NCBI RefSeq assembly: GCF_032362555.1
Contig: NC_083522.1
Location: 6,798,001 to 6,862,000, forward strand
Length of the DNA: 64,000 bases
DNA from: Amyelois transitella
Lineage: Eukaryota; Arthropoda; Insecta; Lepidoptera; Pyralidae
Reading direction: 5' to 3'
Made by a program: the position numbers and the translations under genes. The notes below the pieces were generated by a model, which made no database searches, was not told the DNA's origin, and saw only the letters and a program-made list of their open reading frames with translations. Within the stretch, counting starts at the first letter, position 1. Every line of letters begins with the position of its first letter. Shown piece after piece: positions 1 to 64,000 of the stretch.

Positions 1-736
1 GAGGAGACTGCCTACACTATGGCCATAGGGTCTCACCAAACGACTCCCGTAGAATTTTGTAATCCCTTTTAACAGAGGGCGAAATTTCCTCCAGCGTGTA
101 CCTATTAAGGTTGTAGGGCTCTATCGAAAGTTAGATTTTTATCCTTACATCCTATCCGTTCTTTTAAATAAAAGGGCCGGAAACGACACATAATTTTCTT
201 CTAATAGACACTAGAATTTGTTTCTTACTACACTAAAGAAAATGAAAACATTTGCGGCGATATAAAAATGTTTGCGGAGCGTCGTTTCTCAGTATGCAGT
301 ACCCTTGCGTTCATAGTTGTAATATTGTGAAATGCCATTTAGGGTTTCTTGGTGTGAAATAAAATACTCTTTTATTTCAGTAAAGCTTAATATTCTATTT
401 TCGGTTATTTTTATAATAATGATTGAATATTGTCAAGGTATCACTTATTGACTTAAAAAGTATGAAAGTTATCCACCACGAAGACACATTTGCGGCGATA
501 TAAAAATGTTGAGTGTCGCCGCATCGCGGTGTTACCTGGCCCTTACGTTCATTGTTGTAATATTATGAAACAAAATTTAAGGTTCCTTCATGGGAAATAA
601 AATACCAATTCAAACTATTATATTTATTTCAGTAAAGCTTAACTAAGAGACTTAGAGAATTATCAAGAAATAAATTTCTAAGATTGAAGAAAAAGAATTA
701 ACGATGCTAGATACCGCATTATATGAATGTCAATAT
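1..736. other. 3' flank of SREK1 with a diverged tandem duplication
   Basis: No coding sequence seen. Positions about 249-390 and 487-642 are two diverged copies of the same unit. Each starts with catttgcggcgatataaaaa and ends with tttatttcagtaaagcttaa. The first 240 bases show nothing recognisable. The stretch aaggtatcacttattgac at about 434-453 recurs near 33386, so a dispersed repeat fragment is present. Confidence 0.6.
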
Positions 737-3514
737 TTACGGTGAATTAGAAATGTCCATGTTATCTGGAGAATTTTTCTCTTCATTCAAATCTGGGGCT
801 TTTTCAATGATGGAATTGTCTTTTTCTTCTATTATGGAAAGGTTGGGACTACGGTCACGAGTTCTTCTTTCGTGAGGCGTCTTGGAGTCCCGGTGTGAAC
901 GGCTTTTAGACCGTCTACTTCCTGAACGGGAGCGCTTTCTGTCCCGAGAGCGCGAACGCTTCCTGTCCCTAGATCGGGAACGCTTCCTATCTCTGGATCT
1001 TGTTCTTTTTCTATCACGAGAGCGAGATCGTTTTCGGTCCCTGGATCTACTTCTCTTTCTATCCCTGGACCGGGATCTCTTCCTATCCCTAGACCGTGAC
1101 CTTCTTCGCGATCGCGACCGCTTACGCCTGGAACGCGAGCGCGAGCGACGCCGAGAACGAGACCTGTCACGTTTCTTTTCACGAGACCGCGACCTCTTCT
1201 TAGACGGCGAGCGATCCTTTTCTTTATCCAATTCCTTGTCTTTATCCTCAGCTGGGGTAGAAGCTTTGGATTTCGATTCAGAACTATTGCCATTGGTTTC
1301 GTTCTCTTGTACTTCAGGTTTGGGTTCTTCTTTCTCCTCCTTTTCGATATCTTTCAGTGGTGACTTGGATTTATCTTTCTTGTCACTGGAGTCTTTTTTG
1401 TCTTTGTCTCGAGATCGGTCCCGCTTGGAGCGTGAGCTGCGGTGGCGGGATCGAGAACGGGAGCGCCGCGAGCTGCGATGACGGGAACGAGATCTGGAAA
1501 ACCGAGTTATTGTTTGAGATCAAAGCACAAAGTTAATGAAATTTCGTTTCCCCCACTCTCATCTTTGCTTTGTCTTTCAAATTATGCTTTGAGGGTCAAA
1601 GTCCACTTTCCGATCCGACATTTTTTCTTTTTCCCAAATGAAAAACTTTTGGGGTTATTTTCCCTTTCCAAATATAGCAAAGAAAATGTAACTTCCGGTT
1701 TGTAATTAAAAAAATGTAAGTAAGTACATAGTTTCTCATTCTTAACCAATTTAAATTTTTATATTTGAATATACAAAATGATTTATATTACCTGGAGCGG
1801 TGTCTATGTCTCGACCGGGAGCGACGTGAGCGATGTCGCGAACGGGACCGCGAGCGCTTCGAGCGGTGTCGCGAGCGGGAGCGGCGCGAGCGCGAGCGAG
1901 AGCGGCGGCGCGACCTCGAACGGGAACGGGTCCTGGAAATTATTACGGCATAAGTACTGTATATGTATAATGGTATAGTGCTAATGTAAATCTATATAGT
2001 TCTATCACTCGTCAATAATATTCGGCAATATGCGACTGCGCCGAATCAAAGCAAATGATACGTCAATAAAATAAAGACCTTTTTATAAGTACATTAAAAT
2101 CATAAACAAAATGTGTCCCGTTATGTTGGTCAGGCAGAGGATGATGATAATTAGATAGAGGTAAACTTGGAACAACTACAAACAGTAAACAAATAAAAAC
2201 CCAATATCCCTATAAAAATAGTTTTGAAGAATTATGAGAAGCCAATTTAGGTATTAGAAACTAACTGCTGAGAATGCAGTTATTGTAGTTAATTTTACAC
2301 ATACAGGTAATAACTAAATGTATTTCATGTAATATTTACCTTCTTTTGTCTTTAGAAAGTAAGCCAATGACGGGATCAATGGCCGCAGAAATGAGGTTCT
2401 GTGCTTCTTTTACTCTGCACATGGCTTCTTCAATTTCCCGCTGAGCTGCCTCATTGCTTTTTGTCTGTGGTTTGGAGATTGACTGAGTGGCATGGTGCAC
2501 CTGAAAACATTTGTGAAATATATATTTTATCAACAAAATAATCAAGGCTTATCTGTCCCAGGATAGTGGTCTTTGGTGGACTCTGGGTCACTATCAGTAG
2601 CTATAGACGATGCAATCTAGACTAACAAAAGAGCATGGTTGGCATTGCCTAGTGATGATATTTCTACTTGTATTTCTCCAATATAAGTTAAACCCACAAG
2701 ATTGGTATCAAATTTTGTTAGACTTGTGGCAAATTTATTCAAAAATTCAAAATTAATCTCATTCATCTATAACAATAAGTCTGGGTTGATCAATAAATGA
2801 TGATAAATAAATTACCTTTATAGTTTGTCCATCGACAGTGGAGCCATTTAGTTTGAGAGCCGCTAAAACACTCTCTTGCTCAGTCATCTCTACCAGGGCA
2901 TATTTTACAGTATCCACATCACGCTCACAGAAGCGAAGATATTTCACTTCACCAGCTTGGCAGAAATGGTCAACGAGCTGCTGTTGAGTCAGGGAGCCTA
3001 CATCAGCTACCAACACAGTGCGTCTGATTTCTTCAATCTTTCTTGCATCATATGTGGCTGGCAATGGAGGGTATGGAGGAAGCCCTGCTGCCACCATTTT
3101 CGGGTCATGTGTTTGAATAACTTGATTAGGCGGCATGCCCTCTAAAGCATTGAGTATATGCGCGGGAAGACGCGGCTCCACGCTGCTCAATCCAGGTACC
3201 AATGTTCCATTACTTGACATCTCTAAAGCCTTATGTTCATCCGGTATCTCTCCAGACTGCATTGGGATCACAATCAATGCCCGATCGATGAATACGGTGT
3301 TTGTCATATGTTGAGCCACATTTACAGTCGCCGAATCGTAATATTTGACATAACATATCCTTGATTGTACAGGGCAAGACACGTCTCTTATGGTAGGATA
3401 GAGCCTGATGTCGTCTATTTTACCTAAATAACCGAATAAAGTCTGCATCTGGTCTTTCGTCGCTTGTGGTGCGATGTTGGTGACCTGAATCACCCTCGTA
3501 CTCCCCGAAACCAT
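737..3514 (-). CDS. SREK1: SREK1-type SR splicing regulatory protein
   Basis: Four coding exons on the minus strand: 3514-2816, 2500-2340, 1932-1792 and 1493-737. All junctions are GT/AG and the sum is 1758 nt, or 585 residues plus stop. Residues about 4-78 form an RRM (VIQVTNIAPQATKDQM). A second RRM starts near residue 165 (RRTVLVADVGSLTQQQLVDH). Exon 2 carries the SREK1 signature REIEEAMCRVKEAQNLISAA, close to the matching stretch of human SREK1. Exon 3 and the first part of exon 4 are an RS domain, followed by an acidic-basic linker and a second RS block. Family knowledge: nuclear modulator of splice-site choice that works with other SR proteins. The start at 3514 (MVSGSTR) is preferred because RRM1 follows at once; an in-frame ATG at 3532 would add six residues. 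The gene is divergent from the coiled-coil gene at 4751. Confidence 0.92.
920..1110 (-). repeat. 24-bp tandem repeat inside the RS domain coding exon
   Basis: About seven units of an eight-residue repeat (RDRKRSRS, with one Thr variant) are encoded in tandem in the last exon of the SREK1 gene. The 24-bp periodicity is visible in the DNA. The opposite strand is therefore also open for 199 codons (882-1481), but that reading is an artefact of the biased composition. Confidence 0.85.
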
Positions 3515-3744
3515 TTTCGAAGACTTACACATGAGCGCGTCTCTATTAAAAACTCTCGCTCTACACTAAAAAATATCACACGTGATGTTAGGCAGTTAAA
3601 ACAGCCAATTTATTCTACATGTTTAGGAAAAGGTGTTATGAGAACTACGAAAATTACAGAAATTTCTTGAAAAATGCACACGCCGCTTTGGCCGCTATCA
3701 AATTCACTTTCTTTTCTTTTCGCTAACGTCAAATCAATGTCATT

Positions 3745-4367
3745 TAGAGATGGACGAAATACATCGATTTATTTAAAACTCTCGATGTATAGTTATGCAT
3801 AAAAATATAAATCGATGTATTGTTAATACTTGAACATCGAGTATATATCGATGTTTTTTATTTGATACATCGACCAAGCATATTATGAATGGGTGCAGAA
3901 AATTCCCGAAGCGGTTCAAAATAGCTTTCAAGTATTTGACAATAGTTGACACCGCAATACCTTCTAGTTTTGACCGAACGAAGGAACCGATTGAAGAGGA
4001 AGAGATTGAGTAAACTTTTGTTTTTACATAGTATTGACAAAAAATATTGGAATATGTAAAAAAAATGTGTTGGCTGTGTGATTTTTAATTTGAATAAAAT
4101 AAATTAATAATAATAATATAATTTATTATAATAATTAATTTATATTAAATTTAAACATAATACATATATTAATATTTAAACTATATTGCCTGCGTTTTAT
4201 CATACATATTTTTGTTTAAATTAAGGCCTAATCTAACTTAACACGGCACGGCATGGCGAAAACAATCGATGTTTAAAAAAAATCGATGAATTTCTCAATA
4301 CATCGTATTACCATCGATGTATTACATCGAAAAAAACATCTATGCACATTTTAAATGTTCATCTCTA
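3745..4367. mobile_element. hAT-like non-autonomous DNA transposon, 623 bp
   Basis: The ends are inverted copies of TAGAGATG, extended as TAGAGATGGAC on the left and TAGAGATGAAC on the right in reverse complement. They are flanked by 8-bp direct repeats atgtcatt (3737-3744) and atgttatt (4368-4375), which differ at one base. Eight-base target duplications and TAGAGATG-type ends are typical of hAT elements. Subterminal atcgatgt motifs occur many times on both sides. A plus-strand relic near 3884-3990 reads KRFKIAFKYLTIVDTAIPSS, which resembles the C-terminal dimerisation region of hAT transposases; no intact transposase ORF remains. The element lies between the start codons of two divergent genes. 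Confidence 0.78.
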
Positions 4368-4750
4368 ATGTTATTGTATTTTTTTCATATCTTAGTTGAA
4401 TATCTCTGGCAAAGAGCAAAGAGATGCAATGCCGTCAGAAATAAAATCGTGAGAAATAAAACTAAAATAAATAAAAAACGGTACACATCCAAAGCACTGG
4501 GTGGTACTGAAAATAATACTGAATGACTAATGAATCATTGGCATCTTGGCGAAAAAAGTAACGAGGCAAACAGAACAGCTGCGGAGCGGGGCAGGCCGAA
4601 ATTGGCGGCAATTTTAATTTTTAATGGAGAATTGATTGACCAAGAGACTATTTACAACTTTGAATAGACAGTAAACCTATAAAACTCAGATTTCACACTT
4701 GGTTGATTGGTATAACGCTTAGGTACTTTACTTACATTACCTAAAAAGTA

Positions 4751-7700
4751 ATGTCGGGTAGCAAAATTGAAGCACTTAAAAGTAAATTAATGTCTGGTAA
4801 GATATTCGCAACTACATTTTTTTATCATTAACTACCATAAGAATCCAGGTCTTCTACCATTCCAGGAGACAAAGCCAACAGTCTCGAAAAGATTAAGGCC
4901 ACGTTCAGGTTTGAGATTCCTTTGTTTATATACGTACTAGTTACTGCCGTAATAGCGACTATGGGAATAGGCACTTTAAATTAGTGCAAGCTTTCATGCA
5001 TAGTAGTAAAACAGGTAAAAAAGCATGAAGCAGCCGCTGCTTTTCCCAGCTGATTGTAATACATACATACATATATATAGTCACGTCTATATCCCTTACG
5101 GGGAAGACAGAGCCAATAGTCCCGAAAAGACTGAATGGCCACGTTCAGCTGCTCTGCTTAATGATGGAATTGAGATCCAAATAGTGACAGGTTGCTAGCC
5201 CATCGCCTAAAAAAAGGATCGCAATTTTATAAGCCTATCCCTTAGTCGCCTTTTACGACATCCATGGGAAAGAGATGGAGTGGTCCTATTCTTTTTCGTA
5301 TTGGTGCCAGGAACCACACGGCACCAATACAAATTGTAATCAAGGCAATCAAGGGAAACGCTTATATATGTACTTGGGATTTTATAACTATTTTTTCGAC
5401 ATTATTTCAGCTACAAAAATAAAAACACAAAAAGACTTTCAAGTTTTCAAACTTCGCAATAAGGAACGATCTTTAATAGAAGAGCTCCATTTGATAAAAA
5501 CTGAAACAACATTTTTGAAAAAGCAATTAGAGGTAAAACAGTTTCCGAGGGAGATGCAGTTGGCACGCACTTTTCTTTGTTTTGAGCGTGCGCATGATAA
5601 ATCTGCATATTCCCATGATCGTCTTTTACAACTTTCACGGGAATCTTATTTAATCGCTGCCTTTTATTTTTTTCGAGTTTGATAGCTCAATTTGCACCGC
5701 AAGGGGTAAAAATGATAAATGTAAATACTTTATTCTTGCAGGAGTTAAAAGATGCATTAACACAAATCAATCATCAGATATCCATGATCGACATATGCAA
5801 GGCGTCGGAAATGGCTAAAATAGAGACGCAAATAAAAAATTTGCAAGATCACAAAAAGGGGTACCAGATAATCTTTGACAAAGGTTTGTAGACGCATGAG
5901 ATAAAATGTAGAAATATTACATCGATGCCTTATTCGCCAGGGAAAGATTTGTATAAGATAAGTTTCAAGATAAGTTTAAGATATTTATTGGCGATGTAAA
6001 AGAACCTATATAGTAAGGTAAAGAGACGTCAAGAAAATATTGCCTCATTTCGGTGATTATCTAAGTATTTTTTTATAGAGCGCCATCTATAGGTTTTCTG
6101 AAATTACTTGGCAAAAGCTTGTATAAATTTCTTATAGAGCGCCATCTATTGGAGGAGTACAATAAGAAACTAAAAGAAAAAGATGCCGCAGAAGAAGAGA
6201 CCAGGAAACAGAAAGAAGAAAAGATAGCAGAGAAGAACGAGCAACAAGCTCGGGAAGCGGCCGCGGTGGAAGAGGAATGTGAAGCATTGGAGCGAGAATG
6301 TACCGTCTTGAAAGTAAGGGCGGTATCCGCTTAACTTACCATCAGTAGCTTTTGAAGATGCTATTTCTTAATAAAATGGAGACTGCTTACCTGTATTTAG
6401 TATCTTCTTAGTAGCTATCAAAGCATCGTTGTCGGTATTACATGGATTTACTAACTATGGGAGCTTGTTACGATTACGACCCACAGCATCAACTCACTTC
6501 AAGGCATCTAACCGCGTCATCGATTTAGATAGCCGGCCGGGCGGCAATAAGTGTCTCATATCATACATAATATAGGTACGGCCCGCGATTTCGTTCACCT
6601 TAATAAATCGTTAAAAATCTGACCCTTGGAGGGGAAAATTTTTTATGTCAATTTTTAAGTTGGAACACGCCTAATATGTACATAAAAAAACTGTATTCAA
6701 ATATGAACAACATTATCGCGTTATGCGTGTACAAACATATAGACAGAGAGACAGAAATTTTTTAAAATTACATTTTTTTGCTGCTACTGGTCTTATATAG
6801 ATTTCCATATCGATTTTTGTAGTTGTATTGGTCAGTTTCAATTTTAATAATGTATGGATATGTATGCCAGATACACGTGGGCCATTTTCCCATAAAAGTA
6901 TTTAATTGTCATTGCTATTTACAAATGTACTAGTTAAAGCTATGTTGAATTCACCGTCAAACTCAACTCTTTTTCAGAAAAGAAATACTGCTATAATGCT
7001 GAAGCTACGGCGAAAATTGGTAGAAACTAGTGTCCGACCGAAGGTCTATTTTTGGCCGAAGCCGAAGCCGAAGCCGATTAATCGGCTATCGCCACAACCT
7101 TCGGCCGAAGCCGAAGCCGAAGCCGAAGGTTTATATTCTCTCAGCACTCAGTAATTAATTTTGTTCAATATTGTCTACAAGCTACAATTAATATTAAAAT
7201 CATTTCAAAACCTCAATATTGATGGTTTATATATTGACTGTCTCATATAGAAGTTGATGATATATCATAGAGGTGGTTGGTTTAGAGATAAACTAGCTGT
7301 TGCCCGCGACTTCGTCCGCGTAAATTTCGAGTTGAATTTTAATCATACAGACAGACAAAAAAATGTAAAAAAAAATTCTCTATCCGTTTCAGTCAAAATA
7401 TTAAATGTACAGAAAAAATATTTTTACCGTTTTATTATATGTAGTATTTCGATTTTCAGTTTTTTTACATAAAATACTCAAACAATACAAAAAAAATATA
7501 TTTTTAATAATAAAAAATATCTTGTAATTGTTGAGATTCGAACTTGGACCGCCAACTTCACAGTCTCACGGGCTAACCACTGGACCATCGAAGCCGTTGC
7601 GTTGGTGTCGAAATTAAAGTAGACTACATATAGTCACGTCTTTATCCCTTGCGGGGTAGACAGAGCCAACAGACTTGAAAAGACTGAATGGCCACGTTCA

Positions 7701-8554
7701 GCTATTTGACTTAATGATAGAATTGAGATTCAAAAATTGATAGGTTGCTCGCCCATCGCCTAAAAAAGAATCCCAAGTTTGTAAGCCCATCCCTTAGTCG
7801 CCTTTCACTTATATTTATATGTTATAGGTATAATGCCGTCGTATAATGATAAATGACTTTGAATTTTTAATTTCGTAACTTATTTGCAGGCATACTGATG
7901 CCTTGAGTTCATTCAAATGTCGATAACTTTTTTTTTGTGAACCGATTTTGATGAAACAAACTTTAAATGTTATTCTGAGTTAAAACAAAGCAATTGGTGA
8001 AAGTTTGAAGTAAATCGGTTTAGTACTTTCGGAGATAATCGTGATCATACATACAGACAGACAGACAAGAAATTAAAAAAAAATATTTTTGCTTTCTATT
8101 ATTCATTCTAAGTGTCCCTCTATCCATTTCAGTCGAAAATACTAAATGTACAGACAAAATATTTTTACTGTTTTATTATATGTATAGATAAAAGTTTGTG
8201 ATTTACCTACTGGTAAAAAATAATGATTTGATTTCTTACAAAAACACTCGTTTAAATACACGTACTGACTTGTTTTGATGCATGCAATCAGCAATGAAAT
8301 ATTTTGACAGTGACTCCCCGCCGCCTCATGACTTTCGTAACAGTTCGTTCAATCTCGACGGTCGCTCGGACCTTCGGCGAAACCTTCGGCTTCGGCCGGA
8401 TTTTGGGCCGAAGCCGAATGTTTCGCCGAAGGTGGATTTTTTGGCCGAAGGTGGCCGAAGCCGAAGCCGAAGCCGAAGCTTCGGTCGGACACTAGTAGAA
8501 ACAGAAAACATCAGAAGAGATCTTCTGAAATGTAAAAGTCAAGAAATATGCTAA
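4751..8554 (+). CDS. small coiled-coil protein, last exon split by a transposon
   Basis: Coding exons by splice phase: 4751-4796, 5411-5532, 5742-5883, 6138-6313, and a last exon 6978-7027 continuing at 8503-8554. Without the insertion the reading is 195 residues plus stop. The protein starts MSGSKIEALKSKLMS and is almost wholly charged heptad-rich coiled coil (for example RHLLEEYNKKLKEKDAAEEE). No signal peptide or membrane segment is visible. I do not recognise the family; kinetochore, ciliary or cytoskeletal coiled-coil proteins are all possible. In the sequence as given, the last exon is cut by the element at 7028-8494. Translation would run from codon GAA into transposon sequence and stop at 7152-7154. 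A separate possible end is read-through of the exon 4 donor, giving a stop at 6332-6334 with AATAAA at 6370. Confidence 0.72.
4865..4921 (+). repeat. partial copy of dispersed repeat family R
   Basis: The stretch from gagacaaagccaacagtctc to ggccacgttcaggtttgag matches the middle of the repeat seen in full at 5075-5336. It lies in intron 1 of the coiled-coil gene and is truncated on both sides. Confidence 0.6.
5075..5336 (+). repeat. dispersed repeat family R, near full-length copy
   Basis: Starts near tatagtcacgtctatatccc, continues through gacagagccaatagtc, ctagcccatcgcctaaa and cgccttttacgacatccatg, and ends at ggaaccacacggcacc. At least seven other copies or fragments lie in this window in both orientations. 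It is a very common element in lepidopteran DNA. There is no coding capacity; the class (SINE-like or LINE-tail) cannot be set from this window. It lies in intron 1 of the coiled-coil gene. Confidence 0.8.
6575..6890 (+). repeat. dispersed repeat with 'cccgcgatttcgtt' head
   Basis: Begins near ggcccgcgatttcgttcacc and runs through cttggaggggaaaa, ttgcgtgtacaaac-like and agacagagagacag stretches typical of a widespread lepidopteran interspersed repeat. It fills intron 4 of the coiled-coil gene between exons 6138-6313 and 6978 on. Confidence 0.55.
7528..7600 (-). repeat. tRNA-derived SINE head (degenerate)
   Basis: On the minus strand an A-box-like TGGTCCAGTGGTTAG is followed 25-30 bases later by a B-box-like GGTCCAAGTTCGAATC, in tRNA spacing. 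The anticodon stem does not pair, so this is not a working tRNA gene. It lies inside the hAT-like element 7028-8494. Confidence 0.5.
7627..7806 (+). repeat. dispersed repeat family R, truncated copy
   Basis: Matches the copy at 5075 from tatagtcacgtctttatccc through cttagtcgcctttcac. It lacks the terminal ggcac part and is nested in the hAT-like element. Confidence 0.75.
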
Positions 8555-9455
8555 ACAAAATTATATAAATAACCAATACCTACCTAGATTTTTTATGAAG
8601 TTGTTTTGTTGAAAATTATTGAAAATAAAACAAATTCAACATTAGTCCCATGATTTATTAAATAGTCACACAAAGCAAATAATCACAACACATTATATAC
8701 AAATAAAGGAAACATTTAAAATTAAAATATAAAATGCATTGATAACGAAACAACTACATAACATACAATTACAACATCTAATAACAAATAACTCACATTC
8801 AGGGCTTTTAAAATACAGTAGTATGCATGCATATTGCCTAATATGATCACAGTGAATAAAAAAAGGATGGCAAAATTTGGATAAAAGTTAGTTTGTCACG
8901 CTTTAATCATTCAATTCGCAAAAGAAGAACACTTTCTCTGTGTGAACCATAATGTTTTAGTGAGGATTTAATAATTTTCAATTGGAAAATAATACATTTT
9001 ACGACCTACGATCATTCCACCTGCATACTTCTTTTACTTTATTCATAACTAGCTGTGCCCGCGTCTTCGTCCGCGTGGAATAGTTATTTTGGGCATCTTT
9101 GAAGCCCTCACGGATGAATAATTTTCCCCGATTTTTTCACATTTTCCATTATTTCTTCGCTCCTAAAAGTTGCAGCGTGATATTATATAGCCTAAAGCCT
9201 TCCTCGATATATAGTCTATTCAACACAAATAATTTTTCAATTCGAACCAGTATTTCCTGAGATTAGCGCGTAAAAACAAACAAACAAACTCTTCACCATT
9301 ATAATATTAGTATAGATTTTTTCATACAGACTTGTCGGTTTAAGGCTTTCTTAATATCCGCCAATTCTTAGTCTATTCGAGAGGGTACACAATATATACT
9401 ACTACAAAACATCGCCCCCAGTCGGATTTACTTCGTTATTTATAATTATTATTGT
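8555..9455. other. convergent 3' region between coiled-coil gene and dynein gene
   Basis: No coding sequence. A plus-strand AATAAA at 8624-8629 is well placed as the poly(A) signal of the coiled-coil gene. A minus-strand AATAAA (9038-9043) could serve the dynein gene. Positions 9047-9317 are an interspersed repeat. Confidence 0.6.
9047..9317 (+). repeat. lepidopteran interspersed repeat
   Basis: Starts actagctgtgcccgcgtctt, includes gaagccctcacggatgaata and ttgcagcgtgatattatata, and ends attataatattagtatagat. This full arrangement is a familiar interspersed repeat in lepidopteran genomes. It has no coding capacity. Confidence 0.75.
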
Positions 9456-12400
9456 TCAGTTATCGAGCTGCAACAATAATGCTACACTTCTTTTGATCCA
9501 ATGAGCAGACGGTTTATCTGAAGGCAAATAAAAAGCTAATACGAAATTGGATGAATGGCCAGTAGTAGCAAGCACACCTTTTCTTTCCAATGTCTTGTAC
9601 AAGGGACATCTGTATCGAGTGCCTTCCTCAAATTCGTTCTTCAGTTTTGGATATAGCCACATTGCTGGCATGTTGTCATTCAAAATCTTAGGCAGCTGTT
9701 CTCCAATAGCATGTGTACCACGATCCCAACGTCCACCGTCCATAAACAAACCTTGAACATAGACGCCCCATTCGGGAGGTACCGTCTCGTAATCCACTTT
9801 ACGTACGTCAAAATCAAAAATAAGCAAGTCTATGGGGATCTTTTTTGCTCTTGCAAAATTTTGCACAGAACCCGTAAGAAAAGCTTGTGTGAAGAAGAAT
9901 CCAGATAGCCAAAATGTTGGAGGTTTCCCATTCTGGTACCAATCTTCTAACATTGCCAAACGTTCTACAAAATCCGTCACATAACTAGGTAATGGCTTTA
10001 AACTGGGATAAGATACTTTCTTCCAATTGTCAGGAATTCTACCGAGAAGCATGTTAGTTGATTGCAAATCCAAAGCCGGTGACATAACGATTAAACCTTT
10101 TACTGCTTTTTGTAGATCTAACAAAGAATTTCTAATTTCATTTAGTAGTTTGTTAAATCGTTCCATTTCTTGCACTAGAACAGTGTTCATAGATTCGTTG
10201 TAATCAACAGGATACTTCTTTTGTGCCTCCTCTATATCAAATCTTTTCGGTAATTTCGACAGAATTTCGGCAGCCATTTGTACAAGAATAACTTCAGTGT
10301 TACCTCCTTCACCACCGCTTCCAGTTCCCTCAACAAGAACTAATGAAGCAGCAAGATTCATGGATATAGTGTAATCCCGAGTGATGCCTGCATTCATATG
10401 TAATCCATAAACTTCAGGCGGCGGGTTGACAGGGACACTCTCTATATGTTTGAGATAGTCTTGATATTCACATCTTCTTGGTAATCCGTATTGAGGACCA
10501 ATATCACAAAATAAGTAATTAGGATCATTTACCACTCCTGGATTAACATAGTTATCCAGAATTGTAACAATCAGTCTTCTATCCCAATCATCTGTTACTC
10601 GACCACCATAGTTGCACTCTCCAGTCAAATATTTTATTGCGACATACTGTATTTCTTCATATTGATTAAGAAACATTTGTAATTGCATAACGGATATTTG
10701 AAAGTCTGAATCGTTGAATCCATACTGAATATTCCAACCTAGAGGACCAAATTTTTTTCTTTCTTGTACGACAGCATGAAAGAAGCTTATGCCGTATAAG
10801 AGTTTACTAAACGGTTTATCCTTGTCGGGACATCCCTCATAGAATTCAGGCTCTTTTACCGGTTCAGAGATATAAGATCTGTTAAGATTATGTTGCAGAC
10901 CTGTCGGTGGTTCGTTTGTCATTTTTACAGCAACTTGCAATACGGACTGTGGAAATTTATCGGAAGGATAGCTTGTTAACCACAGCCTAAAACTGAGGTC
11001 GGTATTGGTAAGGTCAAAGCCTTCAACAATTTTTTCCAGTACTGGTAGCCATGAAACGGCTAAATGACAGTTTTGTAAACATACCCATCCTCCTTCTAGT
11101 TGAGCTCTTTCTATCATAGCCCTTGCTATAGGCCCTTGACCTTGGCCTAAAGATATAGAATTAAATCTATGTGAGTAACCCATTCTTTCACAATATTTAA
11201 TTAGCGCGCCCATTGGATCCGACCCAGGAGATAAAATAAAGATCAGAGGAGCAAGGCAATTTGAATCTCCGAATGATTTGCTGATGTCGAACGGAGGTGG
11301 AGTAATATATTTACGGCCTAACTGCTTTTCAACAAAATCTGAAATTGCGATTGTCAGTTTGTCAGGTCTCAAAATTCTTATTACCAACAATTTTTGGAAA
11401 ATGCTTAGTTTTTCTTCCCACACTCCGGGAATTGGTTTTGTGTGGGGTTCAATATCATCATAAACCTCTTGCCATTTTACAACATCTTTGACAAAACTGT
11501 CTCTAAATCCAGCATAGGCAGGCAAATCATTCAACCGACATATTTCATCCCAATTTTTATCAGGCAACCATTCCACAGGTTTTTTCAAGGTGTTTTCAAC
11601 AGCTATACCTCCGGTGATAAGGAACAAGTACTCTTCTTGTGTCATTTCACCAGTAGACAACATCATTTTAGAACACATAATAAATGAAAACATGAGTTTA
11701 TCTTTATCGAACAGTGAACGACAAACATTGCTATACAAGTTATAAGTAAAAGTGTCTTTCAGAAATTTTAATCTTTTGTCTAAATCTTTTGATTTGTTTG
11801 CATTTTCAATTGATATTATATATAGATTTATAAACCAAGTTAATGAGTATTGATACATTGGGTCTACATTTGGTAATTCAGTAACACAGTAATACAGTAC
11901 AGCTGAATGAGACGCTATTGGCCTGTAACCAAGTCTAAATTTTTCTATTATTATTTCCGTTTCCACACTAGCTTCTTGTTTTTTCATTATGTCGATAGCT
12001 AGTAATTTTGAAGAATCTAATACTTCAATGGCAGTCTCGTCTTCTAAAATATCGCCTTTCGATTCTTGTAATGTTCGTAAAATATCGTCCTCGACCTGTT
12101 TCAGAGCAGCTCGATTAGCAGCACCTTGAACAATTAGTTTTTCTCGTTTTTCTTGCAAATCTGGTCTCTCTTTTGCAACAACTATCCCCAATAATTGATC
12201 TTCTAAACCATCTTTAGTCAACGCAAAATTTATCAATGTCACTTTGTTGAAAACTTCCGGCAAATAATGAGGGTTTCTAAGTTTCGTAGTCATATACAGC
12301 CTAAAATTTGGATGATACTCAATAACATTATCACCTAAAGCAATGTATTCTTTGCCACCCTGCACATATGTATGCTTGAGTAGAACAGGATCTAAAGGTG

Positions 12401-15400
12401 CTTCTACATCTTCTAGAATACAATCTATTAAAGCAGGTTTTCCATATTCCAAACATGTTTCTATTACTTTCATATAATTACCATCAGTAAATTTAAGAAC
12501 TTGTAAGTCGTTTGCCTTTTCCATAGTTTTAATCCATTTATTTGCCTGTCCTTGTGGATCAACCAATAATGACCACCTCATGGAACTATCTTGGATAATA
12601 GCATTGTCGATTGAAAATGAATCACGGGGCAATCCAGCTATGCACCAATTTTGAATTTTTATGTCCGTACCCAAAATATCTTTGAATACAAATACATCAG
12701 AGTGAGGCATGTTCATTTTGATAACAAGTTTACACCATTTTTCAATTATATCTATTCTAACTGGTAATGTGTAAGGAGATAAATAAGCAATTATACCACA
12801 CGATACTAAAATATCACCTGCTAAATTATCAAACAAAAGTTGCAAATTTTCTGCAGCAGTAGTCCAACGTACTTTTTCGCCGCCTAATCCTCCAATGAGT
12901 TTTTCAGCTCTATAAAGTTTATCTATACATAATTGAACTTCATCCTCCAATGCTTTTTTCTTGATATTAGCTTCTTCTAATGATTCATTTAATTCCGCAA
13001 GTTTAGCTTCGAGTCTAGCTACTGTAGCTTTTTTCTCTTCTAATATAGCCATAGTTTCTGAAAATTCTCTTTCCGCTGCTTCTAACTTGGCCTTTTTTGG
13101 CGCTACAACTTTTGCCACCGCATCATACATGTCCATAGCTATAATCCATTTACACAACCCCTCCGCTGCTGCTGAGGCTTTTGCAATAATGTGTGGCTTA
13201 AAATCTTTATTCGATAAATATTCTTTTCTTATTTTTTGCATTGTAGCAACTGGGATATTATCTTTATCATAGTTCCTCAAAGATTCTAAAAACGACATAT
13301 CTCCTAAAACTCTTTTGCTAGGTCCCCAATAATCAAATATCTTTTTTCCTGGGTTATCAGGATCTGGTATTTTATCAGGAGGAATACCTTTCATTACGCA
13401 TACAGCCGCCATTACTAGCTTTACAGTTGCTGGAGGGTTTTTCATAGATTTTACAATGGTAATATCAGCTGGCTTCAAAGTATTCAAGGCCGCTATAGCA
13501 TCTTCTAAAATGGGTAGTGCGAGTGCCAAATCTGCTTCGCAATCCTGTTTTAGTTCTTGGGCAGCAGCTGCTTGCACATTTGCAATCTTTTGATCCTCTC
13601 TGACCTGAGCTGCAGCTTTATCTGCTATTGCCGTTTCCCTTTCTATTTCTGCCATCATTTTAGCAGATTTTTCTGCCATTATCATTAGCTGAGGTTTGAG
13701 TGCATTCAAGTCACGCTGCATTATTGACACTGCATCCGCTGCTTGACCAAGTTTATCTAAACCGTTGGTATATCTCAGTTTAGCTGCCCTTAATTCTCTT
13801 TGTTTTTTATTAGTTAATGTTGTAAAAGATTTTATCAAATTGAGATAGGATGCCGATGTTATATAAGTTTTACGTCCATATTGGCTAAAAAAGCTAGCAG
13901 ATACAATGCGCGCATCTACATGAAATTGCTTGCATGCTATAACTGCAGAAGCTTTAACAGAGTCCGGTACATTTACTTTTACCATATAATAATGAGCGAC
14001 CATCTCTAAAGCATCTTCCGGCCAACTATCGTACCAATCAATTGTACAGCAATTAACTAAGGACGGATAAAGTCTTAGTCTGGTTCTGAAAGAACTTCCG
14101 ATGGGGCTAAAGCAAAGGACAATATGTAGCTTAGCTTTACATCGCCCTATGAAGAAAGACATAATTTGCAATGGACCTATATCAAGATTTCTGTTACCTC
14201 CTTGAGCGGCTAACCTGACTAATTCGAGTATTTCTTGTTTTTCGTCTAATCCGTACAAATTAGGAACTTCTCCAGAATTCAACAAACTGTCTAAATTTTG
14301 GATAAAAGTTTCTTCTTTTATTTGACTTTCAGTAAATAAGAAAGTTGTATCTTTATTCAAACCACCAGATTCACGTAACACTAATTTAATATCATCATGC
14401 CAATCTTTTACGCTATATGCCTTGGTAATTTCTGGTTGGAAGACATTTTGCCCCAAAATAGTGCTAGCCAAACGAGTCAGTGACTGTCGCCCAGAACCAC
14501 CGACACCTACTAATAAAGCATTACCTGATGGCATAGATAAAAGGCGGCAAATTTTTGACAAATGTTCTAGTGCGTAATCGAATAATACAATTGTCATTTT
14601 AGCTTTGTGCATCGTATTATATTCTGCCAACATTGATATTGCTACGTTTAAAAACACTTCTTTAGTAGGAATCTCTTCATAACGACGTTCACCTTCTAAA
14701 CTCTCAGTATCTAAATAGGATCCAAACATCATTCTACGCACGGTCTCTTGGGTAACATCACCATTTTCGTTTTGATACGTATCTAAGGCTGATTCGAAAG
14801 TATCTTTCATATAGTCCCTTGTACATTTTTTGAGAATATCAAAGAACCAAGTTCTGTCAACATCATCTACTAATCTGTCAAAAAACACTCGCATGATCTC
14901 ATGAACCCATATTCTCACAAAAGTCTTTTTGTTATCAGCAGATTCTTTTCTTAATAATGCACAGCCTTGAATAACTCGGGAAATGTCTCTCAAGTTGAAA
15001 ATATAATGCGACTTAGCCGGTGTAGGCCTTAAACCCTCGGAAGCCTGATCATATATATCCATTGTGGCAGCAATTATATTCACAATTGCAGGCTGAGCGT
15101 CTTGTCCAAAACCGTTTCGCCTCCATCCCAATTGCAATAAGGACATAAATATTTTTGTCATACTTTCTCTGGAAAATTCATTGATAGAATAAATGTTGAA
15201 GTGTCGTAACATGCGAGGATATATTAATTGGCGACTTCCGCCGACTGGCCCAATAGCTCCATAAAATAATGTATCATAAATATACAGCTTTTCCGTAGTT
15301 TTAAGATCATACCAGTGTTTTTGGTCGAAATATAATCTTAATAATTCTATTGCAGGTTGAGCACCGTATACTTCCTTTGCAGGCATATTCATATCGTCAA

Positions 15401-18400
15401 TGAAAATGATAGCCTGTTTACCTTTAGTAGGACCGTAATTATTTTTTCTTCTTTTTACCAATTTTGAGATGACTAAGTCTTGTGTTTGATTAGCAGAAGT
15501 TGTAGTAGTGAAAGTAATAAAACCAGGTGTGTATTTCTCCATATCTAAGTTATTCATCAAAAAATTCTGAACATAGAAGCTTTTCCCAGTGCCAGTTGGG
15601 CCAATTAGTAATATAGGTTTTAGAAATTTTGAATGCAATTTTAGAAGGAAAATATATTTTTCTGTCTCTAATGTAGGAATTACAGTTTGTAGTAAATTTA
15701 TTTGTTCTTTGACCTGCACCGCTTTGACAGCTTCGGCCCAAGGTTTCCAACATCCTTTTCCTTTATACATATAGTAATGGTCAATAAGCATGCCCTCTGC
15801 CGGAACTGACACATCGAGCCTGTCCATATCAGCTGGAATGCCCTTTTCTCCTCTAAAGTATTCTTTTACCACCTCATCGAACTTCTCTCTTGAATCAGTA
15901 TTTAAAATACCACCAACGCCCCAAACGAATGCGGTCATACATGATGCTAAATACCAAGTACGAGTATATCTTGTATCTTCTTCTCCTTCTATAGCATTAT
16001 CCATTAACATTTCAATAAGGCGAAGTGTGCTAATTACTAAATTAACTTCTCCACCTGTTACCAATTGCGAGCAATATTTTCTTACATAATAAATTAATGG
16101 ATCAAACAACCAATCACATATATCAAAAATAAACTCTTCATTTTCTTCAAGCCAATATGGGTTAAGTGTTTTTACCCACGATTTGTAAAATGGCATAAAG
16201 CCAAGTGAAGAGGATTCCATATAAATCATACCACACCGAGACACCGTAGCTGGAGAAGCTTGTGATAAATCCATTACTTCAAAGATCATCGACATAACGT
16301 TTGACATTGCCATTACTTCTCCAGACGTTAAACATAATTTTTTATTATCATCTAAAACTGTGTTCATATTTTCAATCCAAACTGCATCTACGGGCCCATC
16401 AAACACTATCCACTTCCTTACTGGTGTATCGTCAGATGCGAAATCCCTGAATGTAGTCGCCACTATACCATCTGTCCACTCGTAAGAAATGGGATCAAAA
16501 GCTCCATAGAGTTGCCCCATTGTCACTGCTTTAGGGTTTAGTACTTTATACATAGATGCACATCCACCTGGTTGCTTTCTTTCCTCCATAAGTGTTAACG
16601 CTTCAGCCAATGTCTTTAAAGTCATTGATTTTCCGGAGAAAGGATCACCCACCAACATAAATCCGTGCCTCACAATCATCATTTCGTATGTCTGAATGAT
16701 TTTTATTAAAAATGTTTCCATTGGCTGTAAATTATTTATTTCACAACAATCCCTACAAGCTGTTAAAAAATTATCATAATCTGGTTTTGGTAAAGAAATT
16801 CCAGGAAATAAATCTGATATAATACCTTCGAATAGTGGGACATCAAAAGACAAAAACTTAGGTAGATTTACGTCAGTGATGGATCTAAGTAATAATATAC
16901 TTTCGCTTTCATTAGGAAAACTTCTTTTTAAATTACCAGCAGCTGAAAGGACGGTTTTTACTGCCCGCATACCATAGTCATAATGATTTTGAGATGAAAG
17001 TTGTTCTGAACAAAGCCGATAGGTTGTGACGATTTTTATAGATAAATTACGAGCGTCTATAAAACCAAATGAATATAAAGAAATTTCACCAATCATAGCA
17101 TAATCTGGAACCATCATGGCTACGGTTCGGAATAACACCTTTAAATTATCAGGTAATTCGGATCGCCCTGCGTATCCAGGATTCATCGTTATACATACGT
17201 AACAAGCAGGATTCAATGTCAAAATTGTGCCTTCGAAATCAAAAGTTTCCAAATGTTGTCTAACCGCCTGTACTATGCATAAAATTTGTTGAGCTATTAC
17301 AGACAATACTTCAACTTCAATTCTATTGAATTCGTCAAAACAAACCCAAGCGCCACAAGACGCTAAACCTTTGAAAAACTTGCCCATAGCTTTGTAGTCT
17401 AATCCATCTGAACAATTAAATACAACGCATTGAACAGCAAGAGCTTTGGCCAAATCTTTAGTGGTTTCAGTTTTGCCAGTTCCTGCAGGTCCTTCTGGGG
17501 CGCCATTCAGATGAAGATAATAGGCCCCTATTAGGGTACGGTAACAACGGTCCGTCAAGGGCGTGATCACTAATCTATCAGAATTACCTAAATATTCATA
17601 AGCGTAATTTACGACAGCATTAATTATTTTCACAAATACCCTTTCTTCTTCCCAATAATAACGTAACTGTGCAAGCCACTGAAAGTCTGTCACTTCAGTC
17701 ACATTTTTCCCTACTAGTTCAAATATAACATCTTTTGCATGCACATCTATTACAATAAGTGCTTTGACAGTAATACTGCTTAGTTTAGTTAAATCGGTAC
17801 GCCGAATGATTGCCACAGTCTCATTCAACTGTTTAGTCAAACTAACATGGAACGCTTGAAGTTCGCTCAATTTGTGGGTATGCAAAGCTTCATGAACGTC
17901 TACTGCCCAATATATTTGAGACACACCTAAAACAACCATGCCTTCCCATTGCAATATCCATTCTGCTCGCCCCAAATTTGGATAATCATAATAAGATAAT
18001 TCTGTTTCTGATTTAACAGCTGCTAACATTTGCTCTTCTACCTGTACAAGCCATTTCTCAACTGAACCTCGAGCTGCAGCGACACTTATTATTTCCAAGA
18101 ATTCGACTTGTTCTCCCTCCATCGATATCATTGCAGATATATTAAACTCTACGTCAAATACTAGACGGTTAATGCCTTCAAAACATTTTTTCAAGTGAGG
18201 CTGCACTTTTAGAGGATTTTTAGTCTCCGACAATATTTCCAGCATTTCGTCGTTCGAAAGAAAGAAGAATCTTGGAAAGTACAATCTTTTCTTCTCCAAA
18301 TAATTATTCACACCATCGTTTATCTTTTCTAACATAGCCGAAGCTATTTTAAACGACTCTAAAACTCCAGCTCCACCAGCTATCTCGAGTGCATGAGGAT

Positions 18401-21400
18401 CTTTCTCCACAGAACCCATGTACCGGCGATAAATATTATTAACTTCGACAAACATCACTCCTTCCTCAGGCATTTGAGCTACAATATCTTTTGAAGAAAA
18501 TATAGGTAGCAAATAAAGCCATTGGCTTTGTACTTTACCCCATTCATCAATCGTAGCATTAACTCTTATTATTTTCTCATACCAGGCTCTTACTTGAGTT
18601 TCAAATGGTTTAACAAATGCAGATCCTCGCATACCAATCGTTTTTACTATGTGATCATCTAATACGCTCTGAATGTCATCAAGACCCGAAAGTATAAAAA
18701 TGCCAGTATCTTTATACGGGCTTGTCTTGAAACATATATCAGTCCACTCGGCAATCATTTTATTTAAATTTGTTATCAAAGCCAGTTCTTTAGTAGCAGC
18801 CACACTTATAATTTCATATTGATCTATTTCATCCCATAAATCAAAATTAATAATCTTCCGTAAAGTTGTACCTGCGGTGGGGGTTAAATCAAAGCCAGCT
18901 ATTGTAGACATTTCGTCCCAATGTCTTTGAACTAATGCCGGATTACACATAATGTGAGCCATCTGTACATTCGGTCGCCAATTCTTTATTTCTACTGTAG
19001 CTTGAGCACATAACTTCATCGGTGCAGGAAAATTATTAACATCTGGGTCATCTACCAACCCCTGAAAACGTTTCTCTACACCTTCTGCAATTTGTTGTTT
19101 TATTTTAGCTTTATAGTTTTTACCTAGCTTTAGGAACTCTTTATAGTAGAAATCATGATCTTGTTCTATTTTTTCATGATCCATGTACTCAAAGGGTCCA
19201 TCCATCCAAGTATAATAACTGCGTTTCCAGCGGTGAACTAAATGCACAAGACTATAAAATGGCAAGACAAAATCTTTTAACTCCTCTAGGTCAGGGTATG
19301 CAGTAACAGGAAATTTAAACGTAACTTCTTCATTGTTAATCCATGCTACAATTTTATCACAATCATCTAGTCTGTGTACAAGTTTCCTTAAGTATTCTAA
19401 ATACTCTAAAGTATTTTCAATATCATCCATGTTATCTAGTAATTCAAGGTAAGGTGTCATTTCTATTACTTCCCTATTTAGGAATGCGATTTTTGACAAT
19501 AGATTCTCTTCCATTTCGGCCTTAAATGTTTCATAAGCAGCAGCGTTTTTATCAAAAATCGGTTTTATGTCTTTGAGCCAGTTAACTGTTCGTGTATTTG
19601 ATTTTACATGTTCTGGAGTCAGTGAAGTCATTTCTAAAAGATTTGAAATAATGTTGATTTGGGCCATTATCCTTTCTTTTAAAGCTTCAACTAAAACCGT
19701 TTTTGCGTGTAAAATGTAAACCCCTTGTTCTATTAATTCTGCAGCATTTTCTGGTTCTTTTAATGCCTTTGCGGCTATTATTTCAAATTCTGAACAAATG
19801 CTGTCATTTTCTTCTATATGCTTTTTTACTATACCGCCTATTATATCATTTACGAATTCTAATGCCTTGCGTTTCAAACCATCAACCATTCTTAATTGAC
19901 ACACGACTGCACAATTAAAATATTCATTTTCCAAAACAGCGGTTATTTCCGAATCTATTGACTGGAAGTACTTTATTTTGTCACGGCCAACTTCAAATTC
20001 ATCGTTTTCTGATATAAATTTCTGAAGTGCTTCTTTAGCTGGAGCGCCGTAAAGCATATCATACTCGCGTCTTAATTTTGCGGTGTAATCTAGAAGGGGT
20101 TGAAACACTATATCGAGTTGTTCCTGAAGCCTTTTATGACCATCTTGGTGTAGCCATTCGTTGTAGTGCACGGGTAAAGCATCATAGCTATAAGGAATTC
20201 TAAGGTATTGCTCTATAGGCATCAGTCTTTGCGATATGTTCGATATTGCATTTGCAATGTTATGGTAAACTTCATAAACCGTTTCTAGTGTAGGATCGAA
20301 AAAGAATTCACCGTCAAAATCTAATGCTATGTTAAGTATAGGAACAGTCTCAGGATCTTTTAGTGAATCTATAATAGCATCGATGGATCTACGCATAAGT
20401 TCTTGTATTTGCATTGATATCATTTTTGTTGCGCATATCACAAAATCTGGAATCTTTTTCGGTCGTAGGCCCTTTAGGCATCGAGGATTTTTAAGCCAGT
20501 TGACAAGGATGGCATACCATGTGCTCGATACTAGGTAGTCAGCCTTCTTTATTTGTTCTAATATTTTTGCTTGAAATACGTCTAAATCCATGGGCCCTTT
20601 AGCCCGGTATTTAGCTAAATCTATTATTGCTGCCGGGAAAGTTTTCTCAGACGACTCTAAAACTAACCTGATGAACGGATGTAGGAGAAGGGATCCATCT
20701 TTGAGTTTCTTTCTGTATTTGAGCATTTTTTCGTAATTGGCAGTGACACCATTGAATTTGAAGTACGGTTCTTGGTACCGCTTACGAGAGACGCCGGGGA
20801 CGTCGCGGATGACGGTCTTGACTGCGAGCTCGTGGAGGTTGCGGTTCCAGGCGCTCTTGCTTTCTTCTATCAGTTCTTCCATGACCTGTGGATAGGCTTG
20901 TCTCTGTTTAAGAGGCACTAGGCTACGTATCTTGGTTTCCCAGGAGAGCAGCATGGGGGGCGGCTGTATCTTCTCGGCACACTCTCGGAGTACGGCGATG
21001 TGCCGGGATTGAGAGATCTCGAGCCGATCTCGCTCGCGCCGAGGAAGTGGCGGCCGCGCTATTTGCACCTTCCTTTCGGTAGCCTTCTCCTTCAGGACCT
21101 TGTGAAATTGAGCTCGCTTTTCCTGGAATCATAATAAAAAAAAGAAATTCAATTCTCAGAGTTAGATATGTTAAATTTTTCCTGACGAACACCTCGTCAG
21201 GAAAAAAGAACAAGAACTCGAATTTGTCACTCATGGTTACCGCCGAGTGGAATGTTGACTGACACAATGAGAGTCCAAATTAAATACCGCAACTTCGTAC
21301 TTTTAAAATTTCAACGAATGTATAAAATGTTGCGAGTTTCGGTTGTTCGTTACACTCTCTTAAGATTTTGCAAATTTTCACGAAAGCGAAGGCATGTGTT

Positions 21401-21629
21401 CTGAGAGAATCATCTTGCACAGCAGTCTATAATATACAGACGTTGGACGTTAAATAGCGATGACCAAGGTAACTAGTAAAACAAAAAAATATACCTTGAT
21501 GCGGTTATAAGGTGGTAATGGCACAAAAGGCAATTTGTCCATGGCATGGACGTTGGGCGGTGGCCGCATGACGGGGACTCTGCACCCATTCTTCGTCTGC
21601 AGCAGTTTCCTCAACTCACTCTCGTTCAT
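9456..21629 (-). CDS. axonemal inner-arm dynein heavy chain (DNAH7/12/3 group)
   Basis: Two coding exons: 21629-21495 (MNESELRKLLQTKNG...) and 21122-9456, in phase across a 372-nt intron, for 3933 residues. This is a usual length for a single-headed inner-arm heavy chain. The N-terminal tail is followed by the six-AAA ring. Walker A motifs are GPAGTGKT (AAA1, about residue 1256), GDPFSGKS (AAA2, 1537), GPTGTGKS (AAA3, 1886) and GVGGSGRQS (AAA4, 2251). The stalk coiled coils span about 2470-2785 with the microtubule-binding tip near 2590-2670. The C-terminal domain contains FWLSGFFFTQAFLTG and TTGHSSNF and ends in LLLQLDN. Role by family: ATP-driven microtubule motor of the axonemal inner arm in cilia or sperm flagella. 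No disruption is seen in 11.7 kb. Assignment to DNAH7 or DNAH12 rather than DNAH3 rests on overall similarity and is not certain. Confidence 0.95.
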
Positions 21630-24235
21630 CTTGAATTTTACAGGCTAATACAGGTAAAATACACTAATCTAAGTAATAACTATCAAACATTTTAAGAGAA
21701 AAAAACAAAGTTATCATTATTGAAGAAAAAGTGCACGCTGCAAGCCCGAAAACAACATTTGATTGAAGAATTTTATGCTATAACCATAGCAACCGCTTGT
21801 TCGTTGACAACGGTTTTTTAAAATAAACAAAAATTGATTGAATCCTTAGGAGGTTCCTAATGATCAATATATCATAAAAAATGAGTTTGATCAATAAAGC
21901 ATTATAAATAATAATTAAGTTTTTAAAACTGCGATGCCCATCAGAGGTCATATTGTACTCACTTATAAGCAGTAACTGTAATTCAACTGATTGAGGTACT
22001 ACATGATATGCAATTAAGATTTTAAATTGATCAAAAGGCAGAGAAATCAAACACAAATGAACACATCATGTGAATTATATTCGCACAAACAATAAACAGA
22101 TGCACAAATATACAGGTCGATATATACACTTCCGTTTTTACAAAACTTGTCCTTAATTTTATCATATTTACATTACATCACAATGATAATTTTCTTATGC
22201 AGATCACCTTTTGCCACGTGTAAAATATCATGTCCACGTGTCCAATACAGTCAGATCAAAGAACTAAGATAATATTAATATTTGTTCACATGGAATTCAT
22301 AGCAAAAACATCTTACAATTTGTTAATGGAAGATAAACATGTGTGGGAGACGCGAAATGTAATAATAAAGCATCATGGAATGTAAATTGAAGAAATTATA
22401 ATGCAACTACCTAAAATATTAATGGTTAAATGTATTTCCGAAGAATTTTATCAGTTAAAATATTTTTAGGCCGAAAACCTTCACAAAATTATGAGAAATG
22501 AGTTGATTTTTTTGTTCTGCTGAGCTGTGATGTCGCAAAGAGCGTAACTCTTGCGAGATGTCAACATTGAAGTGTTCCCTAAGAAGCGGGCATAATCACA
22601 GCCAAGTGATTAAAGCCTAAATTAAAAAAATGTGGAAGATCATGTTTTTGACTTAGCAGTCTCGATTCGATGTAAGTGTCAAATAAATGAATGGCACTCT
22701 TTGGGTTTCTAAGTACTAACACCCATTAGGAACGAATATACAATTTCATTTTCAAAATGAAACATACAAAAATATTTATTATTTACTTATAGGTACTTCA
22801 ATGGAAAATGGCGCAAATTTTGTACAATGTGGGCTCTAATATGAACAAACTTATTAACAATTCCTTCGCCCCTAGTTAATTTTAAAAACAATTTATCACT
22901 GAGAATGCACTGAGTATTTCCCGTGTGATGTTTTATCCTTACCATTAATGACTAACCGTTTGCGAAGAACAACAAACTTAAAGCCTCCGCCATAAGGCAT
23001 TAAGACACGCAATATATCTATATGTTGTCTCGCTCATCATTTGTATGAGTGAGGAATACAATATTATAAAAAGAAAATAAAGTTTCCGTTTGTAAACGCA
23101 ACTTGTTTATTTGGCACACATTCCAAAGACACTTTCAGATGTGACAAAGAAATATTTTGCTTTTGGACATTTTTATCACGGAAACAAAATCATGGGCATA
23201 AGTCTAATGGAAAATTGTGTGAATGAAACAACATATTTTGCGCGCCTCGTGCATATTTCAGTTTATACGTGTTTCAGTGCGGCTTCACAGAACAAGCTCA
23301 TCAAGTTCAACACAGGGTGTTCACCAAAGCTCATTTTCCTTACATCCTTATTTTATAAATGATAGAACGAGTATAAACATATTCAAGACCGAAAATTTAC
23401 AACATTCAAAAGATTTCAAAACTTTTTAACTAAGTCTCGCAAGTTAAAATCTCTATAGGCCAAAGAAACCAAATCAAATTAATTGTTGAAATCATAAAAC
23501 CAGTGTTAAATAACAAAAATATCATTTCTTATATTTATAATTTAAATTTAAATACATTTTTACCCAATGCCTTAACAGCATATATACAAGAAATATAAAT
23601 AACAGTTGATAAAATGTACAGTCAACAGCCCTCACATCATTTCTTTATTTGTATTAAGTGAAACCTTATTTACTATCATTCAAAGTAAAATAAAAGTATT
23701 TAAAAAATCCAAAAAGTTTTATTTTTGGATTTTTTTAGATACTTATATACTTTATCTTCTCAGTGAGAAAATTATTAAAAATTTACTTAAAAAGAAACAA
23801 AAACTTGAAGAACAGTGTGCGACATAGAAAAGTACACAGCTACTACCTGAGTATCGTAGTCGTATCGAACGCAGTATATTTTTTATGTGGTCCACTGTTC
23901 ACAAATGTTGGTCTCGTGTGTTGTTGACTGTACTGACTGCAATATTTTGTAACTTGAGCCGTTGATGAATTGGTGATGTTATATATTTTTTTTACATATT
24001 TAAATGAACCGTTTTATGCTTTCGCTATTATATTGTAATTAAAAAATTATAATAAAGATAAATATATTGCTCTAATTTTTGAGTAAATTTAATCATCATC
24101 TTCTGGCTTAAGTTTTTTTAAAGATGACTATTTAAAAAAAATATACTTGATTCTACCATAATAGCGAGAGCAGATTCCGGCCGCCTATCTAAGAGATTAC
24201 AGTTACGCCCAGAGTACAGTGGGCCGCATGTAGGG
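21630..24235. other. spacer between dynein start and STIMATE 3' end
   Basis: No exon or recognisable repeat copy seen. It should contain the dynein promoter next to 21630 and the STIMATE 3' UTR towards 24235. A compact segment at 22524-22602 can fold into a multi-stem structure (see findings). The short ORFs here have no family resemblance. Confidence 0.5.
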
Positions 24236-27200
24236 TCATACGCTCGAACCTAGTAACCGCTCGTCCGCTGAATGCTCTTCTTCGTCAGACCCTGACTTCT
24301 CTTTCTTTATAGACTGGTATCTCACCTGGAAAATGATAATTATTATAACATAATGGCTGACTTCTAGTTTCTATAAAATTTTAACTTATGACTTTCTTCG
24401 TAGCATAGTGATAAAACGCCATTAGTAATTTCATCTACTATATACACGATGATGTATAATAGTATTATAAAAATAAAATTATTAATGTTAAGATCAGTCC
24501 ACTAAATGTAAACGAGGTCAGCGACCTAGCGATAAGTAATGAGTTGTAGTAACTACTTATTGGTGGGAGTAGAACAGTGGAACAAGTTATTAGTGATAAA
24601 CTAATGTAAATACCTTCGTTTTTATTTTGGAGCTCACCCCTCGCGGGTGATACATTAGGAAGTTGTCCGTCACCCAGAATATTAAAATCTGAAACAAACA
24701 TACTGAGCCTTAGTTATAAAATTTACTATTTTCTTATCAATCGGTTGTCACAGTTTATTAATTAACGCGTAAGTTGCTGGAACTTTTGGTTTCTAATCAC
24801 AAAAATTATCTTTCAAAATAAAAAAATTAAAGATATATCGTGTTTCCGACTTGTATTTTGAAATAATTAATATCAAGATAAACATTTCAGCCGGATTTAA
24901 TCCACTTCTAGGCCGCCCCCTATGATTATAACCAAACTGTATACAATCTGTACCCTAATAAACTCGTAGGACCACATAGTAAATCAAAAACTCGGCTTCA
25001 CATTAATAGCAAAAAAGTTCACCAGAAAAGTAGGTTCATAGCAGAAAATAAATACTATTGACGTCAGCGGATCAGCGTATAACACTACGTCACGGCAATG
25101 TCCTACAACATGTTAACAGAATGTTTGATCAAATGTTCGGTTTACACACCAATACACGCAGTTAATTGGCTTCACTTGGCGTCGATGATACACCAAAATA
25201 AATAGAAATTACGTGCTAAAGCTGATTACAGCCAATACCAGACCTGTTTGAACGCAATAAGTATCGACGCACAATTTATAATATTAATACAGCGGGCATA
25301 AGCAGTCGCGGCGGACACTCGACCTGGGACCTCCATACATGGTGCATCATACATCACTTTGGCTTTGCCTACCCCGCAAGGAATATGGACGTGATTATTG
25401 TATGCATGTATTCTTCTTTTAGGCGATGGGCTAGCAAACTCTCACTTTTTGAATTTCAATTCCACCATTAAACCATTCCATTGAACATGGCTTTTCAGTT
25501 TTTTCAACAATGTTGGCTTCGTCTACCCCATAAGGGACGTAACAAAGTCAAAAGTCAAAGTCAAACGTTTATTTGCCAACTATGAGTCATAAATATAATA
25601 CAGGTGGTATGTATAATTTTGCTCGTATCAACTACATGTAATATATGTATCAGCTACATGTAATATATGTAGACTTGGCACAAGTTAGTGTTATACCGCA
25701 TATATATGTATATATAGTGACTCACGTTAACAAAGAAGGGTATGATGAGCATGACGACCGCCAGCTCCAGCTTGGGGTCGGACACTGGCGACAGTCGCAG
25801 CGTGGACAGCACGTCCACCACTGGCGGTAACCGCAGAACCAATGCCAACACGGACTTGGCAAAAGTCGCGAGCGCCGCGTATAGGATACACTGGCATATC
25901 CACGCGGCACACATTGGCGGCTTTCCTGTAAGAAGACGAACATGATTTATCATTTATTGATATGAATTTATAATTTTGTATATATAGTATAAAAAATAAC
26001 TTAAATATGCTAGTTTTAACAATCCATTGCCGCAGCGCAGATTTCGCCTCTAAACATGCCCAACATCTGATAAGGTCAAGAGAGAAAATTATCTGGTCTT
26101 GGCCATTTAATTGTTTTTGTTTTTGTTGCGTTTGCCATTACAATTAGTCTCTAACTTACATAACATTGGGGCTAACTCATATATTTATTTCTTCACTCCA
26201 AAGGTTAAATTTAGAGTAACAGTTGCACACAGCACATAAGTGGAAGTAGCAAAGAAGTCGAAAATAATTCAAAATTTTTCCACTGTAAAAATTCATAATA
26301 ATCCCAACTATCTCACCATATTCTCCAAAATTGATAAGTGGCACATCATAAACTCTCGCGTAGTACTGTGCCAATCTGATGCCCGCCCAAATAATGAGCA
26401 GGCCTAGTGTGGAATCCAACATGAAGTTCACTATGTACCTGCAGGAGAACATTAACTTTTCAGTTTTATAATTGGAGGACCAAAATAGAAAAGGATATAA
26501 TTATTTTGCATCTTCATTCAACTCTACAGGAACGCCAAAATCATTACATATAAAAGTGAAAAACAGTCATTCATTCACTTACTCACTCATTCCTCACAGT
26601 ACATAAAGGGTTTCTGGCAAATTGCATTGCATATTAAAGCGCACTCAGTATCTTATACTTGTTAACTAATAAGAAAAAATAGGGGGTAAAAATTTAACTA
26701 ATTATTCAACAAAACCAAAAAGTGTGCGCAGCATAGCAAGCGCACAGTGTCCAAACATTCTGAAACTTTGTGCACTATTTTTTTTATTTTATCTTTTGGT
26801 GTTGGTTGTATATTTTATAAAGTTAAGCTTAATCATATTTTACTATGTCCTCAAATAGGCAAAAAGACAGATCATGAGTACCTGAGATTAACAAGCTTGC
26901 ATGAAGAGAGTTATGAATGTAGATGAAGTATGGCAAGTAGAAAGATTTAGACTCTGCCTACCCCTCCAGGAAATAGGAGTGACTTTATAAATATACAAAC
27001 CATGTGCATGGGTTTCCAGTTAGGTGTGGTGAGAGCCAGACATTAGCGGCATGGATGATGAGTGCTCCCAGTCCCTGTTTTGAGGTGTCATAGAACCAAA
27101 TAAGCCATGGCCTTCTTGCATAACGAGGCTCACAGAACCTTTTTCCTGGAAAAACCAATTTGGATAAATATTGGTAATAAATGTTTTGATGTGATTGTAG

Positions 27201-27660
27201 AGTAAATATTAGTGATAATCGTTATTAATAGCTTTTGATTACTTTTTTATATTTCAATACATAAGAACTGTGTAAAAGGGAGACAAATTAATATAGAGAT
27301 TATATTATCTACTACAATAGTATTAATAATTCTAATAACCTCAAAATATAGATTAAGATTTTTTTTCTAAATGTAAGTTTGTAATGATAATACTTCTTTA
27401 TTCAGAAGTGTAACAGGTGGCTCTAGGCGCCGTCGATACGTACCTACGTAAAATTGCGACGGAAAAGTGCGAAAACTGCAGTTGCCTTGAACTTTAATCT
27501 AGCTTAATTTTAATTCGGAATACTCACCTATTAAGCACGTAAAAGCTAAGACAGCTAACAAAAATTGCATAAACCATCCATAGTAGTCCGTAAGTGCATC
27601 TTTTGAGCAATGTAGCTGTGAAAGGTAGTATTCAGGTTCGGAATCTGAACTATTATTCAT
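24236..27660 (-). CDS. STIMATE: STIMATE (TMEM110) store-operated calcium entry regulator
   Basis: Six coding exons on the minus strand: 27660-27528, 27145-27001, 26438-26317, 25925-25726, 24688-24614 and 24325-24236. Phases match at each junction; 765 nt encode 254 residues. Hallmarks that align with human STIMATE are RRPWLIWFYDTSKQGLG, YIVNFMLDSTLGLLIIWAG, INFGEYG joined to KPPMCAAWICQCILY, LELAVVMLIIPFFVN and FWVTDNFLM. Four to five hydrophobic segments are spread from residue about 28 to 215. They are followed by a basic-acidic cytosolic tail with VRYQSIKKEK and an EEE cluster. Family knowledge: multi-pass ER protein at ER-plasma membrane junctions that promotes STIM1 activation. The human C-terminal tail is longer; here it ends soon after the acidic cluster (LLGSSV). 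Repeats sit in several introns, one ending about 10 bp from the exon 2 donor. Confidence 0.93.
25350..25545 (-). repeat. dispersed repeat family R, two partial copies in series
   Basis: Contains tgcctaccccgcaaggaata with gacgtgatta, then cttttaggcgatgggctagc through ttggcttcgtctacccca, both in reverse orientation to the 5075 copy. The order suggests two truncated copies or a rearranged one, in a STIMATE intron upstream of exon 24688-24614. Confidence 0.65.
25550..25615. repeat. 'aaagtcaaagtcaaacg' dispersed repeat end
   Basis: The stretch agtcaaagtcaaacgtttat followed by ttgccaactatgagtcataa resembles a common lepidopteran interspersed repeat end. No coding capacity. Confidence 0.45.
26885..26990 (+). 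repeat. LINE-tail fragment (family R2)
   Basis: Contains gcatgaagagagttatgaat and tctgcctacccctccaggaa. It matches the longer copy at 61945-62180, which retains an open frame like the C-terminus of non-LTR reverse transcriptase ORFs. It ends about 10 bp from the splice donor after STIMATE exon 27145-27001. Confidence 0.65.
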
Positions 27661-28277
27661 CTTTCATGTCTTACACTCCAGTTAATAGGCAGAAGCTTCA
27701 TAACAACAACTTTATATCATGTTGTATGAAGAGATCATTAGTAAATAAGAAAACTTTTTATAAAAACACACGACTCGTAGAAAATAAAATATTTAAAAAT
27801 AAATGATGTACGAATTTGACTTCCAAATTACAATGAATGCCAAATGAGAATGACATAACGATGACATTACTATGTACTCTATTTTTCCAATGTGACAATG
27901 ACACATTGGCGTTACGTTTACGAATGAAAACGAAAATATAAAAAAAAAACTAAAGATTGCCATTTACTTGACCTTCTATTTTAGTAGAAAACTACAGCAT
28001 AAAAACTATAGTATGTACTAGAAGTACCTGGGAGACCAAGCGGTGCTCGACTTAATGTCCCCCTCAGCCATAGGTTCGAAAGCACTGGTTTTATAAAAAT
28101 GGTTTCGACGCCATTCGACTACTCATGGAGTGTTTGATTTTCAGTAAAATGCTTGATTAACGTAAACCTGGAATTTTTAACGTAAACGTAAAATACTGGA
28201 AATCGTAAACGTAAAATGGAAGTTATGATGATAACTTCCAACCGAGACAAGGATGACATAACATTTCACATATGAGT
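27661..28277. promoter_or_regulatory. STIMATE upstream region
   Basis: No coding sequence. This 0.6-kb spacer between the STIMATE start codon and the LINE insertion should hold the STIMATE promoter. A cgtaaacgtaaaa motif is repeated near 28160-28220. The promoter role is inferred from position only. Confidence 0.4.
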
Positions 28278-31200
28278 ATTATAATTCGACAACTCTGTCA
28301 TAACGGAGCGGTTACGCGAAAGCCGAGAGGACCTAAATCGCCTCTAAACGTTTCGCCCGTGGAAGGATTTGGGTGCCCACCACGCTGTAATTACCCAAGA
28401 AAAACTCTTCATGGAAAGTTTAACAGTGCGGAATAGTTCGTTGGACGATCCGATTTACAATCGGCGCCTTTCGGTTACCGGGCCGGAAGGTGTGAAATTG
28501 GCTACCGAAGCTGCTGCTGAGACGGGTCGCCGGGTCTCAGTTAGTGGACATGCTACTGGTGAACCTAAGAAAAATATCTCTATCCAACGACATCAACGGA
28601 TTGCTACCTGGAACGTCCGAGGCCTTCTGGCATCGGGGAAGCTGGATATTGTAGAAAAAGAAGCAGAAGAACATAAACTGACGTTACTGGGGATAACTGA
28701 AACGCATATGAGAGGCCAAGGTCACCAAACGACCTCAAATGGTAACACTTTATATTATTCAGGATCTACAAATTCCAGTTTTTGCGGTGTCGGTATGTGG
28801 ATCCCACGCTACCTGAACAACTATGTGCTGGGATACAACCCAGTTAATGACAGAATACTGACCCTCAGAATAAACACACGCCCTTGCACGCTTAACATAG
28901 TCGTGGTATATGCACCAACGGCAGATGCGATTGATGAGGTCATAGATGATTTCTACACATCACTGGAATCAACGCTTTCCAAAATACCTGGTCGCGAAAT
29001 AACTTTATTGATTGGCGATTGGAACGCAAAGGTAGGCAACACTACTCTCGATGATCACATAAGGAGCGTTGTCGGAAAATATGGGCTCGGTAAAAGAAAC
29101 GAGAGGGGAGAAAGATTGTTGGAATTTTGCATCGAAAGAAAAATGACGATCATGAATACATGCTTTCAGCACCACCCAAGGCGTCTTTATACGTGGATTT
29201 CCCCTGGAGATCGATACCGGAATCAAATCGACTACATCATTATCAACACTCGTTGGAGAAGCTCTATTTTCAATGTGAAAACATTCCCAGGTGCTGACTG
29301 TGGTAGTGACCACTGCCTCCTTGTGGCCGGATTTGCTTTGCGTTTGAAGTCAGTCAGAAAGGGTCCCCCTTTGAGACCGCGCACACTACATCCAGCTGAA
29401 AAATTAGCATTCAGGGATGAAATGAGCTCTGCCCTAGCAGTTCAAATGCCTCCGACAAGCGCAAATGCGAATGAACAGTGGAACCACCTTAAAGAACTGG
29501 TACACAAAACAGTAGACAAAATATCCGAACATCGAGTAAAACCCAATCGACGGCAATCTTGGCTCTCTGATGAAACGTGGGGTAAAATCCAAGACCGGAA
29601 AGAGGTGAAAAAGTCTGGTTTATCTAAGCAAGAAGATCGTGTCGCATATTCGGAATTGGGCCGACTAATACAACGCCTGTGCCGCCGCGATAAAAACAAT
29701 TTCGTTGGGAACATTTGTCAGGATATCGAGAACCATGCGCGAAAAGTACAAACAGCGGACCTCTTCAAGAAAGTAAAGCTGCTCTCGAAGCAATCCAAAC
29801 CCAAAACATGGGTTGTGGAAGACGAGAATGGAACCCGGCTGCAGGACTTGGATGAGGTGGCTGAAAGATGGCGGAAATACTGTGAGGAGCTCTACAAAAA
29901 TCCTCTCGATAACTCAGAACCTCCAACGCAATGGGAGAGTGGTCTTGCTCTGGAGCCGCCTATTCTGCTTTCAGAAGTAACATCAGCGATAGCTGCCCTG
30001 AAGGATAGAAAGGCACCTGGACCTGATCAAATAACAGCAGAGATCATAAAAGCAATGGGAATTGAGGGCGCTAAAGCAATTCATGAAATCTGCGACGCTA
30101 TTTGGCGCACTGGAGAATGGCCCCATGATTGGGCTAAATCAGTCATTCTCCCGCTTCATAAAAAAGGCTCAACTACCAAGTGCGAAAATTACAGAACTCT
30201 AGCCCTAGTATCACACGCCAGCAAAGTATTATTGCACATTATCAATAATAGAATCCGCTACTTCCTGGATTGGCAGATACCACAGGAGCAGGCTGGCTTC
30301 GTCAGGGGCAAGGGCACGCGTGAGCAGATCTTGAACGTACACCAAGTGATAGAGAAGTCGTATGAGTTCAACACTCCCACCATCCTGTGTTTCATCGACT
30401 ACAGCAAGGCTTTTGACTGTGTTACCTGGTCGATCCTATGGCAGATACTAGAAGAACTTGGTGTACCTAAGCACTTAATAGCATTGATCCAATCACTCTA
30501 CCAGAACAGCCAGGGTGAGGTAAAGGTCGAAAAAACTACTTCCAAGCCTTTTAAGTTTGAAAAAGGCGTCAGGCAAGGTTGTATATTATCCCCTGTTCTA
30601 TTTAATATCTACGGAGAGTATATCATCAGACGGACTCTGGAAAACTGGGAAGGTGGTGTCACGATCGGCGGCACCAGAATCACAAACCTCCGGTACGCTG
30701 ATGACACAACCTTGTTGGCAGCTAACGAGGCCGAGATGATGAGCCTCCTTACTAAAATGCAAAAGATCAGCATGGACTTGGGCCTCAAAATCAACCACTC
30801 TAAAACCAAAGTCATGGTAGTTGACCGCGCCAACTCACTCCATCTGACTGGTGCTCTGGGTCTGGAAACGGTGGATAATTTCATCTACTTGGGTGCTAAT
30901 ATTAGTAACACAGGCTCATGTGAAAAAGAGATCAGGAGACGCATTGGCATGGCCAAAAATGCAATGTCTCAACTGGAAAGAATCTGGAAGGATCGCAACA
31001 TATCTCGGAAGACGAAGATCTCGCTAGTGACCACTTTAGTATTTAGCATCTTTAGCTATGGCTCCGAAACATGGACTATAAAACAAGCAGATCGTAACCG
31101 CATTGATGCTTTCGAGATGTGGTGCTGGAGAAAGATGCTCCAGATTCCATGGACTGCATTTCGCACAAACAGGTCTATTCTTCGTGAACTCAACATCCAA

Positions 31201-31512
31201 ACTAGGCTTTCCACCATCTGTTTACGAAGAATCCTGGAATTTTTTGGCCACATAGCCCGCAAAGATGGCGACAATTTGGAACAGCTGATGATCACCGGCA
31301 AGGTAGAGGGGAAACGATCAAGGGGACGTAGCCCACTTAGATGGACTGACCAAATACGTTCGACTCTGGATAAGGACCTACATGAGGCGCTCCACACCGC
31401 TAAGGACCGGGCAGGGTGGAGAGACGTAGTGCGCTCTAAACTGACTTGTCTCCGGGGAGTTCACGACCCTCAGTAATGAGGTTTACGACGCAAGAAGAAG
31501 AAGATTATAATT
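28278..31512 (+). mobile_element. full-length RTE-like non-LTR retrotransposon
   Basis: Flanked by the exact 9-bp duplication attataatt (28278-28286 and 31504-31512). The element body is 28287-31503. It has a short 5' UTR, a single ORF (28369-31476), a very short 3' UTR and a terminal gaagaagaag tail rather than poly(A), as in many RTE-clade elements. It lies about 0.6 kb upstream of STIMATE, on the opposite strand. Confidence 0.88.
28369..31476 (+). CDS. LINE ORF: endonuclease plus reverse transcriptase
   Basis: An intact 1035-codon ORF. Residues about 75-330 are an apurinic-type endonuclease domain (ATWNVRGLLASGKLD, ITETH, LIGDWNAKVG, NQIDYI, SDHCL). Residues about 530-800 are the reverse transcriptase, with FIDYSKAFDCV, KGVRQGCILSPVLFNIY and the catalytic RYADDTTLL. 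The C-terminal region contains MWCWRKMLQIPW and SRGRSPLRWTDQIR, as in RTE-like insect elements. It encodes the machinery for target-primed reverse transcription of its own RNA. No frameshift or stop is seen, so it may still be active. An RTE-clade label is by overall resemblance; a related clade is possible. Confidence 0.93.
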   Translation: MGAHHAVITQEKLFMESLTVRNSSLDDPIYNRRLSVTGPEGVKLATEAAAETGRRVSVSGHATGEPKKNISIQRHQRIATWNVRGLLASGKLDIVEKEAEEHKLTLLGITETHMRGQGHQTTSNGNTLYYSGSTNSSFCGVGMWIPRYLNNYVLGYNPVNDRILTLRINTRPCTLNIVVVYAPTADAIDEVIDDFYTSLESTLSKIPGREITLLIGDWNAKVGNTTLDDHIRSVVGKYGLGKRNERGERLLEFCIERKMTIMNTCFQHHPRRLYTWISPGDRYRNQIDYIIINTRWRSSIFNVKTFPGADCGSDHCLLVAGFALRLKSVRKGPPLRPRTLHPAEKLAFRDEMSSALAVQMPPTSANANEQWNHLKELVHKTVDKISEHRVKPNRRQSWLSDETWGKIQDRKEVKKSGLSKQEDRVAYSELGRLIQRLCRRDKNNFVGNICQDIENHARKVQTADLFKKVKLLSKQSKPKTWVVEDENGTRLQDLDEVAERWRKYCEELYKNPLDNSEPPTQWESGLALEPPILLSEVTSAIAALKDRKAPGPDQITAEIIKAMGIEGAKAIHEICDAIWRTGEWPHDWAKSVILPLHKKGSTTKCENYRTLALVSHASKVLLHIINNRIRYFLDWQIPQEQAGFVRGKGTREQILNVHQVIEKSYEFNTPTILCFIDYSKAFDCVTWSILWQILEELGVPKHLIALIQSLYQNSQGEVKVEKTTSKPFKFEKGVRQGCILSPVLFNIYGEYIIRRTLENWEGGVTIGGTRITNLRYADDTTLLAANEAEMMSLLTKMQKISMDLGLKINHSKTKVMVVDRANSLHLTGALGLETVDNFIYLGANISNTGSCEKEIRRRIGMAKNAMSQLERIWKDRNISRKTKISLVTTLVFSIFSYGSETWTIKQADRNRIDAFEMWCWRKMLQIPWTAFRTNRSILRELNIQTRLSTICLRRILEFFGHIARKDGDNLEQLMITGKVEGKRSRGRSPLRWTDQIRSTLDKDLHEALHTAKDRAGWRDVVRSKLTCLRGVHDPQ

Positions 31513-31591
31513 TGTCTTAAATTTGCAGTAATATAGAAAATTATGAAAGTATTTCACTACCCAATATTTTGTCACCAAATGGAATATAGTA

Positions 31592-31649
31592 TAATTTCAG
31601 GTCAGAAAAAATATGTACCTAGGTACATATTTTTTCTGACCTGAAATTA
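31592..31649. repeat. 58-bp perfect palindrome without spacer
   Basis: The two 29-bp arms meet at cctagg between 31620 and 31621 and are exact inverse complements. The arms include aatttcaggtcagaaaaaat. Each strand could form a hairpin. It lies about 80 bp beyond the 3' duplication of the LINE. Confidence 0.95.
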
Positions 31650-32798
31650 GCATGTTATTTATTTCTACTTTTTTGTGTACTATATGAGGCATAAGCTGCT
31701 AATTACTTCACACTGTTTTGTGCTATCGAATTTGAATTGTCGAAATTGTAAATATAACTATAAAGAATCTTCGTAAAAGCGTTTAGTGATAACTGATAAT
31801 AGCTAGATATAAATAACCCTTTTCTGTTGTTAATATAACAATTTATTCAATTCCAACATTAATGACTAAAATACTTTTTTCTACAAAAATACTTTTATGC
31901 TGTTAATCATTTAAATGCAGTGCAATGTGCTATATAAACATAAATGAGCATTTAGAGCATACTGTGGCGAAAGCTATACGCCACAAGTCACGAAAATGGA
32001 AAGGTATATAAATATAATAATCACAATACTTTGCTACAACACATTTTTCTCTGAAAAAATGAGGTTTTTGCATACATTTTGTACGATGCTATTCGTACTC
32101 ATCAGTGACAGTGCCGGTAACTCTTTCATGGTAACTTTTTCAATAACATGATAGGTAAAATTTTATACAAATTAAAAAGCGAACAATTCGCGTGCAACGG
32201 TTAGAAAAGTATTACAGGAGTAATTTTAAAGCTGGGTGTTGTAACCCCAAAAAGACGTGCATTTGGTCGCCATTGCCGCCATTTTTATTCTTGTTGTATT
32301 TGCAAAATAAAAAGTGCAATAAAATACAGAATAGAAGTATTATTTATTTTTAGTTATCAGCAGGATATTTATCTTTACAAGAAATATTTTCATCAAGTCT
32401 TCAAGGTAAGATTATTTTTCACTATTCTATCAATAGTTCTCTTTTATCGATCATTTTATTACCGGCGCGTCCCTTAATTATTTTTTATAGTTAAGCGTAG
32501 GTACTGCCTATGATGTTTTGCCATAATTGACCACTTTTAGTATTAGCCTTTTTAAATCAGAATCATGTACATGTATCTACCTACTTACTAGGTACCTGCA
32601 TTACGTTGTCTGTCTATATATAAGATACGTTCATATATTTCAAATAATATATTATATTACACTATGTAGATCTTTATTTCTTAGATAAAAAACTCTTTTT
32701 TTCGAAATATACCTAACAACATATTTAACATGTTAACCGGGACAAAGATGATAGTGGCCCTTTAAATATTTGTTGTAAAAGCTGCAATCAAAATACTT

Positions 32799-33024
32799 CA
32801 AATCCCTTGCGAGGTAGACAGAGCCAACAGTCATGAAAAGAGTGATAGACCACGTTCAGCTTTTTGGCTTGATGATAGATTTGAGATTCAAATAGTGACA
32901 TGTTGCTAGCCCATCGCCTAAAATTATAAGTTTACAAGCCTATCCCTTAGTCGCCTTTTACGACATCCATGGAAAGGAGATGGGAGTGCCTATTCTTGTT
33001 TCTATTAGTGCCGGGAACCACATG
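32799..33024 (+). repeat. dispersed repeat family R copy
   Basis: From aatcccttgcgaggtagaca through ctagcccatcgcctaaaatt and cgacatccatggaaaggaga to gtgccgggaaccacatg. Same orientation and order as the 5075 copy, with small deletions. Confidence 0.78.
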
Positions 33025-33339
33025 AAAAAATATTTCATTTGGAAAAATTTCATCTGCCTATTGTGGTTGGTACAGTGAGATACAACCTGGTAGCAGACAG
33101 ACTAAGAGTAGACTCTCAGTCATAAATTCATTTTAACTTTTGAAATGGATGGAACCCTAATACCTATAATGTTGTATTAAGCTTTCATGAGCATGGCTGG
33201 TTGACTCCACAAATCTGTAGAATGGCTGTAATGCTCTTAAAATAAGGAAAAATATTGTAGTAGTAAGTTTGAGCCATTGAAATCTTAACCACATAAGTTA
33301 TGTTCTACTGTAGATGTGAAACTGGAACCACTCGCATGT

Positions 33340-33725
33340 ATCTGTCTATAGAATAGAATAGATTTATTTTCAAAATTGGATACAAGGTATCACTTATTGA
33401 CGTCACATAACTTAAATCTAATTATAACTACTGGAAGGATGATATTCAACATGTCAAGTTTATTGTCCCATTAACCAATAAAATATATTTGGTTTTCCTT
33501 TTTTATTAGGCTTATTTTAATATTTCATTGCAATTGAAACTTTGCTTCAGTCTTATTTGATGTCGCGTCACTCTCATGGGAAATTCCAGAAAAAAGTAAA
33601 GTAACTATTTTACACCCAAAGTTGTGTTCTGTGGTCTATACTATATCCATGCCAAAGTTTATGAAAATCAATTCAGTAGTTTTTGAGTTTATTAGTAATA
33701 AACTTACAAAAATACACTTCACTTT
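33340..33725. repeat. two adjacent dispersed repeat fragments
   Basis: A fragment with aaggtatcacttattgac (33386) also occurs near 434. Following it, 33590-33722 has aagtttatgaaaatcaattc and agtagtttttgagtttatta, which resemble the tail of common lepidopteran repeats. No coding capacity. Confidence 0.5.
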
Positions 33726-36134
33726 ACTTCACAAGGTCGGTTTCAGATGAAATGTCAATTAAAATCCTGTTTTATTAAAGATTTAATTTTATTTAATCAA
33801 AAGATAAAAGCTGTTTACTAGATAATACACATACCAAGTTATTTGATGTCATTTCATATTGTGAATTTGTCCGGATGTAAGCATTAGGTAGGTACAGCGA
33901 TTTGAAAGGATATGTGTTTATTTAACATAGTTTATAGGTTTATGTCGTACTACTACTATAAAAACGTCGAACTTATATATTTTTAATAGGAGAGTGTTAA
34001 AGAATTCAAATTGATGGAGTCATGGGATCATTCTGAGTTTCGATCATTAACTCATGGAGTTTGATCCGGCCAGTCATATGTATTTCCTCGTTTTGCGGCT
34101 ATTGTCTGAGCCTACCTCTCTATAGGGGATAAAGATCTTTTAGCATAGGAAAGACTTAAAAGCCATTTGCTTATATCAAACACATCTAGCAATGTAGTAG
34201 AGCAAATATCTGAGAGTACACCTTAATTATATTTCACGTAGACTATTGTAAGCATGTCTAGAACAACGTTAAATAATGCCCCGACAATGGTCTTCCCCCT
34301 ATACTGCGAAATCTTAAATACGTAATCTACTCGTTTGAAAAATCATGTCAGTGGCGTTTTTCTTGTGAAATGTTCCATTTCTTTTATCGATCGTTTGGTT
34401 TGTCTCTCGGAGCAGAGCTCCGGCAATCCATCACAAAGTCAACAGCTATGAAATCTGATGGAGCGCCGGGGTTGAACATAATACTTTTCGATTTCATGCC
34501 CTTTTTACTTAGGTGTCTTAATTTACCGTTTAGATTCTTCGGGTTACAAAATTTTAATCTCTTTAATATAAATACAATAAACTAGATTCCGTCCGTGGAC
34601 GTTAAATTCCCGTCAATTTCCCTTCTCTTGTGAAATTTCATTAACTCTCTTAGTGGTCCTTCACGCTCATCTAAATAACAGCTTCCGACCGAAGCCCAGT
34701 AGCTTTCTTTTTCTATTCTTCTTCTTCTTATCTTATACAATAGAAAAATATTGTACAATTAGTGTGTGTAGATTAGTCGATAGGTATTTAAAATGATAAA
34801 CTTTATATATAAATGACTGGACTTTATATATAAATGATGGACTTTATAGATAAACCCTTAAGATAACTTAGTACCCAGGTCATTTTATTTGTCATCAGAT
34901 CTTTGATTCTAGGTGCTGATAGTTAATTCCCTACAATTAATGAGTCTTATGGGACCTATATGGCATGAACCTCTATGATCGAAAACGTTGAATACTAGAA
35001 CATTAAGCCATGAACCATTAAAATTGAACTATTATTTTCAATAACCCATCAGAGTTGGCTGTCTGTGGGGACATTAAATAGAGTCACGTTATTTATTGCC
35101 TCGCGTGCGTGCACCGGGCTTATGGCTGCTTTTACGGTGTCCGCCATTTAATTTGAGCATACATGCAATACACACTACATGGCTATTACATGAGGACTAT
35201 TGGAGAAAAACGGGAATCTAATTGTGCCTCATCCCTCTGCGTGTTGGTCGGGCGCGGTGGTGGTAGGCAGCCATGATGGGGGGAAGGCGACGCCGATCGC
35301 CACAGCAATCGAAAGTAGAACGTAATAATTATCGGTGGTGGCACCGGTGGGCCGGGGCCGGTGGTCTGAGTTCCCGCGGCTCGACCGACAACAAACCGTC
35401 GCGCGGCAACAGCTCATGACATATGCATGAGAGCGGCACGGACGATGCCGCCGCTTAAATATACAAGGACGGACGGGGAAATTACTACGGAGGCAAATAC
35501 ATACAAGATGTCTCCCGCCCGACAGAGCCTAGCGTGCGGCACGCCCACGAGCCTCTCCAATTACACTCACGAAACGTCCGACCGATGCCTTTCCCACTAT
35601 TCTCGACTATTTTTACCTGCTAACTACCACGTCCTCTTCATAAGTCATGAAGACAACCCCATTACAAACTAAAGTGCATCATTGTAAATTCCTTTTGCTC
35701 TATGGCCATGCACGCAAACAATAAATAGGTAATTAGAGAAGAAGGAAATGGTATAGAAAATTCAGATTTTTTAAGTTTTTTAAATGAATCCATGTCTCGG
35801 AGTTCTAGTTTTGTTTCGTAGTAAATTTTATGATAGTGACATTTAATATTCTCTGCCATGAAGCCTGGCCGATATTCTGGTACCTGGAAGTGGCACGCCC
35901 TCGCGCGGTATAGCGCGCAAAGAAGTTATGATCGATAGGAGCATCAAATATTCACGCACACGGCTTGCCCACGAGGAAAAGGAATGGATAACCGCTGTCT
36001 GAAAGGCCACTAGGGGCGTACGCGGGCCTCGTTTTTCCCCGTTTTTTCTAATTACGTGTAACCACTTTACGAAACTGTAGAACGAACGTATGTAGTTCCA
36101 GTTAACTTACTGGATCATGACTATATAGTATAAA

Positions 36135-36260
36135 GCAAAGCCCCTTCCCGCGTCTGTCACTATGTATGTATGCTTAGATCTTTAAAACTACACAACGGTT
36201 TTTGATACAGTTTTTTATAGATGAGTGCTTCTGCCTGCGTCTTTATTCCCAGACAAGTAC
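36135..36260 (+). repeat. dispersed repeat with 'ccttcccgcgtctgtc' motif
   Basis: Contains ccccttcccgcgtctgtcac, tatgtatgcttagatcttta and aactacacaacggtttttga, in an order typical of a widespread insect interspersed repeat. Confidence 0.5.
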
Positions 36261-37274
36261 TGTCCGTGAACATTCAAAAATAGAATAAATTTATATCACT
36301 TGAATAGGCATGTAACATCTTCGTCTTCATCGTCACTTACCATTAGGTGAGATTTAAGACAAATGCCTAATCCAATATTAATTAAATTCAAATAACAGCT
36401 TTTAAAAAATGTTATATTTGCGTAGCCGGGTTGTGTCGCTAGTCACTACATATTACAAAGTCTTCCTAATTTCTCTGTCCATATACCCATTAATCTCGGA
36501 AATTCGTGGACGGATTTTGTTACTGTTTGAAATGTTGTAAAGGGGTTTTCTGAGGAAGATTTATATCTATAAATGCTACCCGTTTGAAGTCGGGGCGGTT
36601 ACCTAGTAATCCAATAAAAATAAGTTAGTCTTGCATATTATAGGCAAATGGGGTAGAATTTGTGATCTATTTGATGGCAGCTGATATGTATGAAAGATAC
36701 AGCTTTTTTACGACTTGTTATCAAAAAGAAATAGATCCGAAGTGTCTCGGCGGGGCAGTTCTTGCGCTTAACTCTCGTATGTCTGCTGACTCTCTTGTAT
36801 TTTAAGCCGTTGAACGTATTCTGGTATCCGACGGATAACTCATCCCCATTAAAATTAAACCAATCCAACCAAATCCAATTAAAAGCTTTTACTTTAAATG
36901 TCGCTGTCATAATAATTAATATAGTCATTTTATTTCAGAAATAAATTGAATATACACTCAAAAATATGTAGAGAAGATTGCCCCTAAACGTGGTAAGGTA
37001 ACGCGTTCGCGGCCCGTTAAGCATTATTCGAAGCTCAGAGCGAATAGGGCTGGCGCCCTGGACCGTGAAATAAGCGTGATTGCTTTGTATCAAGTACGGC
37101 GTTTACTTTATCAAATTATTGAATATATGTACTCACTGCACAGATATTATTTTAATTTCATATGTCTAGTCTAAGCTTTCATCTAACATTTTCAAACCTG
37201 AAATGTTATCTCGCTTGAATATTCAGTCATCGTAACCACTACTTTTAATTTACAAAATACGCACAATTGTGCGT

Positions 37275-37375
37275 ATTTTGTAAACGCTTATATCCCTTGT
37301 GTGGTAGACAGAGCCAACAGTCTTGAAGACAGATAGAATTGAGATTCAAATAGTGACAGATTGCTAGCCCATAAA
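37275..37375 (+). repeat. dispersed repeat family R fragment
   Basis: Contains atatcccttgtgtggtagac, agagccaacagtcttgaa and gatagaattgagattcaaat with the middle deleted. It stops at ttgctagcccat. Confidence 0.7.
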
Positions 37376-38361
37376 TAAATTGTAAATAAATAGAAATAAA
37401 TACTACAATTTAATTAGTATTTCCTAAGAGACCAAAACTAGGCTTAGCTTATAATAACAAGGTGTTTTCAGAACTGTGTTCCATAATCGAGTTTTCCTTT
37501 GCCGAGGAGCTTTGCCAAAGCCTCTATCAATAATAGATTAGGCCCTTGCCAACCTTTGCGCAGTCCTCGTTTTCTAAATGTCCCCAAATTTATCGCGTAA
37601 GAATAACTAAGCGAAATATACGATACGGGCGTGTACTCCGCGCTCACACCTAGACATCCATTTAAAGAGAACCAAATATTTATTCCATGAGTTTATCCTC
37701 TACATCCCCGAAGAGAAGGGCATAAACCTAAATATACGAGCGAATCGAGACCGCTCTGCCCTATTGCTAGTATTTTGACTTGTCATTGTGAATTTGAATA
37801 ATTAAAATCGTTAAGGAGACTGACACTAATTGCCGTCGATTTTCTTATCGTTTTGTCATTAGAACAATTGTATACCTGGGTAAAATTACATTCCAAGTTT
37901 ATCCACTATCTTTGAGTTGCATACGTAACTTTTAATAAAGTTTTAATTTATATTGGAACTGTGTGATTATTATAGATAGCCACTAATTTAAATTGGAAGA
38001 CATCTGTCGATTCCCTTACAGTGGTGGGCTCACTGGCAGGGTGGCGTGCGCTGGCCGCGTTCTCATCGGCCGCTGAATATTTCAGCAGCCAGCGAGGAGC
38101 AAATTACAGACTACGCTCCTACTTACCCTCACGACTTCTACAATTACGCGTTTAAAATAATATTCTTCGGAAAGACACCGTCTGGGACAATTAGGTCAGC
38201 ACTGCATGATTGTCGCAGCAGTTGTTGGCTCCCACACGTTCTTTGTTTGCTCGCACCTGATGTTTCGCACATAAATTAGGCACTAATTTAAATCATTGTT
38301 TTTGTCCGTGTCCTGAAAGTGACCTAGTTCTTTTGTGCAGGTATTCCATATTATAGAGTAC

Positions 38362-38640
38362 TAGCGGCCCGCCCCGGCTTCGCACGGGTGGACATATTTT
38401 TGTGTTTTATATTTTGAAATAAATTTATTTCAAAACAAATTTATGCCTATGTCACTTTTGAAGGTCTATTTTATATCTTATTCTTATTCTTTATATTTAT
38501 TCCACACAAACATACAAAAATACAAATCTTTCCTCTTTATTATTAGTGTGGATTATTAGTGTGGATGTGGAAAATACAAATCTTTCCTCTTTATTATTAG
38601 TGTGGATATGTTAAAGAGTAACCAGTTTCTTGAAAGTTAA
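38362..38640 (+). repeat. dispersed repeat with short internal duplications
   Basis: The head ctagcggcccgccccggctt cgcacggg is a familiar repeat start. Near 38523-38606 a unit with caaatctttcctctttatta and ttagtgtggat is duplicated in tandem. Confidence 0.55.
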
Positions 38641-40152
38641 ACATCAGTATTCAAAATCCCTCAATTTAGTATGTCATGCTTAACAACTTCTGCTGAGGTA
38701 CCATTTTTACATATCTGATATATTCTTTATTTCCAATGACACATAAACATGCACTACGCATAGGTCAAATTACGTGCCCAGCACTGTTTGCTAAAAAACG
38801 CTGGTAATATAAGATTCAAAAAGGATGTTCTCGTTTTTTTATTGAATCCACATTCATATTATCATACATCGGTATCAGCCATCACTGTCACGTAATGAAT
38901 TGTTTACGAACGCCTTCCTTAATGTATGTATTTTTTGTCAAAGATTAATACATTTTTCATATGAAAAATGTTCGATATACTCATTATTGGTTCCTACCAA
39001 TGTTTATAAAATGCATATAAAATAAAAAATACTATTACATGCACATTCTGCAGTCTTACATTTGAAATATGAATGGAAATTCCCTTACTCTTTACTACCG
39101 GTCCTTTAGATTTAACATTAATTAATATCTATGGTATTATTTGAGCGCTGAGTTATTGCTAGGCTTACATAAAATAAACCAATGTATCATTCCATGAACA
39201 TAAAAACAGAACCGAAGTCCATTATTTGTGGAATATACATTGCATAAAGTGCACTACTGCACTATCACGGTACAGCCATCACTATATTATTCGTATTGAT
39301 GTTCAATTTAAAATAGCCAATATGAGCGACAGTTATATAATCTTGTCTTTCCACAAATAGTGCATTTGTGTTGTTGCCTCGTTGTCTCGGCAACGATTGT
39401 CTTCGATGTCACATCATGGACGGAGCTATTAGCTATTGACAAATACCTATATGTACACAAGCTGTATTAGTTGTTTGTACGTAAAATAATATTCCAAAGA
39501 GACAGGGTGTGCGTGTTTGACTACAATGATTATTTTGTGGTGGTCAACTGATTAAGGATGTAATGGTGGCATCCAATAAATTGAAGAATTCAGGTCATGT
39601 CGACCAATGAGTCGTTCTTTCCGAATAAAACAAACAAGTTTCCTATTATTTTTTTTATTATTTTGGCTTTGGTGTCTGTATTAAAATCTTGTTTCTAAGA
39701 TTTTATCTAGCAACGGAATTGCCATTTCATCGTTGCTTAGATTATACGAGATTGAGTAGTTACCCATCTTGTTAAATCTTCGAGTGGTACCCCATATCTG
39801 TTATGTGGGGTTTGCTTTCTTTTTTGTATTTCTCCCTATCATTGATTCCAACTTGACACTGGTTGTGCTCTTTTTTACGCAGTCAACTCTCCATACGGAT
39901 TTATGAGCCATTTCTGGTATATCATGAAATTTTGTTTATAAGTCAAGTATTTTTCCTCATTTCGCCTAGCCATAATGTTTAAACTTTATGTAAAAAATAT
40001 TCATATTTTGGTCATGACTATTGGGGAAAAGGAAAGAAGTAAACATGTTGGATATATTACCTTTTTATTACCGTAACACAACGAAACGTGCATTGAAGAC
40101 GATAATAATATTACTTAGTAAATCGGTGCCGTATAGTTCCCGGCACCAATAA

Positions 40153-40640
40153 AAATAATAGTTTAAAAAAAACTAAAAAACTACGCTTTTATTGCTAATC
40201 AAACTAAAAAATAGAAAATAAAAATTAATGACAAAGGAATTATAAAACAGTAGTAGCAAGTCGAACAATCAGTTATAGTCAATTACCTCCGATTAAAATT
40301 ATAACAAAATTAAATTTATAAACAAAACAATTTAAATCTGAGTAAAAAGCGTGGGGTGCTTGATGTAGTAAATATTAAAATCATTCTATTAGCATATATT
40401 TATGACAAGAGAGATATGAAAATGAAGTAAAATGCACCCCACGCTTTTTACTCCGATTTAAATTGTTTTGTTTATAAATTTAATTTTGTTATAATTTTAA
40501 TCGGAGGTAATTGACTATAACTGATTGTTCGACTTGCTACTACTGTTTTATAATTCCTTTGTCATTAATTTTTATTTTCTATTTTTTAGTTTGATTAGCA
40601 ATAAAAGCGTAGTTTTTTAGTTTTTTTTAAACTATTATTT
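40153..40640. repeat. 207-bp inverted repeat with 74-nt loop
   Basis: The arms 40153-40359 and 40434-40640 are inverse complements without indels and differ by a single base near the inner end (ctgag versus ctccg). The loop is 40360-40433. A third, diverged copy of the outer 60 bp follows in tandem at about 40641-40700. Transcription across it would give a long, almost perfect hairpin. Confidence 0.93.
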
Positions 40641-40849
40641 ATTTTCTATTTTTTAGTTCAATTTGCAATAAAACGCATAGTTTTTTAGTTTTTTTATACA
40701 ATTATTTTTTGGAAGTTAACACTTCTAGTATAACTATCATACTAGAAAAGACTTTTGCAACCATGCGCCCATCGCCGGAGGTTTTCACAACTAACTTTCT
40801 TAAAGTTATATGTGGCCTGATTGGATTAAATCTCATAATATTCTCATAA

Positions 40850-41010
40850 TGATGATTCTTTTTTAGGCGATGGGCTTGCAACCTGTCACTATTTGAATCT
40901 CAATTCTATCTTAAAGCCAAATAGCTGAATGTGGCCTATCAGTCTTTACAAGACTGTTGGCTCTGTCTACCCCGCAAGGGATATAGACGTGATTATATGT
41001 ATGTATGATG
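40850..41010 (-). repeat. dispersed repeat family R copy
   Basis: Reverse orientation: ttttttaggcgatgggcttg, aatctcaattctatcttaaa, gctctgtctaccccgcaagg and gatatagacgtgattatatg. The other end of the family (gttcccggcaccaat) is found at 40137-40150, on the far side of the inverted repeat. Confidence 0.75.
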
Positions 41011-42158
41011 ACTGTTAAACCCAGTTGAAAAGAATTTTATAGTGATAAATCACTGTTAATAATATTTTTGACTATCCAGCAAACATAATAATTTTCGATT
41101 GTGGCCTTGCCAGGAATCAAACCACAAGATTAAGAGGCAGATTGATACAGGAACAAAAATATTTCAAACATACCTCCACTGCCTTTACAACCAGGAACGC
41201 AACAATGTTTATCTGAAGACATCGTGGCACTTTCGTTGTAAAACTGTCTTTCACAAAAACAAACACAAACTTGGGACTCCTATCTCAAATAATCAGGTAC
41301 TTTTTACAGGAGTCCTATCTAAAAAATATCTGCACAACACAGTGAACACAGTCAGAGTCCAATCTCAGATGATAAAATCACACGAATATCCGGAAGAACA
41401 AAGCTCGACTCAACGGAAGATTCCAAACTACAAATAACGACAAGTTATCAGCACAAAACAAAGTGCAAATAGGTAAATACACAGGCACCGGTATAAAAAA
41501 AACAGAAAGAAAGTTTACAGGTTTTCTAATCGAATTCAAAACAAAACTTACTGCAAAACTTATTTGACATAAAAAACTGTCACTCATGTCTTAAACGAGT
41601 ATTACAGTGTTGCTATTATAAATAGGCAAAAGATACCTAATGTTAATTCAAGAATTGCATTAATATGTTAAATACGTATTAAATATCGCAAAGTTCTGTA
41701 GGTAGTAACTTTATTCTTGTATTGTTGTAAATTTAGTTGTTCAATTTTCATTTATTACTTTTGTTTTATTACTTATATATTTTTTATTGTTTTAAAATAT
41801 TCTACTAATTCTACTATTGTTTCTAATGGTAATTCTAAATGGAGCGATGCGATGAAATAAAAAAGCCTCAGGTTAATAGTAACATTATATGGAAATATAT
41901 TACATCTCTTTTTGGACTCCTTATACGTCAGAACTTCTTGGTTTCTTGTATGGAGATTACTGGCACTGGTGCTATCTCTGTCTCTCTTACTCTCATACGA
42001 AGGATCTAAAAATGAATTTATTAATCCTGGCAGTTTTAATAAGGATAATGAGAAACTCTTATCAAAATATTGCATTGTCATCGGTCCTTGATACGTGTGC
42101 AAAGTTTCAAGTTGATCAGACGTTTAGAAATCAGTGAAAATTAAGCTCAAAGATTCCG

Positions 42159-42160
<2 letters not shown>

Positions 42161-42189
<29 letters not shown>

Positions 42190-42194
42190 CATAC
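42161..42194. repeat. (ACAT)n microsatellite
   Basis: About eight uninterrupted tetranucleotide units adjoin the family R copy that follows. Confidence 0.9.
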
Positions 42195-42213
42195 AACCCA
42201 AGCTAATAAAAGC

Positions 42214-42452
42214 GTAGTAAAAAGTATAGGACCACTCCTTCTCTTTCCCATGGATGTCGTACAAGGCGACTAAGCGTTAGGCTTATAAACTTGGGATTCT
42301 TCTATTAAACGCTGGGCTAGCAACCTGTCACTATTTGAATCTCAAATCTATCACCTATCAAAAGCCAAAAAGCTGAATGTGGTCTTTTTAAGATTGTCAG
42401 CTCTGTCTACCCCGCAAGGGATATAGACGTGACTATATGTATGTATGTATAA
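42214..42452 (-). repeat. dispersed repeat family R, near full-length reverse copy
   Basis: Runs from aggaccactccttctctttc through catggatgtcgtacaaggcg, gctagcaacctgtcactatt and tctgtctaccccgcaaggga to gacgtgactatatgtatgta. It is the mirror of the 5075 copy. Confidence 0.8.
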
Positions 42453-45400
42453 TCGAAAAATAGGGCGCTTTCCTGTCTCGTTTTTATTTCTTCACTCCCC
42501 ACAACTGTAATTTAAGCATCTTTTAGGGAAAATTCTGCTCAGTACCTTTCGTTTAAACGATATAATATCGTAGTTTAACGGTGTATAAAATTGACATTAG
42601 ATTAACTAATTAATTAATCATTTTAAGGAATGTGCAATCAAAACATGTTTTTCGTTATTAATTGTCAATAAAAATTGATAGAAACAATCGTCTTCCATAT
42701 TTCACAACAGACAGTAATTATTATTCTGAGAAAGACTGTCATCAAATGATACCATCTCTCTTTGGAACCTTACTTTCTTTTCACTTGAATTTATTGTCTC
42801 TAAAATTTACTTTTAAAATCTATAATGTTAGTCAGTTATGAACAACGTTTATCGTTTAAATTTGTAAATTATACTGTAAACTTCATATTTGTTATTTGTC
42901 GATTTATTATTGCTGGATGTTATAACAATGAGTTTAACATTCATTTATTTTGGTCAATTTGTTAAGTGACGTCGTAGGTGGACATTAGCGGCACCTAACG
43001 ACTGCGTCGCATGCCACCGCCTCCGATAGTTATTATTTAGATTGTTCTCACAACATCGCCGTGTTTTAGATAATATTTTATATGACCAAGCTTTATTGAT
43101 GTTTGACTCTTCCTTTTTACAGCTAACAGTAGAATGAGATTGGTCTTTCAACAGGGATCCATACCATACATTTTTGTAATTACAGAATGTATCTGAATAA
43201 CATCTATTAATAACTTCCTATTTTCCGTTGGATTTTGTTTGTAGCGATTGAGGGTGATTCTTGTAATAGAGCCTGTTTCATAAACAACACTGCTTGCCTA
43301 TGCTTGTTATGTATTTAGGTAATTAATTTATTTAAATTGTTGAGTTTATCTTTCTACTAATGGATTCTCGCAACAGGAGGTTCAGTAGGTCATCACGAAC
43401 AATAAGATGCTAAAATTTTATTAGAATTAGATTGTTGGTAAGTTCAATATTAACTAGTTTTTAGGATACTAGTTACTGCTAGATTTGTCCATATGAATTA
43501 GTAGACTAAAAATTTCCAGACTTACTAACGGAACACAGAAAAAAAAGAGTAGATCTACTCTAGGGTTGATCATAATGTTCCTCTGAAATCTATGCCATAA
43601 AATACGGTTGTGTATTTGTCTATTTGCCTAGATTGCTTACGCGCAGCATAAACGGCATTTGTTGTAATTCAACATAGGCCACCAAGTCTATCGTGACTGT
43701 CAAAGCCGACAAAGGGCCGGCTACGTAGAATTATCGTTAATCGGCTAATCAAACAGGCTACACGGTAATGACGGGTTCTGGAAAGTCTAAGTGAAAATGT
43801 GATCCTGTTCGGAAGTTCAGTAATTTTTCTGAATGATTCATGACGTGTCAAATAGAAATTATGTTTGTCCACAGTATATTAACCGAAGACGAAGTTTTGG
43901 TTACAATTTTATCAGAATAAACGGGATTTTTCGCCAAACATACGGTAAACAGGTTATTTCTGTTTGCGATAAGATTTATTTTTGTATTATGAACCTAACT
44001 CAATTAGTCTTCCGTTATTTGTTTCGTCTATCCCTAATTATTAGAATTCTTGTAATCTGTAAAGTATATTCTACAAGTCTAGTTTCTTTCCGTCTTGTAT
44101 TTACACAGGTAAATCTTCTCTTTTTTGTCAGGTCTATATTTCCTCAGTCATTTAGGCATATGCCTCTCATCCCTTTAGAAGTTTAAATTATAGAAGACAT
44201 TTTAAAGATAAAGTAGTCTTTATGATATAGTTTACTGTTACTATAAGCGTAGTTCTGCAGGAGATCAACAAAGACTTAGCATGTTTGTATTTATAAGATC
44301 TTTTAATTTTATAACATTTTCAGTGTTAGTTAGTTAGTTATAAAGTAGTAGTTTTCTTGATTTCTGCTGCAAGTTTGCGTGGAGGAGGTTATGTGTTTGA
44401 AAGTAACGATGCTCCGTCGCATAGGTGATAGGTATTTAGGTTGTCTTCGGCGGGATAGTGTCTTGCGGTGTTGTGACTCGTTAAGTCGTCGTTTCCGGGG
44501 CACAATGAGAGGCAGGGTGTTATCGACGGGGCGGCGGGTGGTGCGCATGTGCACCATCGGCGCCCTAGAGTCTCGGGGGTGCTGTACTAACGCCCGAACG
44601 GAGCCCTAATGTTGGCAGTCCACTCGCGACCCTACAAATGAGCGGACGCAGACCGCTCCTGCCCTAACAGCCACTGCACGCGCTCTCTATGATATGTTAT
44701 GATGTAGGTTCTTTTGTTTCAAACTTTAGTTTACTTCATATGAAACAAATATCTTTACAATTTATCTAATCGGTCCCCTCTCTTGTTCTAGGTCTAAACC
44801 ACCTTGGTCCAAACGCCCCGGATAAATATTAGGTGAGTATTTCAATCGGGTTTTTAACCAAACTTATTGTTTGTATTCTATGTAAGATTAAAAGACTGCC
44901 TTTGTTAAGTTTTGTAAAGACCCCCGGTTCATTGTTGACTCTTACGCAGTTTGGGTTTATTGTAACCTAAAATCCAATTTTATAAATTTGATGTATCATT
45001 ATCAGAAATCGTAACCAAATTTAAAACGAGTGTGCTTAGTTATTGTATGAGTTTTAAGCACGAACAAGTATTTGTTAAACATGGTAATATTATGTACTAT
45101 ATGTTTTAAGTTAGAGAATATCTAGATAATATTGGCTCCGCTGTCTCGACAGCTGGTTACTGGTTAGGCAGCGGACATTTCGAGCGTTACTTGGTCGTTT
45201 TTTACGTACTTTTCGTGGAGCTGGTCTGTCTTTGTGCTGTGAACACCTGCCGGCGGCGGCTTCGCACCCGACCCAGTCATGCCTGTTCTATTCATGCATG
45301 TTCAATCTACTTCGTCCTTAACCTCATTCGCAAACATTCGCGGCGAAAATCAATCATCTTGATATGTTTATAACGCATAGCCATTTCGCGTTATTACTGT

Positions 45401-47761
45401 TGACTTCAGTAATAGTTCGAGGGACTTGCTAATATCGCCGAAAATGACGTGCGGTTTTAAAAATGCTCTTGAAATAACTTGCAGAGAAGATATTTATATG
45501 TAATTGTCCCAAAACCAATGTCCTATATAGGTTTTAAATTTTCGGCACGCCCTCTTTACATGATTTCCAATCAAATTAATCGGTGCGTTATAGACGATAA
45601 ACAACCTCAAACGAACAAACAAACCGAAAGTTAGTACTTTTAGATCTTTAAACCTTTACAGGAAATTAAGAAAGTTGTATTCGCGGTTTGAGGTGGTTGT
45701 AGCGGGAATATACGTCGTACAGGGGCTGGCACCTGCGGGGGTGTCAGTGACCCCATTCACCTGCTGCTGACGCAAGTATTAGCATATGCTGAACTCGACT
45801 ATCGTGCTGGCACAATGACATTCTGATACGTAAAACATGAAAGTTGTATACAAAAGGAACATGTTTTTAAATTTATAATACTAAACCCATGTCATTTAAT
45901 AGTCTTAGGACAGAAAAGCTTAATCTATTAAAAGGAAAATAATCAACTTTACGTTAAAGATCAGGATATCGTAAATAGGGAATAACACGGATTAGTCACT
46001 CAAAGGCCAAAAACGGTTAGATAAGATATTTAAAAATATGTATTTGAAGAATATTGATAAGCAAGTCACGAGATTTCAAGACATCTTTTAAAATTTTATG
46101 AAAGAGAATACCTAATTTTCTTTGACATCTAATTAATTTTTTTTTAAATAATGACTAACGTTACTATGATAACAGAAGGCTATACTTCGCAAAGAGTATA
46201 GAAAATACCGAAGACAACATACATACGTATGAAATCTTTGCGTATTGATCTTGTGAAAATAATAAATCTTCGAAGACGTCGTCACGTAGACTTGTAACGT
46301 ATCTGTTATTTTGCTGTCCAGATAAATATTTATTCTTCTTAGTTAGACATATCAGTATTGACAGAGCTATTTCAGAAATGCACTCATCGCGCAAGAACCG
46401 CTGAAGGCTGCCGTATTTTCCTTTTTTATATATAAAATTTCTATATTTTGTTACTAATTTATCTTTATTAATGGGAAATGTATTTATTTTCTAAATATCA
46501 GCCATTTTATTCTAAACCTTTTGACCATAAAATTTGTTATACATATTTCTCTCATTCATATTCGGGCCACCCAATTTATCATGGGCCTCTTGCAATGATG
46601 CCCGCCCCAAGTCACCTACGGAGGATGTCGCGCTGTAATTAATTACAAATTTAGAAGGGCTTAACCTAATTGCTTTTATGTTAATTCTGTATCATTGTAT
46701 GTTCGTTTGTAATCAATTTGCGTGGCGGATCAATAGCGGTGCGGCTCGGCGGCCCGGCGCCTGCTTGCATCCTGTTCTCTTCGCCGAGACGCTGCCAATC
46801 ACTAAAAGCTGGTTTCTACTAAATATTATCATCTTAAACCTACAATTTAAGTTTTATAAAAACATATTTCACTGCTTTAGCTGCGGATACAAAATCGCCG
46901 CCGGTAAATAAAATCGGAATCTATCGTTTGTGTAATTCAGTGAACTTTGAGACAAACTTTGCTATTAATTTGTACACTTTGCCTTCGGGCGTACAAATGC
47001 CAGCCTACCGAGTAAAACAAAATGTTACCCCATTGTAACCTGTTTTTACAAATAGAAATATATAAAAAAATTGTTCGCCTATGGGAAATGAAATCGTGAT
47101 ATTAATAGGATGTTAGAATCTATTTATGCGAGAAAGCCTGTCTATGGGAAAGCTAAGTTTGCAATTGACACAATTTTGTGTCAACATGACGGAAAAGTCA
47201 ATGAAGATTCCGAGAATATTAATTTATTGTATTTTTACCAAAAGAAACTCCACCCCAATACCTGAGACCTGTCGCAGCCAGTGTTCTTTAACATTAGCAG
47301 CGAGAAAGCTGACTCTTATGATTAATGTTTTTGATGACGGTGTGCTCCTGACAGTCTCTCATTAGATGAAATATTCCGTGTAAATCCCGCGATATCTTGT
47401 GTCATGGTGTTTGCATTTGTTGAAAATGCCGCTTCTTTGAATTACGAATAACAGTTTTCTGATATCATTTGGAGATATTGATAATTTAAAATTATATGCA
47501 AAGTTCTTTAACTGTTTTTAGAATTAAAATCTAATATTTCTAATGACTCCCTCAAAGTTGCCAACTTGTTTAAAAGAATTCTTCAACTACATTATGTCTT
47601 ATAAACAACAATGTCATCGGATTAAATCGATAATTAGGTCTTAAATCAAATCATAAAATTTCGTAAAAATATGTCCTTGTTTAAAGTTGAGTTGAAGAGG
47701 TAATCTGTCCACTAAACTTCTTTTCGGAAATTTATGATAACTTTGTTACAGGGCCAGCAGT

Positions 47762-50700
47762 ATGAAGCGAGACGCTTACGGAGACGACGGCCCTTCCCAC
47801 AAGAGGCAGAGGCATACTGACGATGAAGTCACGTTTCTGATTCCCAGCAAGGTAAGTTATCAATTTTTTTTTTTAATTAGTTATTAAAAAATATAGATTA
47901 CAAATAGTTTAATTCATGATTTTACTCGCAAGTCATAATACTTCCTTACGAGGAAAATGTGAATTTAAAAAAATACTTAGGTACTTTAATTTTATTTTAT
48001 AAATTCAAAATATTACCTGTTAGAACAAAAGCTTTAAAAAAATTAAATTTTCAATATTGGACATATGTAACTTACTCAAAAATCATAGTAATTCTATAAA
48101 AAATATCCTACATACTAGGATTGTGTGTAGGTAGAGAGTTCTTTTGTTTCCTTGTGACTGATCGAATGACGCGGTAAAAGAAATATCGTTCTTCCCCTCT
48201 TAAATATTTAAGTTCGATACGACAGTAAACCAGATTTTAGGGTCTATCAAACGCTTGGCCTAAAATCCCACGTTATAAAATTGATAGTATTGTCGGCGTC
48301 CCACTTTATGGAATAAACATGAAACAATAAATTTCTTGTGTTGTTGTCTAAATAATATGTATGTTATGATATATGAAGCTACAGCGTAAAAAACAGTAAG
48401 TATAGTTAATGAAAAAAATCGAAGGTTACAAACAGTCTTATTTGGCGATAAGTGCAGCTAAATTCTAGCCTAGATCTCCATTAAATACGTGATTGTACTT
48501 TAAACCATTTGATGTTTCAACTGTTATAACAGATATTTATTCTTTAATATTTAGAATGTTTGTAAATTTTTGTTTGATCTTCGCATGATAAGAATAATTT
48601 TTGACAGGTGGCTGGTTCGATCATCGGGAAGGGCGGAACCAATATATCAAAGCTCAGGAGCCAGGTCAGTATTGATCCCATGGTTTGCTTTAATAGCCAC
48701 CACGACTCGATTATGTAGACTCGTATAAAATTCATTTGATCTGTGCAGAGTTCTTTTAATTATGATTATTACAATTTAAACCTTCATATAGAGAAGAATA
48801 AGGTACATATTAATATTAATATTTTTAATGGTGCAGCACACTTAGCATTTCTTTCAGAGTATTTTTGTTGTTTTCTGAATCAGTAAGTTTAGATAAAAAT
48901 ATTTTTTTACTCTACTTAACATCTTTTACTCCAGGTACCTACCAAACATATGTAACTATTGTACTGCTGCAAATGTCTTTGAAATCGGTAATATGAAATT
49001 GATGACTTTGACCAGATTCTTTTCTTCTGCATCCCATACCGATGTTTGTTACATCGCTTGTCTCGTAGAAACGTAACGACCATGTCAAGATTTCGAAATA
49101 AGGAAGATATTATTGTTGGTCACTGTTGGCCGGCACAGGCGCCTCGCGCCCGCGGCTAGTCCGTAGGTCGTAGACAGAATAACCCCCCGGCAGCCAGTTA
49201 CAGGTCTTTATCGCCCCCGAGACGCCTTGTGCTCGTAGCGCGACGCGCCGCGTGCCTCCTCTCATGCCCTAAACACTCGACCGCTCCCAACACTTGCTAA
49301 AAATACAGCGCTTACCAAATAACTTTACACTCTGAAGGCAAGATTTTAGTTTAGTGGACAACGTAACCATTTTAACCACAGTTGGATTTGAACTATTTTT
49401 GGTAAAGTTTGGGTCAACTGCACGGAGAAATCCCTCAAATTTAGTCCGCCGCTTACCAGAGACAAAGTTATTTGGGAGGTGTTACCACGAGTGTTGTCCG
49501 TGGCGAGTGGAGTCGCGCGGCGCGGTGCTACAGCGTGTCTTGGTTGCCGGTCCCGCCCCGCCGGACGCCGCCGCCCCGCCCGCCGCCCCGCCACGCAGTA
49601 CAAAGCCTCTATAACAGTCCCAGATTGCCCCGGCCCCGAACGGTAAACTATATCGCCAACATCTACTCTCAATTAAATCCCGAGCCTCTTTTATATACTC
49701 TGTCAACAGTCAGGAGTCGGATCGTGTTTGAACTTAGGCGCTTCACCCCGTGTGACCACCCGCGACACTCCGCAGTACGCTGCACCCTCGCACCGGACTT
49801 ACTTTCATTCTAGACCTCTGTGTCGTCACTCCGCTCATTAGTCGCTAAGAACTTTTCCCTCAGGACTTTATCCTCTCACTCGTGTTCTGTCCTCGTTGGA
49901 CCACTCGTTTGATCTATCTTAGTTCTACCGACATCACTTTTTCATCTTATCATGCTTTGAGTAAAGTCCGGCAAACAGACCTCCCTGACCGTTGATTTTT
50001 ATATCGTTATTTATTAATATTGTGTTGTGATTCTTATCCATTCTCTTGCGCTTGTATTTACGTGTGCTAATATAGTCATTGTTTTTCAGTGTACTGTCGA
50101 TATTGGCTCCGGATGTCGATTCTGTTTTGGATATCGTCAAAGAGATTCTTCCAAATTTGGCTGATGTAAGTAATATATATAAGTACTTTACCCAATAATA
50201 TATTTGAAACAGGTTAAAAATCTCCATATAGTACAACTTCGAATAAAATTTATACGTATTTGGCATCAATAGCAAACACATTGACATCGGATTCGCTTAT
50301 TTTGTTAGGGAGGACCCAAGGGCAACACTGAAGACCTCGACGTTCGCCTATTGATCCACCAGAGCCGAGCGGGCTGCGTGATCGGCAAGGGCGGCTCCAA
50401 GATCAAGGAACTTCGCGATGTAAGACAATTTACAATATTTTATCGAACCTAACTTTTATTTTTTTTTTATGTTAGGCGAGACGGCTTACAAGAATGGGTT
50501 TGTTACCACTACCACATTTGGGTCGGTTTAGTTACCTTCATTCATTACAGACGTTTTGTTGAAACAGCAAGTCAAGAGCACCATCAATCGAGCTTGCATG
50601 AAAAGATGGTTGAATGATGATGAAGAATGTGGATGAGGCAAAGAAATATGCTAGGATCGTAACAAGTGGTAAAACAAAGTATGTACCCCTAAGGTAAAGA

Positions 50701-53700
50701 GGTGTGTTTGTATGTAAGTTACTCGTATAGCGAACATAGCGTATGAAGGTGGTCGAGCAGATGGGTTGCTTCGACACGTTAAAGTCATCTGCGCGGCGCA
50801 TACAGTTATTCGAAAAGAATTTTTTATCGTAAAGGTATTCAGCCACGTGCAGCAGATGCGCCAACATCTGTCGGGCGTCGTCGAAGACTCGCGCTACCTT
50901 TTTATCGGGCGATTCGACTATTTTTATAAAGTTTTCTCTTTAAATCTATGTATTGAGTATGTATTCACATCTAGTTGGGTTGCGTTAATACCGTATTATC
51001 TCGGTTTTTGTTTTGCTTGATAAATTATATTTTGCCATCTCATTATTAGTACATCATTATACAGTTGTTACGTTAATAAATGCTATTGACGTAACTAATG
51101 AATTGGGATTAATGTAACACGATTTATATGGCTATAACACTTTCCTTCTTACAAAAAAATCTATTATAAAAGGAAATACAACGTAATATCTAAAAATCTA
51201 TCTTAAGTCGCCTTGCACGCCAGAGTAGTGACCAAAGGCGTCAAACTACAATGCAAAAAGTTCAATATTAAAAATATGTTGAAACTTACTGTTGTTATCG
51301 ACACCGATCTATATTCCTTTATCAGAGATAAATTTAAACAGACTTCTTATATCTCAACAAAGCTTATAGGGAGACCCCATCATAGAACAACAAACAAGTT
51401 AAACGGCATAACTATATAATGCACCGCCCGCATCCTTCGGATCAATTACTCCCGCCCAGAGCGCCGAGCAAGTTTTAAAACGTCCGCAACTTGCTAATCT
51501 AGCGGTGTTGCCTTTCATAACGAGAGTTGGTACTGGCCAGCTTGTGCGGGGATTTGAACTGACGTTCATTTCATTTTGAATTTGGAAGTTATCATATTAA
51601 AGCTAAAATTTATGCAAAGACAAAAAATACTAAAGAAAAGTTTATTTATATTTATTCCTCCAGTGACTAGTTCCAAGTCTAGCCTTATAGATTCCGGTGG
51701 CAGCCGCTTTGTGTAAAATTCTATGTTATGTAGTGGAGTTACCTTTGGTATCCGAGTTGTCATCAGATGTAGTGTGACTCTGTCCTTAGTTGCCGCTACA
51801 TTTTCCGTACAAGCGGGTCTGATATTAACTCTCCCGTTCGAAAGCTTTGCGGGGAAAACTTTTTGTGGTTAATATGGTTATGTCTGCTCAATGTATTAGT
51901 ATGAAGTTCAATAGTTTCCTCGATACAACTAAAACATCCTGACAAATAAAGTATTTTGTCTATAAGCATTAATACCACTTATCGAAATATGAAGGTGGTG
52001 GAAAAAAATCAGTCAGTGAACTTTTGAATGCGATGAAGCAAATTTTGTACTAACTGAGGATATTATCAAATCAATCGGGTACTGAATTATTTTAGCTCCG
52101 TCCGCGCTTTTTTTCGCAAAAAGTGCTTCGCAACTAATTTATCGCAAAGCTTTAATCTTGTCTACCTGAAGATGTCCCAATTTTTTATCATTCCCTCTGC
52201 CATCGATCAGCTGTTCGCGAATCTTTTGTTCCCGTATAAAAGTATATAGAGTCAATGGCCGTTACCTGGTACGGGTCACAATGCGCGCATCGAATTCATT
52301 TTCTTTTGTTGTCATTTACAAAAGACTTTCGTATGTGAACGGAGTTTTCATTGACGCATGTGTTTGTGTCCTCTTCATGTACTGAAATTATTGCGATAAG
52401 TTTAACCTTATTTTTATGTCAGGTATAAAGCTTTTAAGCATTGTAAGCGTCGTCTTTCTTTCAGTTATTTGAACCTGCTCTAATAATAATGAGATGCCTC
52501 GTCCGTCTCCGTACGTCAAAATTCCAAAGTTTAGAAGTTCTGGTTACATTATTAAACACACGAGTCGGGCGGGGTTTATTCCATTTTGTAATTTTAATCC
52601 TTTTCATAGGCAATAAGAAAGAACCCTTGGTCTAACTTGTGACACTATTTCATTGAAACCTTTCTAAAAAGTGGTGAGCGTTCATCGTATCCTTAAGTTC
52701 GCTAGGTATAAGTTTAAGCCAATGCTGCAGTAAGCTTGTTCAAAATGTTGGTTGTCATAGTGATTGTTAGTAGACATTAACACCAGTCTAACAACTCATA
52801 GTGTTTTGAAATTAAAAAATGAATCACAATCTTTGCATAGGATCGAGGAGTAGTTTTCCGCGTATTCGCCTACTTAAAAGCGGTATGATGACTTTAAAGT
52901 AGAAGTGTAAAGTTCACACAGGGCGCGTGCGTCTCGGCAGCTGCGCGAGGGCGGCGCGTCGCCGGCAGGTGGTCGCGCAGCCGCCGGAAGGCCGAACAAA
53001 AAGCCGCACAAAAACCGCGCACCTGGCCTTCACCTACCTACCAAACTACTTGCACAATGCCGCGCCACTCTTGCACACATAAATAGAAATTCGGAGCATA
53101 TGGCTCGGTCTTTAATCGCCCGTCTTCAGTCACCTGCGCGCCAGGTAGCCGACTCGACTCGACTAGCGCGTCCTGTTCTCGATTAAATGTTTTCTTTTTA
53201 ATATTTTATGTCGTTTATGCTCCTCAGAAACTTTGTTAGATTTCACCCGAAATTCTGTCCATTTTTAATAATTTTCTTATGTACATATATTCGAAGAACG
53301 TCTATCGTTTATTACAAACGAGTATTTTTATTATTTCTTTCATTGAATGCTCACAGGTCTACCGCAATTCTATTTTATTTTTCTTACTCTTAAAATTACA
53401 TTGAGTTAGTTGATAAGAAACATGCACCAAGTGCGATTTTGCGGAGCTTTTAGTCTGCAGTAGAAAAGTTTGACCGTTAAAGGAATTCCTTGCAAGTTAG
53501 CCAAGTTTATGAACTTAGCGGAATGCAAACTAGGTTAAAGCTTTATATATTAAAAAGGCTCTAAGTTTAAGGTACTTACAAGTTAAAACCTAGACAGAAC
53601 GCCAGTTCTTAAAGATGTTACCTGAAGGTATATATGGATATTTCTTATATGGTGATTACGAAATGTAGTTAAAATAACCATTGTTAGTGGATATTATATT

Positions 53701-56700
53701 TCTAAGATCTGAACAAAATGTTCTATCGATCTTAAACATATCGCGTCGGCATTTTCAAAAAAATGTCGAACGCATATATCCACTCATCTCCCATTACACC
53801 GTCCGACCGGGTCCTTAATTGTTGTAAGAAAAGAATAAAAGATCTGATTTAATCTTCGGCTAAGGCCGCGAACTTTTACAAAATTATAATAGGCCTCTGC
53901 CGGCTATGGGGAGCAATGGGAAACGAGTCGCTTGTAGGGTTATCACATGTGCCGCGGGGCTCCATCCGTCGGAAGCGCGGCGCCGCTCGGGTTGCAGCCA
54001 CGCGGCCTTTTTGTAACGCCACATCCTCGATACGTCACGAAAAAAGAGGAAGGGATCATGTACTCACAGATTTTATATAAGATTACTTAGTCGAGGTTCT
54101 GTGTTTTTTAAGGGTTTTTTATGTGATTATTTGTTTCAAGTATTTATATCTGTAGGAAGGTTATTCATTCTTTCAACGAAACAATCTTTTAACTCCTATT
54201 TTGATGAATATCAAAAGGGTGTCCATGTCATGAAGATGCATGAGACAAGAGCATGTCTTCTTGAGCACTTATTAATAAACAGAGGGGGGAACTCACTCCT
54301 GATTCTATGCGAGATTTTTTTTAAGATGTTTTATTTTTTATTTACATTAGTACAGATTGTACAATATTTTTAGCGCTACAAACCTCTGGGCTACGGACAA
54401 AATAGGCGTTATCGGGACATTAAGACCAATGTACCTGCACTTAGTTGACAAATAAATTAATATGAATATTAAGCCTCAATACATATATTGACCGTATGTT
54501 TTAGACTAACGTACATAGCGACTGTCATTACGCGCGGTGTACCCATAGACAAATAAGTGTAATTTGAGCGGGGCACACATGTCGTACGAACATGTCGGTA
54601 ATTAGCAGGCGCCGGTGACACCGACAATTACCCCGCACGCTTCCGTTTCCGAGGGCGTAGGGCTTCGCGGTCACTCGCTGGCCGCAAGGTGGAAATGGAC
54701 AGCCCACCTGATGGAGAAACGCTATTGTATATCTATTTTCCACATCTGCGGGTGTTGTGTGAAGCTAGAACAAAGCTATTGTTGGAATAGTGCCAGCTTT
54801 TTCTATTCATTAAATAAATCTTACTCGATGAAACATTGTTTTTGTAAGGTTTTATTTACGGAGCAACCTTTAAATAGTCATATTAAAAAGGTATTATTAA
54901 TTCCTGAAAACTTTATCTATCAAGAAATTTTTCTTGGTAAAAGATATCCTAATTAATAACTTTCTGATTAGACTGTCACACCGCGAACAAAGACGAGGGT
55001 CGCCTCCCCGGCGAGTTGGTCGGCCGCTAGATGGCTCGCGGTTGAAATGGATTGTTTGCAGTTAGTATAGGGTACTGTAAGGATACGACAGATGGTAGCG
55101 GATCCCAGGTTGAGGTGTAGGCGTGTCGCGATGCCGTACAAGTGCAGGGCGGGGGGCGCGGGGACCGAGGCAGGCAGGTGATGCAGCGCGCTCATTGCTT
55201 CATTCGGTGTTCAACCACCCGGGGGATGAACGCTCCTTCCGCCGTTCGGTCGCAAAATAATCCGTGACTTAGAAAAATTAAAAGTGATTTACTGGACGTG
55301 TGTGACTACTAAAGTTGTCAAGTCAGTGTCCTCACCGGTTGTTTGTGCGTGTGGGACACGTGTGACGTGCGCCGGTCGATCCTGCGGCGCATGCGTGTAG
55401 CGCAGTGCGCGCTGTCAAACGTCACCACACAGAATGAACGCCCCGCCAGGACTTAGCACGACGCGCGCTGGTGTCTCCTTGACGTGTCGCCGAAGGACGG
55501 AACCGCCATGAAGTTATCTAATATCGGTAATTTTGATAATAGTTTTTATTTTATCAAAAGTTTGTTAATTTTAATTTTTTTTTTATTGCAACGTAACTGA
55601 TTGATATTGTTTCGTTATGTAATCACAAAACAAAATAATTTTATTTTCATATATTAACTTTTTTATCTACAAAAAAATCAATAAAATAATTAGAAAATTT
55701 AATTTTTTATTTACTTCCTATATAAAAATATTTCTTTTGTCATATATATATTAATTTCATACTTTATAAGATGTCAATTGTGTTTTGTAACTTTAAAGTA
55801 CATGTTGATATAAAATATTTTCCGTTCTTAAAGAGTCGTTGTTAGGTCGGTATTTTGTTTTAGTTACGAATATATATTTTTTTAAAATCAATTATTTAGT
55901 AGCGCGTCTATTTGTAAGTTATTTTTTTATTCTTATTGTTTTACTACTATTTGATTCAAGGTCCTTTTGTTGTTTAGTTTGCCATTTAATGAACAAATAC
56001 AAAAAAAGTGTAAATAGTGATATTGCCATCAGGCAAAAATTAAATATTTACAATTAAATATTATGGTTAAATATTTAAATTTATGGTGCTGCATAAATAT
56101 CAGTTTCTGCAGCACCATAATATTAAACTAAAAAGGCCCTTAAAATAACTAGAAGGAGACCTTTCTTTATTTTATATATTTGTCTATGGCTTTCTCAGAT
56201 TAATATTTATAAATAAAGGTCTGTCTGTAAATAAAATGTATGAAGCACTTGGCTGTTAGCCAGAGTCTATATAAACATCATAAAAAAAAACTACATTTAT
56301 TTGTTAAATTAACAAGTTTTGACATTTTATATTTCATCCTATTTAATGATTTTACACTCGCATGTAAATGACAATATCGTGCTTAATATCACGTCAGGTT
56401 CTAAAGACGTAGATAAAGACTATGGATTATGATTACGAGCCACGACATTTTTAATAAAAAAAAATATACTCTTTAACGCCAATCTGCTTGATAGGATGTT
56501 CTTTCGTTCTCTTTTGGGTGTGTGGGATCGAAGTGATTTTTTTTTTATGTTAGTGGCTTGCATGATAGATTTGGCAATTCGATTCGAATTGATCCATATT
56601 ATGTAAATATGTTAAGACTTCGTTTCCGTGGTAAAAATAAGAAATCATAAAAAGAAAGTTTGATTGACCTCCGTTAAAATATATTCATGCATGATTTGAT

Positions 56701-59700
56701 CAAAATTGGTCTAATGATTTAGGCGCAAAAGCGTAACAGACTTCCGTATTTAAAATATTAGTATTGATTCTGATGGTAAAGAAGTATTAATTTTACCGCC
56801 ACCAATACTAATGTAATGCTATATATAATTGCAGAAAACCGGCGCGAAGCTGAAGATCTTCTCGAACCCCGCGCCGCAGAGCTCGGAGAGGGTGGTGCAG
56901 CTCGTGGGGAACGCCGACGCGGTGGCGGCCGGAGTGCGCGAGGTGCTGGACCTCATCAGACAGGTGGGGGTTTGGCACTAAATTGTATAACATTATACTC
57001 GACAGTATCTGGATTGTGCAAGTAAGGTTTTTTACACGAAGCCCGACTCGATTCCCGTCCGTCAATCTCCGCAACTCTACAAGATTTCATGGTAACAGTT
57101 GCCTGAATTTTTTTTGTACGAGTATACTAGCTAATTGGTTAAGTAAAAATAGGCGGTGTTGGTCACATAGTGCTGGATTAGAATTTACAGATGGGACTCA
57201 CAAACCGAGAAAACTTAGTTGCCTTGTTGTAGCTTGGAATGCGTTAGAGGAGGTTTATGTTCTGCAGTGGACGAAATTAGACTGCAAATTGAGAAGTGAA
57301 ACAGTGCTGTTAGAATGAAAAACACTAAAGCAAATTTATTTTCATTCCTCTTATTTATTGTTTACTTAGTTTTTAATTAATATTCCAGGTACCAATCAAA
57401 GGGCCCATCCAAAACTACGACCCCCACAACTATGATGATTTCTACGCAGACGAGTATGGCGGCTTCGGAGGAGGCGGCGGAAGGGGACCGCCGCGCGGGG
57501 GCCCCGGCCGGCCCTCCGCCAGGCCCCCGCCCGGGCCCAGCCGCGGGCCCGGCGGGCCCCGGGGACCGATGTCGAGGGGACCCCCACCAGGACCCACTGG
57601 AGGTAGGTCGCTGCTGCTAGGAATACACCTTTGGCTTTGACAGCGTGAAACAAATATGGAGTTTCACTGTATGTAACCACGGTCCTTAATTAAAAATAAG
57701 GTTTTTACACGAAGTCACATCCATCCGCACATCTTTTCTTCTAGTTGCCTAAATGTGCAAGGTTCTTCACGTCACGGGATTCATTTACGGTAACCTTTTA
57801 CAAGCATTTGAAATTACAATTGCAGGTCCCCGAGGCTTCGGCGGCAATGATTTCGGCGGTCCGCCTCCGCGTGGCAACTTCGGTGGCGGCGCCCCGCGCG
57901 GGGGCTTCGGCGGCGGCTTCGGGGGGAACTTCGGCGGCGGCGGGGGGGGCTTCTCCAGCAACGGGGGGCAAGAGACCTCGACGCAGGTCACTATTCCTAA
58001 GGATGTGAGTAGTCTTTTTTATTCACAATTTTTTTCGACGTGGTTATTGATAGTAGTCAATTCTTCTTCGCGATTGTTAGCGGTGCCGCCGCCGTAACCG
58101 TGCCGCGAATATGAAATTCATAACACATTGTCTTCACCTTCATGCCCTACTATTTTCAAAAGCGTTTGGTAATTGATGTTGTTTATCTTTTTCTATAATT
58201 TTGCGTATTCCTAATTGACTTGGGGTCCGCTTATCGGTCGTTCTGTTCCCACGTAGTCCACTTTTTAGAATTCTTAGTTTCCATTGGTACCTACATATTT
58301 CTTACTTGGCTACTACTTTCGACAAAAGTACAGTCGCCGGTACGTGAATTCACTTTTGCGTAGTTTCCAGATGTTAATCGGGATGAAGGTATACGAAAAG
58401 TGACTCCCTATCTTTTATCGACCATGACATGGTCTTTCTAAGACATACTGGTAATGTTAAATTAATAAAATTGCAGCTGGCCGGCGCGATAATAGGCAAG
58501 GCCGGCACGCGCATCCGCAAGATCCGCGCGGAGTCGGGCGCCGGCATCGAGATCGCGGCGCCGCTGCAGGGCTCCAGCGACCGCATCATCACCATCACCG
58601 GCACCTCCGCCAGGATACAGAAGGCGCAATATCTGCTGCAGCAGAGGTATTATATATTTTCGCTCCTCCCTTCAGAGAGCGCAGTATGTACTGCCGGGGA
58701 GGTGAACTGCATGCTCATCTTTTCAAAATATATTTGGGGATATGAAATGAAAACATGACCCACCATCACCCGACTTTTACAGCAAACTGCACGCTCGTCC
58801 TGCATTTATCGACCTTTACAAGCAGGATCGTCGGTTTTGAGTACTTGTACTCATAAAATATTACTTGGGAATAGGATAATACTTTTGGGAACAGGGAACG
58901 ATGCTTTTGCGGTGAGGGAAAACTGCTTGTCAGAATCCAGAAGGCTCAGTATGTTACAGCCCAGGAAATTATTTGACGCGAAATCAACCTAATCCTAATA
59001 TTTGGGATACGAATCAATGAATTTTTGCGGCATCGCATGCATAAACTTCATAAAGCCAGACGGCAGTTCCTTCATGTTATTTTGAAATTCCTGGTATTCA
59101 ATCTGAATAATATGTATAATGTGAAAAGATTTGCCAAATTTACCTTTGGGAATAACAGTACAGATGTAACAAATGACAAAAACAAGCTTTTCTTTATAAT
59201 TCTATAAAATATGATAAAGCTTATAGCTTTAAAAAATTAAAGTATTGCATCAATCAATATGTTAACATCTTTATAATCATTACTAACACGCATTGTTTTG
59301 ACGCTAGAATGTTTGAAGAGTTCCCTGAGTTGGCCCCAAACAAAGCTAAAATGTAATTCAATGCTTGCAAAATTGATCGTTTCACTGGCCCGATTACAAA
59401 CACCAGGTAAAACACAGACTTTTGTAGATACGTATAGAGTGTTACTATCATTCCTTGTTGGGCCTTGTAGAAATATAATTAGTATGACAGTCATTTATAA
59501 ATCAATTGACATTTCTCATGGGATATTCTAAGAGTAATGGGTTGTTTTTTTTCCTGTAGAAATCATTTGTCAATAATAATTTTCATTTTAAGTTGAACAG
59601 TAATAATAACACTGGTCGGCAAAAAAAAAAGTCCGGGAGCAAAAATATTATAGTATGTAATTCTTATTGGCTTTGGTTAGCAGAATGCAAATCTGTTTAC

Positions 59701-60865
59701 AGATTTATGCTACCACGTCTAGTTTTCGAGATACTGCCGTTGAAATAAAATACCGAAATTTAGATATATATAATAAAATACCTACTTATTTTGAAAAAAA
59801 AAATTAAATTACAATGTTGAAAATATACCTATTAATTAAAAAATAAGAGTTATTTTGTACTTTTATTCTCGATTTATTCTCCAGCAAAAATCAGCTAACA
59901 TTGCTGGGGTCCACTTGCCATTATATCTTTTTTCCATGTGGGCAATGTACCAAAAACCAAATTAAAACAAACAAATTTTTTATAACTTTCTCCACAAGTT
60001 CAAGCTCACTAATTCAAAACAATCATTGCGCTTGCGCATGTGTTTGTTAGTTAGCAAGCTGTTGTTTACAATTAACTAACCTATCTCTTTCTAACACAGA
60101 GCTAAATACAGAATACAATGACAAACATGCGAAAAACGTTTACGAATACCGTTGCCTTTATCGAATTGTGACGAATTCTAGCGAAATCTAAAAAAGCTCT
60201 TTACATCAAAATTTTACGTGATGGACAAATTATCACCACATATTTTTAGTCTGTCTATACTGTATCGAGTTCACATATTCACATTATTGCTCTGATTTTG
60301 ATGCCGACCAGTGTAACCTTTTCATGGGAGAACGTTTTCTTTCGTCATTCATGTTTGACTATAATAATGTGAAATTATCATTTTATAAAACCACTTTTAA
60401 CAAATGGAATAATTTACATGTTGTTTAGAAGTTAAACAGTTACCAAGCCCATCATAATTACAATAAAAACGATTACTTTACATATTACTATAATTTTTGC
60501 TAAAAATGACGAAAGGAAATGTTAAATTACATGTTTGCTATGTAATTGTTTGTGATTAACAATATTTCTAGGTTTACATCAACTAACGGGCGTCGGTCGC
60601 GGCGCATTGTATGGAAGACTAGTGATTTTGTTGTTTTGATCTATTATAACAAGGAATCACTAATCTGCCTACAAAGCGCTCGCATTTTCTTCAGATGAAG
60701 ACTTCCTCACGCTGCTCTCCTGCCTCATCATTTTTCACTAACCCGTGTAACATCTTTCTTTTCTATTTGTTTTACATAAGCAAAATTTGAAAATAATAGA
60801 ATTTTATTTTTTTTCGCAGCGTGCACGAGAGTAACCCCCATCTCGGTCGCAGCAGCAACTTTTGA
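47762..60865 (+). CDS. HNRNPK: heterogeneous nuclear ribonucleoprotein K (bancal orthologue)
   Basis: Ten coding exons: 47762-47851, 48608-48664, 49599-49642, 50090-50165, 50309-50419, 56835-56963, 57389-57602, 57826-58004, 58477-58646 and 60820-60865. Phases match throughout; 1116 nt encode 371 residues. KH1 (about 24-89) has GKGG in [19 protein letters not shown]2 (about 99-167) has [19 protein letters not shown]3 (about 295-357) has [19 protein letters not shown]. Residues about 190-290 are a Gly/Arg/Pro/Phe-rich linker (RGG-like, GGFGGGFGG). Family knowledge: poly(C)-binding nuclear and cytoplasmic protein in splicing, transcription and translation control; the Drosophila homologue is bancal. 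Exon 1 opens with [18 protein letters not shown], whose basic stretch could be a nuclear localisation signal. The 6.4-kb intron after exon 5 has GC islands. AATAAA signals at 61258, 61263 and 61337 fit the 3' end. Confidence 0.95.
50590..50715 (+). repeat. LINE-tail fragment (family R2), degraded
   Basis: Contains gagcttgcatgaaaagatgg, gaatgtggatgaggcaaaga, aatatgctaggatcgtaaca and cccctaaggtaaagaggtgt. These match the better copy at 61945. It lies just after exon 5 of hnRNP K. Confidence 0.6.
52915..53175. other. GC-rich island in the long hnRNP K intron
   Basis: CpG-dense segment (for example gcgcgagggcggcgcgtcgc) in AT-rich surroundings, with no coding exon. It could be a regulatory region or an alternative promoter; only its composition supports this. 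Confidence 0.35.
54960..55530 (+). promoter_or_regulatory. GC island with possible alternative first exon
   Basis: CpG-dense tract with E-box-like cacgtg and CRE-like tgacgtg motifs near 55355-55370. It ends in gaaccgccATGAAG, a strong initiation context, at 55508, followed seven codons later by a GT donor-like site (55527). A promoter for a shorter hnRNP K transcript, or for an unrelated transcript, is possible. The frame from this ATG would enter exon 6 out of phase with hnRNP K. Confidence 0.35.
59610..60313. mobile_element. DNA transposon with CACTGGTCGGCA ends, 704 bp
   Basis: The left end CACTGGTCGGCA and the right end TGCCGACCAGTG are inverse complements, flanked by taa on both sides (59607-59609 and 60314-60316). 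A three-base TAA duplication is usual for PIF/Harbinger (TWA); CACTG ends with 3-bp duplications also occur in the CACTA/CMC group. There is no ORF, so it is non-autonomous. It lies in the last intron of hnRNP K. Confidence 0.72.
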
Positions 60866-62274
60866 TTTCGGAAGCGCCGAGCGGGATAACCGTTAAACTA
60901 TTTCACATGAAGCTTTACAATACCACCTCATTCTAGTAAACTACAGTATGTAATACGAGGCTTTTGTAATACCACGAAGGTCGCTGAGAGTTCAATCATT
61001 GATTAATTTGTCTGTTAGATATAGTTTTCAGAATAATGGTAATTATTTTTATATTTGTTTATTGGATCTGAATTTTAGACAACCCATGTAATAGCAACTC
61101 TCGCGCCTTAATTTGTATTCAAGACGGGTGTTTGGTAAAGTTTTAAGGTTGCATTTATCATATTAATAAGAAATTTATTAAAGAAATAATTGTGTCAATA
61201 ATTTACTCACAATTTGTTACATCGATATATTTTTTAAGCAAATAGGTTTGTAAAAGAAATAAAATAAATAGTTTATTTTGCGAATTTTGGTTTTCATTTC
61301 CAAATCAATATATTATGTATCCGCAGCAGACCTTGTAATAAAAGACTAAACTACTCATTAGCCTCGAACTTTGACCTCGCAATAATTTTTTTACGAAATT
61401 GTGTTAATTTTACTGACAGACTACACACACCTTTAAAATTTCATCTAAATCAGATCATATAGTTCAAAGGTTACAAAGATTCAAAAAAGTGTTTTTGCCC
61501 TAAGGGTATTTTAATATGGTGCAATCCATTAAAGAAAAACTGGCCTAACTTACTGATTTTGTAGCACTGAGTAAATTTTTCCCTTCTAACAACTAGATTC
61601 TCAATAAATAGATAGCAGAATGCCCGCAAAAAACAAATTAGACCTACATGAAACAAACTTCTATTGTCAAAATGCGTGACGCGCACAAAGGCACAGGTTC
61701 GAATCCCAATTATTTTTTAAGTTATAGTTTGAATATTAACCGATGCTCTTACGGTGGGGGAAATCATCGTGAGTTCATCATCATGACAGATTACACCTTT
61801 TTTGTCTAATTTATCCAAAATAAACTTGTGCCAGCTTTATTTTGGATAAAAATAATGATTAATATGAAATAATGAATAATGATAATACAGTCTTTTGTAA
61901 TTTGTTGTTGTGCTCAAAAAAGCTACCATATAATAAAACACTGTCACTGTGGAGGGAAAGGTCGGAGTGGGAAGACCTAGACGAACGTATCTTGATCAAA
62001 TTAAGGACGTCCTGGTAAAGGGTCAGGTCAAAAGTACCCGAAACCGCCGAGATTGCATGAAGAGAGTTATGAATGTGGATGAAGCGAAGGAAATATGCAG
62101 AGATCGTGGCAAGTGGAAAGAAGTAGTCTCTGCCTACCCCTCCGGGAAAGAGGCGTGATTTTATGTATGTATGTATGTATAATAAAACACATAAATACAA
62201 ATATGACGAAACCTATATTAAAAGTAGATATACATATATTTATATTAAACATTTAAAGCTTCATTCTTAGAAAG
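60866..62274. other. hnRNP K 3' UTR and spacer to the LysM gene
   Basis: No coding exon. AATAAA motifs at 61258, 61263 and 61337 probably end hnRNP K transcripts. Positions 61945-62180 are a LINE-tail repeat. A B-box-like ggttcgaatccc at 61697 stands alone without a tRNA fold. Confidence 0.6.
61945..62180 (+). repeat. LINE-tail repeat (family R2), best copy
   Basis: An open frame reads GRPRRTYLDQIKDVL, CMKRVMNVDEAKEI and RGKWKEVVSAYPSGKE. This resembles the C-terminal tail of non-LTR retrotransposon ORFs (RGR..R..DQI and the DR..W..VV pattern). The copy ends in a (tatg)n tract at 62160-62178. It comes from a family different from the intact LINE at 28287-31503. Confidence 0.75.
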
Positions 62275-63381
62275 TTATGTCATATTCTTTAGAATATTAT
62301 TTGTATTGTTAGAGCCATGAAATTGCATCAACTCATGTGGCTTTTCTAAAAAGAACAAAACATAAACAATAGGTATCAGAACACCTAAAACCAGGACACA
62401 GCTCAGTAAATGGTACCACTTCAGTCCAAAATCAGCACCTTGTGACGTCAGCTGCTTCACCACAACAGTTTCTACACTTTCTTTGTTTTTATTACTCGGC
62501 AACAGTTGGGTATCCTCAGACACAGGCTCCAGCAGTTCAGTATCAGTGTATGGAATCAATGATGGCGCCAGCTTACTATTTAAAACAATTTTGTTGTAAT
62601 CAATCTCACAATCATTATTTCCTTTAGTCAAACTATCATTCAATAGTATGTTACTATGGTTCCCTCTATTGTGTAAATTGGTATTTAAATCTTGGAAAAG
62701 CGAATTCTTTGGAGTCTCCTTAGAAGTGGAAGGCACAGGATTAACAATAGTCATTGGCAATGTTTCAGTTAAAATAGAGTATGGTGTAACTGGTACCTTG
62801 ATTGTTCGTCTGGCAAATATTTCATTATCCTTATGAATATGATTTACCCTTTTCAATTCTGAAATCTGAAGAAACACTTTTAATCAAACTAGGATATTTA
62901 GATAAAATAATGTGGAGTTTATAAGAATATTTATAAGATTGTTTTGATATGAATTTATTAATGGGAAATGTCTCATCTTAGTATGTGTTCAAGAATCAGA
63001 TAAGTGCTCATAATCACAAAACAACCAACATAATACATGACAATATGATCATAAAGTTTGGTATAAAATAGTTCCAACAAATAAAATTAAATAAAGGTAC
63101 ATACGGAAGAATGAAATCGTAGCGCGATGGCTTGCAAAGTATCACCTTCGAGTACTTGCGCTTCAATATAATGTTCTGGTTGTTTCATTTTGTGTAGTTG
63201 TATTTGGTTCTGGTTATCTAAATCAGCATTATGACTAGAACCTGTATTATATGCCAGAACATCATCTCCACCGTGCATTATTCGTGTCCTATAGAAAATA
63301 CATACAAGAAGCAATAATGTAACACGTAAACAACAAAGGGGATCTTTAACGTTTCATAAAATGAATTTACCTTTGTTTCAT
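62275..63381 (-). CDS. LysM domain membrane protein, LYSMD3/LYSMD4 type
   Basis: Three coding exons on the minus strand: 63381-63371 (only 11 nt), 63288-63105 and 62865-62275, for 261 residues. A LysM domain at about residues 46-96 reads YIEAQVLEGDTLQAIALRF and continues across the junction as HSS|ISELKRVNHIHKDNEIFA. It is followed by RRTIKVP, as in animal LYSMD3/4. A Ser/Asn/Thr-rich linker leads to one membrane segment at about 212-238 (LLSCVLVLGVLIPIVYVLFF) and a short tail. There is no signal peptide, so a type II topology with a cytosolic LysM is likely. Function in animals is poorly known. The start ATG (63381) is the only one in frame with exon 2 upstream of its first internal Met. An upstream out-of-frame ATG lies at 63414. 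Confidence 0.88.
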
Positions 63382-64000
63382 TGTCCAAAACAACGCTCAA
63401 TCTTTTTGATTCTAGCATGACCCAATGTAAATTAACAGTATACTTGTACTTTCAATAATATATTTTGATTTTATTGTTATTAAAATAGGAAAAACACAGC
63501 TGTTAACTTTTATTCAACAGAACAAAAAAATGTTTTTAAGGTTTTGACATTTGATTTGACACATCATTAAAATTTGACATCCAGTTACGGCTGTCATTTG
63601 TCACACGTGTCATGTCACGTTCCGTGGTATGACCATTTCAGTCGATACTTTATGGGTTTAATGGGTATTTTATCTATTGTCGCATACAAAGTATAGTTTT
63701 TAGGAAATAAAAACTTTCGAGTATGGCCTTTGAGAGTATGTCATTTTTTCTATCAAACTACAACAGACAGCTTTACTTTTCAGGATAATATAATTATTAC
63801 ATATTCCTAAATTGTTTATGATTAACGGCATAAAGAAAATAAAAATGTAACTAAGACTTATATTGCCAAAAAAATATGGGCATTCTAAAAGAGAAGAGAA
63901 AAATAAGAAGCCAAAAATCTGATTGTTAAAATACCTGTCTGTCTGTATGTTTGTACTGCACATGACGCAATAACTATTGCTTCGATTTGAATACAGTTTT
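63382..64000. other. upstream region of the LysM gene
   Basis: No coding exon supported. Positions 63382-63660 should contain the 5' UTR and promoter of the LysM gene. Beyond that nothing is recognised; the short ORFs are unlike any family I know. Confidence 0.4.

Follow-up and report, generated by a model that had tools for sequence, protein, structure and literature searches.

The locus and its predicted gene

The stretch of DNA analysed here (the window, 64,000 nucleotides) is C18:6798001-6862000 of the genome that we searched, which comprises 327 Mb in 33 contigs. Its repeats give the sequence a lepidopteran look. Near its left end, on the forward strand, lies a predicted gene whose last coding exon is most likely divided in two by a transposable element:

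4751-4796 (+): coding exon 1 (predicted); ATG start, GT donor, phase fitting exon 2
5411-5532 (+): coding exon 2 (predicted); AG/GT borders, open in phase
5742-5883 (+): coding exon 3 (predicted); AG/GT borders, open in phase
6138-6313 (+): coding exon 4 (predicted); AG/GT borders, open in phase; acceptor weak (-1.4 on a crude matrix)
6978-7027 (+): probable first part of the interrupted last exon; acceptor at 6977, frame from exon 4, composition; ends with the left target copy
8503-8554 (+): probable stranded remainder of the last exon, with the native stop; frame continues after one target copy, composition
8624-8629 (+): AATAAA, likely the native poly(A) signal

Exons 1 to 4 total 486 nt and encode 162 residues; their GT-AG introns have consistent phases, and they end in phase 0. 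The frame at 6978, where the acceptor ctctttttcag is followed by AAAAGA, is therefore set independently of the insertion. With the flanks joined at one target copy, the frame reads KRNTAIMLKLRRKLVETENIRRDLLKCKSQEIC, which includes LVETENIRRDLLKC, up to the stop at 8552-8554; this joined last exon would add 33 residues and give a coiled-coil-like protein of 195 aa. Exons 2 to 5 match this place alone in the genome, all other matches having E values above 3 (exon 1 is too short for genome matching), and a single-copy host gene with a coiled-coil-like product is the best explanation. Candidate names were rejected, as all Pfam matches fell below the cut-off (MAS20 0.0012, FlaC_arch 0.082, CENPH 0.52 and two weaker ones) and the PDB offered just two coiled-coil proteins, both weakly matched (E 0.05 and 0.2). 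No relatives of the gene were found in viral or prokaryote contigs, neither of which sets holds insects as such, and a search for tRNA returned none. A 17-mer, TATAGAGCGCCATCTAT, occurs at 6074-6090, shortly upstream of exon 4, and again at 6133-6149, where it overlaps the first bases of this exon; a short repeat may therefore be the origin of its weak acceptor.

Several other features share the window. Downstream on the reverse strand (9456-21128) is an intronless frame of 3890 codons with dynein domains, whose best match among solved structures is dynein axonemal heavy chain 12 (4281.7 bits). Its AAA_6 region has no second full-length match in the genome, where other dyneins appear in short exon-sized pieces. 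This frame looks like a dynein retrogene, and it may have replaced its parent. At 28348-31476 (+) a frame of 1042 codons with endonuclease and reverse transcriptase domains is apparently an intact LINE, and a mir-7 precursor lies at 60597-60683 (+; Rfam, 54.7 bits), with a frame that by eye is KH-like upstream of it at 58387-58758.

A 1467-bp element with perfect ends

The element and its borders comprise the following features:

7020-7027 (+): left target-site duplication GTAGAAAC; 8/8 identical to 8495-8502
7028-8494 (+): non-autonomous hAT-type element, 1467 bp; inverted ends pairing 16/16, aligned with 39 other copies
7028-7043 (+): left terminal inverted repeat TAGTGTCCGACCGAAG
7509-7514 (+): AATAAA within the element, putative premature poly(A) signal
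8479-8494 (-): right terminal inverted repeat, pairing 16/16 with the left end
8495-8502 (+): right target-site duplication GTAGAAAC; 8/8 identical to the left copy

An earlier sequence-only reading of this DNA had described a 1467-bp element between 8-bp duplications, and we recover it base for base, with perfect 16-bp inverted ends and perfect GTAGAAAC copies. Chance does not account for the element and its duplications: genome-wide, the exact end 16-mer was counted 323 times (164 forward, 159 reverse) and its reversed-sequence control 0 times. Arrays of the hexamer GCCGAA lie close to either end, and fragments of other repeats can be made out by eye inside. No frame of at least 90 aa lies wholly within 7028-8494, and the element is without transposase.

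In a genome search with the element, 40 of 6240 first-look candidates were scored and gave 40 copies, the window copy included; the other 39 were fetched with their flanks and then aligned. All 40 have the inverted ends, exact in 39 and differing by a single base at one end in L047; perfect 8-bp duplications flank 39 (the window copy among them), L043 being the exception. At L027 the duplication, CGGTCGGA, equals a stretch of the terminal repeat of the family itself. Judging by the 164 forward and 159 reverse ends, the genome likely holds about 160 complete copies. The end 16-mer had 0 matches in viral contigs, and a literature search with the first 12 bases of the element end gave no match. 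Apparently, this is a non-autonomous, hAT-type family without a name so far.

Among the end places listed, 96 could be paired into 48 elements on C1-C8; four unpaired ends, two of them on C9, were excluded, and apart from these two the family ends on C9-C33 lie outside the places listed. The 48 paired elements include one of 275 bp, one of 898 bp, 28 of 1348-1547 bp, 2 of 1755-1906 bp, 14 of 2110-2477 bp and 2 of 2734-2765 bp. A survey of Helicoverpa, in the part available to us, sets MITEs at no more than 800 bp (PMC9033116); the window copy has 1467 bp, and only 1 of the 48 paired elements is shorter than 800 bp. Four of the 18 members above 1.7 kb were fetched. One (L088) is related to the window element and longer; the other three (L089, L090 and L091) carry frames that by eye resemble reverse transcriptase. 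The frame of L091 matches RVT_1 in Pfam (2.2e-26), and the single frame scanned in L089 has no RVT match in Pfam. These three seem to represent a hAT-type element that took a retroelement along and amplified it.

Divergence from the majority sequence has a median of 0.61% across the 40 copies (range 0.14-1.25%), and the family is young and recently active. Over 1465 aligned bases the window copy carries 10 substitutions relative to the consensus, and 4 of them are private to it among the 40 copies. At the mutation rate estimated for Heliconius (2.9e-9 per site and generation, interval 1.3-5.5e-9; PMC4271535, as given in the part available), the 4 private substitutions would have taken about 0.9 million generations to accumulate over 1465 bp (0.5-2.1 million over the rate interval), a figure that is likely too high because the comparison covered just 40 of the roughly 160 copies and the branch may partly predate the insertion. 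So few private substitutions point to a recent insertion, which may be polymorphic. Levels of diversity typical of moths make polymorphism of so young an insertion plausible.

Assignment to the hAT superfamily

The element had previously been called hAT-like, and three of its features bear this out: the length of the duplications, the sequence of the ends and the target consensus. Duplications of 8 bp belong to the definition of hAT elements in the available part of PMC3942097, and they are perfect in all but one of the copies examined; short inverted repeats, for which the range is 10-25 bp, are represented here by 16 of 16 paired bases. Among 39 target sites, T stands at position 2 in 22 and A at position 7 in 28, and the duplication in the window, GTAGAAAC, fits nTnnnnAn, the target given for Hermes (PMC2803484, seen in part). 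These duplications and the short inverted ends are shared with Hermes and with Ac-type hAT elements; unlike those, the window element has 1467 bp, lacks a transposase and bears GCCGAA arrays near its ends.

As a yardstick for the ends, we fetched 20 hAT transposase regions from this genome and searched them for 8-bp duplications beside inverted ends that start with CA or TA, in pairs spanning the middle. In 11 of the 20, a [CT]AG.G pair with 8-bp duplications encloses the transposase match, as against 0 of 100 shuffled stretches. When the same search was run on 39 overlapping tiles of the window, any such pair was found in 2 and a [CT]AG.G pair in 1, which may be the element itself. The element's ends start with TAGTG, as do the ends of one of the hAT transposase regions (L078).

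No transposase stands behind the label. An autonomous hAT element has an open transposase frame and 2.5-5 kb (PMC3942097, same part); at 1467 bp and without such a frame, the window element falls outside this description. A set of 20 transposase loci, each about 3.2 kb long, contained no exact family end, and in a second set of 20 the sole exact end is that of an adjacent family copy. None of the 47 PF05699 matches listed on C1-C8 lies inside the 48 paired elements (maximum 2765 bp), and inspection of L088, L089, L090 and L091 by eye revealed no hAT transposase. At least 150 places in the genome match the hAT dimerisation domain, several of them in long open frames, and it is plausible that transposase is supplied in trans from elsewhere in the genome.

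Evidence for a probable split of the last coding exon

The sequence-only reading had proposed that the acceptor at 6978 is in phase with the preceding exon, that the frame resumes at 8503 and runs to a stop at 8552-8554 with AATAAA at 8624, and that removal of 1467 bp plus one GTAGAAAC copy restores a single frame. Phase 0 at the end of exon 4 confirms the first point, all the elements of the second are present, and the joined frame is indeed open to the stop. Its central proposal, a transposon inside the last coding exon, is most likely correct, judging by the phases of the gene and the composition of the restored exon.

Frame continuity contributes little to this judgement. A run of 17 codons is open in 33.5% of noncoding windows and one of 33 codons in 12.5%; since 17 open codons are expected in about 1 of 3 noncoding windows, the resumed frame is weak as a sole argument. 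We also rejoined the 200-bp flanks at the 39 sites with duplications and took the longest open frame across each empty site in six frames. The window site, with 57 codons, ties with two other sites and comes 21st in order; equal or longer frames at 20 of the 38 other insertion sites mean that the resumed frame proves little. Pfam gave no credible name to the flanks of L022 and L016, two sites with long open frames.

These figures lend some credit to an alternative in which the insertion is intronic or lies in the 3' untranslated region, the later frame is open by chance and the true end of the gene is at another place. Codon usage, for which the neighbouring dynein frame served as training set, does not count against it: the frame beyond the element has a neutral score of -0.08 bits per codon, reached by 31% of open windows, and the score of the whole last exon is reached by 7.7%. 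Exons 2 and 3, too, come out at about 0, and codon usage has little power as coding evidence here.

Composition is more informative. Our composition model was trained on exons 1 to 4 only and replaced an earlier helix score, which was discarded because it had been devised after inspection of the sequence. In noncoding windows, which overlap and come from a single 24-kb background so that the figures are rough, the 17-codon restored tail is matched by an open and equally exon-like sequence in 172 of 47,902 (172 of the 16,058 that are open), and the whole 33-codon exon in just 11 of 47,806 (11 of 5,962 open). Across the 38 other insertion sites there are 20 open frames of 33 codons, the best of which scores -3.7 bits, compared with +6.0 bits here. 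The composition of the restored exon thus appears to be stronger support than the continuity of the frame. Together with the good acceptor, in the phase that exon 4 demands, and a stop followed by AATAAA at 8624, it makes placement in noncoding sequence improbable; 6978-7027 and 8503-8554 are most likely the native last coding exon.

Predicted protein and transcript of the occupied allele

In the occupied allele, the host frame is predicted to run into the element:

7028-7154 (+): foreign tail read from the element in the frame of the host gene; 41 added residues, then a stop (translation)

The product would carry KRNTAIMLKLRRKLVET followed by 41 element-encoded residues, with the stop at 7152-7154, giving a predicted protein of 220 aa rather than 195 and the loss of 16 native residues. 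A foreign C-terminus of about 42 residues ending at 7154 had been proposed earlier; the end point stands and the count becomes 41, the difference arising because the codon AC/T, which specifies Thr in both alleles, had been included. The foreign tail is rich in proline and repeats, unlike the remainder of the protein, and scores -36 bits in the composition model.

Other endings could arise if splicing used acceptors within the element or if its right end were read into the host tail. Two acceptor-like sites in the element, at 7393 (6.8) and 8133 (6.5), outscore the gene's own four (-1.4 to 5.2) on a crude matrix, and from 8282 to 8554 the host frame stays open across the element's right end and through the native tail. 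Joined to exon 4, however, either of the two strong acceptors yields short tails only and does not restore the native one. No donor scoring at least 1 is present in 6978-7154 (the site at 7020 scores -2.4), and four donors scoring 1.2 to 2.5 lie further into the element; as the gene's own donors score just 1.4 to 5.2 on this matrix, the scores decide little about splicing either way. We regard such other endings as unlikely. Clean splicing-out of the element was rejected, since the exon has no good donor and the acceptors read by eye near 8504 and 8514 miss the frame.

The insertion might instead be fixed, with the foreign tail now the normal, functional C-terminus in the species. Exons 1 to 4 are still intact and the assembly holds this version of the gene alone, as such a history would predict. 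Over the age of so young an insertion, however, the 486 nt of these exons would have gained about 1.3 changes at most expectations of the private-substitution rate, so that their intactness says nothing about function, and the proline- and repeat-rich tail with its -36 bits speaks against a functional end. We consider fixation with a functional tail quite improbable. Its most specific form, in which an insertion that is fixed or under selection has turned the subterminal hexamer repeats (PKPKPK ... AEAEAEAE) into a new functional tail of an otherwise intact coiled-coil protein, strikes us as very improbable; if true, a very young non-coding hAT end would have been captured as a protein tail.

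Interpretation and comparison with known insertions

Taken as a whole, we think it quite likely that a recent non-autonomous hAT-type insertion has entered the last coding exon and replaced the native tail. On this account, a transposase encoded elsewhere would have mobilised the element in trans, and the element would have inserted into the last coding exon of the coiled-coil-like gene, duplicating GTAGAAAC. The transcript would now run into the element and translation would stop at 7154, so that 41 foreign residues would substitute for 16 native ones. The message may end inside the element (AATAAA at 7509) or downstream near 8624, and the allele is probably young enough to be polymorphic.

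Like the MITEs of the Helicoverpa survey (PMC9033116), as far as the available part describes them, the family is made up of DNA elements of moths that are non-autonomous, have inverted ends and are flanked by duplications; unlike them, it mostly measures 1.35-2.77 kb, and its window copy is most likely exonic, whereas the insertions in H. armigera defensome genes described in that part (Tc1/mariner and CACTA) are all intronic. A closer parallel in position is the LTR element Yaoer in SfCHS2 of Spodoptera, which has a 5-bp duplication and a genetically proven phenotype; its allele, found in 1 of 540 insects screened, is predicted to encode a truncated protein whose last 12 residues come from the element (PMC11249258, seen in part). 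Both cases involve a moth gene with a transposon at the edge of one of its coding exons and a predicted element-encoded end on the protein, and they differ in that ours involves a DNA element and an unnamed gene and is known from sequence alone.

The event is ordinary insertion mutagenesis, of a common kind, clean in its detail and datable. With its probable 160 or so complete copies, the family may provide presence/absence markers and knock-out-like alleles in the species.
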